Shown here: positions 1 to 64,000 of the stretch, one piece after another
How the letters are laid out: each line of letters starts with the position of its first letter
How positions within the stretch are numbered: position 1 is the first letter of the stretch
Assembly: GCF_019972315.1 (NCBI RefSeq)
Contig: NZ_BLIZ01000001.1
Location: forward strand, 2,517,521 to 2,581,520
Direction: 5' to 3'
From: Geobacter sp. AOG1
Lineage (GTDB): Bacteria; Desulfobacterota; Desulfuromonadia; Geobacterales; Geobacteraceae
DNA: 64,000 nt
The notes under the pieces: model-generated
Databases searched by the model: none
Seen by the model: only the letters and a program-made list of their open reading frames with translations
What the model was told of the DNA's origin: nothing
Program-made: the position numbers and the translations under genes

Positions 1-883
1 CGGTAGCTACGGCAAATGTTGCGGAAATGGTATGATTGGCCGTTACATTGCTAAAGGTGTAATTGTAGCCACCCAGATTTGATGCCACCACTGTTCCGTC
101 AACTGTCACGCTAACCGTGTAGTAACCGATATTAGGGGTGATGGTGTACGCTTGACTTCCACCCGAGTTTACATTTGTTACGCCACTAGGGGAAATGCTG
201 CCGCCGGTGCCGGCAGTGGCGGTAACGGTAAAGGCACTGGACGTGGTTAGACTTGCAAAGGTAGCAGTCATGGTGTGGTTGGCGGTGATGTTGGAGAAGG
301 TATAGCTGGTGACTGCACCAACAGAGGTCCCATCAATCGTCACGTTAGCAATACTGTAACCGGAGCTAGGTGTTATGGAGAATGCTTGGGTTGCACCCTG
401 GGTGACCGTGACGGAGGTGATAGTGGATGTTCCGCTGGTGGCGGTGCTTGTCGTTATGCTACCAACCGGTGATATCGTACCCCCAGCGCCGGCAGTTGCC
501 GTCAGGGAGTAGGTGAAAGGAAGTGTCTTGCTAACCTCGTTGGAGTACCCACTCGTATTGCCAGCAGCGTCATAATCTACAGCGGCAAAATAATAGGTTG
601 AACCATCCGAGAGATTATTTACGGTATACGAGGTTACATTTCCCACGTCGATGGTCTGGGTATAGGTGCCGGAGGCATTTCCCATCGCGAGTTTGTAGCC
701 ACTGACACCCGTAAAGGGGGTCCCGTCGGCATTGACTGGCGGATTCCATGTCAGTGTCGTCTGAGCGGCACGGGCATAGGTTGATGCGAGGTGGATCACC
801 ATGATAGTCATTAACACCATTATGACTAATGAGCGATAGAAGTAATGTTCGAACTTATTTTGTGTCAGGCAGAGAGTTTTCAC
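1..883 (-). CDS. Secreted fibronectin-III / InlB-B-repeat protein (3' end outside window)
   Basis: The frame starts with GTG at 883-881, 8 nt after GGAGGT (892-897 region), and stays open to the window edge, so the C-terminus is missing. A hydrophobic signal segment is followed by a fibronectin type III domain beginning at an AAQTTLTW motif, then two complete copies of the divergent InlB B-repeat type (motifs TATAGAGGTISP and TATAGTGGSISP, each ending in NHT-TATF-like text). The FN3 part is about 70% identical by eye to that of the neighbour at 1417-2310, so the two are paralogues. Export to the surface or periplasm is inferred. The leader carries two riboswitches, making this a cyclic-dinucleotide-controlled gene. 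No catalytic domain is visible; adhesion or matrix binding is only a guess. Confidence 0.85.
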   Translation of the reverse strand, partial: MKTLCLTQNKFEHYFYRSLVIMVLMTIMVIHLASTYARAAQTTLTWNPPVNADGTPFTGVSGYKLAMGNASGTYTQTIDVGNVTSYTVNNLSDGSTYYFAAVDYDAAGNTSGYSNEVSKTLPFTYSLTATAGAGGTISPVGSITTSTATSGTSTITSVTVTQGATQAFSITPSSGYSIANVTIDGTSVGAVTSYTFSNITANHTMTATFASLTTSSAFTVTATAGTGGSISPSGVTNVNSGGSQAYTITPNIGYYTVSVTVDGTVVASNLGGYNYTFSNVTANHTISATFAVAT

Positions 884-888
884 GATTT

Positions 889-947
889 AGTACCTCCATG
901 TTTGGGTTATTCGCCAAAACGAAATCAGCCCATTCGTATGAGGTACT
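889..947 (-). promoter_or_regulatory. Anti-Shine-Dalgarno pairing between riboswitch and GTG start
   Basis: On the minus strand AGTACCTC (947-940) is perfectly complementary over 8 nt to GAGGTACT (896-889), which contains the Shine-Dalgarno sequence of the FN3 gene. The anti-SD lies only 9 nt downstream of the c-di-GMP-type aptamer (956-1048). This is the layout of a translational expression platform. No U-tract terminator is seen after this aptamer, unlike the other three copies. Direction of control (on or off) is not decided by the sequence. Confidence 0.55.
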
Positions 948-955
948 GAATCTTC

Positions 956-1048
956 GCTTGGCATCCCTGCTGCCATATCCCGTTGTGCGGAGGACTTAGG
1001 CCAGCGGCTTTGCGTCCCGTCCTTTCGGACGGTTTGCCCTTTTCAAGC
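956..1048 (-). ncRNA. GEMM-I riboswitch aptamer, c-di-GMP type (copy 1)
   Basis: The minus strand shows the GEMM-I hallmarks in order: P1 strand GCTTG, the conserved GGGCAAACC, a P2 hairpin closed by a GAAA tetraloop, GGGACGCAAAGCC, a P3 arm with the tetraloop-receptor-like GGCCTAAGTCC, and the 3' element GGCAGCAGGGATGCC followed by P1 strand CAAGC. The ligand-discriminating position (Vc2 G20) is G (plus-strand C1038), so c-di-GMP is the expected ligand. It sits nearest the FN3 gene ending at position 1 and directly downstream of a cGAMP-type aptamer in the same leader. Confidence 0.9.
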
Positions 1049-1129
1049 TAGTGCGTGCTTCCTGTTTTTCACCTCTCTTCTTTATTGTTAATCAATCGGT
1101 TAGTGGCTGTATTTGCAAAATTAAGACAC

Positions 1130-1241
1130 AAAAAAGCCGGGGGCAAAATATCTATGAAGGATATTTCGGCGACCCGGCTGTCTCGGTGAGACCCTTAGGC
1201 TTTCCGTCCCACCCTTGCGGATGGTTTAGTATTATCGTGTA
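1130..1241 (-). ncRNA. GEMM-Ib riboswitch, 3',3'-cGAMP type, with terminator (copy 2)
   Basis: On the minus strand, ACTAAACC, a GCAA-capped P2, GGGACGGAAAGCC, CCTAAGGGTCTC and GACAGCCGGGTCGCCG match the Geobacter GEMM-Ib family very closely. The discriminator is A (plus T1230), the base that shifts specificity from c-di-GMP to 3',3'-cGAMP. The aptamer's AGCCGGG (1179-1173) can instead pair with CCCGGCT (1141-1135), followed by a U run (1135-1130), forming an intrinsic terminator. Because terminator and aptamer share this strand, ligand binding should block termination (ON switch; inference from family behaviour). Transcription then runs into copy 1. Confidence 0.92.
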
Positions 1242-1294
1242 TCACTTCTATTCAATTGTTAAGTATACTATTACAGGAATTTTCGAGAAATAAC

Positions 1295-1310
1295 TGTGAC
1301 CCTTATCACA
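1295..1310. promoter_or_regulatory. CRP-type operator, perfect TGTGA-N6-TCACA (site A)
   Basis: TGTGACCCTTATCACA is an exact match to the E. coli CRP core consensus. Its centre is about 61 nt upstream of the copy 2 aptamer, the same distance as site B (2526-2541) from copy 3. On the minus strand, a TATACT (1267-1262) further downstream could be a -10 element. The likely binder is the CRP-family protein encoded at 2807-3529, whose recognition helix keeps the contacts that read TGTGA. Confidence 0.75.
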
Positions 1311-1416
1311 TGTTTTGCATGTATTTTGTTAGAAACATTTTAAATATCTTGCCTCCAAGCTGCTTATTGATAATGACTACAGTAAAACTGGGGCAGGTTG
1401 GTGTGGTACGTTGTAA

Positions 1417-2310
1417 TTACCAAGTAACCAATCCAACAGCTCTTCGCAGAATGAGGAGCGCGTCATTCAGATTGACAATTCCATCACCCAGCGGCTTGCC
1501 TGATGCATCGAGTGGCCAGATGTCGGCCCGTGATTTTTGATCGGCCGTCAGTTGCGTGTTATTGGTGACGGATCGGAGGACGGTAAGTGCATCGGCGAGA
1601 GATACGACACCGTCACTGTCAATATCCCCTTTGAGTGGGGAGGTACTGGTGGTCGTGGTGAAGTTAGCCGTGATTGAGTGGTTGCTGTTTATGTTGTTGA
1701 AGGTATAAACAGTAATTTTGCCGACCGAGATCCCATCGACTGTAACATTTGATATCTGGTAGCCCTGATTTGCCGTCACGGTGAAAGAGACGCTGGTGCC
1801 CTGGGATGCAGTGACGGTTTTAATGATCGAAATCTGGTTGGTGGCCTGGTTTACACTGACAGTTCCCTGGGGTGTTATCGTGCCACCGTTTCCCGCGGTT
1901 GCCGTAATCTGGTAGGAAGCAGGGACGGAGGTGGTCGACGGAGCGGGAAACGCCCTACTTACTTCGTTGGAGAAGCCGCTTTCGTTACCGGCAGTGTCAT
2001 AATCGGTAACAACGAAATAATAGGTTGTCCCATCTGCCAAGCTGCCGATGGTATAGCTTGTTACGTTGCCGGTGTCGACACTCTGAGTGTAGGTGCCGGA
2101 TGCCGTCCCGAAATACAGGTGGTATCCGGCAACACCGGTGAACGGAGTCCCGTCGGGGTTAACCGGCGGGGCCCATGCGAGGGTCGTCTGTGCAGCCAGG
2201 GTCGTGTTCGGGGAAAAAAGCGGGAGGGAAAGAGAGAGAAAAAGAAGGAGAAAGAGTCTTTGAATCGGGTTGACGCCAAGATGGTGTCTTGTTTCAAGGG
2301 CTCTAAGCAT
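1417..2310 (-). CDS. Secreted FN3 / InlB-B-repeat / dockerin-like protein
   Basis: ATG at 2310 is chosen because GGAGGT lies 10 nt upstream; an in-frame ATG 36 nt further 5' has no such site. The 297-residue product has a signal peptide (about 15-40), a fibronectin III domain (about 42-125), a divergent InlB B-repeat (about 135-230) and a C-terminal dockerin-like pair of calcium-loop repeats (GDIDSDGVVSLADAL near 230; DGIVNLNDALLILRR near 280). Dockerin-like repeats usually bind calcium and cohesin-like partners. The gene follows two cGAMP-type riboswitches and a CRP-type site, so cyclic nucleotide control is expected. It is paralogous to the truncated gene at 1-883. The biochemical role is unknown. 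Confidence 0.88.
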   Translation of the reverse strand: MLRALETRHHLGVNPIQRLFLLLFLSLSLPLFSPNTTLAAQTTLAWAPPVNPDGTPFTGVAGYHLYFGTASGTYTQSVDTGNVTSYTIGSLADGTTYYFVVTDYDTAGNESGFSNEVSRAFPAPSTTSVPASYQITATAGNGGTITPQGTVSVNQATNQISIIKTVTASQGTSVSFTVTANQGYQISNVTVDGISVGKITVYTFNNINSNHSITANFTTTTSTSPLKGDIDSDGVVSLADALTVLRSVTNNTQLTADQKSRADIWPLDASGKPLGDGIVNLNDALLILRRAVGLVTW

Positions 2311-2362
2311 GTCGGTTACTACCTCCATAAATTGCCCCGGAAACACGACGGCCTGAACGTAG

Positions 2363-2472
2363 AAAAGCCGGGGGCAAAATATCTATGAAGGATATTTCGG
2401 CGACCCGGCTGTCTCAGTGAGACCCTTAGGCTTTCCGTCCCATCCTTGCGGATGGTTTAGTATTGTCGTGTA
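2363..2472 (-). ncRNA. GEMM-Ib riboswitch, 3',3'-cGAMP type, with terminator (copy 3)
   Basis: Nearly identical to copy 2 (1130-1241): AATACTAAACC, GGATGGGACGGAAAGCC, AAGGGTCTCACTGAGAC and AGCCGGGTCGCCG are present on the minus strand. The discriminating base is A (plus T2461), predicting 3',3'-cGAMP. AGCCGGG can pair with CCCGGCT just before the TTTT at 2366-2363, giving a competing terminator. The FN3/dockerin gene starts about 50 nt after the terminator, so this is its direct cis-regulator. Confidence 0.92.
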
Positions 2473-2525
2473 TCTCTTCTATGCAATTGTTACGTACACT
2501 AATACATGAATCTTCGAGAAGTAGT

Positions 2526-2541
2526 TGTGACCTGTGTCACA
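2526..2541. promoter_or_regulatory. CRP-type operator, perfect TGTGA-N6-TCACA (site B)
   Basis: TGTGACCTGTGTCACA has two perfect half sites. It lies about 61 nt upstream of the copy 3 aptamer. The flanking sequence (TTCTCGAA on one side, GCA-ATA-TTTTGTTA-like text on the other) is recognisably shared with site A, so operator, leader and FN3 gene were duplicated as a unit. It falls between riboswitch copies 4 and 3, so copy 3 can be transcribed from its own promoter. Confidence 0.75.
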
Positions 2542-2622
2542 GGTTTTGCATATATTTTGTTAAAAGTATTTAACTATCACATGTTTCCCGAGCTTTTCAT
2601 CATAAATATGGTTTTTGAATAC

Positions 2623-2732
2623 AAAAAAGCCGGGGCTGAATATCGATTAGATATTTCGGCGACCCGGCTGTCTCGGTGAGACCCTTGGGCTTTCCGTCCC
2701 ATCCTTGCGGATGGTTTAGTATTGTCGTCTAT
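2623..2732 (-). ncRNA. GEMM-Ib riboswitch, 3',3'-cGAMP type, with terminator (copy 4)
   Basis: The minus strand contains GACAATACTAAACC, GGATGGGACGGAAAGCC, AAGGGTCTCACCGAGAC and AGCCGGGTCGCCG. The discriminating base is A (plus T2720). AGCCGGG pairs with CCCCGGCT ahead of a six-T run (2628-2623). No gene follows it directly: only about 80 nt separate its terminator from CRP site B. It is either an orphan left after gene loss or the first element of a longer leader ending at the 1417-2310 gene. A strong promoter for it was not seen; readthrough from the CRP-family gene, which ends 75 nt upstream, is possible. Confidence 0.9.
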
Positions 2733-2806
2733 CCTCTGTTGTTGTTTTCGGAGAAAATAGCTACACAATTTTGAAGAGAAAGTCAATAAAAAAATTCGTT
2801 TCTATT

Positions 2807-3529
2807 TTACAAGCACTGTAATTTGTTGAAGAAATTAGTTTTGACGAGGATGTTCTTGTTGGTGAGGATTTCAATTTCTCCCTCGCTGGTGAGTTTTCCG
2901 AGCAGACGGGTTGCTGTTTCGCGGGATACTGAGGCATAATCGGCAATTTGTTTGTGAGTCAGTTTCAGGGAGATCATTACTCCTCTCTGTTCTTTGATTC
3001 CATAAAGTCTTGCCATGCTATTAAGGACTTCCCTGAGCCGTTGTTCAGCATTTGCAAAGCTCATGGCCTTGAGCATCAGAAGCGATTCCCTGAATCTTGC
3101 ACAAAGCATGGTAATAATATTCAAAAGAACATTGTTGTTTTTCAACATGAGTTTTTCAAAGTCCTGTTTTGCGAGAAGACCTATTACCGTGTCTTCCATG
3201 GCAATAACCGATGCTGGAGCGGTCTTGCCGTCAAGAAGACCCATTTCGCCAAAAAAATCACCCCTTTTATGGATGGCCAGTATCCGCTCCTTGCCGTCTT
3301 CGCTCTGATGAACGGCCCGTACCTTGCCGGAATAAACGACATACATGAAGTTAGGGGTGTCTTCTTCAAACAGCACTACCTGGTTTTTGCAAATGCGCTT
3401 GGAAACAAGGAGTTTTTCAATCTCAGCAAGTTCGTTTTTGTTCATACAGGAAAAAAAAGGTATGTTTTTGAGCACATCCCCGGAGCGTGCTTTTGGTCTA
3501 ACATTGAAGGGTTGCACGTAAGCGCTCAT
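2807..3529 (-). CDS. CRP/FNR-family transcriptional regulator
   Basis: ATG at 3529 is preferred over an in-frame TTG at 3535 because AGGGAGG lies 9 nt ahead of it. The 240-residue protein has an N-terminal cyclic-nucleotide-type beta barrel (about 25-120) and a C-terminal winged helix (about 160-235). The recognition helix reads SRETATR (202-208), keeping the Arg, Glu and Arg that in E. coli CRP contact TGTGA. In the pocket (95-109, GEMGLLDGKTAPAS) the usual Arg-Ser that hold the cAMP phosphate are replaced, so classical cAMP binding is doubtful. There is no FNR-type cysteine cluster. It is followed by riboswitches and two perfect TGTGA-N6-TCACA sites, its probable targets. Confidence 0.85.
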   Translation of the reverse strand: MSAYVQPFNVRPKARSGDVLKNIPFFSCMNKNELAEIEKLLVSKRICKNQVVLFEEDTPNFMYVVYSGKVRAVHQSEDGKERILAIHKRGDFFGEMGLLDGKTAPASVIAMEDTVIGLLAKQDFEKLMLKNNNVLLNIITMLCARFRESLLMLKAMSFANAEQRLREVLNSMARLYGIKEQRGVMISLKLTHKQIADYASVSRETATRLLGKLTSEGEIEILTNKNILVKTNFFNKLQCL

Positions 3530-3557
3530 ATTCAAGTCCCTCCCTCAGTATAAGGCA

Positions 3558-3585
3558 ATTATAATTAGTTGTTGCCCCGTGTCAA
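3558..3585 (-). promoter_or_regulatory. Sigma-70-type promoter of the CRP-family gene
   Basis: On the minus strand TTGACA (3585-3580) is followed after 16 nt by TATAAT (3563-3558), both perfect consensus boxes. The start codon is about 30 nt downstream. It is divergent from the promoter of the HD-GYP gene. Confidence 0.7.
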
Positions 3586-3607
3586 GGTGAGTGATATCTA
3601 TAAGTCC

Positions 3608-3636
3608 TTGCAGGATAACGATTTGTAGAGTATATA
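3608..3636 (+). promoter_or_regulatory. Promoter of the HD-GYP gene
   Basis: TTGCAG (3608-3613), a 17-nt spacer and TATATA (3631-3636) precede the ATG at 3679. It is back to back with the CRP-family gene promoter, so one regulator could affect both. Confidence 0.55.
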
Positions 3637-3678
3637 TAGGCAACCCGACGCATACGCTGAACAGGAAGAGAGGAGCCT

Positions 3679-4869
3679 ATGTCCCAGGAACTCTGCGAAA
3701 TGTCCCTGCGACAGACACAGGAGTTGCTGAGACTTACCGACGAAGCTTTGCAGGAAATCTGCTGCAAGCGCTTTACGGGTGAGGAGCTTTCTGTCAAGGC
3801 ACTCCAAATGGTTCTGAAAGGGAAGGGGCGGCGAGGTCCCACCAGTGTTTTCGTTGCTTTTAACGGGGAAGTCGATGGTTTGTTGCGCGGCCGAGTTTTT
3901 CATCTCCATGATGGGGAAATCGTGGAGCGTTCGGAAGAGATTGCCGTCAATACTTTAATCGGTTACGCCAATTTTGTCGGCATCGCCGGAGCACATGCCG
4001 ATGTAGTTGTTTCCAATTGGAGCGACAGTTGTGAGTCGGTTGAAAAATACCAGGAATTTTTCCCTACGGTGGTAAAGGAGGTTGTTGGTTATGCGATCAG
4101 GAACTTCGTTACCTACCGGATAAGCGGCGAGACTCCTGGTGCCATAATCGCTTTCAATTATCCAGGGCGTGCCACCGATTATGATGCAGATGTTCTTCGT
4201 GGACTTGCGGTAGTCATCGGTTCCGTATTTACCATATCCGACCAGATGAGGGAGACCGAAAAGGCTTTCATCTATACCATCGAGGCATTGGCCAGGGCCT
4301 GCGAGGCAGCTGAAGAGGATACCGGCAAGCACATTCTTAGGGTTAACCGCTATGCCGGTGCACTGGCGGCAAATATGGGGCTTCCTGCCGACTATGTTGA
4401 AGTTATAACCTATTCGGCACAGATGCACGATGTGGGCAAAATAAAAGTACCCGCGGCTATCCTTCTCAAGGAAGGACCTTTGGACGAACGGGAGTTGGGC
4501 GTCATCAGGATGCACCCGGTCTACGGAGAACAGATACTGGGAGATTCACCACGTTTGCGGATTGCACGGGAGATCGCTCTTTCCCATCATGAGAACTGGG
4601 ATGGGAGCGGTTATCCAAACGGCTTGCGAGGAGAAGACATTCCTTTGTCGGGACGCATTGTAAAACTGGCTGATGTCTATGACGCGCTTCGGTCACGACG
4701 GAGTTACAAGCCACCCCTGTGCCATGCCGAGGCGATAGGCGTTTTTCGTGACGGAGACCATCGTATCGATCCCAGGAACCACTTCGATCCGAACCTGTTG
4801 ACGATATTTTTTAAAATAGAGCATATGTTTGAACATATTTACGATAGCTTTGCGGGCGAAAATCTTTAA
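3679..4869 (+). CDS. HD-GYP domain cyclic-dinucleotide phosphodiesterase
   Basis: ATG at 3679 follows GAGAGGAG. The 396-residue protein has an N-terminal region of about 190 residues that resembles a GAF-like sensor and a C-terminal HD-GYP domain. Visible catalytic motifs are the HD pair in MHDVGK (249-254) and HHENWDGSGYP (303-313), with the GYP intact. HD-GYP enzymes hydrolyse c-di-GMP, and some in Vibrio and Myxococcus hydrolyse 3',3'-cGAMP. Its position beside cGAMP- and c-di-GMP-type riboswitches makes either substrate plausible; sequence alone does not decide. No membrane segment is seen, so it is probably cytosolic. Confidence 0.88.
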   Translation: MSQELCEMSLRQTQELLRLTDEALQEICCKRFTGEELSVKALQMVLKGKGRRGPTSVFVAFNGEVDGLLRGRVFHLHDGEIVERSEEIAVNTLIGYANFVGIAGAHADVVVSNWSDSCESVEKYQEFFPTVVKEVVGYAIRNFVTYRISGETPGAIIAFNYPGRATDYDADVLRGLAVVIGSVFTISDQMRETEKAFIYTIEALARACEAAEEDTGKHILRVNRYAGALAANMGLPADYVEVITYSAQMHDVGKIKVPAAILLKEGPLDERELGVIRMHPVYGEQILGDSPRLRIAREIALSHHENWDGSGYPNGLRGEDIPLSGRIVKLADVYDALRSRRSYKPPLCHAEAIGVFRDGDHRIDPRNHFDPNLLTIFFKIEHMFEHIYDSFAGENL

Positions 4870-4947
4870 CGTGTCACCTATTTTGCTTTTGACACTGAAG
4901 AAAAAATCTATTAATTATAAACACAACATAAAACCAAGGAGACGAGG

Positions 4948-5904
4948 ATGTTCCTGCTTCCCAAAGGAAATCCGCTGTACGAGAATATTCCTGCCGCAAA
5001 AATCAAGTTGCCGGAAATGCTCGAAAAGCTGAAGAGTGGTAACTTCACGGGATATCTTAATTTCACCTTTCCCTCGTCGGCAGCCATACTTTTTTTTGAA
5101 AGTGGGAAGCTCATCAGCGCGCTGCTGGAGCGTGGGACCACGCGGCAGACCGGCTTCGAGGCGATGGCCGGGCTCTGCAACAACATCATGGCTGGAGGTG
5201 GCAGTCTCAACGTTTATCGTCTGTCGAAAGACCTTACTATGGGGCTCCACGCTCTGCTGCACGGAGAGATGCTGTACCGCGGCCAGGAAGTAAAACTCAT
5301 AGACATAAAAGGGCTGCTGGAAAAAGTAAAGGCAAAGCGACTGAACGGTTGTCTTCGCATCTACACCGAGGACCGGTCGGCACTCATCTTTTATAAAGAC
5401 GGTGCGCCACTCGGGTTTTTTCATGATGGTACCCAGGATATCGATACGTCTGCGTCCGAATCCCAGAAGATAGCCGGTCTCCCTGGCGCAAAAATCGATG
5501 TTCTTTCCACCCAGAGTGCCGACGAGTTGATGGATTACGATTTGCTTGAGATGGTGAATATCGACAAGCTTTGGGGATCGACCGAAACGCGCTATGCGGC
5601 AGAAATGAACCAAATGAAACGGGATGGTCAGGAGCGCGAAGTCAAGGAGCGTGATTCACGTTTGAAGGAACTAGAAGAAGACCTGAAGGAAGTTGCCTCA
5701 GCCTATCTCGGTAAAATGGGGCGAACACTCGTTGAAAAAGAGTTGGGGGGGGTAGGGGGGCGAGAGTCTCTTCAGAAAGAGGAAAGTGTTATCACGTTCC
5801 TTGCTGGTGTGGAAAAGAGTGCCAAGCTGTTGACCAGCCTTTCCAAGCTCAAGGAGATGGTGGATACCATGAAAAGCGAAATTTCAAGTCGGGCCAAAGC
5901 CTGA
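4948..5904 (+). CDS. DUF4388 (PatA-N-like) domain protein with coiled-coil tail
   Basis: The 318-residue protein begins with DUF4388-like features: KLPEMLEKLKSGNFTGYL (about 22-39) and a second similar half, GLLEKVKAKRLNGCLRIY (about 122-139), both followed by LFFESGKL/IFYKDGAP-type strands. Residues about 220-250 are a charged coiled coil. DUF4388 proteins are common in Geobacter and Myxococcus signalling loci, but their function is not established. The ATG follows AAGGAG. Codons near 5745-5760 contain a G8 and a G6 run, which could be slippage-prone. It may be cotranscribed with the HD-GYP gene 78 nt upstream. Confidence 0.75.
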   Translation: MFLLPKGNPLYENIPAAKIKLPEMLEKLKSGNFTGYLNFTFPSSAAILFFESGKLISALLERGTTRQTGFEAMAGLCNNIMAGGGSLNVYRLSKDLTMGLHALLHGEMLYRGQEVKLIDIKGLLEKVKAKRLNGCLRIYTEDRSALIFYKDGAPLGFFHDGTQDIDTSASESQKIAGLPGAKIDVLSTQSADELMDYDLLEMVNIDKLWGSTETRYAAEMNQMKRDGQEREVKERDSRLKELEEDLKEVASAYLGKMGRTLVEKELGGVGGRESLQKEESVITFLAGVEKSAKLLTSLSKLKEMVDTMKSEISSRAKA

Positions 5905-5982
5905 ACCGGACGTGAAGTACTTCTGTCTGTAATGCCGTCATGTCTGTGTTTTGTATGAGTCGTATTAAACTGGAGGGTGAAT

Positions 5983-6711
5983 ATGGATGATATTGGTAAC
6001 CTTATAGGGATTATCCAGGTTGTGTTCTGGTTGTTGGCAGGTGGGATGAGCTTCTACTTCAGCATTGGCAACGCCCGTGTTTGGACGAGTATCTCGGTGG
6101 GTTTTTTCCTGATTTTCTTGAGCCAGTTCTATTTGCTTGCGCCCTGGGCTGATTACACGCGACTCGAAGCAGTTCACTACATCATCGGGACGGTCGCCAT
6201 TATGGTCATGACCCACGGCTTTCAGGAGTATTACGTCTTCAGCCGGACCCTGGATATAGGGGGGAGCAAAGCGGCCGTTTATTTGGGAACACTGGGGGTA
6301 ATCTGTGTGTCATCCGTATTCATCTTCATCAATCCCGAACCGACATACAGTGTGCTCCGGAATATCAAGATGATTGAAAATGCCAGCTGGGTGTTCCTTG
6401 CCGTCATCAACATCGACCTAATCCGGAAGATCTATGCCCAGATACGGGACTCCGTCATTTCCAAGGGATTTGTGGCGTTCGGGATTGTCTTCTTTTTTAT
6501 CTTTCTCTGGAAGGGTTCAGAACTCTATCTCCAGGTTTTCTGCTGGGACAATGACTGGCACATCTTTGCGACCAATAATGGTATTGCAGACACCGTTGAA
6601 CTCTACTCCGACCGCATTGCATTCTCTGTGCTGGTAAATCAGATTGGCGGGATGCTGTCTGCACTTTCGGTTGGTGGAACGTTCATTTATCTTTACAGGT
6701 TGCTCAGGTAA
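5983..6711 (+). CDS. Seven-helix membrane protein of unknown function
   Basis: ATG at 5983 is preferred over GTG at 5977 because GGAGG lies 6 nt upstream of it. The 242-residue protein is very hydrophobic, with about seven predicted membrane segments (roughly residues 5-27, 35-56, 62-85, 93-112, 130-147, 160-183 and 205-240) and short loops. I do not recognise a named family. Its place after the HD-GYP and DUF4388 genes suggests a signalling input or accessory role, which is inference only. Confidence 0.7.
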   Translation: MDDIGNLIGIIQVVFWLLAGGMSFYFSIGNARVWTSISVGFFLIFLSQFYLLAPWADYTRLEAVHYIIGTVAIMVMTHGFQEYYVFSRTLDIGGSKAAVYLGTLGVICVSSVFIFINPEPTYSVLRNIKMIENASWVFLAVINIDLIRKIYAQIRDSVISKGFVAFGIVFFFIFLWKGSELYLQVFCWDNDWHIFATNNGIADTVELYSDRIAFSVLVNQIGGMLSALSVGGTFIYLYRLLR

Positions 6712-6730
6712 GATGGTTCGGGCGGGGCGG

Positions 6731-6940
6731 TCATTCCTCTCTGGTAATCCGTATCACCTGGAGAACGCCGGGCATTGATTCGATGGTACCGATATCGAGC
6801 GTGTCTGTGTCGCCGATTACGCCAATAATGATCCGGTTGGCACCGGTTGATTGGTGAATGTCAAAATTTTTGGTTATTAGGTATTCCTTAACCTGATCGA
6901 GCGCCGATTCGTCGGCGCTTTTTTTCATGATAATCAGCAC
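6731..6940 (-). CDS. Stand-alone DAHP-synthase ferredoxin-like regulatory domain
   Basis: The GTG start at 6940 follows GGAGGAAC with good spacing. The 69-residue product matches the N-terminal ferredoxin-like domain of type I-beta DAHP synthase (as in Thermotoga AroF): a LIIMKK start strand, NFDIHQSTG, RIIIGVIGDT and GVLQVIRI near the end. In that enzyme the domain binds Tyr/Phe and gates the barrel. Here no catalytic barrel follows: the reading frame stops and the next gene is convergent. It is the third gene of a nadB-chorismate mutase operon. It could act in trans on a DAHP synthase elsewhere or bind aromatic amino acids beside the mutase. Confidence 0.75.
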   Translation of the reverse strand: MLIIMKKSADESALDQVKEYLITKNFDIHQSTGANRIIIGVIGDTDTLDIGTIESMPGVLQVIRITREE

Positions 6941-6978
6941 GGTAAGTTCCTCCTCGGAGTTGCACGGTTTTCTTCCAG

Positions 6979-7257
6979 CTAGTTGCCTTCTTTATTCGTC
7001 ATAATTCTTTCCAAGCGACGCGATTCGTCTATCACCCGCTCGAACAATCTGACGATGGCCTGATCATCCAAAGGCCCCGGATTTTCTTCCTTCATGCGTT
7101 TGAATATGCGCTTCTCCCTAGCAGGGTCGTAGACGGGGAGGTGCAATCCCTTTTTTATCTCGCCGATCGTGAGGGCCAGTGCAGCCCGCTCGTTAAAAAT
7201 GCGGAGGAGCTCACTGTCAAGCCGATCTATTTCCTGTCTGATCTCATCGATTGTCAT
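6979..7257 (-). CDS. aroQ: Chorismate mutase, AroQ class
   Basis: The 92-residue protein is a single AroQ helical domain: IRQEIDRLDSELLRIFNERAALA at the N-terminus with the catalytic Arg of the NERA segment, IGEIKKG with the Lys, and REKRIF followed by the third helix. It converts chorismate to prephenate for Phe and Tyr synthesis. The start ATG lies 8 nt after the nadB stop, and its GAGG site overlaps the end of nadB, so translation is coupled. No prephenate dehydratase domain is attached. The next gene is a free DAHP-synthase regulatory domain. Confidence 0.88.
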   Translation of the reverse strand: MTIDEIRQEIDRLDSELLRIFNERAALALTIGEIKKGLHLPVYDPAREKRIFKRMKEENPGPLDDQAIVRLFERVIDESRRLERIMTNKEGN

Positions 7258-7264
7258 GAATGCC

Positions 7265-8860
7265 TCAGAAACTCTTCTTTATGAAAGTATCTTTCTTGCA
7301 GTGGACATCGTCCCGCTCCGGATAATCGATGTTGTAATGCAGCCCCCGGGATTCCTTGCGGTTTTGGGCACAGCGCACGATCAGTTCGGCAACGGTGGCG
7401 ATATTGCGCAGTTCGATGAGGTCGGAGGTGATAATGAAGTCCCAGTAGTAGTCGTCGATTTCTTCCTGTATCAACTTGATTCTGTTCAATGCCCGCTCGA
7501 GGCGTTTTGTGGAACGGACGATGCCGACGTAATTCCACATGAAACGGCGAATCTCATCCCAGTTCTGAGATACCACCACCATTTCATCGCTGTTTGTGGC
7601 AGTACTTGCGTCCCACACGGGGATTTCGGGAAAATCGAAATGGTTGGTGCTGAGTTGTTCAATGGCATGTTTGTAGGCGCGACCGGCATAGACTGCCGCT
7701 TCAAGCAGTGAGTTGCTGGCCAGCCGGTTTGCCCCGTGAAGGCCGGTAAAGGCCACTTCTCCGATTGCATAGAGGTGCTGGATGTCGGTTTCGGCATTCA
7801 GGTCAACGGCGACGCCACCGCAGAGGTAGTGAGCCGCCGGCACGACCGGCAGCCCTTCTTTTGTCATATCGAGGCCGTATTCAAGGCAGGTCTGGTAGAT
7901 GTTGGGAAAACGGGTACGGACGAACTCCGGGTCCTTGTGGGTGATATCCAGGTAGACGCAGTCATCGCCGTGGGTCTTCATTTCGTTGTCAATGGCACGA
8001 GCCACGATGTCGCGGGGGGCCAAATCCTTTAGGTGGTGATATCTGTCCATGAATGCCGTGCCGTCCCGACGACGCAGGATTGCTCCTTCGCCCCGGACCG
8101 CCTCGGAGATCAAGAACGATTTTGCGTGGGGATGGAAGAGGGTCGTGGGGTGGAACTGCATGAACTCCATATTGGCGATGGTTGCACCTGCCCGGTAGGC
8201 CATGGCAACGCCATCGCCGGTCGCGACATCGGGGTTACATGTGTAGAGATAGACTTTCCCTGCACCACCGGTGGCCAACAGGGTTATCTTGGCTTTAAAG
8301 GTTTTCACCGCGCCACTCCCTATGTCCAGGACATGTGATCCCAGGCAGCGGTTCGGTTTGACGCGTTTCTTGGCGATCTTGGCTTCGGTAATGAGGTCTA
8401 TTGCGATGTGGTGTTCATAGATGGTTATGTTCGGGTTCTCGCGAGCTGCTACTACGAGCGCCCGTTCGATTTCCCGCCCGGTGACGTCGTCGGCATGGAG
8501 TATGCGCCGTTGGCTGTGTCCCCCTTCCCGCGTAAGGTCATAGCCGTCACCTTTGGTGGTAAATTCCACTCCCCAGTCGATAAGGTTGCGGATGGTTTGG
8601 GGCCCCTCTTCGACTACCATACGGACCACATCTTCGTGACAAATACCGGCACCTGCCACCAGGGTATCGTCAACGTGGGCATCGAATGTATCTTCCTGTG
8701 AAAAGACGGAAGCAATTCCACCTTGGGCATAGTTTGTTGCCGATTCTGTAATTTCGCGTTTGGTCACCAGCGACACCTTGCCATGGGCAGCGGCCCTCAA
8801 TGCAAAAGAAAGTCCGGCGATACCACTGCCTATGACCAGAAAATCGCTTTCCAACTTCAT
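7265..8860 (-). CDS. nadB: L-aspartate oxidase
   Basis: The 531-residue flavoprotein oxidises L-aspartate to iminoaspartate, the first step of NAD synthesis. The N-terminal FAD-binding motif VIGSGIAGLSFA (about 10-21), the TNYAQGGIAS segment (about 42-51) and the FHPTTL and GANRLASNSLLEA motifs are typical of NadB and separate it from fumarate reductase or succinate dehydrogenase flavoproteins. The ATG follows GAGGGGG. It leads an operon with chorismate mutase and a DAHP-synthase regulatory domain. Confidence 0.95.
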   Translation of the reverse strand: MKLESDFLVIGSGIAGLSFALRAAAHGKVSLVTKREITESATNYAQGGIASVFSQEDTFDAHVDDTLVAGAGICHEDVVRMVVEEGPQTIRNLIDWGVEFTTKGDGYDLTREGGHSQRRILHADDVTGREIERALVVAARENPNITIYEHHIAIDLITEAKIAKKRVKPNRCLGSHVLDIGSGAVKTFKAKITLLATGGAGKVYLYTCNPDVATGDGVAMAYRAGATIANMEFMQFHPTTLFHPHAKSFLISEAVRGEGAILRRRDGTAFMDRYHHLKDLAPRDIVARAIDNEMKTHGDDCVYLDITHKDPEFVRTRFPNIYQTCLEYGLDMTKEGLPVVPAAHYLCGGVAVDLNAETDIQHLYAIGEVAFTGLHGANRLASNSLLEAAVYAGRAYKHAIEQLSTNHFDFPEIPVWDASTATNSDEMVVVSQNWDEIRRFMWNYVGIVRSTKRLERALNRIKLIQEEIDDYYWDFIITSDLIELRNIATVAELIVRCAQNRKESRGLHYNIDYPERDDVHCKKDTFIKKSF

Positions 8861-8906
8861 GGAGTCCCCCTCGTCAGATGCTTATTTGTTGTTGTCAAGA
8901 GCGAGA

Positions 8907-8935
8907 ATTATTTACCCCCTCAAGTAATTTGTCAA
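8907..8935 (-). promoter_or_regulatory. Promoter of the nadB operon
   Basis: On the minus strand TTGACA (8935-8930) is followed after 17 nt by AATAAT (8912-8907), 47 nt before the nadB ATG. Confidence 0.6.
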
Positions 8936-9063
8936 GGCATTTTAAGGTGTTATCACGGGTAAGGGGAAGTTTGGCCTTGCCAACTGGTGCCACTTGGTCT
9001 ATAAATTGAATGGATTAGGTGAAATGTGTTGATTTAACAGGGAATGACAAGGGGACATACGGA

Positions 9064-9675
9064 GTGAACAGGTTCAGTCTGCTGCTTATCATGGTGTCAC
9101 AATGTGCGCTGCTTGCCGGAAGTGTTGCGCTATCCGCAGCCGACATCTACAGATACGAAGACGATAACGGCGTTGTTCATTTTACCGATGCGCCTACCGA
9201 CAGTCGTTTCAAGATATTCATGCGGGATATAAAGAAAGATCGAAAACTGCGTACTAACTTCAAGCTGACCAACTGTGTTCGCAACCCCGAAGAATTCGAT
9301 ACGATCATTAATGCCTGCGCCCTTGAATTCGGGGTGGAAAAATCGCTCGTAAAGGCGGTTATCCATGCCGAATCGGGGTACGACCCAAACGCTGTGTCCC
9401 GCAAAGGTGCGAGCGGATTGATGCAGCTCATGCCAAAGACCGCCCAAGATCTGAAAGTCAGTAACAGCTTTGACCCCCGGGAAAATATCCGTGGTGGTGT
9501 TCGTTATCTGAAATTCCTCCTTACCACATTCAAGGGGGACGAACGACTTGCCCTCGCCGCGTACAATGCAGGATTGACGAAGGTAGCCCAGCATGGTGGT
9601 GTACCTCCCTATGCGGAGACACAAAACTATGTCAGTAAGGTTCTCAGTTACAAACAATCCTATAATGGCCGCTGA
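9064..9675 (+). CDS. Lytic transglycosylase (SLT domain) with DUF4124-like N-terminus
   Basis: GTG at 9064 is preferred: AAGGGG lies upstream, and it starts directly on the signal peptide (RFSLLLIMVSQCALLAG). An in-frame ATG at 9019 would put 15 polar residues before it. The exported domain begins with IYRYEDDNGVVHFTDAP, a DUF4124-like hairpin, and then an SLT lysozyme-like domain with the catalytic Glu in HAESGYDP (E103), ASGLMQLMPKTA and AYNAG. It cleaves peptidoglycan in the periplasm, releasing 1,6-anhydromuropeptides. pgsA follows 13 nt downstream and may be cotranscribed. Confidence 0.9.
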   Translation: MNRFSLLLIMVSQCALLAGSVALSAADIYRYEDDNGVVHFTDAPTDSRFKIFMRDIKKDRKLRTNFKLTNCVRNPEEFDTIINACALEFGVEKSLVKAVIHAESGYDPNAVSRKGASGLMQLMPKTAQDLKVSNSFDPRENIRGGVRYLKFLLTTFKGDERLALAAYNAGLTKVAQHGGVPPYAETQNYVSKVLSYKQSYNGR

Positions 9676-9688
9676 ATAAGGATGTTTC

Positions 9689-10282
9689 ATGCCCCTGGAC
9701 AACAGTAGCCCCATCTGGAACATCCCCAACATCCTCACCTTGCTCCGTATCGCGGCAATTCCGGTGCTGGCTGTCCTCCTTCTCTCCCCTTCCCGGGAGG
9801 CTGGTTTCTGGGCGGCTGCGCTCTTTGCTGTGGCGTCAATTACCGACTGGCTCGACGGATACCTTGCCCGTCGGATGGGGATTGTCACCGTCTTCGGAAA
9901 ATTCCTCGACCCGATTGCCGACAAGCTGATCGTCATGGCGGCACTCATCATGATTCTTCCCTTCAGCCGTGTCCCTGCCTGGATGGTGCTCGTGATTCTC
10001 GGGCGCGAGATCATCATAACCGGCCTGCGAGGTATCGCGTCCACGGAGGGGATCGTCATTTCCGCCAGCGACCTTGGAAAGTTCAAGACCATTTTTCAGC
10101 TCGTCGCCATTATCGCCCTCCTTTTGCACTACGACTATCACTGGTTCTTCTCTATCAACCATCCCTGGTTGTATGTCAATATGCACAACGTCGGAATGTT
10201 CTACCTCTGGATAGCCACCATCATTACCATATGGTCGGGCGTCGACTATCTGGTCAAATACATGCGTGTTATTACCAAGTAA
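9689..10282 (+). CDS. pgsA: CDP-diacylglycerol--glycerol-3-phosphate 3-phosphatidyltransferase
   Basis: The 197-residue membrane enzyme makes phosphatidylglycerol phosphate from CDP-diacylglycerol and glycerol-3-phosphate. The full CDP-alcohol phosphatidyltransferase signature is present: D56-G57-x2-A60-R61-x8-G70-x3-D74-x3-D78. About four hydrophobic segments follow. NIPNILTLLRI at the N-terminus is typical of PgsA rather than PssA. Start ATG at 9689 follows AAGGA at 9677-9681. Confidence 0.94.
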   Translation: MPLDNSSPIWNIPNILTLLRIAAIPVLAVLLLSPSREAGFWAAALFAVASITDWLDGYLARRMGIVTVFGKFLDPIADKLIVMAALIMILPFSRVPAWMVLVILGREIIITGLRGIASTEGIVISASDLGKFKTIFQLVAIIALLLHYDYHWFFSINHPWLYVNMHNVGMFYLWIATIITIWSGVDYLVKYMRVITK

Positions 10283-10325
10283 ATTTTCTTACTCCCTCCT
10301 GCATGAGTTCTCTTGAGGATTCGCC

Positions 10326-11579
10326 ATGGATGATTTCCAGCATCGCGGAAACGTTACACTTTCCGCGACCATGGGACACGTTGTCAGTATCCCTGTGATA
10401 GTCGCAGCGCTCGGCTATTTTGTCGACATTTATGACCTAGTGCTGTTCAGTATCGTACGAATACCGAGTCTGAAGGCACTTGGGCTGCAAGGACAATCGC
10501 TCATCGACCAGGGGGTGTTCCTTCTCAATATGCAGATGATCGGCATGCTCTTGGGGGGAATTCTCTGGGGTATCCTGGGGGATAAAAAGGGGAGGCTGAA
10601 AATCCTTTTCGGCTCCATCTTTCTCTATTCACTTGCTAACATCGCAAACGGTATGGTTACCTCCATCGAGGCCTATGCTGCCCTTCGCTTCATTGCCGGG
10701 GTAGGGCTGGCCGGCGAGTTGGGAGCTGGCATCACGCTGGTTACCGAGATTCTTCCGAGGCAGATACGCGGTTACGGCACTATGGTGGTTGCTACAGTGG
10801 GAGTTTCAGGCGCTATCATGGCAAATTTCATCGCTGGCCACTTTGACTGGCGTACTGCCTACTTCATTGGGGGTATGCTTGGCCTCGTGCTTCTTGTCCT
10901 CAGGATCAGTGTCAGCGAGTCTGTCATGTTCCGAGAAATCGAAAGCCGGCAGATCAGCAAGGGGAATTTCTTCGCCCTGTTCACCGATCGCCTGCGCTTC
11001 TCTAGGTATCTGAAGTCGATCATGATCGGCGTGCCGACCTGGTTCGTGGTTGGCATCCTCATCACCTTTTCCCCCGAATTCTCCAAGGTTCTGATGGTGA
11101 CAGGTCCGGTTTCAGCGGGCAACGCGATCATGTTCTGCTATCTGGGTCTCGTGTTCGGTGATTTTGCCAGTGGTCTCCTGAGCCAGTTGATGCGGAGCAG
11201 GCGAAAAGTGGTCATGCTTTTTCTCGGCCTGACGGTTCTTGGCATTGCCGCCTATTTCCTCCAGAATGGTCAGTCTCCTCGCATATTTTATGGCGTCTGC
11301 ACCCTTCTCGGTTTTGCGAGCGGGTACTGGGCCATATTCGTGACTATTGCCGCTGAACAGTTCGGCACTAACCTCAGGGCGACTGTTGCCACCACGGTCC
11401 CAAATTTCGTCCGCGGCATGGTGGTCCCCATAACGCTGCTTTTCCAGTTTGCGCGTCAGCAGTTCGGCATTGTGAACGGCTCCCTGCTGGTAGGCTTTGC
11501 CTGTATGCTGGTTGCACTCTGGGCACTTTACCACCTGGAAGAAACCTTCAGTAAGGATCTTGATTACGTGGAAGGGTAG
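10326..11579 (+). CDS. MFS transporter, metabolite:proton symporter type
   Basis: The 417-residue protein has about 12 hydrophobic segments. The loop between helices 2 and 3 carries the MFS motif GILGDKKGRLK (about 79-89), and ADELGAG-like GELGAGITLV follows near helix 4. The opening HVVSIPVIVAALGYFVDIYDLVLFSIV resembles the aromatic acid / sugar-phosphate / general metabolite symporter group. The substrate cannot be told from sequence. The RBS is GAGGA at 10316-10320. It stands alone between pgsA and tRNA-Cys. Confidence 0.85.
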   Translation: MDDFQHRGNVTLSATMGHVVSIPVIVAALGYFVDIYDLVLFSIVRIPSLKALGLQGQSLIDQGVFLLNMQMIGMLLGGILWGILGDKKGRLKILFGSIFLYSLANIANGMVTSIEAYAALRFIAGVGLAGELGAGITLVTEILPRQIRGYGTMVVATVGVSGAIMANFIAGHFDWRTAYFIGGMLGLVLLVLRISVSESVMFREIESRQISKGNFFALFTDRLRFSRYLKSIMIGVPTWFVVGILITFSPEFSKVLMVTGPVSAGNAIMFCYLGLVFGDFASGLLSQLMRSRRKVVMLFLGLTVLGIAAYFLQNGQSPRIFYGVCTLLGFASGYWAIFVTIAAEQFGTNLRATVATTVPNFVRGMVVPITLLFQFARQQFGIVNGSLLVGFACMLVALWALYHLEETFSKDLDYVEG

Positions 11580-11596
11580 GAAGACCATCTTAGGCG

Positions 11597-11625
11597 TTGA
11601 CATCATCGCGGTAAAAGTGTATAAA
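11597..11625 (+). promoter_or_regulatory. tRNA-Cys promoter
   Basis: TTGACA (11597-11602), a 17-nt spacer and TATAAA (11620-11625) form a near-consensus sigma-70 promoter. Initiation would fall near 11632, at the first base of an inverted repeat and 40 nt before the mature tRNA. Confidence 0.75.
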
Positions 11626-11632
11626 ACTACTT

Positions 11633-11661
11633 CCATTTGCCCCGGATGCCGGGGCAAATGG
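11633..11661 (+). other. 13-bp hairpin at the 5' end of the pre-tRNA-Cys
   Basis: CCATTTGCCCCGG and its exact complement CCGGGGCAAATGG are separated by ATG. There is no T tract after it, so it is not a terminator. By the promoter position it forms the very start of the tRNA precursor leader. It could stabilise or delay processing of the 5' leader, or be an operator; neither is shown. Confidence 0.7.
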
Positions 11662-11671
11662 AGCACAAATC

Positions 11672-11746
11672 GGCGGCGTAGCCAAGTGGTAAGGCAGAGC
11701 TCTGCAAAAGCTCCATTCAGCGGTTCAAATCCGCTCGCCGCCTCCA
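11672..11746 (+). tRNA. tRNA-Cys (anticodon GCA)
   Basis: A 75-nt cloverleaf: acceptor GGCGGCG / CGCCGCC, D arm with GCCAAGTGGTAAGGC, anticodon stem GAGCT / AGCTC with loop CTGCAAA (GCA at 11704-11706), T arm AGCGG-TTCAAAT-CCGCT, discriminator T and an encoded CCA. It has its own promoter and intrinsic terminator, so it is a single-gene unit. Confidence 0.97.
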
Positions 11747-11754
11747 AATATTCG

Positions 11755-11786
11755 GGGATCAGTCAAAATCGACTGATCCCTTTTTT
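11755..11786 (+). terminator. Intrinsic terminator after tRNA-Cys
   Basis: GGGATCAGTC and GACTGATCCC form a 10-bp stem with a short loop, followed by TTTTTT. The stem also covers the last codons of the convergent glycosyltransferase gene, but there is no T run on that strand. Confidence 0.9.
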
Positions 11787-12580
11787 ATATCTAGGACATC
11801 GGAAAGGCCGGTTTTGAGTATGACGGTCTTATTCCGCAGGTTGCCGTGGTCTGTAGTTTTATTCTGTGCACCGATGGTCAGGCGGATTCTGCATAAATCC
11901 TTGAGCATCTGCAACGAATCCTCGACCGGGTGCACCTTTGAGCCGGGTGCGTTAATCCATTCTATCGGTACCTCGGCAACACGATAGCCGTTCTTTTTAG
12001 CAAGAGCGAGAATTTCCACGTCATAGGCAAACCGGTCGATGTGGGCTTTGGAGAACAGACTACGGGCTGTCTCTCCCGTAAATAGTTTGAAACCGCACTG
12101 GGTATCGCTGTAATCGTTGATCACCAGGGCTTTCACAAAGCGGTTGAATATCTTTCCCATTCCCTGGCGCCACCACGGCTGCCGTTTCGTGATTCTGCTC
12201 ATGGCGAGAGCCCGCGAGCCGATCGCTACGTGGCAGGATCCGTTGTCAATAAAAGGCCTGAGCCTTTCCAGTTCTTCTATGGGGGTGGAAAGGTCGGCAT
12301 CCGTAAGAAGAACAAGTCCCCCTCGCGATGCGAGAACTCCGGTCCGCAGAGCGTGGCCTTTGCCCCGGTTCTGTGGGTAGCTAATCAATCTCAGCTCTGG
12401 AATATCCCCGGATAAGGCCTCGGTGAGTCCGGCCGTGCCATCGCTACTCCCGTCGTCGACTACGATAATTTCGGATGTGAGTTTTCTGGATGTCACGTAT
12501 CCATGGATTTTACGCAGCGTCATGGGGAGGCGCACTTCTTCGTTGAATGCGGCAATTACGATAGACAATTCAATGTGCAT
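11759..12580 (-). CDS. GT2 family glycosyltransferase (dolichyl/polyprenyl-phosphate glucosyltransferase-like)
   Basis: ATG at 12580 is chosen because GGGGAG lies 6 nt upstream and it starts on the first strand, ELSIVIAAFNEE. The 273-residue GT-A protein has VVDDGSSDGT, PQNRGKGHALRTG and LLTDADLSTP (the metal-binding DxD equivalent), then a C-terminal SDTQCGFKLFTGE segment typical of ALG5/DPM-like polyprenyl-phosphate sugar transferases. It probably transfers a sugar from a nucleotide donor to a lipid phosphate, feeding the GT-C proteins encoded upstream. It lacks C-terminal membrane helices. The gene ends the minus-strand cluster that starts near 20.6 kb. Confidence 0.88.
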   Translation of the reverse strand: MHIELSIVIAAFNEEVRLPMTLRKIHGYVTSRKLTSEIIVVDDGSSDGTAGLTEALSGDIPELRLISYPQNRGKGHALRTGVLASRGGLVLLTDADLSTPIEELERLRPFIDNGSCHVAIGSRALAMSRITKRQPWWRQGMGKIFNRFVKALVINDYSDTQCGFKLFTGETARSLFSKAHIDRFAYDVEILALAKKNGYRVAEVPIEWINAPGSKVHPVEDSLQMLKDLCRIRLTIGAQNKTTDHGNLRNKTVILKTGLSDVLDIKKGSVDFD

Positions 12581-12610
12581 GGCGATCTCCCCGAGCGCGT
12601 ATTTTCCCAC

Positions 12611-14602
12611 CTAATTGCTGAATTCCTTCCAGATCAGGCCAGTTTCTGCATTGAACTTGGTGATGCTGTTGGAGTCTTCGATACTGCCGGTAAAAGCCGA
12701 TTCATCATCCCAGAGAATGCCATCCGGCATCAACACCTTGGTGACGACGGTTTTTCCCGACACGGTCTTGTCACCGATGGAGCGGGTCCTGGCCTTGTTG
12801 GTCGACTCAAATATCTTGAGGGTGAAGCCCGACCTCGGGGTTGTTCCCTCAGCAGGTTCTGCGATGAAGGTGTAAATACCTTCCTGTGCCTTTTCAATTA
12901 TGGCTTCCTTAGTGTCATCAGCTTGTGTGACGATTAAGGGAGTTATGTTCTTTTCTTGACGTGCCTCGTTCAGCGTCTGCGGCCGGTTTCGCCGTGATTT
13001 CTGGTACGCACGAAAAGTGGTGGCAATCTTCAGGGGAGATTTGCCGCTTACGACCAGTTTCAGGTCGCCGTGGACTGCAGGAATAATAATTCCCTTTTTT
13101 TCAGGCTTCGGTGAAGTCGGTTTCTTCTCAACTGACGCTGTTGCGGTAGGGGTAACGGGAGCATCCTGACTTCTCTCCACCGGGCTTCCCGATGCCTGTT
13201 GTGGTGCAGTAACTGCACCTTTACGCATGGCTGCCACTTTTTCCAGGTGGGGCTTTTCCTGCGCCAGTCGTTCCTTTTCGGCGCTCCGCCTCGCCTCATC
13301 GGCAGTCCTTCGTTCCTGTTCGGCTTTTGCCAAGGCAGCCAGTTCGGCAGTCTTGCGTTGCCGTTCGGACTGTTCACGCGCCAAGCGCTCCTGTCTGGCA
13401 CGTTCCGTGACCCTTCGTAACCGCTCTGCCTCTTCCTGAGCACTCTTCTGGCGAGCTTCCTCGGCTGCTTGCCGCTCCTTGTCAGCTTTTTGCTTTGCTG
13501 CCAGTTCCGCCTTATTGCGCAACTCTTCTGACCGTTGTCTTGCCAGACGATCCTGTCGGGCCTGCTCAGCCGCCTGACGCAGTCGTTTTGCTTCTTCCTG
13601 CTTTGCCTTCAGCTGTGCCTCGGTTGCCTTCTGTTCCTGTGCTGCTTTCAATCGTACAGCCTGTTCCTTGCGCTTCTGCTCCGCTTTCTCCCTGGCCATT
13701 CGTTCCTGTCTGGCATGCTCAGCAGCCTGCCGCAACCGTTCCGCATTTTCCTGTGCCGCTTGTAGCTGCGCCTCTTCTGCTGCTATCCGTTCCTGTGCGA
13801 TCTTGAGTGCAGCCGCCTGTTCATCCGCTTTACGTTGCAGTTCAGCCCGTTCCCAGGCCAGTTGTTCCTGCTTTGCTTGTTCGGTAAGCTCGCGTAACTT
13901 CTCCGCTTCTGCATGGGCTGCCCTTATCCGCGTTTCCTCGGCATCCCTCAGTTCCTGCTCGGCCTTGAGAGCAGCTAATTGTTCGGCTTCCTTGCGCTGT
14001 CGGTCAGCCCGCTCCCTTGCGAGTTGTTCTTGTCTTGCACGCTCGACCGACAGTCGCAACCGCTCTGCCTCAGCCTGGGCGGCCTTTAACCGAGCTTCTT
14101 CGGCAACCCTCCGCTCGCGGTCGGCCTTGAGATCAGGTGCCTGTTTCTGTGCAGGTAGTGGTTTTACCGTGGCTGGAACTGGCTGCTTAATCGCTTCATT
14201 GACGCGTACCAGTTCCAGGTCAGGCTCGATGTTGTCATCGGGAGTAGCAGTTTCAGGCTGCTCCGTCGGTGTGACAGGCATTGTTTGCTTTTGTGGGGGG
14301 ATAATCTCGCTATTTGGCTGGAGAGCAGCTTCAACCGCATCATTCAGTGATTCACTACCCACTGCTACGGAGGGCGGAGCAACGTTCTTTTTCGTTACCA
14401 ATGGCGATGGAGTAGCGGATGGTGTCAGAGATGGGTCGAGCCAGATATAATCGAATCTCATGGCCGATCCCACTGCTGGGTAGAAGATGGATGTGGATGC
14501 CAGGACAAAAAAAAGCACGACGTGGAACAGCAGAGATGAAAAGATTGCATATCCCAGGTCGAGTGATTCTCTAATATCTTGTTTAGGCTTCTGACGTTTC
14601 AT
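12611..14602 (-). CDS. TonB/TolA-like membrane-anchored coiled-coil protein
   Basis: ATG at 14602 is chosen; upstream frame codons overlap the previous gene and have no ribosome site. The 663-residue product has one membrane segment (about 20-42, YAIFSSLLFHVVLFFVLAS), as in TonB/TolA N-termini, a Pro/Thr-rich stretch, then about 290 residues of Ala/Glu/Arg/Gln coiled coil made of five degenerate repeats of 52-57 residues, and a C-terminal domain of about 150 residues I do not recognise. The C-terminal domain is not a clear TonB_C. It probably spans the periplasm. It sits between a methyltransferase and a GT2 gene, so a link to envelope glycan assembly is possible. Confidence 0.75.
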   Translation of the reverse strand: MKRQKPKQDIRESLDLGYAIFSSLLFHVVLFFVLASTSIFYPAVGSAMRFDYIWLDPSLTPSATPSPLVTKKNVAPPSVAVGSESLNDAVEAALQPNSEIIPPQKQTMPVTPTEQPETATPDDNIEPDLELVRVNEAIKQPVPATVKPLPAQKQAPDLKADRERRVAEEARLKAAQAEAERLRLSVERARQEQLARERADRQRKEAEQLAALKAEQELRDAEETRIRAAHAEAEKLRELTEQAKQEQLAWERAELQRKADEQAAALKIAQERIAAEEAQLQAAQENAERLRQAAEHARQERMAREKAEQKRKEQAVRLKAAQEQKATEAQLKAKQEEAKRLRQAAEQARQDRLARQRSEELRNKAELAAKQKADKERQAAEEARQKSAQEEAERLRRVTERARQERLAREQSERQRKTAELAALAKAEQERRTADEARRSAEKERLAQEKPHLEKVAAMRKGAVTAPQQASGSPVERSQDAPVTPTATASVEKKPTSPKPEKKGIIIPAVHGDLKLVVSGKSPLKIATTFRAYQKSRRNRPQTLNEARQEKNITPLIVTQADDTKEAIIEKAQEGIYTFIAEPAEGTTPRSGFTLKIFESTNKARTRSIGDKTVSGKTVVTKVLMPDGILWDDESAFTGSIEDSNSITKFNAETGLIWKEFSN
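13250..14119 (-). repeat. Five tandem 52-57-residue coiled-coil repeats
   Basis: Within the coiled-coil protein, five units follow each other, each running EEA(R)LKAAQ-EAERLR---E-ARQE-LAR-R-ERQRK-E-AALKAEQE by consensus, with a sixth partial unit. The shared AERLR and ARQERLAR cores make the DNA repetitive, so copy number may vary between strains. Confidence 0.85.
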
Positions 14603-14631
14603 GTCGTTGCCTGCATCGTTTGAACGCACCA

Positions 14632-15366
14632 CTAACAAAGTGCGGCCGGTTTCTTCAGTACCATGAGAAGAGAAACTCCCCAGGGTAGGTGGGCTTTTTT
14701 GAGATACATCGATTCGATTTTGTAGAGAGAAAATAACAGCCGATTTAGCCAGCCTGGCGTTTCCCGCAGATCTGATTCTGTCGAAGCAGGTTTGCCGCGG
14801 GAAGATAGTCTCCGCAGGAGCAGCGGCAGGAAGATGAAAAAATTTGTGTACGAAATTCTCTCCAGAACAAAACCAGCATTCTCACCGAGACGTGCAAGAT
14901 CTGCACGTTTGTACCTCCGAACGTGATGGTGTGCCATATCATGGGAACCCCAGAGGAAACTGAAGGCAGGAACCGTTACTATCACGGTGCCACCTGGCTT
15001 GCAGACGCGGAACGCTTCCCGCAGTACGCCGAGATCATCCTGCGAATGCTCGACCACGTCCAGAAGCGACACGAATGAAAACGCTCCACCCCTGAACGGT
15101 AGTTTATCCCCACTGGCCTTGATCAGATTTGCCTTGCCCTTGTCGCGACAGTAGTGGAGAGCCTGTTCGGATACATCGATTCCGAATCCCGTTCCAAACC
15201 GCGCAAATTCTTTGAGAAACATGCCAGTACCACAACCGATGTCGAGGTAGTTGCCCGCCTGAACTCCCGCCTGATCGAGAAAGCTGGTGACAAGGAGCTT
15301 TTTGCCCTGAAACCACCAGTGGTTTTCTTCAAGCCGATGCATCTTGTGAATTTCATTATCGCGCAT
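14632..15366 (-). CDS. Class I SAM-dependent methyltransferase
   Basis: The 244-residue protein has motif I YLDIGCGTGMF (about 38-48), an acidic motif II in GFGIDVSEQAL, motif III FSFVSLLDVVEHSQDD and a post-motif GGTVIVTVPAF, as in UbiE/Coq5-type methyltransferases. The N-terminal MHRLEENHWWFQGKK is typical of methyltransferases in polysaccharide clusters. Substrate unknown; a glycan or lipid-linked sugar is likely from context. Its start overlaps the end of the upstream membrane protein gene by 11 nt, and GAGG lies 9 nt before the ATG. Confidence 0.88.
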   Translation of the reverse strand: MRDNEIHKMHRLEENHWWFQGKKLLVTSFLDQAGVQAGNYLDIGCGTGMFLKEFARFGTGFGIDVSEQALHYCRDKGKANLIKASGDKLPFRGGAFSFVSLLDVVEHSQDDLGVLREAFRVCKPGGTVIVTVPAFSFLWGSHDMAHHHVRRYKRADLARLGENAGFVLERISYTNFFIFLPLLLRRLSSRGKPASTESDLRETPGWLNRLLFSLYKIESMYLKKAHLPWGVSLLMVLKKPAALC

Positions 15367-16927
15367 CGTTTGTATCCTCGGGAATGTATGGTTTTACAGA
15401 AGAATATTTTTCTATCAGATTACTATATTCAGGCAGATTCTTTACAAAAATGCTTGCGACTTTATCTGAATAGATAAGTGTCCAATTGTTATTATGCAAA
15501 AGGAAGCGTGAAAAAACAGAGTCTGTATCAAATATAACCCATTTGATGTTGTATTTTTTAAATGTGTCTTCCCAGTTATGTTCAAATTTTGTTACCTTGG
15601 AATACTCTTTCATTATACCAGTGCCATACATATCAAGTCTACCATCGATAAAAACCTTATAGAGAGGGTAGGTCCGGTAGATTATATAATCTCCGATTTC
15701 ATCATTGTTAAACATATTGCCCGAGATTCTTTCTTTTTCTAAAAACTCTACTGCAGCAACTGCCTTGATTTTATCATCAAAAGTATGCTGAATTTTACCT
15801 GAAATTACTGCAATAGCAACAATAAGAACGGTCATGATAGGCCACAAGTATCCCTGTACAGATGCATCTATTTTTGAGATGTTTTCGGCTCGTTTTCTGA
15901 AAAAACGGGTAACGTTGTTATCGGGAAAATCTAACGCATAGTTTGCATGGCGGGTGATAATAGGTGCCACAATAAGAGCAAAGAGCGGAATATATCGTGC
16001 CGAATAGAGAGCCATATTAGTAAATAACAGGACCAGCACAAGTTCCACAGCATCAAGGCGTTTCTTGGTAATGGCGAACAGAGTTATCAGCAAAAACAGC
16101 AGGTACTTGAAGGGCATCCGTTCGTGAAAGTTAGGAGAAAGAAATTCCGAGACATGATCCATGATGTATTTGTCGGACACAAGTTTGAACGGGAAGAGAA
16201 GGATATGGTATCCGAGAGGGTTGACGAGACAGGCAAAAAGACAGACGCCGATTGTCAGACCGAGCTGTCTGCATTTTTGTTGATAGTGACCGCGCTCTGA
16301 GGGGGTAGCTGTCAGCATGTTGAAAATGTTTCCGGCAAGGTATGCGCCGAGCAGCATGAACCCACCCAGAAACCCACCGTGCAGGTTGACCCAGAGCAGC
16401 ATGATGAGCGGAAGAAGATAGAGGCGGTCCCTTCGTCCATAATGCCAGGATTCCAGCAGGTAGTACCATATGATCATCAGTAGTAGGGAGAATATGTGGG
16501 GCCTAGCCAGCCAGTGGATTAGAGATGAACCTATGACAAGAATGATGACGAGTATTGCCCAAAGGATGTTCGATGTGTAGCTGCGAAGTATTCTGAATAG
16601 AAGATAATGGGCCAAGGACAGAAGAAATGAAAAGAAAACAACGACGCCAGTGAGACCAAAAGCACGGTGAATGTATGCCATAATCACTTCAGACAGCCAT
16701 TCGTGGGCAGTCCAGTGGAGGGGAGGGGTGTGAAAAGAGAACATATCCAGTTTGGGTATCGAAAAAGTCTTGATGATGTACTCACCAGCACGTATGTGAT
16801 ATCCCGTGTCGCCGTCACCAAGCATTCCCGATGTATCGTAGAAGGACAGATACAAAAGAATCGTTAAAAAAATAAGGTCAGCGATGGAGGGGAGATAGTA
16901 ATTCTTTGTTTGTGGTGAAATTTCCAT
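15356..16927 (-). CDS. Polytopic GT-C-like membrane protein
   Basis: ATG at 16927 (2 nt after the stop of the upstream gene) is preferred over GTG at 16939. The 523-residue protein has about 11-12 membrane helices. The first large loop holds GDGDTGYHIRAGEYI and a WTAHEWLSE motif, the acidic/His pattern expected in the first external loop of GT-C glycosyltransferases; the last 120 residues form a soluble domain with FIDGRLDMYG. It may transfer sugar from a polyprenyl-phosphate donor. The gene is clearly more A+T-rich than flanking housekeeping genes. No closer family name is certain. Confidence 0.7.
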   Translation of the reverse strand: MEISPQTKNYYLPSIADLIFLTILLYLSFYDTSGMLGDGDTGYHIRAGEYIIKTFSIPKLDMFSFHTPPLHWTAHEWLSEVIMAYIHRAFGLTGVVVFFSFLLSLAHYLLFRILRSYTSNILWAILVIILVIGSSLIHWLARPHIFSLLLMIIWYYLLESWHYGRRDRLYLLPLIMLLWVNLHGGFLGGFMLLGAYLAGNIFNMLTATPSERGHYQQKCRQLGLTIGVCLFACLVNPLGYHILLFPFKLVSDKYIMDHVSEFLSPNFHERMPFKYLLFLLITLFAITKKRLDAVELVLVLLFTNMALYSARYIPLFALIVAPIITRHANYALDFPDNNVTRFFRKRAENISKIDASVQGYLWPIMTVLIVAIAVISGKIQHTFDDKIKAVAAVEFLEKERISGNMFNNDEIGDYIIYRTYPLYKVFIDGRLDMYGTGIMKEYSKVTKFEHNWEDTFKKYNIKWVIFDTDSVFSRFLLHNNNWTLIYSDKVASIFVKNLPEYSNLIEKYSSVKPYIPEDTNDAR

Positions 16928-16929
16928 CG

Positions 16930-18663
16930 TTAATGACACCTTTGTTTGGATGGATATCTGACAATAGTGCTAGGTAAAATGGCTAAAAATACAAGACACA
17001 TTACCATGATTAAAGCTATCACGGATATGCTTTTTGCGGTCCGTCTCAGATCTGTGTCGGTGAAAGTTATTGCAACGTCATGTCTCCCTTGGGGGACGTC
17101 GAACACCATCAATCCTGACTGGTCTTGGATACTCAAGGGAGTCTCTTTCCCATCGACAAACAATTTCCATCCCGGATAAAAAAATGTTGATACTTTAATT
17201 TTTGAAGAGCTTGAGGCATCAATGTATCCCTTTCGCAATTCGGGAAGCCATTTCGTGATGGAAACCGCTGCATTGCCAGAGATTACCTCCATCTTTTCTT
17301 TTCCACAATTCATGATAGTTTGCCTTGGAGCGGAAGCCCAAATAGGGATATATTCCCATGCAATTGCATACTGACTTTCTAGAATGGGATTTTCCAGAGA
17401 GGGAATTAGTTCCTTATGAAACAGGCTTGCTTTATATATTATTGTTGCCGATACGATAGCGAGGGGGATGAATGTAATGAGGTACATCCTGCATTTTGAA
17501 AATTGCATTCGGTTAAAGTAAATGGCGATAGTTACACAGAGAAATAGCTCCATTAGCAGAATCCATCTCCATGGAAACTGTAAAGACGGAAAACCGGGCA
17601 TGAATTGCCAAATAGGTGTAGAAAGTGGAGTGGTAAGAAAAAATGATAGAATGAACAGAACAGAAAAGAGTAGCTCTTGCCTTGCTTGTTGGTCATTCGT
17701 TTTGAATGTCTTGAGTGATTGTGATGCAATCAAGGAAATGAGAACAAGTTCAATGGCAACAGTCATGTGAAGCTGCTGGTAAAAAAAACCGCTAATATTC
17801 TTCCAATCAAAAAGAAAATTATTAGTATAGTCGCAAATTACACATGTTGTTATGAAATCGATATGCACGTAGGCGCGTTCGAAAATAACGGGAATCAGGT
17901 AGAATGACGTAATTCCAAATCCAACAATGAGCCCGAAGGTGCTAAAAATGGTAAATCTCCAGTCTTTATCTCTTATTGAAAAGAAGAGAATATATATACC
18001 TGTGGCGCATGCCAGCATGAAACCAGTGACAAGGTGGGTAAGTATTAACCCAGCGAAGGAAGTGCCTAATACAATTACAGGCCAGAAAGGGTATTTTGTA
18101 ACACGAATCTGCTGCAACGAAAGAAAGACGAGGGGACCCCAGGCATAAGCATAAAGCTCAGCAAATGTCCCACGGGCATACAGGTCTAGAAGATGGAATG
18201 GTAGTATCTGATAAATAATCGCACTCAAGAGGCTGGCATGTTTACCACATGTCTTGCGCATTGCCGTATACATTGCCAAACCGGAAAGGAAAAAGCTGAA
18301 CCATATTGCGATGGTCATTGATTCTCTGAAAGATGGCACAACTGAATGAATCATAGCAACTATGTAGTAACTAAAAGGTGCATAAAAGATAAAAGTAGGG
18401 CTACCGAGGCCTTCATTTGCATCGGCCATCCATCGCGGATAGAGACTTCCTCCTGCGATTCCCCGAGTGAACTGATCGGCCTGGAAAACATGAAATAGCA
18501 TATCGTGGCTGTAAGGGAGTGACTGGTGAATGATTAATGGCAAAATACAGTAACTGGCAGTCAGACAAAGACACAAACTGATGACGATAAATTCTACAAC
18601 GTAATAATTGTTGAAATAATCAATGTTGGGATGTTCGATTTTAAAAGATGTTGTCGCGTGCAT
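16930..18663 (-). CDS. Polytopic membrane protein, PTPS-related (GT-C-like) family
   Basis: The 577-residue protein has about 11 membrane helices and an N-terminal loop LPYSHDMLFHVFQADQF followed by PRWMADANEGLGSPTFIFYAP, which matches the so-called 6-pyruvoyl-tetrahydropterin-synthase-related membrane family; despite the name these look like GT-C-fold proteins. The C-terminus carries a small extracytoplasmic beta domain (FYPGWKLFVDGKETPL). Function is not established; membrane glycan synthesis is inferred from its neighbours. Strongly A+T-rich codon use compared with genes on either side of the cluster. Confidence 0.75.
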   Translation of the reverse strand: MHATTSFKIEHPNIDYFNNYYVVEFIVISLCLCLTASYCILPLIIHQSLPYSHDMLFHVFQADQFTRGIAGGSLYPRWMADANEGLGSPTFIFYAPFSYYIVAMIHSVVPSFRESMTIAIWFSFFLSGLAMYTAMRKTCGKHASLLSAIIYQILPFHLLDLYARGTFAELYAYAWGPLVFLSLQQIRVTKYPFWPVIVLGTSFAGLILTHLVTGFMLACATGIYILFFSIRDKDWRFTIFSTFGLIVGFGITSFYLIPVIFERAYVHIDFITTCVICDYTNNFLFDWKNISGFFYQQLHMTVAIELVLISLIASQSLKTFKTNDQQARQELLFSVLFILSFFLTTPLSTPIWQFMPGFPSLQFPWRWILLMELFLCVTIAIYFNRMQFSKCRMYLITFIPLAIVSATIIYKASLFHKELIPSLENPILESQYAIAWEYIPIWASAPRQTIMNCGKEKMEVISGNAAVSITKWLPELRKGYIDASSSSKIKVSTFFYPGWKLFVDGKETPLSIQDQSGLMVFDVPQGRHDVAITFTDTDLRRTAKSISVIALIMVMCLVFLAILPSTIVRYPSKQRCH

Positions 18664-18675
18664 ATGTCAGTTAAC

Positions 18676-20205
18676 TCATCCATCCTGGGTAATAGTCATG
18701 TTAGGAAAAATCTTTCGCATTACGCCAACAGGTCCAAAAGCTACAGCAATATGCGGAAGTACTTGTCTAATGACGATGTTTTTATACCCGCTGACCTGTT
18801 CACGGTCATCTCCAACCAGAACTGTGGCTATGTTGTGTATATTTGTTGGTAGTTGCATGTTTTTTGACAAATAGGTGTTTCTGTCGAAACCACAGAAGAT
18901 AATGCGTCTTTCCCCTGAAGGTGATTTGGATGCATTGGCTTGATAGGTTCTGTATTGGGGGAGGTAGTACATTATCTGTCTGAATCCATAAAAAACATAA
19001 TTGTTCCCGATGAAAATTGTCGTATTTGGGTTGAAGGACTGCATGTCTTTCACAATAATTTCTATGGCCCTGTCATGATATCTGATTGTTTCCCAAGATA
19101 TCATATAGGGCGAAAACATGAATACACCGGTGTTGACCAGCATTAGGACTGAGATTAGTGCTGCGGTGATATCGTGTCCGACGAGTCTGTTGAATTCCTT
19201 ACTCATGTAAATCGCGGCACAGGCAGAAATGACCAGCAGGGGGGGGGTAAAAATGAGTGCATACCCTGGGTTGGCTGGATGAATGAAAATGAGAAGATAG
19301 AAAATAAATGATGGGAGTGACCATGCTGCAAAAAACAAACAATCCTTGCGTCTGATAACTTGCGGTGCTTTTTTGCGTAAACGAACGTAAGCGGCAAACC
19401 CTATCGCCAGAATGCCTGCGCCGGCACTGTAGATCGTAAAATCGTAAAGCGTTTGTGAATAGAGCTTGAAGGCAACCCACCCGCGATCGAAAACCGAATT
19501 ATGTCTGGTGGTAAATTCCATCAACTCTTGGAAGGCCCCGGTGTAGGCGTCCCATCCGCCCGTCATCTTGACCATGGGTGCAAACCAACTGAGGCAAACG
19601 ACCCCTAAAAGCGCTATCGACGCGATAATTTTCCGTAGTGGTGCTTTTTTCACGGCGAACAACCAGAGAGGTAGGAGAAAAACGACGGTATTTTGTCGTA
19701 TGCCACCTGCAATTCCCAATGCAAGAACTGACATCCAGATATACTGGTATCGTTCTGTATATAGCTTCCAGCAGAGCCATGCCACGAGAGCGCTGAAGAA
19801 GGCTTCAATTCCGTACGAAAGGGCTACTTCGCCGTGAAACCAGAGATTGGGGCTGGTAATGGCGAAGCATGCGGCGATGATCCCTGTTTTCCTGCCATAC
19901 ATATCTTCTGCGAGCAGGTAGATTACGACAACGGTCAGTCCGCTGAAGACGATACTCATGGCGACCAGAGCTGCATTTGCGTCATTTATGAACAGATGAA
20001 AAAGTCTGCCGAGCATCACATAGAGGAAATAGCCAGGAGGGTGAGGTTGATGGACGGTTATGTCGTAACGCTCAAGTGCCAGAGCGTAATTCACGGAATC
20101 AATGTGATAGAGGAATTTGCTGGTGAAGGGAATGCGAGTTGCAACAGTCAGGAGGAAAAGTCCCAATGGGATTAAAACGATATCGCGGCTGAAGCGTTCA
20201 AGCAA
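18676..20205 (-). CDS. GT-C family membrane glycosyltransferase-like protein (DUF2723/PMT-like)
   Basis: The 509-residue protein has about 10-12 helices. The first external loop HIDSVNYALALERYDITVHQPHPPGY has the acidic and His-Pro-x-Pro-Gly pattern of DUF2723/protein-mannosyltransferase-like GT-C enzymes. It likely transfers sugar from a lipid-phosphate carrier at the outer face of the inner membrane. It overlaps the end of the DUF192 gene by 8 nt, so the two are translationally coupled. A run of nine C on the coding strand (19247-19239) is a possible slippage site. Confidence 0.78.
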   Translation of the reverse strand: MLERFSRDIVLIPLGLFLLTVATRIPFTSKFLYHIDSVNYALALERYDITVHQPHPPGYFLYVMLGRLFHLFINDANAALVAMSIVFSGLTVVVIYLLAEDMYGRKTGIIAACFAITSPNLWFHGEVALSYGIEAFFSALVAWLCWKLYTERYQYIWMSVLALGIAGGIRQNTVVFLLPLWLFAVKKAPLRKIIASIALLGVVCLSWFAPMVKMTGGWDAYTGAFQELMEFTTRHNSVFDRGWVAFKLYSQTLYDFTIYSAGAGILAIGFAAYVRLRKKAPQVIRRKDCLFFAAWSLPSFIFYLLIFIHPANPGYALIFTPPLLVISACAAIYMSKEFNRLVGHDITAALISVLMLVNTGVFMFSPYMISWETIRYHDRAIEIIVKDMQSFNPNTTIFIGNNYVFYGFRQIMYYLPQYRTYQANASKSPSGERRIIFCGFDRNTYLSKNMQLPTNIHNIATVLVGDDREQVSGYKNIVIRQVLPHIAVAFGPVGVMRKIFPNMTITQDG

Positions 20206-20539
20206 TTACAACCTCGTCTCCAATGGTCGTATTTGTTGTTTTAAGAGTCCCAGCGGGTAGTTCGATTACGCTGGTTGCGCCCGGCAGTACTTTCGTCATG
20301 CAATTTGGTTGAAGCTCCACTGCAAGGGAAATGACACGATTAGCCTTGTCGAGAAAGACGACGTCTATCGGGAACTGCATGCAGAAGGTATGAACTCCCT
20401 TGCACGGCTTTATCCACAAACCCTTGCCGGAGGGAAGGTCGCTTCTGCCAAGCAGTCCTTTCATTCGTGTGAAAAGGGTGTCGGCTATTGACACATCGTC
20501 TGCCAATGCATTTCCGGTTGTAAGATTGAGAGCTTTCAT
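20198..20539 (-). CDS. DUF192 family protein
   Basis: ATG at 20539 is preferred to one 42 nt upstream because it starts on the domain and follows GGCAGG. The 113-residue protein contains the DUF192 core: ADTLFTRMKGLLGRS, then LWIKPCKGVHTFCMQFPIDVVFLD, and VIELPAGT near the end. DUF192 proteins are small beta proteins of unknown function; some are exported, but no signal peptide is seen here. It lies between the tad operon and the GT-C genes and overlaps the latter. Confidence 0.88.
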   Translation of the reverse strand: MKALNLTTGNALADDVSIADTLFTRMKGLLGRSDLPSGKGLWIKPCKGVHTFCMQFPIDVVFLDKANRVISLAVELQPNCMTKVLPGATSVIELPAGTLKTTNTTIGDEVVIA

Positions 20540-20571
20540 TTGCCTGCCAGATTGTTTTGATCTGAAAATTC

Positions 20572-20607
20572 CCCCGGCCATGCATAAGTATCATTGCATG
20601 GCCGGGG
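20572..20607 (-). terminator. Hairpin after the 26-residue ORF at the end of the tad operon
   Basis: CCCCGGCCATGCA and TGCATGGCCGGGG form a perfect 13-bp stem around a 10-nt loop. On the minus strand it is followed by GAATTTTC, a weak T tract, so it may be a partial terminator that lets some transcripts enter the DUF192 gene. Confidence 0.65.
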
Positions 20608-20612
20608 AGACT

Positions 20613-20693
20613 CTACTTCTTCCCAAGCTTGACATAAATCAGGGCCAGCTCTACTGCGATAATCATCAACACTATTGCATGAAAATCAATCAT
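20613..20693 (-). CDS. 26-residue hydrophobic small protein downstream of tadC
   Basis: AAAGGAGGG lies 7 nt before an ATG (20693-20691) that opens a 26-codon frame ending in TAG (20615-20613). The peptide begins MIDFHAIVLMIIAVELALIY and ends in a basic VKLGKK tail, i.e. one membrane helix with a positive C-terminus. It sits 43 nt after the tadC stop and just before a strong hairpin. The very good ribosome site, the clean transmembrane pattern and the position argue that it is a real microprotein. Function unknown; it may accompany the Tad machine. Confidence 0.65.
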   Translation of the reverse strand: MIDFHAIVLMIIAVELALIYVKLGKK

Positions 20694-20735
20694 GATGTTG
20701 CCCTCCTTTCTGTTAATGGTTCAAAAAAGAACATA

Positions 20736-21650
20736 TTACTGCTTGGTCAAAACCTTGCTTATCTGAATAAATGCCGGCCCGAGAATGACGACCAGCAATG
20801 CCGGGAAGACGAAGAAGGCTAGGGGGAACAGGAGTTTAATGGCGGTTTTGGCCGCAGCCTCCTCTGCAATCTGCCGCCTTTTGGTGCGCAGCGAATCGGC
20901 GTGTACCCGCAAGGCCTGAGAAAGGCTCGTTCCGAATCGTTCCGTCTGGGCCAGCATGGTGACGAAGGCCTTCACGTCATCCACCATGGTCCTTTCCGCC
21001 ATGTCTTTCAACGCCTCGATTCTGGGTTTTCCCGCACGTGTTTCCCGTGAAGCGTTTCGTATCTCTATGGCCAGCGGGTCGTTGACAAACTGCGGTGTTT
21101 CCGTCGCCCTGATGAGGGCGGCGTCCATACTCAGACCGGCTTCGACGCTGACGGTGATAAGGTCGAGGAGGTCGGGCAGTGTATGAAATATCTGTTCTTT
21201 TCGTCTGTTTACTTTCCGATAGAGCCAGTAACTGGGAAGCAGGAAGCCAATGATTGCCATCGATACCAATAATAAAAGCGACAGGGGGTCCGCGTACTTT
21301 CCCGTCGGAACTACATAAAAGAGAACGAACACGAACGGCAGCAGGGCGGCAAGCAGAAGTTTGCTTCCCATGAATGCGTAGACACTCCTTTTGCTATAAC
21401 CGGCAGCCACCAGCAACTGGGTATACTTTGACTGTTCTTTTTCCGAAATGGGAATGGCAGAACCGGCCTGTTCGAAAAACTCCTGCCATTTCTTCTTGCG
21501 GTCTTCGATCAGCGGTTGTGTCTGCTCCTTCTCGCCGAACTTTTCGAGCCTCTCCATAACCATGCTTCTGCGGGTAATGGTCGGGTAGAGGAGAGCCCAC
21601 GTGAGAAGCGCAATGGATAAGAATACTGCCGCCGTAATAACGTAGAGCAT
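20736..21650 (-). CDS. tadC: Tad pilus inner-membrane platform protein TadC
   Basis: The 304-residue T2SSF-domain protein has an N-terminal membrane helix, a central pair of helices (about 75-130) and a C-terminal pair. The cytosolic domain has LPDLLDLITVSVEAGLSMDAALIRA, the conserved T2SSF text. With TadB it forms the platform on which the TadA ATPase drives Flp pilus assembly. AGGTG precedes the ATG, 8 nt after the tadB stop. Confidence 0.93.
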   Translation of the reverse strand: MLYVITAAVFLSIALLTWALLYPTITRRSMVMERLEKFGEKEQTQPLIEDRKKKWQEFFEQAGSAIPISEKEQSKYTQLLVAAGYSKRSVYAFMGSKLLLAALLPFVFVLFYVVPTGKYADPLSLLLLVSMAIIGFLLPSYWLYRKVNRRKEQIFHTLPDLLDLITVSVEAGLSMDAALIRATETPQFVNDPLAIEIRNASRETRAGKPRIEALKDMAERTMVDDVKAFVTMLAQTERFGTSLSQALRVHADSLRTKRRQIAEEAAAKTAIKLLFPLAFFVFPALLVVILGPAFIQISKVLTKQ

Positions 21651-21658
21651 GTGAGCAC

Positions 21659-22621
21659 CTAAATCCGAATGTTAATTATCTTTCTGATGAACAGGAAGCC
21701 AATCACTTGCATGAATACTGCAAGTATGAGAGCGTATCTTCCCATTTCCTCTGTCAGCATGACCCGTTCATAACTGGGAATCAGGAACTGGAAAATGACA
21801 AAGGTGACCAGCGGCAGGGCGGCGAGTACGTATCCCGACAAACGGCCCTGGGCGGTATACACCTGAATCTGCCGCCGGATGCGCAATCGTTCCCTGATAG
21901 TGTGGGAGAGGTTGTCGAGGATTTCGGCGAGATTCCCTCCCACCTCGATGTTGATTCCGATTGCCGTGGTGAAGAACCTGAGATCGAGAGAATCCATCCG
22001 TTCGTTCATGTTGTCGAGGGTGTCGGTAATTCTGAGTCCGAGTTGCTGCTGATCATAGGCGGTTTTAAACAGTTCGCCGACGGGGTCTGCTATTTCCTGA
22101 CCGATGAGTTGAATAGCGCTTGTGAATGAATGTCCTGCCCGGAGAGATCGTGCAATCATCGTCAGTGCTTCCGGGAACAGTTCGGTAAAAGTTTCAATAC
22201 GCTTCTGCTTCAAAAGTTCAAGGTATATGGGTGGTGCCGCGAAGAGGAGAAGCACGAAGAGCAGGCTGAACCAGAACATCTTGGTAATCAGGTAGCAGAA
22301 AAGAAAGCCAAAGACAACGATGGCAATAACGGTAAGCAGGAACCGTGAGGTGGAAATTTTAAGGCCGGCATGGTCAAGTCGTTTGTCGAGATCATTCAGG
22401 TACGGAATGCGTGCAAGAAATTTGTCGAACGGTGACACTTCCTTGAGAATCTCGGAGCGGAGACCCTCGGACATGCTCTCGGCTTTTCTCTCCTTGGCCA
22501 TGCGCCGCAATCTGCGCTTCAGATCGAACTTGGAGGATTGGCGATATTCCGCGGTTCCCAGGAAAACGGCTGCCAGAATGGAAAATACCGCGAGGAATGT
22601 AAAAAGGATTATCAATTGCAT
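21659..22621 (-). CDS. tadB: Tad pilus inner-membrane platform protein TadB
   Basis: The 320-residue T2SSF-domain protein has an N-terminal helix, then a paired helix near 95-130, the cytosolic LFPEALTMIARSLRAGHSFTSAI motif and two C-terminal helices. Longer spacing before the T2SSF domain and its place next to tadA identify it as TadB rather than TadC. It starts 3 nt after the tadA stop, with GGGAG overlapping the end of tadA. Confidence 0.93.
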   Translation of the reverse strand: MQLIILFTFLAVFSILAAVFLGTAEYRQSSKFDLKRRLRRMAKERKAESMSEGLRSEILKEVSPFDKFLARIPYLNDLDKRLDHAGLKISTSRFLLTVIAIVVFGFLFCYLITKMFWFSLLFVLLLFAAPPIYLELLKQKRIETFTELFPEALTMIARSLRAGHSFTSAIQLIGQEIADPVGELFKTAYDQQQLGLRITDTLDNMNERMDSLDLRFFTTAIGINIEVGGNLAEILDNLSHTIRERLRIRRQIQVYTAQGRLSGYVLAALPLVTFVIFQFLIPSYERVMLTEEMGRYALILAVFMQVIGFLFIRKIINIRI

Positions 22622-22624
22622 CCG

Positions 22625-23941
22625 CTATCTCCCGGTTTCGAATACATCCGGCGGCAGGTCGTAACCGTAGATTTTGAAGCGTTCCGCGAAGAGAGGCCGT
22701 ACCCCGGTGGCACGGTATTCGCCGACTACTTTGCCTTCCTTGTCGATACCCTTCTGGTTGAAGACAAACACGTCATGCATGACTATGGTGTTTCCTTCCA
22801 TGCCGGTAATCTCGGAAAGCTTTACCACCTTTCGTGTACCATCTGAAAGTCTGACGAGCTGGACGACGATGTTGAGCGCTGCGGCGACCTGTTCCCTGAT
22901 TGCGCGTTCCGGAAGGTCCATGCCTGCCATGAGCACCATTGTTTCGATGCGGGCAAGGGCATCCCTGGTTGAGTTGGAGTGGACGGTGGAAAGTGAGCCG
23001 TCGTGGCCGGTGTTCATGGCCTGCAACATGTCGAGCGCTTCACCACCGCGGACCTCGCCAAGGATGATCCTGTCCGGCCTCATCCTCAGGGCATTACGAA
23101 CCAGGTCCCGCTGGGTCACTTCACCTCTTCCCTCGATGTTAGGAGGCCTCGTTTCGAGCCTGACCACATGCTCCTGCTTGAGATGCAGCTCGGCCGAGTC
23201 CTCAATGGTAACGACCCGCTCGTTATAGGGAATGAACTCCGAGAGAACGTTCAGAAGGGTTGTCTTGCCCGTACCGGTACCACCCGAGATCAGAATGTTG
23301 TGACGAGTCTTGACTGCACCTTCCAGAACCAGGTGCATTCTTTCGTCAAGGGATCCATTCCTGATCAGGTCGCCAATCCGGAGCGGTTCGAGACCGAAAC
23401 GTCGTATGGACAGAACCGGTCCGTCAAGGGCAAGGGGGGGGATGATGGCATTGACACGCGAGCCGTCCGGGAGTCTTGCGTCCACATAGGGGGACGATTC
23501 GTCAATCCGGCGGCCGACTTTCGAGACGATCCGCTCGATAATCTGCAAGAGGTGTACATCGTCCCGGAAGTAAACATCGGTTTTTACGAGCTTGCCGAAT
23601 TTTTCGATGTAGACCTGAGAGCTGTTGTTGACCAGGATGTCGGAAATTTCCGGGTCGGCGAGGAGTGGTTCAAGAGGACCCAGTCCGAATGTCTCGTGCT
23701 GGATCTCGACGATGAGATGTTCCCTCTCAGTCTGGTTCAACGGGACACCATCTTCCGCGATCAACGCTTCGATGACGTACTTGATCTCCTTACCCATGTC
23801 GCCATTGCCGAGCTGTTCGAGCTTGCTGAGATCGAGCTTGTCGATAAGGCGACGATGGATGCGTGTCTTCAGGTTCTGGAAGAACTGCCGGTCCTTGACA
23901 ATCACATTGTCATTGCTTTTGAAAGTATCATTGAAGATCAT
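22625..23941 (-). CDS. tadA: Tad/Flp pilus assembly ATPase TadA (CpaF)
   Basis: ATG at 23941, with GGGGA upstream, is preferred over TTG at 23953. The 438-residue secretion ATPase has an N-terminal helical region, [12 protein letters not shown], Walker [10 protein letters not shown] (220-228), the Asp box EDSAEL, Walker B-like [15 protein letters not shown] and the His box [15 protein letters not shown]. It powers pilus extension as a hexamer at the inner membrane. A run of eight G (23434-23441) lies inside the gene. Confidence 0.95.
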
Positions 23942-23973
23942 ATCATTCCCCAAAAGTACGGAACCTGATTGAA

Positions 23974-25095
23974 TTATTTAACCATCTCAGCCAGCGCCTC
24001 GATGGACTTGCTGACCGGAGAGCGCGGGAGCAGCTTAACAACCGGCATCCCCTTGTTTATGGAGTTGATGACATCGTCATAGCAATTCGGGATGGTTTGA
24101 AACACGCTGTAACCGAGCACCTTTTCCGCGTCTTTGATCTGAATGTCCGCTTTCGGCAGATAGCGGTTGACGATCAGTTTCAGGCGGTCCTTGTGGAATC
24201 CCCTTCTCTCCATAGCGACCAGATAGCGCTTGGTGTTCTTGAGCGCCGGCAGGCTGAGTGCAGTTGTGAAAAGGATGGTATTGGAGCTTTCGAAAATTGC
24301 CAGGTTGCAGTCGGCAAGGGCACCACCGCAATCGACAATGACATAGGTGAAAATCCCCCTGAGAAATTCCAGAATGCGCAGAATCTGCTCGGGGGTAATG
24401 GATATCGCTTCGTCCACTTCGACCGGTTCGGTCAGAACAAACGGTCCCGATGAGTGCCGCGTCATGACGGTCATGAGAAAATTGGCGTCCAACCGGGCGA
24501 TGTTGGTGGTGACGCTGCTCAACGTATAGGTTGGGTTGACGTCAAGGAAGGTGGATATGTCTCCCGAAAACAGGTTGAGGTCCACGAGGGCGACCTTGGC
24601 TCCCTCTGTCGCAAGGGACGCGGCCAGGTTCACCGCGAGGGTCGTTGTCCCAACACCTCCTATGGGATAGTAGACGCTGATGATCTTGCCACGCTGTTTT
24701 TCTTCAACAGGTTTGGCGAATCCGAATCGACCGACTTTCTGGAGCGCCTGGAGCAGTTCCTGCTGTATGATGGGGCGTAGCAGGTATTCAACTGCTCCTG
24801 CACGCATTGCCGTGAGAATCCATTCGGAACTCTTTTCTACGGAGCTTACTATTATGGAGGTGCGGGGGTGTCTGGAGAGAAGGAGCCGTATGTAATCTGC
24901 GCCTTGCTGGATATCGGCGAGCTCAAGAATAATGACATTAGGTTCGACTCTCTGGATGGAGAGCGCGGCTTCGCTGAAGGTGGCGACCGACCCGATGATT
25001 TTTATGGTGTCAGCGTAAGGCTTGAGAGTAGATTCAATGGTCTCCCTGGAAGCTTTATCACTGTCTATTATGAGTAGATTGACATGTGGCGGCAT
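23974..25095 (-). CDS. tadZ: Pilus assembly protein TadZ/CpaE (receiver-like + ParA/MinD-like ATPase)
   Basis: The 373-residue protein has an N-terminal receiver-like domain ([16 protein letters not shown] to about 120) and a MinD/ParA-like ATPase domain. The P-loop reads [13 protein letters not shown] (about 147-159): the signature lysine usual in ParA proteins is replaced, as commonly seen in CpaE/TadZ. It likely localises the Tad machine to a pole or focus. It precedes tadA by 32 nt in the same operon. Confidence 0.88.
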
Positions 25096-25122
25096 CTGTT
25101 TTTTGATCTCCAGTAGACATCA

Positions 25123-26232
25123 TTATTTTACTAATTGTGAAGTCCATATACCTTGTTCATTATCTATTTCTGAGCACTCGATACATTTCACTATGTCAAT
25201 AGACATGTTAGGGTGTGGTTGACCTTCAATAGATTTGATTCTTATCTTCATGAATCTCGTTACAACGTAACGTTCACCCGGCGTGTTTTGCCCCATGCCT
25301 TGGACATCTGGCGAGAAACAATCGCCCGCGTCTGACCTGACTAACGGGACTATTATTTCCCAATAAGGCTTTGTAGGGGTAATTTCAGCAGCAAGTCGCT
25401 TCACTAAATCTCCTTGCGAGTTAAACAGAGTACCTGGCGCAGCATTGTTTGAATATACGTGTTGTCCACATAGAGAAGAAGCTATTGGTGTTTCAGCAGT
25501 GTTATTAATATATTTCATGATAAGGCTGTCCGGGTTAAAACTTGTAGATGGTTCGTCCTTGTATTCGGAGAAGGCTACTATGTACTTGGAAGGCAAGCCC
25601 AATTGATTATTTGCTGTGCCTGTAGCATATTGCCTGTCCCAGTATAATGGGTGATCAAGCGGTCCTGGTGTTACTGGTGTCGGAGAACACCACTGGTCAC
25701 ACAAAAGTATCCCTGCACCCGGCCGGGGAGGATGAGTTGCGATTGCGCTTGCTGCGGCACTCATTTCATTCCATCCAGAACCTCCGGCGGGTAACAGGGA
25801 GAAAATCTTGCCGAAGAAAACCTGAACTTTCCCTTGATTGGCAGCAGTAGCTCCTGCAACGTCCCTCCTTGCCACAACCTTTACTGCATTGGTTGGTTTC
25901 AGGGCCGGAACTGGGGTCGTAAAGTTTACCCCATCCCAGTATCCTAATGTTATGTCACTGTCGGTAATTGTGACGCTTTCTCCCGCCGCTTTGTTACTGG
26001 CGGCGAATTTTTTTGCCTCCGCTTTAACATTGGTTGAGTCAGGCAACTGAGTCGCTGCTGCAAGGGCTGCCGCATCCGCCGCGTTCTGCAATTGTCCCTT
26101 TGCCACGTACATGTAGCCGATGTCTATTGCAAGACCTACGAATGCCATGATGACGACCAGCATCAGCGCGATGTAGACCAGGGCAATTCCTTTTTTGTCT
26201 TTCAGTCTGTTCATTCTCCCAGAGGCATCCAT
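25123..26232 (-). CDS. TadG-like pilus assembly protein
   Basis: ATG at 26232 follows AGAGGG with good spacing; an alternative ATG at 26214 overlaps the secretin stop as ATGA. The 369-residue product begins with a basic stretch, one membrane helix (GIALVYIALMLVVIMAFVGLAIDIGY) and the GQLQNAADAAALAAA motif typical of TadE/TadG-like minor pilins. The remaining 300 residues are exported and have several cysteines, with no recognised domain. It overlaps the secretin gene by 22 nt. Confidence 0.82.
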   Translation of the reverse strand: MDASGRMNRLKDKKGIALVYIALMLVVIMAFVGLAIDIGYMYVAKGQLQNAADAAALAAATQLPDSTNVKAEAKKFAASNKAAGESVTITDSDITLGYWDGVNFTTPVPALKPTNAVKVVARRDVAGATAANQGKVQVFFGKIFSLLPAGGSGWNEMSAAASAIATHPPRPGAGILLCDQWCSPTPVTPGPLDHPLYWDRQYATGTANNQLGLPSKYIVAFSEYKDEPSTSFNPDSLIMKYINNTAETPIASSLCGQHVYSNNAAPGTLFNSQGDLVKRLAAEITPTKPYWEIIVPLVRSDAGDCFSPDVQGMGQNTPGERYVVTRFMKIRIKSIEGQPHPNMSIDIVKCIECSEIDNEQGIWTSQLVK

Positions 26233-27572
26233 TTTAGTTCCCTCTCTTCTTCGGGAGTAAGTTTCCTATCAGTCGGCAGTTCGGTTTTTTCTCCGGGAGC
26301 CATGGGTTTTACGATTTTCGGTGTGATGAAGAAAACCAATTCTTTCTCTTTGATATCATCCTGGGTTGAGCGGAAGAGTGCGCCCAGAATGGGGATGTCC
26401 CCCAAAAGTGGAATCTTGGACATTGTTTTTATCGCTTCTTCCTGAAGTAGACCTGCAAGAACAAGGCTTTCGCCATTTTTTAGCTCAACTAAAGTGTTTA
26501 CATTTCTGGTGTCAATAATGGGATAACCGTTGACCGCGAGGGTCCCTGAAATGCTGCTTACTTCCGCTGGGTCAATCCTAAGGGAAATGATCCCATTCTC
26601 CATGACTTCCGGTTTGAAATTTAGAGTTATACCGACTTGTTTAAATACAATTTCAGTACTTGCGACACCACCTACACTTTTTACAACGGAGTAGGGTATT
26701 TCACTCCCCGCATGGAATTTTCCGTCTTGTCCGCTCTTCACGAGTAGATTCGGTTCCGCCAGGACTTTGGCAAGACCTTTAGTGGTCAGTGCATTGAGTA
26801 CTGCGCCGACACCGGCTGGAAAGTACGATATCCCGAGTTGATAGGCATCGAGTGGGTTGAAACTGCCAAGACCGACAACATTTCCGGATATGCCTACACC
26901 ACTTCCCGTTTCTTGGGTTTGAAATCCATTACCAGAAGAGGTAGTACTTTTAATGGCTCCACCGACGGGGGCACCAATAAGATTGGTAAAACCTTCAGCT
27001 GTATTCCCTTTGGCCATATAGCTGATGCCCAGCTTCTTGAGTGAAGTCTTATCTACCTGGGCAACTTTTACCTGGAGAAGCACCTGCTGCGGTTCGTCGA
27101 TGCGGATATGGTTGATGACCTTGGTCGAATATGCCTTGGCAATTTCTTCTGCCTTTTTGCGTGTCTGCTCGTTGGCGGTGTTACCTGCGAGGACGATGGT
27201 GTCGTTTGCGTACTGCATGGTAATCGCATCGTTCGGGGCAAGTTCTTTCATTTGCGTTTCGATGGCCCCTTGGTCGCCTGATATTTTCAGATCGAAGAAC
27301 GACGGTTTGTCATTCCCCTTTTCCCAGACGATGAGATTTGTGGTTCCGGGAGCGGTGCCGTTTATCTGCAACTGCTGGGGGGTAATGAGAATAAGCTCCG
27401 CGAGTGCGGGATTGGCAATGGAAACACGCGAGGCTGGATTTTTGAGGTTGAGGAGAATGCTTTTGTTGACGGTTACTTCCGTAGGAATGCCTCCCCAGCA
27501 GGTTGCCGTCGGCACTAGCAGAAGTAACAGGTATATGGGCAACAGGCACGGGCTAGATCTGAATAGTTTCAT
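26211..27572 (-). CDS. rcpA: Flp pilus outer-membrane secretin RcpA/CpaC
   Basis: The 453-residue protein has a signal peptide (about 8-28), an N-terminal pilus-formation domain (SILLNLKNPASRVSIANPALAE), a BON-like region (about 110-160), a short N-type domain and the secretin domain (about 260-430) with EPNLLVKSGQDGKFHAGSEIPY and VLAGLLQEE. It forms the outer-membrane channel for the pilus. The ATG follows GAGGTG. A Lys/Glu-rich tail is short and charged. Confidence 0.93.
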   Translation of the reverse strand: MKLFRSSPCLLPIYLLLLLVPTATCWGGIPTEVTVNKSILLNLKNPASRVSIANPALAELILITPQQLQINGTAPGTTNLIVWEKGNDKPSFFDLKISGDQGAIETQMKELAPNDAITMQYANDTIVLAGNTANEQTRKKAEEIAKAYSTKVINHIRIDEPQQVLLQVKVAQVDKTSLKKLGISYMAKGNTAEGFTNLIGAPVGGAIKSTTSSGNGFQTQETGSGVGISGNVVGLGSFNPLDAYQLGISYFPAGVGAVLNALTTKGLAKVLAEPNLLVKSGQDGKFHAGSEIPYSVVKSVGGVASTEIVFKQVGITLNFKPEVMENGIISLRIDPAEVSSISGTLAVNGYPIIDTRNVNTLVELKNGESLVLAGLLQEEAIKTMSKIPLLGDIPILGALFRSTQDDIKEKELVFFITPKIVKPMAPGEKTELPTDRKLTPEEERELKWMPLGE

Positions 27573-27599
27573 TGCATCACCTCATCTTCGTGAGTTTAG

Positions 27600-28472
27600 T
27601 TATTCGGCAAACTGCTTGGACGTCCTCTCTTTTCCTTTTATTATCTCCACACTGCTGAAAGAAGGAGACGGGGCGGAAGGCGCCTTTGATACCTTCTTTA
27701 CCGCCTTACGAGGTTTTGGTGTCGCCGATACTTTGCTTACTGTTGGACGTTCGCTGCCGGTGAGCACCTTGGAAATGGTAGCACCTCTTGATTCCACGGG
27801 AGCGATATCGGCGATGTTTCTCAGAAGAAGCTGAAGGGTTCCCTTGCTTGCGCCCAGTACCAGCTTTTCGGCATCTTCAGGCAGAAGGTCAAGGGTAACG
27901 GTCGGTACAATGGCAGGCTTTCCTTCTTTCTGCTCCGTTATCTGGCCGGTCGCCAGCACCGGGACGTTTTGCAGGACAATTTTACTGATATTTTCCGACT
28001 GCGAACCTGGAATAGGGGTGGTCAGAACAACATCGACCCTGTCGTTGGGGGTTATGAACCCGCCTACACCTGCAACTTCGTTGACAGCAACGGTCACGGC
28101 CCGATGCCCCTGGGGCACCACGTAGGTCATGAATCCGGTGCCACCCGCGCCCGCTTTCGGCTTGAGTTTTTGTTCAGTGATGCTGTCACCCGGAGTGATG
28201 TGACGGATCGCCACCCTGCCGACAGCTGCTTTCACATCCTGCATGCTCCCCGGCGGGATGCTATCCTTTGCCCAAGCGGCAATCTTTACCTGATTTGCCG
28301 TGATCTGGCTTCCAATCGGTATTTCCGTTGCGGCTACGACAATATTTTCCGGCTGTGCCGCAGTGATTTTTTTCTTCTCTTTGTTCAGGTAGTTGTACGT
28401 GAGCCAGGCTGCAGCTCCAGCAAAGACCAGAGCCAGAACCGATACAACTATTACCGACTTGTATCGCAACAT
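27600..28472 (-). CDS. cpaB: Flp pilus assembly protein RcpC/CpaB
   Basis: The 290-residue protein has an N-terminal membrane helix (VIVVSVLALVFAGAAAWLTYNYL), an SAF domain (IVVAATEIPIGSQITANQVKIAAW, about 44-67) and the RcpC domain with RAVTVAVNEVAGVGGFITPNDRVDVVLT. It ends in a basic Lys/Ala/Ser-rich tail. CpaB proteins sit in the periplasm and support the secretin. ATG preceded by GGAGGG. Confidence 0.92.
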   Translation of the reverse strand: MLRYKSVIVVSVLALVFAGAAAWLTYNYLNKEKKKITAAQPENIVVAATEIPIGSQITANQVKIAAWAKDSIPPGSMQDVKAAVGRVAIRHITPGDSITEQKLKPKAGAGGTGFMTYVVPQGHRAVTVAVNEVAGVGGFITPNDRVDVVLTTPIPGSQSENISKIVLQNVPVLATGQITEQKEGKPAIVPTVTLDLLPEDAEKLVLGASKGTLQLLLRNIADIAPVESRGATISKVLTGSERPTVSKVSATPKPRKAVKKVSKAPSAPSPSFSSVEIIKGKERTSKQFAE

Positions 28473-28502
28473 GATCCCTCCTCGAAGTGTGGGAATAGGA
28501 TG

Positions 28503-28976
28503 TCATTCATAACGCATGGATGCTTCTCCCGAAAGGCCTTTCCCCAGCGGGATAATTTTTGAAACGACAGTCTGGAAATTACCCCAGGTGACGGAAACAG
28601 TAATACGGTCGCCATGTGTGGGGGTGGTTGTGGCGGTGCTATAGGATGTGAATGCGGAGATGGATACCGTGGCTTCATTTCTGGGTATGCCACTGGTCAG
28701 GCTTCCACAAACAATTTCGTAAACAGACTTGTTTTCAGTACTGAAACTGCATGCAGCATTAAGCGCCTCGCCCGATTTGGGGCTCAGACCAGTCGGATTA
28801 GACGTTGCATCGTACTTCGGTAAGACGACTGCTGCCCGCGCGCCTGCGCGGGCAGCGTTGTTCAGGGTATTCTTTATGTACATGGCCCTGCCGAATTCGA
28901 AAATTCCGAGGACCAGTAAAAGCAGAATTGGTAAGATCAGAGCTGTTTCAACAAGTGTTTGGCCTTTAGTATTCAT
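28503..28976 (-). CDS. TadE-like pseudopilin
   Basis: The 157-residue protein starts NTKGQTLVETALILPILLLLVLGIFEFG, the TadE pattern of a Gly-x4-Glu processing site followed by a membrane helix, then YIKNTLNNAARAGARAA. TadE-like pseudopilins are processed by the prepilin peptidase and help pilus assembly. AGGT lies about 8 nt before the ATG. It follows the Flp pilin genes after a 250-nt gap that contains a strong terminator, so expression below the pilins is probably reduced. Confidence 0.9.
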   Translation of the reverse strand: MNTKGQTLVETALILPILLLLVLGIFEFGRAMYIKNTLNNAARAGARAAVVLPKYDATSNPTGLSPKSGEALNAACSFSTENKSVYEIVCGSLTSGIPRNEATVSISAFTSYSTATTTPTHGDRITVSVTWGNFQTVVSKIIPLGKGLSGEASMRYE

Positions 28977-29036
28977 TCGGGTACCTGCTGATTGATGCTG
29001 ATACTCATTGATTTATGAGTGCTTGTCATGATTACG

Positions 29037-29100
29037 AAAAAAAGCATCCGGGCGTCTCTCGTGGCTGTATGGGAGATGTGGAGAAAACCCGGATGCTTTT
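29037..29100 (-). terminator. Terminator between flp pilin genes and tadE
   Basis: On the minus strand AAGCATCCGGG and CCCGGATGCTTTTTTT enclose a loop of about 35 nt with a smaller inner TCTCC/GGAGA-type pairing. The T tract is at 29043-29037. It lies about 130 nt after the pilin stop and 60 nt before tadE. It should let abundant pilin mRNA end here while a fraction reads into the assembly genes. The rest of the 250-nt gap shows no gene. Confidence 0.8.
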
Positions 29101-29226
29101 CAAAATAATTGCCCTCATGGGAATACTCACAAGTTACGACATTGCCAGTCATACAAGTGCTCGTTGTTGTCTTGAGGTATTGGGTGACGTGCGATTGCTA
29201 AAGTTCATCAGGGCATATCAGTTGAG

Positions 29227-29412
29227 TTATTGCAATGCACTATTCACTTTTGAGTAGACAGTATTGCTGGATTTTCCGATACCCATTACCATGGCGATGA
29301 CCACGATTGCGATGAGTACGAGGATCAACGCATATTCAACAAGTGTCTGCCCCTTTTCGTTCTTCAGTGCTTCGGTCATTTTTACATACAGTGCAGTGAT
29401 GTAATTCAACAT
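29227..29412 (-). CDS. flp: Flp family type IVb pilin (copy 1)
   Basis: The 61-residue pilin has a short leader ending EKG, processed before QTLVEYALIL (G/x4-EY motif), then a membrane helix (ILVLIAIVVIAMVMGIG) and a short tail SSNTVYSKVNSALQ. The ATG follows AAAGGAGAG. It forms the main Flp fibre. It is distinct from, but clearly related to, the pilin at 29645-29842. It has its own upstream promoter-like sequence and is followed by a terminator. Confidence 0.93.
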   Translation of the reverse strand: MLNYITALYVKMTEALKNEKGQTLVEYALILVLIAIVVIAMVMGIGKSSNTVYSKVNSALQ

Positions 29413-29550
29413 GTGTTCTCTCCTTTCGATTAAGTTAGTAGAGTAGGGGGGATGGTTTGTTGGTAGTTCCGATTCAGCTTAGGCCTCCTTTCTAATGTTT
29501 ACAAACGACTGCCTAATTAAAACGATATGTTGCATGGGGGTTATTGTGTA

Positions 29551-29579
29551 TTTGTAATGTAATGCATTTCTAATGTCAA
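29551..29579 (-). promoter_or_regulatory. Promoter of flp pilin copy 1
   Basis: On the minus strand TTGACA (29579-29574) is followed after 17 nt by TACAAA (29556-29551). The leader to the ATG is about 130 nt and A+T-rich. Confidence 0.5.
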
Positions 29580-29644
29580 GCGCTCTAAGAAATAATTTAT
29601 GAATTTATGGCAATAAATGGTGGCGTTGTTGAATTTACAATAAA

Positions 29645-29842
29645 TTACTGCCCTGCTGCGCCGACCACACCGCTGTTGATCTTTGAATAGGTACTATTGA
29701 CGGTTTGCCCGAGGCCCATGAGCACAAAAATAACCACCATTGCGATTAACATCAGGATAAGGGCGTATTCGACCAATGTTTGACCTTGAGTCGAATGTAT
29801 GATGCAACGAACGTAGCTGAAAATGCGTTTAATTACAGTCAT
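29645..29842 (-). CDS. Flp family type IVb pilin (copy 2)
   Basis: ATG at 29842 (GAGGG just upstream) is preferred over an in-frame ATG 99 nt earlier, which would add an atypical leader. The 65-residue prepilin has leader MTVIKRIFSYVRCIIHSTQG cut before QTLVEYALILML, then a helix and tail STYSKINSGVVGAAGQ. The mature start is identical to copy 1 for ten residues, but the helix and tail differ, so it may be a minor or alternative pilin. Confidence 0.9.
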   Translation of the reverse strand: MTVIKRIFSYVRCIIHSTQGQTLVEYALILMLIAMVVIFVLMGLGQTVNSTYSKINSGVVGAAGQ

Positions 29843-30194
29843 TTTGCCCTCATGCAGATTGGTGTGGATTTTGCTTCCAGTATCAATCTTTGTGTATATT
29901 GTTGACCATCTAACTTTTCTTTTAGGTAATTGTAGAGGCATTTAAGAGAATTACAAGATTGCAAAGAAATTTTTTATGGTCCATGAATTATTAATGAGCT
30001 TGGTATATTTAACTTTGATGTGTGTGTTTAATGAAAACAGCTGAATAAAAGGTCGGTTTCTTGGGTTCGTCTCTAACATCCTGTATGAGGTAAATGTAGG
30101 CGTGCTTGTTTACAAGTTGTAGTTGGTATAGTAATAATTAATAATGTTAAGGTATCGTGGATTACTTGGCTTACCATCAATGAAGGAGTTAAAC
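29843..30194. other. A+T-rich divergent intergenic region
   Basis: This 352-nt stretch separates the second pilin gene from the divergent ATPase gene. It is strongly A+T-rich and must contain two divergent promoters, but no pair of boxes close to consensus was found. No ORF with a ribosome site, hairpin terminator or RNA gene was seen. Confidence 0.5.
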
Positions 30195-31607
30195 ATGTAT
30201 CAGCTGGGACTCAGAATGATCGAGGAAGGCCTAATCACCAAAGATCAACTTGACAAGGCGCTGGAAAGACAGCATCGCATGGGAGGCCGTCTAGGGCAGA
30301 ACCTCATGGCGCTCGGTTTTGTTAAGGAAGAGGAGATTAAACGCGCTTTCGTGAGGACGCCGCGTGCCCCAAAAACCGTGGAAGAGGCGCGATTAGATCC
30401 GTCGCTGGTGACAGATCTTATACTCAAGCATCTCCTCTTTATGGGGGAGTTCAAGATGGCGGACATTGCCGAACGGGTCAAGCTGCCGGTGTCGATTGTC
30501 GAAGGTGTGCTCGAAGAGCTGCGGAGGGATAAGTTTATCGAAGTCAAAGGGGCCTCCAGTTATACCAAGATGGCGTACGTATTCAAAATAACCGAATTGG
30601 GGGGCAAGCGGGGGACCGAACTTCTGGAATTATGCAGATATGCGGGTCCTGCGCCGGTTTCCTTGGACGATTACCGTGCCACCGTCGAATCCCAGACGGT
30701 GAAAAGCGCGATTATTGATGAACCGCGCCTGAAGAATGCCCTTTCCCACCTCGTCATACATGACAATACCTTGAAGCGCCTCGGACCCGCCATCAGTTCG
30801 GGGCAGGCCATATTCATTTATGGTCCGTCGGGTAACGGTAAGAGCGCCATTGCCGAGTCAATCGGCAGGGTATTCCCCGACACGATTTATGTCCCCTATG
30901 CCATAACGGTCGGCGGGCAGATTATCAGGGTGTTTGATCCTGTAAACCATGAGCAGGTGGAGCCTTCGGTCTCGCAGGAGGATATTGATCAGCGTTGGGT
31001 CCTCATAAAGCGTCCCATCGTGATTACGGGTGGCGAACTGACTCTGAAGATGCTGGATTTGGAGTTTAACCCCATCTCGAAATATTACGAAGCCTCTCTC
31101 CAGATGAAGGCGAATAACGGATTGTTCATCATAGACGACTTCGGCAGGCAGCAGGTCGAACCTTCCAGGATTCTGAACCGCTGGATCGTACCCCTTGACC
31201 GTATGCTGGATTACGTGACGCTCAGCACCGGCATGAAATTCGCCATTCCCTTTGACATGGTGGTGGTATTTGCGACGAACTTGGATCCTAAAGACCTTGT
31301 AGATGAGGCTTTTCTGCGGCGAATCCGCTATAAGGTGAAAATTGACCAGCCGAGCGACGAGGAGTTCCTCCAAATTTTCAAAATGGTCTGCAAGGCCAAT
31401 GGTATTGCGTTCAACCAGGAAGTGTACGACTACCTGCTGAACGATCTTTACGCAAAGAACGGCCGGAAGCGGAATGCCTGCCACCCCCGGGATCTGATCG
31501 AACAGATAATTGTGGATTCGCACTATTACGGCAAAGCACCCCACCTTACCAAGGAGAATATGGAAACGGCCTGCGATAGCTATTTCATTTCCCATGAAAC
31601 AGCGTAA
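30195..31607 (+). CDS. AAA ATPase with GspE-N-like domain
   Basis: ATG at 30195 is chosen because AAGGAG lies 7 nt upstream; the frame is open 51 nt further 5' without a ribosome site. The 470-residue protein starts with a GspE/MshE N-terminal-like domain (LGLRMIEEGLITKDQLDKAL, RLGQNLMALGFV), then a winged-helix-like region (about 75-150) and an AAA ATPase domain with Walker A GPSGNGKS (about 215-222), Walker B FIIDDFG and a sensor-1 FATN. It is divergent from the tad operon and may regulate or assist it, which is inference from location. Known function is lacking. Confidence 0.8.
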   Translation: MYQLGLRMIEEGLITKDQLDKALERQHRMGGRLGQNLMALGFVKEEEIKRAFVRTPRAPKTVEEARLDPSLVTDLILKHLLFMGEFKMADIAERVKLPVSIVEGVLEELRRDKFIEVKGASSYTKMAYVFKITELGGKRGTELLELCRYAGPAPVSLDDYRATVESQTVKSAIIDEPRLKNALSHLVIHDNTLKRLGPAISSGQAIFIYGPSGNGKSAIAESIGRVFPDTIYVPYAITVGGQIIRVFDPVNHEQVEPSVSQEDIDQRWVLIKRPIVITGGELTLKMLDLEFNPISKYYEASLQMKANNGLFIIDDFGRQQVEPSRILNRWIVPLDRMLDYVTLSTGMKFAIPFDMVVVFATNLDPKDLVDEAFLRRIRYKVKIDQPSDEEFLQIFKMVCKANGIAFNQEVYDYLLNDLYAKNGRKRNACHPRDLIEQIIVDSHYYGKAPHLTKENMETACDSYFISHETA

Positions 31608-31648
31608 CCCTCCTTTGTCAGTCAGCCTGACCCCCTCTAGGTTCACCC

Positions 31649-31683
31649 ACAATACCCCCTCCCATCAAGGGAAGGGGTATTGT
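31649..31683 (+). terminator. Hairpin downstream of the AAA ATPase gene
   Basis: ACAATACCCC and GGGGTATTGT pair around a CTCCCATCAAGGGA interior; an AGTTTC and, 10 nt later, ATTTTTT follow. Probably an intrinsic terminator, though the T run is displaced. Confidence 0.6.
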
Positions 31684-31801
31684 AGTTTCAAGTAAATTTT
31701 TTGTTCTGCGGAAGAAAATAATTGATTTTCAGCAGTTTAAATTCCTAGAAAGTATGGTAGAATAATGCCGATAAGTGTATCCGTCTACAGGGGGTGGGGC
31801 T

Positions 31802-32002
31802 ATGCTTATTCGTGCGATCTACGAAGACTATACAAGGGGTATGATTAAGGACTCCTATCTCGACAATCTCATCCGTCAAGGGAAGATAGTGGGCTTTTTC
31901 CGGACTGGTGGGTATGTCCGGATAGGTCATGATCCAATTCGTGGTGCCGGTGGGGAGTACAGGGGACCGGAGAGAAGACATCGGCACAGCGAATACCAGT
32001 AA
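31802..32002 (+). CDS. Small hypothetical protein with GPERR tail
   Basis: ATG at 31802 follows AGGGGGTGGGG. The 66-residue protein has a helical N-terminal half (IRAIYEDYTRGMIKDSYLDNLIRQGK), a short strand pair (IVGFFRTGGYVRIG) and an arginine-rich GPERRHRH tail. The layout resembles a small DNA- or RNA-binding or adaptor protein, but no family is recognised. It is monocistronic, with terminators on both sides. Confidence 0.65.
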   Translation: MLIRAIYEDYTRGMIKDSYLDNLIRQGKIVGFFRTGGYVRIGHDPIRGAGGEYRGPERRHRHSEYQ

Positions 32003-32054
32003 CCACTTCAACGAAGAGAACATCTAAATTTTATTTTTTAGCGGCATCGTGTCA

Positions 32055-32085
32055 AGGCTGACCCCTTAAGGGAGTCGGCCTTTTT
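32055..32085 (+). terminator. Intrinsic terminator upstream of mutS
   Basis: GGCTGAC-CCCTTAAGGG-AGTCGGCC forms a hairpin with one G:T pair, followed by TTTTT (32081-32085). It ends the transcript of the small GPERR gene. Confidence 0.75.
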
Positions 32086-32172
32086 CGTGGCGTTTAGCGG
32101 CAATGTGTCTTTACTTCAAGGGTGTAATTTGCTAGCATGAACGGCCTGTAAAACGTGCTGTAAAGGGTCTTT

Positions 32173-34785
32173 ATGTCCGAACTCACCCCAATGATGCGGC
32201 AATATCTCGAAATCAAGGCAGACCATCCAGATTCCATCCTGTTTTTCCGCCTCGGTGATTTTTATGAGATGTTCCTTGACGATGCCGTCAAGGCCTCCCG
32301 CATCCTCGATATAACACTCACGTCCCGCAACAAGAATTCCGAAGGTGCCGACGTCCCTCTCTGCGGTGTCCCCTATCATTCGGCCAATCCCTATATCGCC
32401 AAGCTCATCGAAGCCGGCGAAAAGGTGGCCATCTGTGAACAGGTGGAGGACCCGAAAAGCGTCAAGGGGATCGTGCGGCGTGAAGTGGTGCGCGTTGTCA
32501 CCCCCGGTCTGGTTGTCGATGCCGACTGTCTCTCCCCCAAGGAAAACAACTACATCCTTTCGTTTGCAACGTCAGGAGAGGCATGGGGTGTGGCCTATCT
32601 CGACCTTTCTACCGGTGAGTTTCGCCTGACCGAACTGGATGGAAGCTCCGGGGCATGTGCCGAGGCTGCGTGCGTTAACCCTCGGGAAATTCTTGTGCCT
32701 GCTGAGTTTCGTGAGAACGGTTATCTTGCCGACCTGTCCAGTGTTACCGGCGAGCGGATAGTTACGTTCGTTGATGACTGGGTTTACGACACGGACTATG
32801 CTGGGCGGGTCTTCCGCAACCAGTTCGGGGTCGAGTCTCCGGATGCCCTCGGCTGTGAAGGGTTTCCGGCGGGAGTGCTCGCCGCCGCTGCGGTACTCCA
32901 TTATCTGGAGGAAACCCAGAAGGGGAAGGCTGCTCATGTCAGTACCATAACCCCCTACAAGACCAGGGAATTCCTGGTGCTGGACGAGACAGCCCGGCGC
33001 AACCTGGAACTGACTGCGACCATGAGCGAGGGGAAGCGCCGTGGCTCGCTTCTCGGCCTTATGGACCGGACGGTAACGGCTATGGGGGGGCGTAAGCTCA
33101 AGCAATGGATTAACTATCCCCTGATAAGCCTTCCGCACATAAAGGATCGCCAGGTTGCGGTCGAGGAGTTGTTGTCTGCCGGTTTACGTGGCGAGATCGT
33201 GGGGCAGCTGACTGGCGTCTATGACCTGGAGCGCCTGAACGGACGGATAAGCCTCGCCTCCGCATCTGCAAAGGATCTGGTGGCGCTGCGGGAATCCTTG
33301 CAGAGGATTCCGTCGCTTCTTGAAGTCCTCTTTCCGATGTCAAGTCCGCTTATCCGGTCGCTGGTCGATGGAATCGACCCTCTCACGGACCTTGTTGGCC
33401 TGATTAGCCGCGGGATCGTGGATAATCCGCCGTTTTCCCTGCGTGACGGTGGTATCATTGCCGATGGCTACCATGCTGAACTGGACGATCTGCGCTCCAT
33501 CAGTCGGGAAGGGAAAGGGTATATCGCCCGGCTGGAGGCGAAGGAGCGGGAGAGGACCGGCATTACTTCTCTGAAAATCCGTTACAACAAAGTCTTCGGC
33601 TATTATATCGAGGTAACCCGGGCGAACCTTGCCGGCATCCCCGCGGACTACATCCGCAAGCAGACCCTGGCCAATGCTGAGCGGTACATTACTCCCGAAC
33701 TCAAGGAGTACGAGGAAAAGGTGCTGGGTGCCGAGGAGCGGATTACCGAGCTGGAGTACTCACTTTTCCAGGAGATGCGCGTCATGGTTGCGGCCCAGAG
33801 CGAAAGGATTGCCCGAACCGCGGACCGCCTGGCAACACTGGATGTTCTCGCCAGCCTTGCAGGACTTGCCCACGAGCGTGGCTACAGCCGTCCCGTCGTG
33901 GATGAAGGGGATGCCATCGCCATAACGGACGGTCGCCATCCGGTCATCGAGGCCATGTCCCTGGGAGAGCGGTTTGTTCCCAATGATGTTCTGCTCGATG
34001 GCAGTGAAAACCAGCTTCTCATGATCACGGGGCCGAACATGGCGGGCAAGTCCACGTTTATGCGCCAGGTGGCATTGATCGTACTCATGGCCCAGATGGG
34101 GAGCTTTGTACCGGCGGTCGAGGCGCGGATCGGGGTTGTGGACAGGATTTTCACCCGTGTGGGAGCGGCGGATAATCTGGCACGCGGCCAGTCAACCTTC
34201 ATGGTGGAAATGACGGAGGCCGCCCAGATTCTTCGCGACGCCACACCCCGGAGTCTGGTGGTCCTCGATGAAATCGGGCGTGGCACCTCCACGTTCGATG
34301 GAGTATCCATCGCTTGGGCAGTGGCGGAGTACCTCCACGATCGCCCCGACCATGCCGCCAGGACCCTGTTCGCCACGCATTACCACGAATTGACCGAACT
34401 GGCGGTAACCCGCGGACGGATCAAGAACTTCAACATTGCGGTCAGGGAGTGGAACGATCAGATCATCTTTCTCCGTAAAATCGTCCCGGGTGGAGCGTCC
34501 CATTCCTATGGTATCCAGGTGGCGCGCCTGGCCGGCCTTCCCCTGACAGTCATCGAGCGGGCCAGGGAGATACTGCTGAATCTGGAAAAGGGTGAATTCA
34601 GCGCGGAAGGTATGCCCCGTATAGCAGGCAGCAGAAAAAATGTCCCACTGAAACACTCGCCCCAGCTTTCCCTGTTCGGTGGGGATGGCGACAGAGTGAT
34701 CGAGCGGTTGAAGGAGCTCAATCTCTCCATCATGACCCCACTGGAAGCGCTGAATGTACTGGATGAATTGAAGAGGATGGTGTAA
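32173..34785 (+). CDS. mutS: DNA mismatch repair protein MutS
   Basis: The 870-residue ATPase recognises mismatches and small loops. The N-terminal mismatch-binding Phe-x-Glu is present in RLGDFYEMF (about 26-34). The C-terminal ATPase has Walker [13 protein letters not shown] (about 619-630), [14 protein letters not shown] (signature and Walker B) and ATHYHEL. The extreme C-terminus [14 protein letters not shown] resembles the MutS tetramerisation tail. Length is usual for the family. The amidase gene follows after 2 nt. Confidence 0.97.
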
Positions 34786-34787
34786 CC

Positions 34788-36176
34788 ATGCGTCGTAACG
34801 GTGCGTTTTTCATAATGTTCTGTCTAATGTGTATGCTGATAGCGCATCCAGCTTTTGGTGCGCGGACTTCCCCTGACGGGGATACCAATAAGAAACAGCA
34901 TGTTGCCAAGAAGAAAAATAAAACCGGGACGGCAAAGAGCGTAAAGACGGCCAAAGTGAAGTCGCCCAAGAAATCCGCCGTGAAAAAGCAGGTTGTGGTG
35001 GAGAAGCGCAAACCTGTCTCGCTTTCCACCCCGATTGAACCGTCAGTTGGCGGCAGGGGAGTGGTCAGTGACATGCGCTACTGGTCCAATCCCGATTATA
35101 CGAGGATTGCTGTGAGCGTGGACCGGGAAGTGCAGTTCGAGTATCACCAGTTGCCGGCGATCAGGGAGGCGTCGGTGCCGCCGCGGCTCTATATCGACCT
35201 CAAGGGGACCCATGTGGCGCCCGGGGTTAAAGACATTCCCATCGGCGACGGCCTGCTGAAGATGGCCAGGATCGGCCAGTACCGTGCCGACACGGTGCGG
35301 GTGGTCCTCGACATGGAGAGCATCAAGGACTTCAAGATATTCACCTTTTCCGACCCCTTCCGTATCATTATCGACGTGAAGGGAGACCGTCGCGAGGAGT
35401 TGACCAAACCGCGGGAAACGATACTGACTCCCCTTGTTCCCTTAGCCCCGACCGTCAAGCCAGAATCCGTCGAGCAGAAAAAGCCACCCAAACCGGTTAT
35501 CGGCAAGGTACGGCGGATTGTGGTCGATCCAGGTCATGGCGGTCACGATCCGGGGGCATCCGGTGCAAATGGAGGGAAAGAGAAAGATGTGGTCCTCCAG
35601 ATCGGTCTCAAACTGGCGAAGCTGCTGCGGGACGAGTTGGGTCTCGATGTCGTCATGACGCGCTCGACCGACGTTTTTTTGGAGCTGCAGGAACGGACGG
35701 CCATTGCAAACAAGGTGGGCGCCGATCTGTTCGTTTCTATCCATGCCAATGCTGCTCTCAACCGAAATGTATCGGGGATCGAAACCTATTACCTGAATCT
35801 GGCCAAGACCGAGAAAGCGGCTCAGCTTGCTGCCAAGGAGAACGGCACCAGCCTGGAAAAAGTGAGTCTTCTGCAGGCTGTGTTGTTCGATCTCATGGCC
35901 AACTACAAGCTCAATGACTCGGCTCACCTGGCCGACGAAGTGCAGAAAGCCCTCTACCACAAGGTATCCGGAGGGTATGCAGGTGTGAAGAACCTGGGAG
36001 TCAAGCAGGGTCCCTTCTACGTTCTCGTGGGGGCCACCATGCCGAGCATCCTGGTGGAGACCGCGTTTCTCAGCAATGAAAAAGAGGAAGTACGCTTGCG
36101 GGACGCGCAATACCAGGATGCAACAGCCGCCGGGATAATGGGCGGTATCAGGGCGTATATGTCAAGCATGAAATGA
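34788..36176 (+). CDS. amiC: N-acetylmuramoyl-L-alanine amidase (AmiC type, AMIN + Amidase_3)
   Basis: The 462-residue protein has a signal peptide (about 1-24, cut near AFG-ART), a Lys-rich linker, an AMIN domain (about 85-195, RYWSNPDYTRIAVSVDR) and a zinc amidase domain (about 240-460) with DPGHGGHDPGASG, a second zinc ligand region SIHANAA and the catalytic-type Glu in VETAFLSN. It cleaves the peptide from MurNAc and separates daughter cells. The AMIN domain targets peptidoglycan or the division site. It overlaps closely with mutS (2-nt gap). Confidence 0.93.
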   Translation: MRRNGAFFIMFCLMCMLIAHPAFGARTSPDGDTNKKQHVAKKKNKTGTAKSVKTAKVKSPKKSAVKKQVVVEKRKPVSLSTPIEPSVGGRGVVSDMRYWSNPDYTRIAVSVDREVQFEYHQLPAIREASVPPRLYIDLKGTHVAPGVKDIPIGDGLLKMARIGQYRADTVRVVLDMESIKDFKIFTFSDPFRIIIDVKGDRREELTKPRETILTPLVPLAPTVKPESVEQKKPPKPVIGKVRRIVVDPGHGGHDPGASGANGGKEKDVVLQIGLKLAKLLRDELGLDVVMTRSTDVFLELQERTAIANKVGADLFVSIHANAALNRNVSGIETYYLNLAKTEKAAQLAAKENGTSLEKVSLLQAVLFDLMANYKLNDSAHLADEVQKALYHKVSGGYAGVKNLGVKQGPFYVLVGATMPSILVETAFLSNEKEEVRLRDAQYQDATAAGIMGGIRAYMSSMK

Positions 36177-36221
36177 AAGCTGCCGTTCGACGTGACTCGT
36201 CGAGCATACCAATGAGGGGTT

Positions 36222-38924
36222 ATGGAATTCGATATTAATCGCTACTTCCCCGACAGCACCCAAGTTGCCGGTGACGCGGGCCGGGCTACCTTTGAAGAGA
36301 AGCGCCCACTCTATCTTGCGGCCAGCAAGCATTTCCTCACCCATTACCGTGAGGAAATCAAGGCAAGACACCGGGAAGGGGCAAGCGGCAGAGACGTGGT
36401 GAAAGATATCACCACCATGACCGACACCCTTATCAGGAAACTGTTCAGTTCAATAACTCGTGACCTGGGCGGGAACCGTCATGGTAGGGGACAACTGACC
36501 CTGGTGGCGGTCGGCGGGTACGGGCGGGGTGAACTCAATCCCTATTCCGACATAGACCTCATGTTTCTCTACAGTGGCAGCGATCCGCAGCGTGTGGAGG
36601 ACATTGCCCAGAAACTCCTCTACTTCCTCTGGGACATGCGGCTGGATGTAGGGTATTCGGTGCGGACCGTCAATGACTGTGTGGAAATGGCACGTTCTGA
36701 CCTGACGGTGAAAACCGCCCTCCTGGATGCCCGTTTCTTGAGGGGAAGCCATCTCCTGTTCAAGGATTTCCAGAAGGTGATGCTGACCCAGGTTCTTTCC
36801 AAGGGGAGCGATACCTTCATCAAGGAAAAGCTTGCCGAAGTCCATAAAAGGCGCGAAAAGTACGGCTCGACGGTGTACACCTTGGAGCCGAACATAAAAG
36901 AGAGTGAAGGGGGGCTGCGGGACCTCCACTCCGCCATGTGGGTGGCTAAGATAAAATTCAAGATCGATGAGCCCCAGGAACTCATCATCAAGGGGGTTGT
37001 CACGGAAGAGGACCTGGCGCTCTACCACGCCTCCCTCGACTATCTCTGGAGACTTCGCAACGAGCTGCACTATCTGGCCGGGCGGAAGAACGACCAGTTA
37101 ACCTTCGTCGCCCAAACTCAACTCGCCCAGTTCCTCGACTACCGGGACAACGGAAAAGTACTGGCTGTCGAGGAGTTCATGCGGGATTATTATCTCCATG
37201 CGGCGCGGGTCGAGCATTTTTCTTCCATGCTCATATCCAAGTGTGTCTGGCGCGAAGAGGGAGCCAGCAGGCTACTTGGCTACTTCACTCGACGGCCGGT
37301 CGGGGAGGGGTTTTACGTCCTCAAAGGGGAACTGATCATCCCCGATGAAGCGGTGGTCGAGAAGGACCCGACCCGACTCATGAAGATTTTCGAGTACGCC
37401 CAGAAACACGGGGTCTCCCTCAACATAAAGGTGAAAGGGCTGATCAGACGCAGCCTCGATCTGGTGAATGACAAGTTTCGACGTAACCGCGATGTGAATA
37501 CTTCGTTCTTCAATATTCTCCGCTCCGACAAGGGGGTTCCTGAAACCCTCAAGTTGATGCACCATCTGGAATTTCTCAACCGGTTCATCCCCGAATTCGA
37601 ACGGATTTTCTGCAAGGTTCAGCATGACCTCTACCATATCTACACCGTGGATACCCATTCTCTGTTCTGTGTGGAGGAACTCTTTCTCCTCTGGAAAGGT
37701 GAGCATCGTGACGAACTCCCCCTGTTGACCCAGCTGGTCCAAGAGGTGGATAAGCGGGAACTCCTGTTTCTCGGGGTGCTGCTCCACGATATGGGAAAGG
37801 GGGAAGGGGGAGGCCATGCGGAGAAAGGGGCCGCAATGGTACCGACCATTGCCCGGCGGATGGGGTTGAGCAAGGAAGACAGCGAACGGCTGGAATTTCT
37901 GGTGGGGACTCACCTCCTCTTTGCCCATATCGCACAGCGTCGCGATCTGCACGATGAAAAGATGATCATCCAGTTTGCCCGCCAGATGGGAAAAAGCGAA
38001 AATCTGAAGATGCTCTATCTGCTTACCTATGCGGACATCAAGGGGGTGGGGCCGGACGTCTGGACCGAATGGAAGGCGCTTCTTATGCAGGAACTCTATG
38101 AGAAGGCTTTTCAGGTGCTGGAACGGGGAGATTTCCGGTTCGAAGCGAGCAGCGAGCGGGTGAAAAAGGTCAAGAGGTGTGTCGTCGAACTCTTGGAAAA
38201 CGACTATCCACCGCTGGTGGTGAAAGAGGAGCTGAAGGCCATCACGACTCGCCATCTGCTGGCCAATCCTCCGGCGGTGATCGCCGAGCACGTCCGTATT
38301 CTCCTGTCCCTTGAAGAACAGACCATGGTGATTCGGGTTGACCATGACATGGAGCGCAATTACAGCACCTTTACCATATGCACCCTCGACGTACCCGGGC
38401 TGTTTGCTAAGATAACCGGGGTCATGGCGGCAAACGGCATGAATATCCTTGGTGCCCAGATACATACGAGCCGGAACGGCAAGGCGCTCGATGTGCTCCA
38501 GGTCAATTCCCCCCAAGGATTCGTCATCACCGATGAAAGCCGCTGGAAAAAGGCCGAGGATGACATGCTCCGGGTTCTTACGGGTAAAATAAATGTGGGA
38601 ACGCTGGTGGAGAAGCGGCAGCGGCCAACCCTGCTGGCGGACCGGCCGAAGCCGCGGTTTCCATCCCGGGTCGAAATAGACAATGATGTGTCGGAGGACT
38701 ACACCGTCATCGACGTATACACCCATGACAAGGTCGGACTGTTGTACCGGATCACCAGTTCCCTTACCGACATGGGGCTCTATATCGGCGTCTCAAAGAT
38801 ATCCACCAAGGTGGACCAGGTGGCGGACGTATTCTACGTAAAGGACATTTTCGGCCACAAGGTGACCAGCCCGGAAAAACTGGAGGAGATCAAGGGGCGG
38901 CTTCTGGCCGCTATTGACGAGTGA
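36222..38924 (+). CDS. glnD: Bifunctional PII uridylyltransferase / uridylyl-removing enzyme
   Basis: The 900-residue nitrogen sensor has a nucleotidyltransferase domain with GGYGRGELNPYSDIDLMFL (about 98-116), a GlnD linker domain, an HD domain (LLHDMGKG with downstream HLLFAHIAQRRD) and two C-terminal ACT domains (about 710-785, 825-900). It modifies PII proteins according to glutamine level. All motifs look intact, so both activities are expected. The ATG follows GAGGGG. Confidence 0.96.
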   Translation: MEFDINRYFPDSTQVAGDAGRATFEEKRPLYLAASKHFLTHYREEIKARHREGASGRDVVKDITTMTDTLIRKLFSSITRDLGGNRHGRGQLTLVAVGGYGRGELNPYSDIDLMFLYSGSDPQRVEDIAQKLLYFLWDMRLDVGYSVRTVNDCVEMARSDLTVKTALLDARFLRGSHLLFKDFQKVMLTQVLSKGSDTFIKEKLAEVHKRREKYGSTVYTLEPNIKESEGGLRDLHSAMWVAKIKFKIDEPQELIIKGVVTEEDLALYHASLDYLWRLRNELHYLAGRKNDQLTFVAQTQLAQFLDYRDNGKVLAVEEFMRDYYLHAARVEHFSSMLISKCVWREEGASRLLGYFTRRPVGEGFYVLKGELIIPDEAVVEKDPTRLMKIFEYAQKHGVSLNIKVKGLIRRSLDLVNDKFRRNRDVNTSFFNILRSDKGVPETLKLMHHLEFLNRFIPEFERIFCKVQHDLYHIYTVDTHSLFCVEELFLLWKGEHRDELPLLTQLVQEVDKRELLFLGVLLHDMGKGEGGGHAEKGAAMVPTIARRMGLSKEDSERLEFLVGTHLLFAHIAQRRDLHDEKMIIQFARQMGKSENLKMLYLLTYADIKGVGPDVWTEWKALLMQELYEKAFQVLERGDFRFEASSERVKKVKRCVVELLENDYPPLVVKEELKAITTRHLLANPPAVIAEHVRILLSLEEQTMVIRVDHDMERNYSTFTICTLDVPGLFAKITGVMAANGMNILGAQIHTSRNGKALDVLQVNSPQGFVITDESRWKKAEDDMLRVLTGKINVGTLVEKRQRPTLLADRPKPRFPSRVEIDNDVSEDYTVIDVYTHDKVGLLYRITSSLTDMGLYIGVSKISTKVDQVADVFYVKDIFGHKVTSPEKLEEIKGRLLAAIDE

Positions 38925-38928
38925 TGCC

Positions 38929-39816
38929 ATGCACCACTACCTGGATTTGTTCCTGAATTATCTGCTGGTGGAAAAGGGGCTGGCGGCACACACCCTCGAG
39001 GCGTACAGTCGGGATATCGGGAAATATCTCGAATTTCTGACGACAGAGGGGTGCACGGCGGTCGACCGGATCCGGCCTCTTGACGTGGCGGCCTTCATTG
39101 CCCGGGAAAAAGATGCTGGCCTCGCACCCCGCAGCCGTGCAAGAGCTCTCTCGGCAGTCCGGATGTTTCACCGGTTCCTGCAGGTGGAACAGTACGCCGA
39201 CACCAATCCGACTTCCATCATAGAGGCGCCGAAGGTCATGGGCAAATTACCGTCAATCCTGAGCGGCCGGGAAGTCGAGAGTCTCCTCGCCGCGCCGGCA
39301 GGTACCGACTGGCTGCCGCTGCGAGACCGGGCTATGCTGGAAGTCCTCTATGCGACAGGTTTGCGGGTGTCGGAACTGGTGGGGTTGAGGGTGCGTGACG
39401 TAAATCTGGATGCCGGCTATCTCCTCACTATGGGGAAAGGTTCGAAAGAGCGGCTTGTCCCACTGGGTGAATCGTCGCGCAGTGTCCTGCGTGAATATGT
39501 CGGGGCGGTCAGGAACAGTCTTGACCGGCGGGGGGGCTGCCCGTATCTGTTCCTCAGTCGTCTCGGTGGACCCATGAGTCGGCAGGCGTTCTGGAACATC
39601 ATCAAGAAACGGGCGCAGGAGGCGGGGATACACAAGAATATTTCGCCTCACACCCTTCGTCACTCCTTCGCCACCCACCTGCTGGAAAATGGGGCAGATC
39701 TGCGGAGTGTCCAGATGATGCTCGGTCATGCCGACCTGTCCACCACCCAGATATATACCCATGTCACCCGGGAGCGATTGAAGCGTCTCCATGAGGAATT
39801 CCACCCCCGCGGATAA
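38929..39816 (+). CDS. xerD: Site-specific tyrosine recombinase XerD
   Basis: ATG at 38929 lies 4 nt after the glnD stop; an upstream TTG at 38914 overlaps glnD and is less likely. The 295-residue length is standard. Catalytic residues are visible: Arg146 in TGLRVSEL, His241-x2-Arg244 in HTLRHSFATHLLENGADLR, His267 in LGHADLS and Tyr276 in IYTHV. It acts with XerC at dif to resolve chromosome dimers. The SFATHLLENGADLRSVQ text fits XerD better than XerC. It is a chromosomal gene rather than a mobile integrase. Confidence 0.9.
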   Translation: MHHYLDLFLNYLLVEKGLAAHTLEAYSRDIGKYLEFLTTEGCTAVDRIRPLDVAAFIAREKDAGLAPRSRARALSAVRMFHRFLQVEQYADTNPTSIIEAPKVMGKLPSILSGREVESLLAAPAGTDWLPLRDRAMLEVLYATGLRVSELVGLRVRDVNLDAGYLLTMGKGSKERLVPLGESSRSVLREYVGAVRNSLDRRGGCPYLFLSRLGGPMSRQAFWNIIKKRAQEAGIHKNISPHTLRHSFATHLLENGADLRSVQMMLGHADLSTTQIYTHVTRERLKRLHEEFHPRG

Positions 39817-39870
39817 CGGCGATCACGTAACTTTGCTATTGAACACCATTTGAAAGGAATGCATAAAATT

Positions 39871-41067
39871 ATGAAATACATCGTACTGCTCGGCGACGGC
39901 ATGTCGGACGAGAAGTTGCCCCAATTGGGTGACAAGACCCCGCTGCAAGCGGCCAGAACCCCCCACATGGATTACATGGCAAGGCGGGGAAAGTTCGGCC
40001 TCGTCAGAACGGTCCCGCCCGGTCTTCCTCCCGGCAGTGACGTGGCCAATCTTTCGGTATTCGGCTACGATCCGCGGAGCTGCTACACCGGTCGTTCCCC
40101 CCTGGAGGCAGCCAGCATGGGTGTCAATCTGGGAAGCGGTGACGTGGCGTTCCGGGTCAACATGGTTAACCTCAAACCGACGGGAACCACCCTCATTATG
40201 CAGGATTATTCGGCCGGCCATATCTCCACCGAAGAAGCGAGGGAACTGATTGACGATCTGCAACGACAGTTGGGTGATGACGAGTTCCAGTTCTTCCCCG
40301 GCGTCGGCTACCGGCACCTGCTGGTCTGGCGCAACGGCAGGGACAAGCTTACGTCAACCCCCCCCCACGACATCACCGGCAAGAGCATCCTCGATTACTT
40401 TCCCCGGGGAGATGGTGCGGACAAACTTATCTGTCTGATGAATTCCTCCCAGATGGTCATGAGTCGGCACCCTGTCAACAAACAACGCATGGAAGAGGGC
40501 AAGCTGCCGGCAAACTCCATCTGGCTTTGGGGGCATGGCCGTTCGCCCCGCATGGAAACGTACAAGGAGCGCTTCGGCCTGAGCGGGGCGGTCATTTCGG
40601 CGGTGGACCTGATCCGCGGCATTGGTATCTATGCCGGTTTGGACATCATAAGGGTGCCCGGTGCTACCGGCTACATCGATACCAATTACCGTGGCAAGGC
40701 CGAGGCAGCGCTTACGGCTCTTCAGAGCCATGACTATGTCTACCTGCATGTGGAGGCGCCCGACGAGGCTGCCCACGGAGGCAACCTGGAGCACAAGCTG
40801 AAGGCAATCGAGGATTTCGATGCCCTGGTGGTGGGGCCTGTACTGGAAGGGATGCGGCAGTTTGGCGAGTACCGGATTCTCTGCACCCCGGACCACCCGA
40901 CGCCGCTTCGGCTTATGACACACACCTCCGAGCCGGTCCCCTTCATCATATACGGCGGGGAAGAGCGGGAAAACCCTGCTGTTGGAGGGTACGACGAAGA
41001 CGAAGCGCTCAAGACCGGCCTCATGCTGGTGGAGGGATTCCGGTTGATGGAGATGATGATGAAATAG
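39871..41067 (+). CDS. apgM: ApgM-type 2,3-BPG-independent phosphoglycerate mutase (or homoserine kinase analogue)
   Basis: ATG at 39871 starts on YIVLLGDGMSDE; AAAGGA is 13 nt upstream, and an ATG at 39859 is a possible alternative. The 398-residue protein belongs to the alkaline-phosphatase superfamily: LGDGMSDE with the metal-binding Asp, GLPPGSDVANLSVFGYDP with the nucleophilic Ser, HVEAPDEAAH and CTPDHPTP near the end. It interconverts 2- and 3-phosphoglycerate. In several bacteria lacking ThrB this family has been proposed as the homoserine kinase, so that role is open. A run of nine C is at 40358-40366. Confidence 0.8.
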   Translation: MKYIVLLGDGMSDEKLPQLGDKTPLQAARTPHMDYMARRGKFGLVRTVPPGLPPGSDVANLSVFGYDPRSCYTGRSPLEAASMGVNLGSGDVAFRVNMVNLKPTGTTLIMQDYSAGHISTEEARELIDDLQRQLGDDEFQFFPGVGYRHLLVWRNGRDKLTSTPPHDITGKSILDYFPRGDGADKLICLMNSSQMVMSRHPVNKQRMEEGKLPANSIWLWGHGRSPRMETYKERFGLSGAVISAVDLIRGIGIYAGLDIIRVPGATGYIDTNYRGKAEAALTALQSHDYVYLHVEAPDEAAHGGNLEHKLKAIEDFDALVVGPVLEGMRQFGEYRILCTPDHPTPLRLMTHTSEPVPFIIYGGEERENPAVGGYDEDEALKTGLMLVEGFRLMEMMMK

Positions 41068-41103
41068 CTCTTGCTGGGGATGAGATTTGAATTACATTGG
41101 CCA

Positions 41104-41146
41104 AATATAGGAAAAGGCGGGGAGATACCCCGCCTTTTCCTATATT
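41104..41146. terminator. Bidirectional terminator with 19-bp perfect stem
   Basis: AATATAGGAAAAGGCGGGG and its exact complement flank an AGATA loop. The arms carry CCTTTTCC and A/T-rich ends on both strands, so it can end the apgM transcript (+) and the Slp-like gene (-). The stop codon of the minus-strand gene is inside the stem. Confidence 0.85.
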
Positions 41147-41696
41147 ACTTGAACATCGGTGGTCCAGGGGGGCGAAACGGTGTGGGGCCGGTATCATAGC
41201 CGTAGTAATACGGATCGTGATAATAGTAGGGGTAAGGATTGGTGTAAAGATTATCGGTACCGGTGCTCCGCCAGGCATGGATTTCCCGGATGGCGATGAC
41301 CGGGTAGCTGTACTCGACCTCGTCAAGCATCTTGACTCGTTTCCCTTTAATTTCTCCCATCACGGTTACCAACCGCCCCGGCGCATAGATCATCCGGTCA
41401 AGAAAATCGGTGCTTGTGGCGAGGAAGCGGCCACCTGAAAACATGGTATCTTCCGGGTAGTAGTGGCCATCGAGTTCCATCTGGACCACTTCAAGGGTCC
41501 CTCCGTCCTTTGCATTACTAACGGCAGCGATTTTTCCTCCAAGTATGACATTCTTGCCGATGTAGCCGTCCGGATTCTGCTTGAGCTTTTCGTAGGGGAT
41601 GGCCGGGTCGGCAAGCTTCCGTCCCGATTCGCTGATCACCTGGGTGCAAGCGGTTACGTGCATAAGCACGACAAGCATGAGTGCAAGCCTCTTCAT
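41145..41696 (-). CDS. Slp-family outer-membrane lipoprotein
   Basis: ATG at 41696 follows GGAGGAAGG; an upstream in-frame extension to 41777 has no such site. The 183-residue protein has a lipoprotein signal with Cys in VLMHVTAC (about residue 17). The body has AIPYEKLKQNPDGYIGKNVILGG and TVMGEIKGKR, matching the Slp (starvation/stationary lipoprotein) family. The C-terminal 30 residues are rich in Tyr, Pro and Gly (YYYHDPYYYGY). Likely outer-membrane attached; function unclear. Confidence 0.85.
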   Translation of the reverse strand: MKRLALMLVVLMHVTACTQVISESGRKLADPAIPYEKLKQNPDGYIGKNVILGGKIAAVSNAKDGGTLEVVQMELDGHYYPEDTMFSGGRFLATSTDFLDRMIYAPGRLVTVMGEIKGKRVKMLDEVEYSYPVIAIREIHAWRSTGTDNLYTNPYPYYYHDPYYYGYDTGPTPFRPPGPPMFK

Positions 41697-41923
41697 TGCC
41701 CTTCCTCCTGTGAATTTCTGTTCCAATAGTAGCGGTTCCGCGGGGATTGTCAATCGAGGTTTCCTTGTGCTAGGCAACGCGCGTGAGCTGTGTTATACAG
41801 GATTGTATTAGCATGTTTTCATGGTTGTGGAGGGGGCGTGGGGAAATGTAGAATAGTCATGGAGCAACAGCTGTGGGAAACGGACGGCTGTTCCACGATG
41901 AGAAGTTAGGAAGGCAGGCGTCA

Positions 41924-44332
41924 ATGGAACGGCCACTTCTGCTTCCCCTGTTTGCGTTCATCGGCGGCCTCGTTGTTGCTGGCATTGCCGATATGTGTCT
42001 CTCCGCACAGTTTCTGCTGCCGTTGCTGGCAGTTGCATTGCTCTCAGCGTTTTGTGCCCGCAGTCTGCTGTTTCACACGGTCCTGTTCACCTTCATCTTT
42101 CTGCTGGGAAATCTTTCACTCCAGCCATACCTTCATCCCAATCTCCCTCCCTCCCATGTAGCCAATCTCCAAGCCAGCGAACCCACCGTCATGGAAGGGG
42201 TAGTTGTGGCGCGCCCCGAAATGACTGACAAGGGGTGGAGGCTGCTCGTCCAGTCCGAAGGTTTCGTCGATGGGGACTCCGTCAAACCGCTCACCGGAAA
42301 ACTCCTTCTGTTCATCAATGGAGGTGGTGATGATATTCTGACCGGTGACCGGGTGCGATGTCGTGTGCGCACCAAACTGCCACGGAACTACGGCATCCCC
42401 GGCGAATTCGATTATCCCCGGTATCTGGCGTACCGCGACATCTTTGCCACCGGATTTGTTGCTACCGGAGAGGACGTCATCCTCACCCGCCGTGGCGTTG
42501 CCTATCCTCTGCAACAAAGGGTTGACGCAGTTGCACGAGAGTTGGGGCGTTTTGTTGACACGGTGGTGCCCCGTCCCGAGAACGGCATACTCAAAGCCGT
42601 TCTCCTGGGTGAGAGGGGAGGGGTGCCCAAAGAGCTGGAGGACGCCTATACGAGGAGCGGTGTCAATCATATCCTTTCCATATCCGGTTTTCATGTCGGC
42701 ATTATTGCCCTGTTCCTGTTTCATCTGCTGTTCATGGCTACCCGCAGTTCGGAATTTCTCATGCTCCATCTGAATCTGCGTCGCACCCTTCTGCTCTTTA
42801 CCCTGCCAGTATTGGTGTTCTACCTCTTCCTGTCCGGTGCGGCACCCGCCACAGCCCGGTCGGTTCTCACCATTGCCGTGTATGTGATAGCCCTGGCGCT
42901 CCAGAGGGAGACCGACCCGCTCAATTCGCTCCTCCTGGCGGCCCTGGTTATCCTTGGGATACATCCGCCCGCCATTTTCGATCTGTCATTCCAACTCTCC
43001 TTTCTTGCAATCTGGGGGATACTGGTACTTGTCCCACTCTTTAACCGACCCTTTGCCGGCAAGATCGGCAGTGTTGCGGAAAAGGGGCTTCTCTTCTTCT
43101 TCGTGTCCGTCGCCGCCACCCTCGTTACCCTCGTCCCTGTCGCCTATTATTTTCACCGGGTTTCCATGACGGGGCTGGTGAGCAATTTTATTATCGTGCC
43201 GCTCATGGGTTACGGCGCGGTAGTTCTCGGGTTTTCCGCGCTGCCATTCGTCTATCTAGCCCCCTCTATGGCAAAATTTCTTTTCCTCGGAGCGGCATTC
43301 CTGATAAAAATCTCGGACTGGTTCATACTCCATCTCTCCAGGATTCCCGTCGGGACTTTTGTCAATCCCGACCGGACCGACCTCTTGCTGTTCTTTTCTG
43401 CCCTGACAGTCTTCACCTTCATCCCTCACCGCCGGCTGAGGTCCGGAGGGGCGACGCTGTTGACCGCCGCCCTGACCGTTCACCTTTTCTGCCTCCCCGA
43501 TCCCGGCGCAGGGAAATTGCGGATCAGTTTTCTCAGTGTCGGTCAGGGGGATGCCACCCTTATCAGATTTCCTGGCGGGAAAACCATGCTGGTGGATGGT
43601 GGAGGGAATGCGCGCGGCGGGTCGTCCGATGTGGGGGAACGACTCGTTGCCCCGGCCCTCTGGAAAATGGGGATATCGACTATCGATTATCTGGTATTGA
43701 CCCATCCCCATCCCGACCATTGTCAGGGGCTGGCTTTTGTCGCGAATAATTTCAGAGTTCGCGAGTTCTGGGAGGGGAGTGAAAAGAGTGCGTATCCGGA
43801 ATACGTTGCCCTTAAAGAAATACTTACTGCACGAAACGTCAAAACTAGAATAGTAAACGCAGATTCCCGACCGTTCACCATTGACGGAATCCAGATAGAA
43901 CCGCTCGCCCCTTTCCGCCAGGTCGAAGGCAGTGGGGGAAACCTTCCCGGAGACGTAAATGATAGTTCGCTGGTGTTTCGTCTGGTGGCAGGTGCAACAT
44001 CCGTCCTGTTCACCGGCGATATCGGAGCAGCTACCGAGTCGGAATTGCTCAGGCGACATGCCGCTGTGCAGTGTACCATGCTTAAGGTGGCCCACCATGG
44101 CAGCAGATTTTCATCATCCCTCCCTTTCCTCAAGTCGGCAACTCCCCACTACGCCGTCATATCGGCCGGTTACGGCAACAGCTTTCATCTTCCCGCCCCC
44201 GAGACTGTTTCAAATTTCCTGCGAAACGGCATAACGGTTTTCAGAACCGATCTTGATGGTACCATTGAAATGGAGTGTGACGCACGGGGAGAAGGTGCCA
44301 GTATTGCAACGTTGGCAGGGCATTTTAATTGA
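41924..44332 (+). CDS. comEC: ComEC/Rec2 DNA-uptake channel protein
   Basis: ATG at 41924, after AGGCAGG, starts directly on the first helix; a GTG at 41873 is an alternative. The 802-residue protein has N-terminal helices and a DUF4131/OB-like domain (about 25-180), the Competence domain (about 210-480, GVNHILSISGFHVGIIALF) and a C-terminal metallo-beta-lactamase-like domain (from about 535) with LTHPHPDHCQGL and VAHHGS. It transports single-stranded DNA inward during transformation. All domains are complete. The DNA-uptake partners are not in this window. Confidence 0.92.
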   Translation: MERPLLLPLFAFIGGLVVAGIADMCLSAQFLLPLLAVALLSAFCARSLLFHTVLFTFIFLLGNLSLQPYLHPNLPPSHVANLQASEPTVMEGVVVARPEMTDKGWRLLVQSEGFVDGDSVKPLTGKLLLFINGGGDDILTGDRVRCRVRTKLPRNYGIPGEFDYPRYLAYRDIFATGFVATGEDVILTRRGVAYPLQQRVDAVARELGRFVDTVVPRPENGILKAVLLGERGGVPKELEDAYTRSGVNHILSISGFHVGIIALFLFHLLFMATRSSEFLMLHLNLRRTLLLFTLPVLVFYLFLSGAAPATARSVLTIAVYVIALALQRETDPLNSLLLAALVILGIHPPAIFDLSFQLSFLAIWGILVLVPLFNRPFAGKIGSVAEKGLLFFFVSVAATLVTLVPVAYYFHRVSMTGLVSNFIIVPLMGYGAVVLGFSALPFVYLAPSMAKFLFLGAAFLIKISDWFILHLSRIPVGTFVNPDRTDLLLFFSALTVFTFIPHRRLRSGGATLLTAALTVHLFCLPDPGAGKLRISFLSVGQGDATLIRFPGGKTMLVDGGGNARGGSSDVGERLVAPALWKMGISTIDYLVLTHPHPDHCQGLAFVANNFRVREFWEGSEKSAYPEYVALKEILTARNVKTRIVNADSRPFTIDGIQIEPLAPFRQVEGSGGNLPGDVNDSSLVFRLVAGATSVLFTGDIGAATESELLRRHAAVQCTMLKVAHHGSRFSSSLPFLKSATPHYAVISAGYGNSFHLPAPETVSNFLRNGITVFRTDLDGTIEMECDARGEGASIATLAGHFN

Positions 44333-44356
44333 CACTGTTCTAAATAATCTGATACT
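44329..44356 (+). promoter_or_regulatory. Promoter of the gacA-like gene
   Basis: TTGACA (44329-44334), overlapping the comEC stop, is followed after 16 nt by GATACT (44351-44356). The A+T-rich leader to the ATG is about 65 nt. Confidence 0.5.
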
Positions 44357-44427
44357 TTAACCAGTCGAATTACAGTTAGTTTATAAATAATATCTCGTTT
44401 CATATTTGTATTCAGGAGAGCCGCTGC

Positions 44428-45819
44428 ATGGAAAGGATTCTCGTCGTAGAGGATGACGGTTTTTTCCGGGAAGTATTTTCCGATCTGCTTCGCGAAGAAG
44501 GCTATGATGTGGACGTTGCGTCGTCCGGTGAGGAGGCGCTGGAAAAACTTGAGCAGTGTTATTATCACGTGGTTGTGACCGACCTTGTCATGAAGGATGT
44601 CTCGGGCCTCGATATCCTGTCGAGGGTCAAACAAAAGGATCCTGCCATCGAAGTGATCATGGTCACCGGTCACGGCAACCTGGAGACTGCGGTGTACGCC
44701 TTGAAAAACGGTGCCCGCGATTATCTCGTCAAGCCGATCAATAACGAGGAATTGAAGCACTCGGTGGCTCTCTGTATCGAACAGCGACGTCTCCTGGATG
44801 AAAACCACGAGTTGAAAGAGCTCGTGAACCTGTTCCAGGTCAGTCAGACCATTGCCAACTGTCTCGACATGGAACGCCTCCATTCGCTTGTTCTCGATGC
44901 CCTGGCGAAGGAGATCGGCCTTTCGCGCGGGGTGGCCTATTTCCTCGAAGGTTCCGACCTTCTGGAAATGAAAGAGGTGAGGGGGTTTGACGAAGCAACC
45001 GGCTCCCTGCTGGGTGAAACTGCCCTGGCTAATTTTGATATACACGACAATAAGGCCGACAATTTCATCCGTCTCCACAACTTCGTGCCTGCGGGGATGC
45101 TACCCGACAACAGCACGGCCGACGGGGTGAACGATGCGATGATTCTGTCGCTCCGGTTCAAGAACATGTTGCAGGGTGCCATCATATTTTTCAATGAAGC
45201 CGGATGTGATTTCCCGAGTGTCATCAATTCTAAAAACCTCAATTTTCTCATAGATCAAGCATCGCTGGCTTTTGAAAACGCGGCCCGCTTTACCAGCGCG
45301 AAAAATCTGCTTTACATTGACGAACTGACCGGCCTTTTCAACTACCGCTACCTGGAAATTGCCTTGGAGAGAGAGCTTAAGCGTGCCGAACGTTACGGGT
45401 CGGCTCTGTCGGTCTTGTTTCTCGACCTCGATCTGTTCAAGAATGTCAATGACTGTCATGGCCATTTGGTCGGGAGTAAGGTGCTTAAGGAAGTCGGAAC
45501 CCTTCTCAAGAAGTCGGTCCGCGAAGTGGATTCCGTCATGCGCTATGGTGGTGACGAGTATACCGTGATATTGGTGGAAACAGGGGTGGGGGGAGCTGCC
45601 ACCGTTGCCGAACGTATCCGTCGCTCCATAGAGGCCCACGATTTTCTTGCCAATGAGGGATATACCATCAAGCTTACTGCCAGTCTCGGTTATGCCTGTT
45701 TCCCGGACGATGCGAAAACCAAGACCGAACTGCTGGAACTGGCGGACCGAGCCATGTATCGGGGGAAGTCCAGCGGAAAGAACATGGTATTCTATCTCTC
45801 TCCGCGCACAGCGGAATAG
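44428..45819 (+). CDS. gacA: REC-GAF-GGDEF protein of the Hypr type, predicted 3',3'-cGAMP synthase
   Basis: The 463-residue protein has a receiver domain (about 3-118, phosphoacceptor Asp52 in VVVTDLVMKD), a GAF-like domain (about 135-285) and a GGDEF domain (about 293-460). The signature is GGDEY (374-378) with an RxxD I-site at 365-368. The base-recognition residue, Asp in ordinary diguanylate cyclases (GHxxGD), is Ser350 (GHLVGS). This change defines hybrid promiscuous (Hypr) GGDEF enzymes such as GacA of G. sulfurreducens, which make 3',3'-cGAMP as well as c-di-GMP. The gene precedes hisS, as I recall for gacA. The cGAMP-type riboswitches at 1.1-2.7 kb are likely readers of its product. 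CAGGAGAG precedes the ATG. Confidence 0.88.
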   Translation: MERILVVEDDGFFREVFSDLLREEGYDVDVASSGEEALEKLEQCYYHVVVTDLVMKDVSGLDILSRVKQKDPAIEVIMVTGHGNLETAVYALKNGARDYLVKPINNEELKHSVALCIEQRRLLDENHELKELVNLFQVSQTIANCLDMERLHSLVLDALAKEIGLSRGVAYFLEGSDLLEMKEVRGFDEATGSLLGETALANFDIHDNKADNFIRLHNFVPAGMLPDNSTADGVNDAMILSLRFKNMLQGAIIFFNEAGCDFPSVINSKNLNFLIDQASLAFENAARFTSAKNLLYIDELTGLFNYRYLEIALERELKRAERYGSALSVLFLDLDLFKNVNDCHGHLVGSKVLKEVGTLLKKSVREVDSVMRYGGDEYTVILVETGVGGAATVAERIRRSIEAHDFLANEGYTIKLTASLGYACFPDDAKTKTELLELADRAMYRGKSSGKNMVFYLSPRTAE

Positions 45820-45847
45820 CATCGAGTAGTGAAGGAGCATCAGAGAC

Positions 45848-47095
45848 GTGGCAATCAACGGTATCAAGGGTTTTAACGACATCCTCCCTGGCGAGGTGGA
45901 AAAGTGGCAGCATATCGAGGCCGCTGCGCGTCGGGTTTTCGAGCTGTACGGTTTTGCCGAGATCAGGGTTCCTATTCTGGAAAAAACGGAACTTTTCAGC
46001 CGCTCCATAGGAGATGCAACCGACATCGTGGAAAAGGAGATGTACTCCTTTGTCGACAAGGGTGAAAACCGTGTCACCATGCGGCCTGAGGGGACGGCGT
46101 CGGTGATGCGTGCCTTTATCGAGCATAAGCTCTATGCGGCTGACCAGGTTGCCAAACTCTATTACATGGGTCCCATGTTCCGCTACGAACGCCCCCAGAA
46201 GGGGCGCTATCGCCAATTTCATCAGATCGGCGCCGAAGTGACCGGGGTGAACGACCCCAAGGTCGATGCCCAGGTGCTGACCATGCTCTGTCACTTTTTC
46301 GCAGAACTCGGTTTGACGGAACCCTCCCTGCAGATAAATTCACTTGGCTGTCCTGCCTGTCGCCCGGCATACCGCAAAGCCCTCACAGATTTCCTCCGCG
46401 ACAGGCTCGATAAACTCTGCGACGACTGCAAACGGCGACTGGAAACCAACCCACTCCGGGCTCTCGACTGCAAGGCCGCCGGCTGCAAAGAGGCGACCGT
46501 CGGGGCACCGTCGGTACTCGACCATCTCTGCGGAGAGTGCGAAGCGCATTTCGGTGCAGTCCGCCGTCACCTCGATGGTGTCGGTACCTCATACACCATC
46601 AATTCCCGTATGGTGCGGGGACTCGATTATTACACCCGGACGACCTTTGAACTGGTGACAACGCTTCTGGGCGCCCAGAGTGCGGTGGCGGCGGGAGGTC
46701 GCTACGACGGCCTCATCGCCGACCTTGGCGGCCCTTCCTTGCCAGGCATCGGTTTTGCCATGGGGGTGGAGCGTGTAGCACTGCTCCTGGCAGATCGGGA
46801 ATTCCGCAAGCGTCCCGACCTGTTCGTTGCCGCTCTCGGCGAACCTGCACAGGAACGGGCGTTCAGCCTCATGTGTGCCCTCCAGCGACGCGGGATTTCG
46901 GTAGAAATCGATTACGAAGGGAAGAGCCTGAAGAGTCAGATGCGGCGTTCTGACAAGTTCAAGAGCCGTTTCACGTTGATTGTGGGAGAGGACGAACTAA
47001 CCAGGGGAATGGCTGTTCTGAAAAATATGGATGCGGGAACCCAGTCGGAAATTCCGTTGGATGACGATGCGGTAGCGCGGGGCATGCTTGTATGA
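45848..47095 (+). CDS. hisS: Histidyl-tRNA synthetase
   Basis: The 415-residue class II synthetase has motif 1 near IRVPILEKTELFSR, motif 2 YYMGPMFRYERPQKGRYRQFHQ, the histidine-specific RGLDYYTRTTFE, motif 3 GGRYDGLI and GIGFAMGVERV, and a C-terminal anticodon-binding domain. A zinc-like CPAC / CDDC / CGEC cysteine set is inserted in the middle (about 165-240), which is notable. GTG at 45848 is the start, with AAGGAG 11 nt upstream. Confidence 0.96.
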   Translation: MAINGIKGFNDILPGEVEKWQHIEAAARRVFELYGFAEIRVPILEKTELFSRSIGDATDIVEKEMYSFVDKGENRVTMRPEGTASVMRAFIEHKLYAADQVAKLYYMGPMFRYERPQKGRYRQFHQIGAEVTGVNDPKVDAQVLTMLCHFFAELGLTEPSLQINSLGCPACRPAYRKALTDFLRDRLDKLCDDCKRRLETNPLRALDCKAAGCKEATVGAPSVLDHLCGECEAHFGAVRRHLDGVGTSYTINSRMVRGLDYYTRTTFELVTTLLGAQSAVAAGGRYDGLIADLGGPSLPGIGFAMGVERVALLLADREFRKRPDLFVAALGEPAQERAFSLMCALQRRGISVEIDYEGKSLKSQMRRSDKFKSRFTLIVGEDELTRGMAVLKNMDAGTQSEIPLDDDAVARGMLV

Positions 47096-47123
47096 GCCAC
47101 TATGTGTGCTTTCTCGGTCTTAT

Positions 47124-47166
47124 GCCACCCACGCCGGTTACGAAGCCGGCAGGGTGGCTTTTTTTG
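47124..47166 (+). terminator. Intrinsic terminator after hisS
   Basis: GCCACCC-acGCCGG and CCGGCaGGGTGGC form a long stem with a short loop, followed by TTTTTTT (47159-47165). Confidence 0.9.
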
Positions 47167-47224
47167 TTTTTTAGTGCTGTTTTGTCCTGTTGTTGACGTG
47201 ACATCCTGTACAGGAGGCTTTGCC

Positions 47225-48118
47225 ATGAAAAAAATTTGGTGTCTGGTAGTAGCGCTTGCCGTTTTCATCGCATCGGATGCACTGGCTGCCCGAGTGTTCC
47301 TGAAGGACGGGTCGGTTGTGCAGTGCCAGTCATTCTGGCGGAGCAAGGATACGGTCTATGTCGAGGTCAATCGTGACGTATTGCTGGAGTTTGCTCCGGG
47401 CGAGGTCAATGTCAAGAAGACGTTCCGCGCGCGGCCGGTAAAGAAAGCCAAGACAGTTGCACTTAGCGAGGAGCAACCGGCGGAGACAGCCGGGTCTGCT
47501 GCAGACGCACCATCCGAAAGTGCGGCAGCCACGCAGTCATCTGCCAAACCGGCTCCCTCGACGTCTGCTTCTCCGAAAACGACGAATCCTCCTGCCGGCT
47601 CACCTGGCGCGGCGGCTGCAACACCGGGTGTCAAGCAAGTTCCTGGTGCAGGCACACCTTCTACGCCAACTCCTGTTAAACCGGCACCCGTAACCGCTGC
47701 CGCTGCCAAGCCGGCGCCACCGCAACCGGTTCCTTCCCCGGTTATACCTGCTCCTGCCGCAATGACGGAAGCTGCAGGGCTGGGTTTTGGTTTGACGTTT
47801 ATGCTGGTGCCACTGTTACTGGTGATTATCATGATAGCTGCCATGTGGCGGGTTTTTGAAAAGGCGGGGGAGGCAGGCTGGAAGGCTCTCATTCCAATCT
47901 ATAATCTGTACGTCCTGGTGTTGATTGCCGGAAAAGCCTGGTGGTGGTTTCTGATCATCATATTCGTGCCGCTTATCGGGTTCATTTTCTATCTGCTCGT
48001 CTGTCTTTCCCTAGCACAGAAGTTCAACAAGAGCCCTCTTTACGGGGTGCTTCTCTGCTTCTTTGGCTTCATCATGTTTCCGCTCCTTGCCTTCGACAAT
48101 TCAACGTACACGGCATAA
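47225..48118 (+). CDS. DUF5684 membrane protein with Pro/Ala-rich linker
   Basis: ATG at 47225 follows AGGAGG with 7-nt spacing. The 297-residue protein has a signal peptide (about 1-21), a short beta-rich region (ARVFLKDGSVVQCQSFWRSKDTVYVEV), a Pro/Ala/Thr linker (about 75-185) and a C-terminal DUF5684 domain with three or four helices (KAGEAGWKALIPIYNLYVLVLIAGKAWWW). DUF5684 is widespread in cell-envelope proteins, with no fixed function. It stands alone, with a terminator upstream. Confidence 0.82.
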   Translation: MKKIWCLVVALAVFIASDALAARVFLKDGSVVQCQSFWRSKDTVYVEVNRDVLLEFAPGEVNVKKTFRARPVKKAKTVALSEEQPAETAGSAADAPSESAAATQSSAKPAPSTSASPKTTNPPAGSPGAAAATPGVKQVPGAGTPSTPTPVKPAPVTAAAAKPAPPQPVPSPVIPAPAAMTEAAGLGFGLTFMLVPLLLVIIMIAAMWRVFEKAGEAGWKALIPIYNLYVLVLIAGKAWWWFLIIIFVPLIGFIFYLLVCLSLAQKFNKSPLYGVLLCFFGFIMFPLLAFDNSTYTA

Positions 48119-48298
48119 CTATTACCTGATTCGATCATCTTGCCCGGTCATGGAGAATCCATCTGTCTCCATGATCGGTTCCCTTCCCCCGCAATTTACT
48201 GCCCAACCCAATCTGCTGTGTAACCATCCAATGACGAAACCACGCTCGTTGTGTATTAAAGCTCGCAAACAATGTTGGGAAAGTGACAACATAAGGAA
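48119..48298. other. Intergenic region before acnB promoter
   Basis: This part of the 312-nt gap contains one imperfect hairpin (TCATGGAGA ... TCTCCATGA, 48148-48174) with no T tract. No ORF with a ribosome site was seen. The remainder of the gap holds the acnB promoter and operator. Confidence 0.5.
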
Positions 48299-48333
48299 TT
48301 GACAAATGAGCGAAAAAAATGTATACAGTATAC
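48299..48333 (+). promoter_or_regulatory. acnB promoter with overlapping GTATAC-N-GTATAC operator
   Basis: TTGACA (48299-48304), a 17-nt spacer and TATACA (48322-48327) make a strong promoter. The inverted repeat GTATAC-A-GTATAC (48321-48333) lies right over the -10 box, the usual place for a repressor. The same core, with T as the central base, overlaps the icd promoter region (55975-55987). The palindrome type resembles GntR-family sites; HgtR-like control is also conceivable. Confidence 0.7.
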
Positions 48334-48430
48334 GCTTTTTGACAACTTGTTCTTAATGAAATTGATGGGTTTCTCTATCAAGGATTAAATTCGTAGTCAC
48401 GTCATACCACTAAACAGGAGGGGTTATCGC

Positions 48431-50968
48431 ATGATCGAAGCTTATCTGCAGCACGAGAAAGAAAGGGCGTCTCAAGGCATTCCGGCACTGCCGCTCACTC
48501 CCGAGCAGACCGCCGAGCTGTGCAAACTTCTGCAGAAGCCACCCAAGGGGAAAGAGAAGTTTCTCCTCGGTCTCCTTACTGATCGGGTCTCGCCGGGTGT
48601 CGATCCGGCCGCCAAGGTGAAGGCAGAGTTTCTGGCCGGCGTAGTTGCCGGTAAGATTAAGTCTCCCCTTGTCGCTCCCAAGGATGCTATCAAGATGCTT
48701 GGCACCATGATCGGTGGCTACAATGTCGCTCCCCTCGTTGGTGCCCTCAAGGACAAGGCGCTTGCTGACGAAGCAGCAAAGGCGCTGTGCGGTATTACCC
48801 TCGTGTACGATGCCTTTGACGAAGTCGCCGCCTTGGCCAAAGCCAAGAATGCCGCTGCTGCCAAGGTTCTCAAGTCATGGGCCGATGCCGACTGGTTCAC
48901 CAACCGTAAAGGGGTGCCCGACACCATCAAGGTCAAGGTCTACAAGGTTGACGGCGAGATCAATACCGATGATTTTTCTCCGGCCGGTGATGCCTGGAGT
49001 CGCCCCGACATCCCTCTGCATGCCCTGGCCATGGGCAAGACACGCTTCAAGGATGGTCTGGCCACTATTGCCAAGTTCCGCAAAGAAGGCTACCAAGTCG
49101 CCTTCGTGGGCGACGTGGTCGGTACCGGCTCCTCCCGTAAATCGGCTTGTAACAGCGTTCTCTGGGCGATTGGCGAGGATATTCCTTGCGTCCCCAACAA
49201 GAAAACAGCTGGCGTGATAATCGGCGGTGTCATCGCGCCGATCTTCTTCAACACCGCCCAGGATTCCGGCGCACTGCCGTTGAAAGCCGACGTGACCGGC
49301 ATGAAAACAGGGGACGTGATCGTGATCGACACCAAGAAAGGTGTCATCACAGATGAAAGTGGCAAGAAAGTGCTTTCCAAGCTGACCATCAGCCCCAATA
49401 CCGTTCCCGACGAATTCCGTGCTGGTGGCCGCATCCCTCTGATCATCGGTCGCGCCGTGACTGACAAGGCCCGCAAGGCATTGGGACTCAAGCCGACCAC
49501 TGTATTCACCTTGCCGGTGAACCCGAAGCCTAAAGCCAAACAGGGATTTTCCCTGGCCCAGAAAATGGTTGGCGCGGCATGTGGCGTGAGCGGTATTCTG
49601 CCGGGCACAGCCTGCGAACCCAAAATGACCACGGTCGGTTCTCAGGACACCACCGGTCCGATGACCGCTGATGAGTTGAAGGAACTGGCCTGCCTCAAGT
49701 TCCAGGCCCCGATGTTCATGCAGTCCTTCTGTCACACGGCTGCCTATCCCAAGCCGGCTGACGTCAAGATGCACAAGAACCTGCCCGGCTTCATCGCTGA
49801 GCGTGGCGGCGTTGCCCTGCGTCCTGGCGACGGTGTTATTCATTCGTGGCTGAACCGCCTGCTGTTGCCCGATACGGTCGGCACCGGCGGCGACTCCCAT
49901 ACCCGTTTCCCCATTGGCATTTCCTTCCCGGCCGGGTCTGGCTTGGTCGCCTTTGCCGGCGCCATGGGCTTCATGCCGCTGGATATGCCAGAATCTGTTC
50001 TGGTGCGCTTCAAAGGCAAGTTCAATCCTGGTATCACCCTGCGCGATGCGGTCAATGCGATACCCTACTGGGCTATCAAGCAGGGCCTGCTCACCGTACC
50101 CAAGAAGAACAAGGTAAACATCTTCAATGGCCGCATCCTCGAGATGGAAGGACTGCCCGAGTTAACCGTTGAGCAGGCGTTCGAACTGACCGATGCGGCT
50201 GCCGAACGCTCCGCCGCTGCAGGTTGCATTCAGCTATCAGAAAAGTCGGTTGCCACTTACCTGCGCTCCAATGTGGCACTGATGAAGAAGATGATTGCTG
50301 AAGGCTATCAGGACAAGAAAACCCTGGCAAAACGCATCAAGGATGTCGAAAAGTGGCTCAAGAACCCGAGCCTGCTGAAGGCAGACAAGAGCGCCGAATA
50401 TGCGGCGGTAATCGAGATCGACCTCAAGGACATCAAGGAACCGATTCTGGCCTGTCCGAATGACCCGGATGACGTCAAGCTGCTCTCCGAAGTAGCAGGC
50501 ACCAAGATTCAGGACGTATTTCTCGGTTCCTGCATGACCAACATCGGCCATTTTCGTGCCGCTGCCGAGATCTGGCGTGGCAGCAAGTTCAACCCCGACG
50601 TCCGCACCTGGATCTGCCCGCCGACCCGGATGGACCAGGGCCAGCTCAAGGACGAGGCGTATTTCTCGGTCTACAGCGCTTTCGGTGCACGGATCGAAAT
50701 CGCCGGTTGCTCGCTCTGCATGGGGAACCAAGCCCGTGTACCCGATGGCGTCAACATGTTCTCCACCTCGACCCGCAATTTCGACGATCGCATTGGTAAC
50801 GGGGCCAAGGTATACCTTGGTTCCGCAGAATTAGGCGCGGTTACGGCGCTGATGGGCAAACTGCCCAAGCCTGCCGAGTATTTTAAGGCTTATAAAGAAA
50901 AGATCGAGCCGAAGAAAGATGCAATTTACAAATATCTTCAGTTCGATGAGATGCCGGAGTATAAGTAA
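48431..50968 (+). CDS. acnB: Aconitate hydratase B
   Basis: The 845-residue enzyme isomerises citrate and isocitrate. AcnB layout is clear: an N-terminal HEAT-like region (about 1-160), the swivel domain placed early (about 165-380, [26 protein letters not shown]), then the catalytic domains with Fe-S ligands in [10 protein letters not shown] (about 696-705) and CSLCMGN (about 758-764). GGAGGGG precedes the ATG. Monocistronic: a strong terminator follows. It shares an operator with icd, the next TCA-cycle step. Confidence 0.96.
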
Positions 50969-51017
50969 TCGCGGAATGGCTTGAGGCTGAGAGGCTAAAA
51001 GGCTTGATGTAATGAGA

Positions 51018-51053
51018 ACCCCCGCTCTGGGCTTGCCCGGACGGGGGTTTTGT
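51018..51053 (+). terminator. Intrinsic terminator of acnB
   Basis: AACCCCCG and CGGGGGTT bracket a smaller GGGC/GCCC hairpin, followed by TTGTTT. Confidence 0.8.
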
Positions 51054-51248
51054 TTGCTTGACTAGGTGAGTAGGCCATTATGGGTGTATTGGGAAATGTG
51101 TCCACTTTAGTTATACTGACGTTCCACCGCCTGAGTTCGTCAACCACCGCCTAAGCGCTTGGGTCAGGCTTGACCTTCGCGCTTCCGACAAACTGGGAGA
51201 ATTGAAAGAATAGCTGAGATGTACGCCTGACATCTTATTGTGTGTAAC

Positions 51249-51276
51249 AAAAAAGGGGGCACCTTGTGGTACCCCC
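51249..51276 (-). terminator. Intrinsic terminator of the DUF4382 lipoprotein gene
   Basis: On the minus strand GGGGGTACC-ACAA-GGTGCCCCC is followed by TTTTTT (51254-51249). Confidence 0.88.
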
Positions 51277-51301
51277 TTCAGTTCGGTTGTAAATAGGGCA
51301 G

Positions 51302-52315
51302 TTATTGCACTTTGAGATAAATGATCCCATCCGGTTGTACCACGTAGCTATCGACTCCCTGAGTTACATTGATGAAGCTTGAAGAATACATCTGGAACGG
51401 CGCGGGTATCTTCAAACTCGTGTCCCTGTAAGTATTGACGAATACCTTGTAATTTGGCCCTGCAGGTAAAAATGCGTTGAATGTCGATTTCCATACGCTG
51501 GGACTACTAAAGATACTGAAAACAACCCCAGAGGCAACAACGCTTGAGTTCTGAACTACAGAGACTTTGGCGCTGGACCATGATCTGAAGGTAGAACTCG
51601 AATGGGGGTTGAATACTGGAGTGTGGATAAGTCCATAAATCGCACCGGCATTGGTCAGGGAATTGAAAACCTGGGTGATGCGGATGCCGGTCGGTTTTAG
51701 GATGATATTATCGGACTTTCCTGCAAAGACAATTGCATCATTCGGGTCGAAATCGAGGATGATGGTATTGATGAGGGGATCATATTTATTTGCCGTTACC
51801 GTGAAATTGCCGATTACTTTAAGGCCACTTTGCTGGGCGCTCGGCGTTTTAAGTGGTCGCTTTTTGTCAGGATTGCTCGACAGAGTTACGTAGTTGCTTA
51901 AGGTTGGACTGTTGGACGCGAGGATAAGGCGGACCTGGCTGTAGCTACCGGCAGGAATTGCAGTAGTTCCTAGTATCTGCGGCACGAAATGCAGATTAAG
52001 GATGTCAACATCTGTACCTCCTGGGAAGACAGCAATCACCGGCAGGTCGGGATCGTCATCCGCCAAATCTTCCTTGCCTTTAGGGACAACCACGACTTTA
52101 ATGATATTTAAGTGGATACTGGCCAATTCCGGGGGGGCAGGTCTGTCGGTAATGCTTACCTGAAGTATTCCAGTTGCTGCAACGGAAGAACCGCTTGCCG
52201 TACCGGTCGTGATTCCTCCGCCTCCACCGCCGCAGCCTGAGAGTTGACCGAGTGACAGTACCGCAAAAGCAAACAGAAGCACTCCGGCAAGAGCTATTTT
52301 TGTTTTTTCTTGCAT
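51302..52315 (-). CDS. DUF4382 lipoprotein
   Basis: The 337-residue protein has a lipoprotein signal with the lipobox LSGC (Cys28), followed by a run of six glycines and a Ser/Thr-rich linker. Residues about 48-210 match DUF4382 (ILQVSITDRPAPPELASIHLNIIKVVV, then DVDILNLHFV and IPAGSYSQVRLILA). The C-terminal third is a second beta-rich domain with FNPHSSSTFRSW. DUF4382 lipoproteins are common in Geobacter; function unknown, likely outer-membrane or surface. GGAGGT lies 9 nt before the ATG. Confidence 0.88.
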   Translation of the reverse strand: MQEKTKIALAGVLLFAFAVLSLGQLSGCGGGGGGITTGTASGSSVAATGILQVSITDRPAPPELASIHLNIIKVVVVPKGKEDLADDDPDLPVIAVFPGGTDVDILNLHFVPQILGTTAIPAGSYSQVRLILASNSPTLSNYVTLSSNPDKKRPLKTPSAQQSGLKVIGNFTVTANKYDPLINTIILDFDPNDAIVFAGKSDNIILKPTGIRITQVFNSLTNAGAIYGLIHTPVFNPHSSSTFRSWSSAKVSVVQNSSVVASGVVFSIFSSPSVWKSTFNAFLPAGPNYKVFVNTYRDTSLKIPAPFQMYSSSFINVTQGVDSYVVQPDGIIYLKVQ

Positions 52316-52513
52316 GATTCTGGTACCTCCTTAGAAAATGTCTCGATGCGGCTGTTGCATTGATGGAGTATCTCCGGTAATTCAGTATATCTCCTTCCGA
52401 AACTTTAACAAATATTAATTGAATGCATTTAATGCAGTAAGTGTGTTTTGCTGACTAACGGGTGAAACCGCATTGATATGGCGGGGCCGGTCAGAGGATA
52501 TTTATGACGTTTG

Positions 52514-52888
52514 TCATTTTCCGAGAACTCGTTCAACCGCCGGCAGAATGTCTGCCGGACCGCGCACGAGGATAATCTTCGAACCGGGCGCATTCGCGTG
52601 AATGATGTTGAGGACACGGTTGAACCAAGCGGTGGTTTCTTCCGTAGCCGGGAAATTCACGGCGTCCTGTCCGTTAATGTAGCCGCCAATGACCACACCA
52701 TCGTACTCGGCTCGCTCCAACTCGGAAACCAGCCGTGCGTCCCCGGCGTTGTCGTTCGTGAGTACGAAGGTGGTTGCCTGGAACCCGAGCGAACGGAGCT
52801 TTTCCTGGACCGCGGTCGCAATTTCCGGGTGTTTGCCGAACCCGAGGATTCGCCAACCCGTGGGATCTGATGAAAAGGTGATCGTCAT
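52514..52888 (-). CDS. Small Rossmann-like hypothetical protein, possibly leaderless
   Basis: ATG at 52888 is chosen because the first strand (WRILGFGKHPEIATAV) follows; longer frames overlap promoter-like sequence. The 124-residue protein alternates strands and helices: LGFGKHPEIATAVQEKLRSLGF, TTFVLTNDNAGDARLVSEL, YDGVVIGGYINGQ, KIILVRGPADILPAVERVLGK. It looks like a small flavodoxin- or receiver-like fold, but no family name is certain. The TATAAT box ends 6 nt before the ATG, so the mRNA may have no leader. No Shine-Dalgarno is seen. Confidence 0.7.
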   Translation of the reverse strand: MTITFSSDPTGWRILGFGKHPEIATAVQEKLRSLGFQATTFVLTNDNAGDARLVSELERAEYDGVVIGGYINGQDAVNFPATEETTAWFNRVLNIIHANAPGSKIILVRGPADILPAVERVLGK

Positions 52889-52894
52889 GGAGCC

Positions 52895-52922
52895 ATTATA
52901 CCAGGCACGTCGCCCCTCACAA
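52895..52922 (-). promoter_or_regulatory. Promoter abutting the ATG of the small Rossmann-like gene
   Basis: On the minus strand TTGTGA (52922-52917), 16 nt, then TATAAT (52900-52895) preceded by TGG. The predicted start is at or next to the A of the ATG. Confidence 0.6.
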
Positions 52923-53010
52923 GATGCGAGGCGGAAGGGGAGGGGCAGGTCCCTCCCGATCCGCCGGCAGGGTATCAACATATTTACGATGGAAAGGGAG
53001 TGGTACAACT

Positions 53011-53133
53011 GAAAAGCCCGCCAAAAGCGGGCTTCCCGTTTATCTCGTTATATTCTCTTTATACGTTACGTGAACTATTTACTCGTCCCCTTCGTTACCC
53101 GCCAACCATTGTCATTCCCTCCTTCCTACCTTT
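53011..53133 (-). ncRNA. Candidate short transcript with own promoter and terminator
   Basis: On the minus strand TTGATT (53169-53164), 18 nt, and TATGCT (53145-53140) could start an RNA near 53133. It contains AAGGAGGG followed by a six-codon ATG frame and ends at the hairpin GCCCGC-TTTTG-GCGGGC-TTTT (about 53033-53011). It is about 120 nt, with no protein of normal size, so it may be a small RNA or a leader peptide unit. The rest of the 480-nt gap between 52888 and 53369 holds only the aspS promoter. Confidence 0.35.
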
Positions 53134-53305
53134 GATTACAGCATAGTGCAAAATGAAAACTAAAATCAATTGAGCAGCGAGGGCATCACCCGGAATGACC
53201 GTATCGGCAGCGCCGATGGAGAGTATCCGTTCAGCCGGAAAAGGGACGAATAGCGTGCTAAAAATACTGGCGGGCTCTTTTCGTTATGGCCAGCTCCATT
53301 AATTC

Positions 53306-53334
53306 TTGAAGCATCAACCTATTTTGAGTATACT
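53306..53334 (+). promoter_or_regulatory. aspS promoter
   Basis: TTGAAG (53306-53311), a 17-nt spacer and TATACT (53329-53334) lie about 35 nt before the aspS ATG. The -10 box sits within a 12-bp perfect palindrome TGAGTATACTCA (53325-53336), which may be incidental or an operator. Confidence 0.65.
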
Positions 53335-53368
53335 CACCCATTCGTTTACTAACATGGAGGTCGAGTTG

Positions 53369-55150
53369 ATGATAGATTTTCTTGGCGATTGGAAAAGAAC
53401 CCATTATTGCGGGGCATTGACGAGCAAGGATGTTGGTCGGGAAGTGACCCTTATGGGGTGGGTCATGCGTCGTCGTGACCATGGTGGTCTCATTTTCATC
53501 GACCTGCGAGACCGGGAAGGTCTGGCCCAGGTGGTGTTCGATCCGGACCAGAATGCGGACGCCCACAAAAAGGCCGAATCGCTTCGCAATGAATACGTCG
53601 TGGCTATCAAAGGTAAGGTGATCGCCCGCCCGGAAGGGACCGTCAACCCGAACATGAAAACCGGCGAGGTTGAGGTGGTCGTCAGTGAGTGCAAACTCCT
53701 CAACCGTTCAAAGGCGCTCCCCTTTACCCTCGACGAATACGTGGACGTCGCGGAAAATCTTCGCCTCAAGCATCGCTACCTCGATTTGAGGCGTCCGACA
53801 CTGCAACAGAATCTCATCCTTAGATCAAAGGTTGCCCAGGTTACACGGCACTACCTGACCGGTAACGGCTTTCACGAACTGGAAACCCCTTTTCTCACGA
53901 AATCCACACCGGAGGGAGCCCGCGACTTCCTCGTCCCTTCACGCATTAGCAACGGTGAGTTTTACGCGCTTCCCCAGTCCCCTCAACTTTTTAAGCAGAT
54001 ACTCATGGTGTCCGGTTTCGACCGCTATTTTCAGATTGTCCGCTGCTTCCGTGATGAGGACTTGCGTGCCGACCGCCAACCTGAATTCACCCAGATTGAC
54101 TGCGAAATGTCGTTCATTGACCGGGAAGACATCATTACGGTCATGGAAGGACTGATCGCTACCATATTCAAGACAGCAAAAGACGTGGATGTGGCACTTC
54201 CCATTCCGCGCATGACCTATACGGAGGCAATTCGCCGGTTCGGCGTGGACAATCCCGACCTGCGGTTCGGTCTTGAACTGGTTGAGTTGTCGGATATCGT
54301 GAAGGGAGCGGGTTTCAAAGTTTTTGCGGACGTAGTGGCTGGGGGCGGGATCGTCAAAGGTCTCAACGCCAAGGGGTGCGGTGGCATGTCCCGTAAGGAG
54401 ATTGATGAACTCACCGAATTTGCGAAGATCTACGGTGCCAAAGGGCTCGCCTACGTCAAGGTGACGGCGGAAGGTTGGCAGTCCCCCATCGCAAAATTCT
54501 TTACTCCCGAGGAAATTGCCGCAATGGACAAGATTTTTGCCGCGGAAGAAGGAGACCTTCTCCTGTTCGTGGCTGATAAGCCCAAAGTTGTCAACGATTC
54601 TCTCGGCAAACTGCGGAATCACCTTGCAAACTTGCTGGGTCTTCTGGATAAGAACGTCTTCAATTTCGTCTGGATTACGGATTTCCCCCTCCTGGAATGG
54701 GATGAGGAAGACAAACGCTGGGCGGCGGTGCATCACCCTTTTACCGCCCCCATGGACGAAGACCTGGAATATGTTGAATCCGACCCGGGTCGCTGTCGTG
54801 CCAAGGCCTATGACTTAGTGCTGAACGGCAATGAAATCGGTGGCGGCAGCATCAGGATTCATCAGGAAAAAATCCAGTCACTCATGTTCAAGATGCTTGG
54901 ACTTTCCGAAGAGGATGCACATTCTAAATTCGGATTCCTGCTGGATGCACTGGAGTATGGCACACCTCCACACGGTGGGATTGCCTTTGGCATGGACAGG
55001 CTTATTATGCTGCTTACCGGCAGCGACTCCATTCGAGACGTGATTGCATTCCCGAAAACACAGAAGGGTGCCTGCCTCATGTCGGATGCGCCTTCACCTG
55101 TTGATGCCAGGCAACTGAAGGAGTTGGGGCTCAGATTGGCTGCGAAGTAA
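53369..55150 (+). CDS. aspS: Aspartyl-tRNA synthetase
   Basis: ATG at 53369 has GGAGGT 7 nt upstream; earlier in-frame codons lack this and overlap the promoter. The 593-residue bacterial-type enzyme has an N-terminal OB fold ([26 protein letters not shown]), class II motif 1, motif 2 with [21 protein letters not shown], a GAD insertion (about 290-400) and motif 3 [15 protein letters not shown]. It charges tRNA-Asp; whether it also charges tRNA-Asn cannot be judged here. Confidence 0.96.
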
Positions 55151-55169
55151 CCATGCATGTGAGGAAGGG

Positions 55170-55865
55170 ATGAGCAGAAAATTCACACTCATCGTTGCTC
55201 TCGTGCTGCTCGTTGCCGCTTGCACACCTGCAGTTCCCCGATGGCGCCAGGAGGCACTCCTGGTGTTTGACCGGGTCAGACTGAACGGCACCGACAGGGT
55301 TTTCCCCGCCGAATATAAGGATTTGGAAGATGCCATGATTAAGGGTGACGCGTCTGCGAGAGCCGGTGATACCGGTGATGCAGAGCGCTTTTACCTCCTT
55401 GTGCTGAATAGGGGGAATCTGCTCGAAAAGGAATTTGTCGCCGATCAGAAACGGCGTGCTGATGCAGCACGGTTGCGGGTCGAGGCAGAAATGCGGGAAC
55501 AGGAACGAAAGACGGCCCTCCTTGCCGAACAGCTCAAGTTGGCAAAGGCTCGTGCAGCTGCGGAAGCTGCAGCTATGGAAGCAGAAGCTGCACGAAAAAA
55601 AGCCGAAAAAGTTAGGCAGCAACGGGAAAAGCCTTTGCCTAGTTATCATACGGTAAAACGGGGTGAATCGCTTCCGCAAATAGCCTCACAACAGGATGTC
55701 TATAACGAGGCAAATCTCTGGCCAATTATCTACAGGGCAAACCGTGACCAGATTAGCGATCCCCGCCATATCTGGCCCGGACAGGTATTGCGTATCCCAC
55801 GAAATGCGACGCGTGAGGATATCCAGGAAGCACGCCGTTACGCCCAAGACAAACCGCTTCACTAG
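55170..55865 (+). CDS. LysM-domain lipoprotein
   Basis: The 231-residue protein has a lipoprotein signal (LVLLVAACTP, Cys18), a helical region with an Ala/Glu/Lys-rich coiled coil (about 95-150) and a C-terminal LysM domain (about 157-212, YHTVKRGESLPQIA to WPGQVLRIPR), which binds peptidoglycan. It is 19 nt after aspS and probably cotranscribed; AGGAAGGG precedes the ATG. Role: envelope attachment, exact function unknown. Confidence 0.88.
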   Translation: MSRKFTLIVALVLLVAACTPAVPRWRQEALLVFDRVRLNGTDRVFPAEYKDLEDAMIKGDASARAGDTGDAERFYLLVLNRGNLLEKEFVADQKRRADAARLRVEAEMREQERKTALLAEQLKLAKARAAAEAAAMEAEAARKKAEKVRQQREKPLPSYHTVKRGESLPQIASQQDVYNEANLWPIIYRANRDQISDPRHIWPGQVLRIPRNATREDIQEARRYAQDKPLH

Positions 55866-55954
55866 CAACCCTTCCAGTGTCGCATGATGTATCCTTATCT
55901 TCCTAATAATGACCTTACCGCGTTGAAATAATAAAATATTCTCACTTATTTTCC

Positions 55955-55991
55955 TTGACAGTCCACCCTGTTTTGTATACTGTATACAAAA
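55955..55991 (+). promoter_or_regulatory. icd promoter region with perfect 21-bp palindromic operator
   Basis: TTGACA is at 55955-55960. TTTTGTATAC-T-GTATACAAAA (55971-55991) is a perfect inverted repeat with a single central base and covers the expected -10 (TATACT at 55976-55981 or TACTGT at 55978-55983). The core GTATAC-N-GTATAC is shared with the acnB operator at 48321-48333. A repressor of both genes is the simplest reading. The leader to icd is about 210 nt and contains a small ORF. Confidence 0.75.
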
Positions 55992-56092
55992 TTCCCACCT
56001 TGCAAAATTCGCCATGATTCCCGTTTATTCAGGCGCGCATTTTATGCTTTGTATGTAGCTGTCATAGATGCGCAACGTAACAAGGTGTGTAT

Positions 56093-56182
56093 ATGGAAAA
56101 TACCGACAGGTGCACTGACTGTGATGGGAAAAAGGGCAAAATACAGGTCCCTTTCACTAAGCCTCGGACTACACCGGCATAA
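56093..56182 (+). CDS. 29-residue CxxC small ORF in the icd leader
   Basis: AAGGTG lies 5 nt before an ATG at 56093 that opens a 29-codon frame ending TAA at 56180-56182. The peptide starts MENTDRCTDCDGKKGKI and continues with a Pro/Thr-rich basic tail; CxxC could bind a metal or be redox active. It ends 16 nt before the icd ATG, within the icd transcript. It may be a small protein, a leader peptide affecting icd translation, or chance. Confidence 0.4.
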   Translation: MENTDRCTDCDGKKGKIQVPFTKPRTTPA

Positions 56183-56189
56183 AAACTAA

Positions 56190-58424
<2,235 letters not shown>

Positions 58425-58444
58425 ACCATGAGAGCAGGAAGTAG

Positions 58445-59425
<981 letters not shown>

Positions 59426-59452
59426 CTTCCTGCTCCCACAGTTTGTCTGTTA

Positions 59453-59488
59453 AGACAAAAGAAGGGCACGTGCCCTTCTTTTGTCTTA
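59453..59488 (+). terminator. Terminator of icd-mdh, 36-bp perfect palindrome
   Basis: AAGACAAAAGAAGGGCAC is followed directly by its reverse complement. The hairpin arm contains CTTCTTTTGTCTT, a U-rich 3' side. It separates mdh from the kor operon and can work in either direction. Confidence 0.8.
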
Positions 59489-59531
59489 TGGAGTGAATAT
59501 TTCGAGTAGTGGCTTGGCAGTAAAACCAGTT

Positions 59532-59549
59532 ATTGTAATCGTATACAAT
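59532..59549. promoter_or_regulatory. Imperfect GTATAC-type operator before korD
   Basis: ATTGTA-N6-TACAAT (59532-59549) contains one GTATACAA half site like those at acnB and icd, with one base less between the outer arms. TTGTAA (59533-59538), 17 nt and TAGATT (59556-59561) could be the promoter. Co-regulation with acnB and icd is plausible but the match is weaker. Confidence 0.4.
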
Positions 59550-59612
59550 TTGTGGTAGATTCTGTCCGTTTGTCGGCCTAACGGCTTTATTCCAGATAAG
59601 GAGCGTAAGTAG

Positions 59613-59807
59613 ATGGAAAAGAAGCTTCCAACGATCGAGATTATCGAGAAGTATTGTAAGGGATGCCACATCTGTGTGGAATTCTGCCCAACAAAAGTTC
59701 TGGAAATGCAAGGCTTCGTTGCGGCGGTAAAAAACCTGGAGGCCTGTATCAAGTGCATGCAGTGCGAGCTACGGTGCCCCGATTTTGCTATCAAGGTAAC
59801 ACCTTAA
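59613..59807 (+). CDS. korD: 2-oxoglutarate:ferredoxin oxidoreductase, ferredoxin-like delta subunit
   Basis: The 64-residue protein has two [4Fe-4S] cysteine motifs, CKGCHICVEFCP (about 15-26) and CIKCMQCELRCP (about 45-56). It carries electrons from the catalytic subunits to ferredoxin. AAGGAG lies 9 nt before the ATG. First gene of korDABC. Confidence 0.92.
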   Translation: MEKKLPTIEIIEKYCKGCHICVEFCPTKVLEMQGFVAAVKNLEACIKCMQCELRCPDFAIKVTP

Positions 59808-59830
59808 CATTTTGACAGGAGGTATTTAAA

Positions 59831-60964
59831 GTGGCAAAGAAAGTTGCTTTTTTGCAGGGTAATGAAGCTGCGGCCCAAGGTGCACTCTATGCCGGCTGCA
59901 CGTTCTTCGCCGGTTACCCGATTACCCCTTCCACCGAGGTTGCGGAGGTAATGTCTGCAGAACTTCCCAAAATCGGCGGGAAATTCATCCAGATGGAAGA
60001 TGAGATTGGTGCCATGGCTGCGCTTATCGGAGCCTCGCTGACCGGTGTAAAGGCGCTGACCTCGACCTCGGGCCCCGGGCTTTCCCTCAAGCAGGAAAAC
60101 ATCGGCTATGCTTGCATTGCCGAGGTACCCTGCGTTATCTATAACGTCATGCGGGGCGGCCCATCCACCGGCATGCCGACCGGACCCAGCCAGTCGGACG
60201 TCATGTGCGCCAAGTGGGGAACCCACGGTGACCATCCGGCTATCTTGCTTGTTCCTGCATCGGTACAGGAGACCTACGAAGAAACAGTTCGTGCGTTCAA
60301 TCTGGCCGAGAAATACCGCACGCCGGTCATGGTCATGCCAGACGAAATCGTTGCTCACATGCGTGAGCGTATTGTCTTCCCCGAAAAGGGCGAGCTGGAA
60401 GTTGTCGACCGTACGGCGCCGTCCGTTCCCCCCGAGCAGTACAAACCCTACGATACCAGCTTCGGTGATGTGCCTCCGCTGGCTGCTTTCGGTTCCGGCT
60501 ACAAATTCCATGTAACCGGTCTTAACAAGATGCAGGACGGCTTCCCGACTACCAAAGCCGAGATAGTACAGGCAGAGGAAGAGCGTCAGGTTCGCAAGGT
60601 AGAGGCCAATAAAGCCGATATCATGAAGTGGGAAGAGTATCTGGTTGATGATGCTGACATCGTTGTGGTCGCCTACGGTTCGACTTCCCGTTCAGCTCGC
60701 TTTGCCGTCAATGAAGCACGCAAGAACGGTATCAAGGCTGGTCTCTTCCGTCTTCAGACCTTCTGGCCGTTCCCCGAGGATCGTCTCCTTCAGATATCCA
60801 AAAAAGTTAAGGCATTCATCACGCCCGAAATGAACCTCGGCATGTGCCATGGTGTCGTCAAGGGGTGCATTGAAGGGAATGCGCCGGTACTTGGTATTTT
60901 CCGGGTTGACGGTGAGCCGATCAATCCGGGTCAGATCGTAGACAAGATGAAGGAGGTCAAGTAA
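59831..60964 (+). CDS. korA: 2-oxoglutarate:ferredoxin oxidoreductase alpha subunit
   Basis: The GTG start follows GGAGGT. The 377-residue subunit has the pyrimidine-binding domain motif GCTFFAGYPITPSTEVAE (about 22-39) and TSTSGPGLSLKQENIGYA, then a C-terminal domain with VVVAYGSTSRSAR. With KorB it decarboxylates 2-oxoglutarate to succinyl-CoA, reducing ferredoxin. 2-oxoglutarate rather than pyruvate or another oxoacid is inferred from family text and the adjacent icd and mdh. Confidence 0.93.
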   Translation: MAKKVAFLQGNEAAAQGALYAGCTFFAGYPITPSTEVAEVMSAELPKIGGKFIQMEDEIGAMAALIGASLTGVKALTSTSGPGLSLKQENIGYACIAEVPCVIYNVMRGGPSTGMPTGPSQSDVMCAKWGTHGDHPAILLVPASVQETYEETVRAFNLAEKYRTPVMVMPDEIVAHMRERIVFPEKGELEVVDRTAPSVPPEQYKPYDTSFGDVPPLAAFGSGYKFHVTGLNKMQDGFPTTKAEIVQAEEERQVRKVEANKADIMKWEEYLVDDADIVVVAYGSTSRSARFAVNEARKNGIKAGLFRLQTFWPFPEDRLLQISKKVKAFITPEMNLGMCHGVVKGCIEGNAPVLGIFRVDGEPINPGQIVDKMKEVK

Positions 60965-60966
60965 CC

Positions 60967-61785
60967 ATGGCTTTTGATTACGATAAGTACATCCGCCCCG
61001 GCAAACTGCCCCATATCTGGTGCCCCGGTTGCGGTCACGGGATTGTCATGAAAGGGCTGATTCGCGCCATTGACGCAGTCGGCCTTGATAAGAAGAATAC
61101 CGCCATTGTTTCCGGCATCGGTTGTGCCTCACGTCTCCCGGGCTATATTGATTGCTGTACCCTTCATACTGCCCATGGACGGGCAGCAGCCTTCGCGACT
61201 GGTGTCAAGATGGCAAAACCCGAGATGGACGTTATTCTTGTCGGGGGAGATGGCGACGGTACGGCAATTGGCGGCAACCACTTCATCCATGCCTGTCGGC
61301 GCAACATCAACATGACGTATATTATCATGAACAACAAGATATACGGCATGACCGGCGGCCAGTTTTCTCCTGCAACTCCGACAGGTGCCAAAGCTTCTAC
61401 CACCCCCTACGGCAACCCGGACCCCGCATTTGACATAGCCAAGCTTGCTATCGGTGCTGGTGCCACGTTCGTAGCACGTGGTACTGCCTACCACGCCAAT
61501 CAGATCGATAAGCTGATAGCCGAAGCGATTCAGCACAAGGGCTTCTCCGTCGTGGAGATTCTTGATGACTGCCCGACCACCTATGGCCGCCGCAACAAGT
61601 TCCGGTCGGTTATAGAGATGATGAATGTTCTCAAGGACATTGCCGTACCGGTCAAAGCTGCCGAAAAGATGAGCCCCGAGCAACTCCAAGGTAAGATTCT
61701 TACCGGTGTCCTCTATAAAGAGGAAAAACCGGAATATACCACAGAGTATGCCAAAGTCATCGAGCGCGCCAAGGCCGCGAAGTAA
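60967..61785 (+). CDS. korB: 2-oxoglutarate:ferredoxin oxidoreductase beta subunit
   Basis: The 272-residue subunit binds thiamine diphosphate: GDGDGTAIGGNHFIHACRRN (about 97-116) is the ThDP/Mg motif, followed by IIMNNKIYGMTGGQ. An N-terminal WCPGCGHG and later cysteines bind an Fe-S cluster. It starts 2 nt after the korA stop. Confidence 0.94.
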   Translation: MAFDYDKYIRPGKLPHIWCPGCGHGIVMKGLIRAIDAVGLDKKNTAIVSGIGCASRLPGYIDCCTLHTAHGRAAAFATGVKMAKPEMDVILVGGDGDGTAIGGNHFIHACRRNINMTYIIMNNKIYGMTGGQFSPATPTGAKASTTPYGNPDPAFDIAKLAIGAGATFVARGTAYHANQIDKLIAEAIQHKGFSVVEILDDCPTTYGRRNKFRSVIEMMNVLKDIAVPVKAAEKMSPEQLQGKILTGVLYKEEKPEYTTEYAKVIERAKAAK

Positions 61786-61808
61786 TCACACGTAAAGGAG
61801 AATGACAG

Positions 61809-62357
61809 ATGTCTGGACGTTATGAGATCAGATTTTCCGGGGCTGGCGGGCAGGGGTTGATCCTGGCCGGTGTGATCATGGCGGAGGCTGCCTCGATCTT
61901 TGACGGCAAGCAGGCCGTTCAGTCCCAGAGTTATGGCCCGGAGGCCCGTGGTGGCGCCTCCAAGTCGGAAGTTGTTATTTCCGATGGCCCCATCGACTAT
62001 CCCAAAGCTACTGTGGTGGATGCCCTCCTGGCTCTCACCCAGGAGTCCTGTGACAAGTATTCCCATGACCTCAAGGAAGGGGGCGTTCTGCTGATCGACT
62101 CCGACCTGGTCAAGAGGCAGCCTGCAGGCAATTTCCAGGTTGTTTCCTTTCCGATCATCAACACGGCAAAGAACGAAGTGGGCCGCGAGATTGTTGCCAA
62201 CATCGTTGCCCTGGGAGCGATGGTTGCCCTTACCGGCGCGGTTTCCAAAGAGAGTGCCGAGAAGGCCGTTCTCTCTCGCGTGCCGGAGGCTTTCCTCGAG
62301 TTGAACAAGAAGGCGTTCAACATGGGGTACGAAAAGGCACTTGCCGCGAAAAAGTAA
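61809..62357 (+). CDS. korC: 2-oxoglutarate:ferredoxin oxidoreductase gamma subunit
   Basis: The 182-residue subunit begins YEIRFSGAGGQGLILAGVIMAEAA, the gamma-domain signature of 2-oxoacid:acceptor oxidoreductases, with QSYGPEARGGASKSEVV. It completes the korDABC complex. AAAGGAG precedes the ATG; a terminator follows. Confidence 0.94.
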   Translation: MSGRYEIRFSGAGGQGLILAGVIMAEAASIFDGKQAVQSQSYGPEARGGASKSEVVISDGPIDYPKATVVDALLALTQESCDKYSHDLKEGGVLLIDSDLVKRQPAGNFQVVSFPIINTAKNEVGREIVANIVALGAMVALTGAVSKESAEKAVLSRVPEAFLELNKKAFNMGYEKALAAKK

Positions 62358-62377
62358 GATTGACTGCCCTGTACATG

Positions 62378-62409
62378 AAGCCCGGCATCCATGATGTCGG
62401 GCTTTTTTT
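62378..62409 (+). terminator. Intrinsic terminator of the kor operon
   Basis: AAGCCCGGCATC-CAT-GATGTCGGGCTT is followed by TTTTT. Confidence 0.9.
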
Positions 62410-62534
62410 ATACGTTCGTAACTGCTCGTAAATGTGGTATTACTAACCAGTGTAACGTACCTGCGTTCGGATTAATCCACAACGCGGCAACTGCCGCTCT
62501 CTACATTAGGTATCTCAACAGCTTCGGGGGAACA

Positions 62535-63155
62535 TTGCAGCAGTTTCTCAGAGACTATCTTGAATTGCACGGCTACTGGGTCCTTTTCCTCTGGACGTTT
62601 CTCGAGGGGGAGGCAGGGCTTATTCTGGCCGGTTTTCTCGCATTCCAGGGGTATCTCAACATCTTTGGCGTGATCGTGACCGCCCTGGCAGGTTCATTCT
62701 GCGGAGACCAATTTTACTTCTATCTCGGGCGCTGGCAGGGGCGACGCCTCTTGAAAGTCTTTACCTCCATTGCAAAAAAATTCCATAAAGCGCTCAAATT
62801 GATCGAAAAATATGGCACTTTTGTTGCGTTTATATCCCGCTTTACTTACGGATTCCGGATAATTCTCCCTGTTATACTGGGGATGACCAACCTCGGGGCA
62901 GCAAAATTCTGCGGTTTGAATCTCCTCAGTGCTCTGTGCTGGTCAATCATCTTTTCCCTTGCCGGTTTTCTCTTCGGGAAGAGCGCCTCGCTTTTCGTGG
63001 AGGACGTGAGTCGTTACGAGCCCTATCTCATGCTGATTCTGATAAGTCTGATCGGCTGCATGTGGCTCTCCCATTTAATCCATGCACGGTGGCGTAGACG
63101 GCGGGCACGCAAGCGGTTACGCAGAATGAAATCTCGATCGGGGAGCACTAGGTGA
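62535..63155 (+). CDS. DedA family membrane protein
   Basis: The likely start is TTG at 62535, with GGGGGAA just upstream, giving 206 residues; the frame is open to 62391 but that would begin inside the kor terminator. The protein has about five hydrophobic segments and the DedA (SNARE-associated/VTT) motifs FLEGEAGLILAGFLAFQG and SRFTYGFRIILPVILGM, ending in a very basic Arg/Lys tail. DedA proteins act in lipid-carrier or phospholipid flipping and envelope homeostasis. It overlaps trmJ by 4 nt (GTGA). Confidence 0.85.
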   Translation: MQQFLRDYLELHGYWVLFLWTFLEGEAGLILAGFLAFQGYLNIFGVIVTALAGSFCGDQFYFYLGRWQGRRLLKVFTSIAKKFHKALKLIEKYGTFVAFISRFTYGFRIILPVILGMTNLGAAKFCGLNLLSALCWSIIFSLAGFLFGKSASLFVEDVSRYEPYLMLILISLIGCMWLSHLIHARWRRRRARKRLRRMKSRSGSTR

Positions 63156-63898
63156 CGCGAGAAGAATTACGCGACAAGGTCGCAATCGTTTTGGTCGAAC
63201 CGCAGAGTCCGGGCAACGTGGGAATGGTCTGCAGGGCCATGAAAAATATGGGGCTGATGCAACTCCGTCTCGTCAATCCGTGTGCGCTGGATCATCCGGA
63301 GGCACACAAATTTGCCGTTTCAGCCCGCGACCTGTTGGACCGGGCCAAGGTGTACGAAAACCTTGCGGATGCTCTTGCCGACTGCGAAATAACCGTTGGA
63401 ACCACGCGACGCCATGGCAAATATCGTCAAGAGATATTCTCCCCCCAGGAAATGGCGACAATCGTTCTTGGCCAGGTGACGCATAACCGTGCAGCGCTTG
63501 TTTTCGGAAGGGAAGACAGTGGCCTGACCACAGAAGAGCTTACCATGTGCCGCTGGCATGCTACCATTCCGACGAGCCCCGATTACGGTTCGCTCAACCT
63601 GGCACAGTCGGTGCTGATCTTTTGCTATGAACTTTTCAAAGCGGGTGAAGCTGCTCCCGCTGTTGTGGAACGGCAGCTTGCCTCGACCAATACGACTGAA
63701 GAACTTTATCGGCAGATGGAGAGTTCGCTGCTCAGAATCGGTTTCCTCAATCCCCAGAACCCTGCCCACCTCATGCGTTCTCTGCGGCGGATCTTCTCCC
63801 GGGCTGAACTGGATGACCGTGAAGTAGCCATCCTGCGAGGGATGGTATCTCAGGTTGACTGGGCCACTACGGCCTACGAAGGGAAAAAGGGGCGATGA
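63152..63898 (+). CDS. trmJ: tRNA (cytidine/uridine-2'-O-)-methyltransferase TrmJ
   Basis: GTG at 63152 overlaps the dedA stop. The 248-residue SPOUT enzyme has VEPQSPGNVGMVCRAMKNMG (about 15-34), GTTRR, LVFGREDSGLTTEEL and the knot IPTSPDYGSLNLAQSVLIF, as in TrmJ/TrmH group 1 proteins, plus a short C-terminal helical domain. It methylates position 32 of some tRNAs. The next gene overlaps its stop (ATGA). Confidence 0.9.
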   Translation: MTREELRDKVAIVLVEPQSPGNVGMVCRAMKNMGLMQLRLVNPCALDHPEAHKFAVSARDLLDRAKVYENLADALADCEITVGTTRRHGKYRQEIFSPQEMATIVLGQVTHNRAALVFGREDSGLTTEELTMCRWHATIPTSPDYGSLNLAQSVLIFCYELFKAGEAAPAVVERQLASTNTTEELYRQMESSLLRIGFLNPQNPAHLMRSLRRIFSRAELDDREVAILRGMVSQVDWATTAYEGKKGR

Positions 63899-64000
63899 CA
63901 GTCACCTGGCTCGGATTGATCGCGGGGGCGGTTACCAGTTTCGCAGCGGTGCCCCAGGTGGTGAGAACCTACCGGACACGGCATGCGCGAGACATATCCA
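63895..64000 (+). CDS. SemiSWEET/PQ-loop family membrane protein (5' part only)
   Basis: The ATG at 63895 overlaps the trmJ stop (ATGA) and the frame runs to the window end. The 35 residues seen, TWLGLIAGAVTSFAAVPQVVRTYRT followed by RHARDIS, match the first helix and PQ motif of SemiSWEET sugar transporters. Only the first third of the gene is visible. Confidence 0.75.
   Translation, partial: MTVTWLGLIAGAVTSFAAVPQVVRTYRTRHARDIS

Follow-up and report, generated by a model that had tools for sequence, protein, structure and literature searches.

The leader of a gene for a secreted FN3 protein (minus strand, start at 883) contains two GEMM-I aptamers in series, the first of the A-type and the second of the G-type. 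It was found in the window, i.e. the whole stretch of 64,000 nucleotides that was analysed. Judged from the sequence, the leader is probably a single-transcript RNA device with two inputs and the logic cGAMP AND NOT c-di-GMP (a NOT-IMPLY gate), in which the two ligands, the opposite signs of their responses and the co-transcription of both aptamers are predicted. Production of the FN3 protein would then call for cGAMP together with absent or low c-di-GMP. The relevant features of the window are:

1295..1310, minus strand: Crp/Fnr-like palindrome TGTGATAAGGGTCACA, 0 mismatches, 80 nt 5' of the first aptamer core
1165..1240, minus strand: first GEMM-I aptamer, type Ib, predicted cGAMP sensor (RF01051 match 1240-1165, 48.6 bits, E 1.9e-6; A at 1230)
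1130..1179, minus strand: intrinsic terminator and U-tract of the first riboswitch (-20.1 kcal/mol; 5' arm AGCCGGGTCGCCGAA)
957..1048, minus strand: second GEMM-I aptamer, type Ia, predicted c-di-GMP sensor (RF01051 match 1048-957, 80.1 bits, E 3.9e-14; G at 1038)
956..1048, minus strand: P1 helix of the second aptamer, GCTTG (1048-1044) with CAAGC (960-956), with covariation (UA, CG, UG, GC)
913..962, minus strand: antisequestor hairpin, aptamer 3' tail GCCAAGCGAAG and anti-SD with GGGCTGATTTCGTTTTGGC; excludes P1 (z -2.6 against shuffles, this leader)
889..947, minus strand: sequestor hairpin that masks the SD; AGTACCTC (anti-SD, 947-940) paired with GAGGTACT (896-889)
893..897, minus strand: Shine-Dalgarno sequence GGAGG, seen in the sequence
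1..883, minus strand: regulated gene, GTG start at 883, extending past the window; encodes a secreted protein carrying FN3 and InlB-like B repeats
2807..3535, minus strand: gene of a Crp-family regulator beside the riboswitch cluster
44428..45819, plus strand: predicted GacA-type cGAMP synthase, response receiver and GGDEF domains, Ser at the Hypr position, GHLVGS

Both aptamers scored above the gathering score of RF01051 (35 bits) in cmscan. They differ in the discriminating base (model position 11, corresponding to position 20 in Vc2 numbering), which is A in the first aptamer (window position 1230; T on the plus strand) and G in the second (1038; C on the plus strand). A preliminary description of this DNA had placed an A-type and then a G-type GEMM aptamer in one leader, with a terminator behind the first and an anti-SD behind the second. 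Its coordinates and bases were confirmed by cmscan and the alignment, and both platform elements were found, the terminator at 1179-1130 and an anti-SD complementary to the Shine-Dalgarno sequence (SD) of the gene. The gap of 116 nt between the aptamers holds no gene; the leader comprises two complete riboswitches less than 300 nt apart, each with its own expression platform, a terminator for the first and a sequestor for the second. Counted from the alignment, only 2 of the 19 GEMM-I aptamers in this genome are of the G-type. The regulated protein begins with a hydrophobic, signal-like segment, and the FN3 and InlB-like repeat matches in the part of the gene inside the window lie slightly below the Pfam cut-off. 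In the stored genome, masked bases (N) near L103 4376-4530, approximately at the first base of the window, split the reading frame of this FN3 gene.

The conservation of the arrangement was assessed with a covariance model (R2) built from eight Ia aptamers and the Rfam structure, which was run against 141 genomes from the order. An earlier model (R1, RNAalifold with all 44 aptamers) was poor, and a DNA pattern designed to match mixed pairs allowed too narrow a gap range and retrieved only G001. The R2 search delimited a sharply separated subfamily of 12 matches with at least 86 bits, followed by a single match at 72.6 bits and all others below 65 bits. One or two A-type aptamers lie directly 5' of 10 of the 12 subfamily matches, in ten genomes of seven genera: G000, G001, G002, G006, G009 (Geomesophilobacter sediminis), G036, G041, G045, G118 (an Oryzomonas MAG) and G122. 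The mixed leaders are thus either A-G pairs or triplets with two A-type aptamers first; a search for adjacent GEMM matches with different discriminators in other Geobacteraceae had been proposed in the preliminary description. The subfamily match in G048 is not preceded by an A-type aptamer. Translations were inspected for all subfamily matches, and a gene for a secreted FN3-type protein follows in each case. Within the genus, the neighbourhood with four aptamers is shared by three of the four genomes. Beyond the order, in Deltaproteobacteria, no A-type aptamer preceding a G-type aptamer on the same strand was seen at other loci among the matches listed; the G-type aptamer is common there on its own. 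The remaining subfamily match is an additional G-type copy in G036 (L092 502-592, G036:C70), which has no A-type partner and directly follows sequence that resembles the end of an FG-GAP/FN3 gene, possibly as a translational switch inside an operon.

The first element is predicted to be a transcriptional ON switch for cGAMP. Its discriminator A lies in the context ATACTAAACC, and this base assigns the aptamer to GEMM-Ib. The mixed leaders contain 13 Ib copies, and in every one the terminator uses the 3' strand of its aptamer as 5' arm, either as AGCCGGGTCGCCGAA or as the near-identical AGCCGGGTTGCCGAA, and therefore aptamer and terminator are mutually exclusive. Such an overlap is the architecture of an ON switch. 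Without cGAMP, the terminator would capture the shared strand and transcription would stop; cGAMP would keep this strand inside the aptamer, allowing the RNA polymerase to read on. The terminator is bulged (1179-1130) and was missed by a simple terminator scan. The same principle is realized in the pilM riboswitch of G. metallireducens, a measured cGAMP ON switch in which the terminator captures an aptamer strand, so that the two structures exclude each other (PMC9262584). In G. sulfurreducens, a mutant in the cGAMP synthase gene gacA showed lower expression of genes behind GEMM-Ib switches (PMC6456294). The host of the present leader is predicted to encode a cGAMP synthase as well: the GacA-type gene in the window codes for a Hypr GGDEF protein with 6d9m as its closest PDB match (E 1.8e-75).

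The second aptamer combines the discriminator G with an intact GAAA loop and a CCTAA...TATGG receptor sequence, as expected for the G-type. Three helices compete at its 3' side, namely P1, the sequestor and the antisequestor. P1 covaries across the Ia subfamily, and every helix is retained in the Ia aptamers, 97% of the cells being paired. The sequestor, in which the anti-SD pairs with the SD, is strongly supported (mean z -1.8 in 70 related leaders); elsewhere it is formed by other sequences, for example ACTCCTTC/GAAGGAGT in G006 and TTCTCCCTT/AAGGGAGAA in L079. The antisequestor consists of the aptamer tail and the anti-SD paired with the segment just 5' of the SD and is incompatible with P1. 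In 78 related leaders this hairpin was more stable than in shuffled controls (mean z -1.48), and 9.0 tail pairs were expected versus 6.0 in the shuffles, with a Wilcoxon value of 1.4e-10 that is optimistic because the leader sequences are related. A duplex test of the tail alone was uninformative (mean z -0.25), since GC-rich tails also pair well with shuffled sequences, and the hairpin test was used in its place. For transcripts ending ahead of the SD, folds lacking P1 were favoured by 4.5-10 kcal/mol in each of the 12 leaders, mostly in the form of the antisequestor; compared per leader with shuffled controls, the energy differences showed a weak gain only (mean z 0.78). In both L079 and L242, the 5' strand of P1 (CTGTTT) recurs unchanged in the downstream strand, which corresponds to a simple strand exchange. 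The ON and OFF states of the full-length L079 leader are only 2.5 kcal/mol apart. In the ligand-free fold of the full-length leader described here, the state with hidden SD is favoured over the SD-free state by approximately 6 kcal/mol. This suggests that switching occurs during transcription or that translation is poor by default.

As the antisequestor is built from the 3' tail of the aptamer, c-di-GMP is predicted to turn translation off. In the proposed mechanism, the tail and the anti-SD of the G-type element would pair with the pre-SD segment in the absence of c-di-GMP, leaving the SD free. The ligand is expected to stabilize P1; with the tail locked in this helix, the anti-SD would be released and pair with the SD, and translation would be blocked. 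The modelled folds thus indicate that the second element should be a translational OFF switch for c-di-GMP. It resembles the Cd1 OFF switch of C. difficile, where a strand of the ligand-free aptamer is captured downstream and c-di-GMP leads to the OFF state (PMC9262584). pilM and Cd1 belong to separate genes of separate species and are both transcriptional, whereas in the leader described here both logics are combined and the second one would act on the ribosome-binding site. G-type aptamers with a sequestor and an antisequestor around the SD are also widespread as stand-alone elements in Deltaproteobacteria (L105-L183), and these are predicted to form a broad family of c-di-GMP translational OFF switches.

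A c-di-GMP response of the opposite sign would turn the leader into an AND gate, with translation switched on by c-di-GMP, e.g. through a P0 helix in which an upstream GGAGGU would bind the anti-SD upon closure of the aptamer. This helix looked promising in the genus: 8 of 12 leaders have an upstream purine tract (GAGAGGTG in this one) that is complementary to the anti-SD, each at a p of about 0.05 within the genus. The tract, however, fails to change along with the anti-SD in G009, G048, G118 and G006, and its complementarity does not exceed chance across 70 related leaders (mean z -0.05). On these grounds the P0 helix was rejected, and with the antisequestor of opposite predicted sign being supported, we consider an AND gate improbable. 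A leader peptide starting from the GTG in GAGAGGTG was likewise rejected, as its frame is lost in G002. Of the preliminary reading, according to which control of transcription is followed by control of translation and two dinucleotides are integrated, the two aptamer types and the order of the two levels are supported; the suggestion that the gene could require both signals is not, since the antisequestor predicts an OFF response to c-di-GMP.

The cGAMP AND NOT c-di-GMP reading presupposes that the two aptamers discriminate between their ligands. They would share one ligand in vivo if the G-type aptamer were promiscuous or cGAMP irrelevant, and the leader would then be a bi-mechanism or pseudo-cooperative switch. 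An A-type aptamer of Desulfobacca acetoxidans indeed gained affinity for cGAMP while losing only little of its affinity for c-di-GMP (PMC9481103). In Geobacter, on the other hand, a Ib aptamer is approximately 1200-fold selective for cGAMP, and the exchange A20G converts the Gmet_0970 aptamer to c-di-GMP (PMC6456294). With one ligand, moreover, an ON response in transcription and an OFF response in translation would cancel each other out, which makes the conserved pairing hard to explain. Going by the discriminator bases, an identical ligand for both aptamers, as in the bi-mechanism tandem class, is unlikely, and we rate this explanation somewhat below the AND gate.

Integration of the two signals further depends on a common transcript, which is likely from the sequence. 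The preliminary description had mentioned separate transcripts with a promoter between 1048 and 1130, in which case the signals would not be integrated. No promoter-like site was detected between the aptamers, albeit in a weak scan of limited sensitivity that found none 5' of the first aptamer either. The spacer from the U-tract to the second aptamer is 81 nt in this leader and up to 147 nt elsewhere, room that would favour an additional promoter, but it is reduced to only 43 and 48 nt in G118 and G006. In six mixed leaders, the Crp/Fnr-like site is found at a constant distance of 79-84 nt before the core of the first aptamer, which also speaks against a start between the aptamers; we consider separate transcripts very unlikely. 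The constant position and the nearby Crp-family gene (2807-3535) suggest that the Crp/Fnr-like site may provide a third input to the leader.

The least probable explanation regards the second aptamer as an inert remnant of an older c-di-GMP leader into which a cGAMP switch was inserted, in line with the frequent solitary Ia aptamers of other Deltaproteobacteria and a decaying Ia copy in L178; against it stand the covarying helices of the Ia aptamers, the intact Ia platforms in 10 mixed leaders and the recurrence of the arrangement with other Ia subtypes. In L178 (6713-6804, Geobacteraceae MAG D180), three Ib copies are followed by a decayed Ia aptamer that has C as discriminator and a GAAG loop and lacks P1, although its anti-SD/SD hairpin is preserved. 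Apparently, the second input can be lost.

Other tandem pairs were also typed by their discriminators, and the 20 pairs read comprised 16 A-A, two G-G and one A-G pair, with one pair half read; these counts do not represent frequencies, because the genomes were chosen in part for having mixed pairs. No G-to-A pair was seen among the pairs typed, the A-type being always 5' where both types were present. Together with pairs typed before, three A-to-G pairs contain other G-type subtypes: G041:C63 (L242), G124 (L079) and G044 (L058). L242 and L079 have the same translational platform as the leader described here; the former precedes a gene for an FN3-type protein, the latter a gene for a secreted protein. 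In L058, the aptamers lie at 1764-1846 and 1501-1596 on the minus strand, belong to other subtypes, and each is followed by a terminator-like hairpin. Recurring with other Ia subtypes, the mixed arrangement appears to have more than one origin. The leaders may represent a recurrently evolved comparator, in which one fold, split by a single base, is used with opposite signs at two levels of expression and is supplemented by the Crp/Fnr-type site as third input; we regard the chances of this wider interpretation as even.

Precedents exist for tandem GEMM-I elements, for cGAMP variants and for riboswitch gates with two ligands. Several GEMM-I aptamers per gene, as in our leader, occur in G. sulfurreducens, e.g. 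before omcAHG, GSU2885 (PMC6456294). Those tandems were described as GEMM-Ib, whereas here the last aptamer is of the G-type, has a translational platform and is predicted to respond with the opposite sign. In Desulfobacca acetoxidans, AdoCbl/c-di-GMP-I and AdoCbl/c-AMP-GMP combinations are located in separate clusters, while here both dinucleotide types share one leader (PMC9481103). The SAM-II/SAM-V bi-mechanism tandem acts first on transcription and second on translation of the same mRNA, as proposed for the present leader (PMC9481103); it senses one ligand, in contrast to the two predicted ligands with opposite predicted signs considered here. In a survey from 2022, 347 c-di-GMP-I doublets were filed as same-class pairs, and its table of logic gates contains AdoCbl/c-AMP-GMP and AdoCbl/c-di-GMP-I combinations but no c-AMP-GMP/c-di-GMP-I pair (PMC9481103). 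A survey from 2025 takes Rfam families as its groups and makes no mention of cGAMP (PMC12452182). As both aptamers are filed under one Rfam class in these surveys, pairs for two ligands can pass as homogeneous (PMC9481103, PMC12452182). No description of an A-type/G-type GEMM-I pair was found in the open-access literature searched, in agreement with the preliminary description, which knew of no described mixed pair with different platforms; the statement is provisional, the founding papers in PNAS from 2015 (Kellenberger; Nelson) being outside its scope. The new element is the combination of an A-type with a G-type aptamer, well supported in its parts and their order and predicted in its ligands and signs.

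The predicted logic of the leader agrees with the physiology of G. sulfurreducens, where growth on iron oxide particles is the domain of cGAMP and biofilm formation on electrodes that of c-di-GMP (PMC6456294). There, c-di-GMP lowers the synthesis of cGAMP, and a mutant in a c-di-GMP cyclase showed three times the signal of a cGAMP reporter (PMC6456294). The leader RNA would repeat this antagonism at the target gene. How cells separate two nearly identical signals is an open question in cyclic-dinucleotide signalling. In Geobacter, where cGAMP serves growth on mineral particles and c-di-GMP the formation of lasting biofilms, the antagonism is so far known at the level of the synthase (PMC6456294). 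If the proposed logic is true, the leader would set the cGAMP/c-di-GMP antagonism at single genes and could constitute an RNA-level lock that separates transient (cGAMP) from permanent (c-di-GMP) surface lifestyles.

The surroundings of the leader contain further elements of this kind. A neighbouring FN3/dockerin-like gene (2346-1417) is preceded by two A-type aptamers in series (2730-2655 and 2471-2396, minus strand). This gene has no G-type aptamer, and the two adjacent FN3 genes would therefore differ in their response to c-di-GMP. Another Crp/Fnr-like palindrome, at 2526-2541, is likewise located 5' of A-type aptamers. Divergent from the gene of the Crp-family regulator near the riboswitch cluster, an HD-domain gene (3679-4869, plus strand) resembles HD-GYP phosphodiesterases.

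Follow-up and report, generated by a model that had tools for sequence, protein, structure and literature searches.

The 64-kb stretch of Geobacter sp. AOG1 DNA analysed here (hereafter the window) contains a two-tier control module that is real and conserved, in which two promoters with CRP-type palindromes precede GEMM-I riboswitches and genes for secreted FN3 proteins. Judging from sequence comparisons, the module most likely pairs a cAMP-independent, CRP-like class II activator with cyclic-dinucleotide riboswitches, and we assign a probability of about 0.76 to the reading that the two act as an AND gate on the FN3 genes. In this reading the protein encoded at 2807-3529 is a CRP/FNR-family activator that has ceased to depend on cAMP. 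At two promoters without an apparent −35 element it would bind TGTGA-Y-N4-R-TCACA centred at −41.5 and would recruit RNA polymerase in the manner of CRP at class II promoters. The resulting transcript would meet a cGAMP-type GEMM-I riboswitch that acts as an ON switch through an intrinsic terminator, and the left-copy transcript also a second, c-di-GMP-type aptamer. Full-length FN3 mRNA would accordingly be expected only when an active regulator and the cyclic dinucleotide coincide.

Results

Two palindromes in a duplicated promoter-riboswitch unit

The two exact TGTGA-N6-TCACA palindromes named in the preliminary description were confirmed on the minus strand at 1295-1310 (predicted regulator site A, TGTGATAAGGGTCACA) and 2526-2541 (predicted regulator site B, TGTGACACAGGTCACA). 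No others occur in the 64 kb, where 0.03 would be expected, and none of 100 shuffles reached two. The whole genome (3.68 Mb) has four exact matches including these two, and the others lie within coding sequence, one in a CXXCH haem codon run and one in a membrane-protein ORF. Along the minus strand the regulator gene comes first and is followed by an aptamer, then by site B with an aptamer and an FN3 gene, and finally by site A with two aptamers and the other FN3 gene. The entire promoter-riboswitch-gene unit is duplicated, with aptamers identical at 73 of 76 positions, terminators at 34 of 35, and FN3 proteins that share 50% identity across 210 aa. The sites themselves agree at 13 of 16 positions, the arms being unchanged and three of the six spacer bases differing. 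From the site centre to the start of the next aptamer we measured 62.5 nt for sites A and B alike. The equal distance (about 61 nt) previously noted for two riboswitch leaders therefore stands as an equality, but there are four aptamers rather than two, and because the unit is duplicated the equal spacing is not independent evidence.

Both target genes lie on the minus strand. The gene at 1417-2346 encodes a secreted FN3 and dockerin-like protein of 309 aa from a GTG codon (weak fn3 and Dockerin_1 matches below the Pfam cut-offs), and the gene at 2-883, which runs past the left end of the window, encodes a secreted FN3 protein (fn3 at 23.9 bits, just under the cut-off). Most of ten genes examined downstream of such leaders encoded proteins with signal-like N-termini and FN3 plus Big_7 Ig or dockerin domains, and one encoded a subtilase with Big_7 domains. 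Across genera the targets are mostly secreted FN3/Ig proteins, for which a role in surface attachment is plausible.

Promoter geometry

A logo was built from 36 non-redundant promoters of the order (44 distinct), with up to one mismatch allowed in the site. It reads TGTGA-Y-N4-R-TCACA followed by a −10 element TAtAAt that begins 21 nt downstream, with a G at −14 and an A-rich start, and no −35 signal appears in these 36 promoters. The window promoters fit this logo: predicted −10 boxes are found on the minus strand 21 nt after site B (TATTAG, 2499-2504, predicted start near 2492) and 21 nt after site A (TAATAG, 1268-1273, predicted start near 1261). Since the −10 element starts 21 nt past the site, the predicted centre of both sites is −41.5. 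A site centred at −41.5 is the class II CRP arrangement, and the 36-promoter logo, with its predicted starts, shows both this position and a −10 element without a −35. Activation is therefore the natural reading, although repression under some conditions may also be compatible with class II geometry. A class I reading, with the site near −61 and transcription starting at the aptamer, was ruled out by the −10 element 21 nt after the site. In the same promoter set, site start and aptamer residue A18 are anywhere between 69 and 88 nt apart. What is conserved is the distance from site to −10, so the spacing of about 61 nt to the riboswitch did not survive as a meaningful distance.

GEMM-I aptamers and terminators

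Rfam searches identified four GEMM-I aptamers in the region, all on the minus strand, and two of the four have a site upstream. Aptamers matching RF01051 were located at 2655-2730 (47.1 bits, with a terminator-like hairpin), 2396-2471 (49.5 bits) and 1165-1240 (48.6 bits), and a second, tandem aptamer at 957-1048 (80.1 bits). The aptamer at 2655-2730 is placed between the stop codon of the regulator gene and site B. The position equivalent to G20 of Vc2 is A in the first three aptamers (AATACTAAACC) and G in the tandem one (AAGGGCAAACC). We take A at this position to mark the cGAMP type and classify the G20 aptamer as c-di-GMP type. According to PMC9262584, Vc2 position 20 guides selectivity among cyclic dinucleotides, and PMC6456294 gives a consistent account of Geobacter GEMM-Ib riboswitches. 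The features that define GEMM-Ib, the GEMM-I fold and an A at the equivalent of Vc2 position 20, are both found in the A20 aptamers of the window. The genome has 19 GEMM-I aptamers in total, in which residue 20 was read by eye. Across the order, aptamer pattern matches comprised 402 of A20 type versus 33 of G20 type (A20 about 92%). All 43 site promoters of the order precede A20 aptamers, which is weak evidence for a specific link because A20 aptamers dominate the order anyway.

Intrinsic-terminator-like hairpins with U-runs follow the aptamer ending at 2471 (2361-2395, fold z = −3.90) and the one ending at 1240 (1130-1164, fold z = −2.75), both on the minus strand. In the folded leaders this strong terminator hairpin borrows the 3' side of the aptamer, from which we infer that these two riboswitches are ON switches.

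A CRP/FNR-family regulator with an altered cAMP pocket

The regulator gene (2807-3529, minus strand) encodes 240 aa from an ATG at 3529, a TTG at 3535 being a possible alternative start. The protein belongs to the CRP/FNR superfamily, as matches to PF00027 (cNMP-binding beta-roll, 87.2 bits), PF13545 (HTH_Crp_2, 40.4 bits) and PF00325 (Crp helix, 28.9 bits) each exceeded the cut-off. None of the curated NCBIfam equivalogs was reached, the CRP model NF008732 scoring 67.1 bits versus a cut-off of 266. Residues were aligned to E. coli CRP (1g6n). The recognition helix reads S-R-E-T-A-T-R, and R205, E206 and R210, the counterparts of CRP Arg180, Glu181 and Arg185, are invariant in 29 of 29 aligned orthologs, as is the whole RET-x-x-R pattern. 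The pair that contacts the cAMP phosphate, Arg82-Ser83, is absent, with Ala106-Pro107 (242-aa numbering) in its place. It is replaced in all 29 orthologs, among which Pro107 and Ala108 are invariant. Thus both earlier statements on this protein, a retained Arg/Glu/Arg and a missing Arg-Ser, were borne out. The counterpart of CRP Ser128 is Leu152, and the residues invariant in the 29 orthologs further include G96, E97, C145, R147 and R149.

In sequence, the closest PDB entry is 4ev0, a CRP-family protein from Thermus. An AlphaFold model of mediocre confidence (pLDDT 76.8, pTM 0.52) gave GlxR, MtbCRP and NtcA as top Foldseek hits (E about 1e-17, TM about 0.5), which supports the view that the regulator adopts a CRP fold. 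Structural modelling, suggested in the preliminary description for residues 95-109, was informative for the fold but not for the pocket: the pocket loop 98-104 lies below 50 pLDDT and is unreliable, and no ligand was inferred from the model for this reason. The genome encodes two PF00027 proteins, the second of which has a SETLSR helix, an FNR-like pattern. A cyclase search of this genome that covered class III (PF00211) and CYTH returned no match.

Candidate regulon in the genome

A genome scan with TGTGAYNNNNRTCACA, allowing up to one mismatch, gave 11 matches, nine of them within ORFs, where several coincide with CXXCH haem codons. The two window sites alone overlap no ORF of 100 aa; each has a −10-like hexamer at 21 nt. 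In the regions around the 19 GEMM-I aptamers, an exact or one-mismatch promoter site was present only at the two window promoters; two other such regions (L017 and L018) gave matches, which are those within coding sequence. The regulator appears, in this genome, to be dedicated to the two neighbouring FN3 genes.

Conservation and co-occurrence across the order

The arrangement was searched for in 141 genomes from 29 genera of the order as a site followed after 66-96 nt by a GEMM core. This pattern gave 43 matches in 33 of the 141 genomes and 11 of the 29 genera, and the reversed control gave none. Orthologs of the regulator, called at more than 200 bits, occur in 79 of the 141 genomes. Of the 33 genomes with the pattern, 32 carry an ortholog, versus 47 of the 108 others (Fisher, 5e-9). 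The sole pattern genome without one (G074) is 52% complete. With the comparison limited to the 107 genomes that have A20-pattern aptamers, the site-GEMM pattern was found in 32 of 75 with an ortholog versus 1 of 32 without (p=1.2e-5), and within genera a CMH test gave 22 observed versus 12.5 expected (p=1.3e-6). Part of the co-occurrence is accounted for by inheritance of one linked gene cluster. The ortholog is found within 10 kb for 16 of the 43 promoters and within 25 kb for 20 of them. In these draft genomes, 19 of the 43 are off the regulator's contig. In single-contig genomes, three matches are separated from the ortholog by about 1-2 Mb, a sign that the regulator may act on distant promoters; one of these genomes, G021, has the site-GEMM promoter but an ortholog interrupted by an in-frame stop. 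An exact site-GEMM match is lacking in 47 of the 79 ortholog genomes, where the regulator may therefore control different genes or use degenerate sites.

With up to one mismatch allowed, a site was found at none of 12 A20 aptamers in ortholog-free genomes and at none of nine that are far from the ortholog in genomes having it. Near the ortholog, 4 of 7 A20 aptamers have a one-mismatch site in four genomes that lack an exact match and were not selected for the site. Most of the 20 regions retrieved were preselected for the site, so the unselected near-regulator test comprises only L157, L170, L175 and L176. The search expression recovered no aptamer in L165, L169, L171, L172 and L174, region L167 has only a G20 aptamer without a site, and in the tandem pairs found near the ortholog one aptamer per pair has no site. 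A GTDB-wide scan for the pattern returned 61 stretches, about half of them from Geobacter relatives. Outside these relatives, many lack a recognisable GEMM and about a dozen have one, mostly of G20 type; as a rough estimate puts the number expected by chance at about 15-30, matches from beyond the order were given no weight. An HD-GYP neighbour was dropped as a candidate part of the module, since among the loci examined it is adjacent only in the genus of the window.

The conserved arrangement, the co-occurrence and the invariant recognition helix, together with the replaced Arg82-Ser83 and the lack of a class III or CYTH cyclase match, argue that the window regulator is likely to bind both sites and that cAMP is unlikely to be its ligand. 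In line with the earlier proposal of this neighbouring protein as binder, it remains the best candidate, and a functional link between promoter and riboswitch, also proposed earlier, is supported by the same comparative evidence.

Discussion

Binder and ligand of the regulator

Could the palindromes be something other than sites for this protein? That they are RNA hairpins or parts of a duplicated leader, their spacing a mere product of duplication, would suit the clear duplication of the two copies. We give this virtually no credence: the motif stands at a fixed distance from the −10 in 36 non-redundant promoters and in 11 of 29 genera, the palindromes lie upstream of the predicted start, and their arms are conserved whereas the spacer varies. 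Occupancy by a different protein, HcpR or the FNR-like paralog, would accord with the Desulfovibrio HcpR motif TTGTGAN6TCACAA (available text of PMC545781), yet it is very improbable, as the only other PF00027 protein of the genome carries the FNR-like helix, the predicted targets are FN3/Ig secreted proteins rather than hcp, frdX or ferredoxin genes, and the association across genomes is with the ortholog of the window regulator. An ordinary cAMP-CRP, with sites that report cAMP as at V. cholerae gbpA, is likewise hard to sustain despite a site identical to the CRP consensus, the CRP recognition residues in the HTH, and class III cyclases in 83 of the 141 genomes of the order. The orthologs have lost Arg82-Ser83, the CRP equivalog score is 67 against a cut-off of 266, a cyclase search of this genome that covered PF00211 and CYTH gave no match, and 18 of the 33 site genomes lack PF00211; its presence in the other 15 shows no association with the sites (p=0.10).

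With the window regulator taken as the binder, and a cAMP-independent one, two readings of its input differ in probability. One is that it binds cGAMP or c-di-GMP, so that a single signal would steer initiation and elongation in a coherent feed-forward arrangement. The CRP relatives Clp and Bcam1349 bind c-di-GMP and provide a precedent, all 43 site promoters precede A20-type aptamers, and the altered pocket has the invariant residues E97, P107, A108, C145, R147 and R149. We nevertheless regard this as unlikely, since 43 of 43 is weak where A20 makes up about 92% of the order's pattern matches and the pocket loop is poorly modelled. A regulator that is ligand-free, or that responds to an unrelated cue (redox, haem, a metabolite), and so adds an independent signal to the gate, is what we consider probable. 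Many CRP/FNR members without Arg-Ser have other effectors or none, and the top PDB sequence match is the Thermus protein 4ev0.

Relation to known systems

In Geobacter, cGAMP riboswitches control genes for extracellular electron transfer. The closest known architecture is that of gbpA of V. cholerae, where a cAMP-CRP site lies upstream of the Vc1 c-di-GMP riboswitch (available text of PMC4545359). Both systems place a CRP-family activator site before a GEMM-I leader, at gbpA for a secreted colonization protein, and thereby combine two nucleotide-linked inputs. Whereas gbpA uses true cAMP-CRP together with c-di-GMP, the window regulator lacks the residues for the cAMP phosphate, is linked to its targets, goes with mainly cGAMP-type aptamers and is conserved over many genera. 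Known Geobacter GEMM-Ib cGAMP riboswitches (PMC6456294), among them that of pgcA/GSU1761 and the tandem ones of GSU2885, share with the window the aptamer class, the predicted terminator/antiterminator ON logic and the tandem arrangement. Crp is mentioned neither in that paper nor in PMC8835794. Likewise, a GEMM riboswitch precedes the FNIII surface protein KN400_1971 of G. sulfurreducens (PMC13194489), as at the FN3 genes described here, and that paper mentions no CRP-family regulator, the term Crp being absent from it.

Two other CRP-like proteins bear comparison. HcpR (PMC545781) is a CRP/FNR protein that reads TTGTGAN6TCACAA when Arg180 is present; unlike the window regulator it controls hcp/frdX and sulfate reduction genes, and the accessible text describes no link to riboswitches. 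MrpC of Myxococcus (PMC8844925) is a CRP-like protein tied to c-di-GMP/cGAMP signalling, but it acts on cyclase and phosphodiesterase genes, and riboswitch-led genes are not among the targets described in the available text. In the papers searched, we found no CRP-family or other protein regulator of the promoters of cGAMP riboswitches.

A conserved and dedicated CRP-like activator associated with cGAMP riboswitches suggests that such genes are governed by two-input gates, and it makes the missing input testable. The module would be a natural case in which one transcript is possibly checked by both a protein sensor and an RNA sensor. If the regulator did sense cGAMP or c-di-GMP, one messenger would act twice on the same transcript, through a protein when it is initiated and through riboswitches while it is elongated, and this protein-RNA coherent feed-forward gate would be conserved through the Geobacter order.

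One gene in the window is preceded by a tandem pair of GEMM-I aptamers on the minus strand, a cGAMP-type aptamer (A20; 1240-1165) being followed by a c-di-GMP-type aptamer (G20; 1048-957). This tandem could possibly act as a two-nucleotide RNA gate. The regulator is transcribed divergently from an HD-GYP-like protein gene (3679-4869, plus strand; HD_5, 104.8 bits), which among the loci examined was found beside the regulator only in the genus of the window, and whose product is possibly a cyclic dinucleotide phosphodiesterase.

Sites of the TGTGAN6TCACA type were also observed upstream of the variant aptamers RF03167 (GGC) and RF03168 (UAU), adjoining regulator orthologs in two of the compared regions (L031:1347-1499 and L045:2161-2313). 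In the Myxococcota MAG contigs L083 and L127, TGTGAN6TCACA precedes G20 (c-di-GMP-type) aptamers, and -10-like hexamers are located near class II spacing from it. The CXXCH haem codons (TGT-N6-TGT-CAC) of multihaem cytochrome genes mimic this palindrome (regions L198, L199 and L202) and in Geobacter give rise to spurious CRP sites.

The regulator orthologs in regions L030 and L034 each contain one in-frame stop codon and are possibly decaying; one of these two genomes retains a promoter combining the site with a GEMM leader about 2 Mb away. In a Smithellaceae MAG (L126:1766-2661), a CRP-family gene (31% identical) itself has a CRP-type site and a GEMM-like element upstream, which suggests riboswitch-mediated autoregulation.
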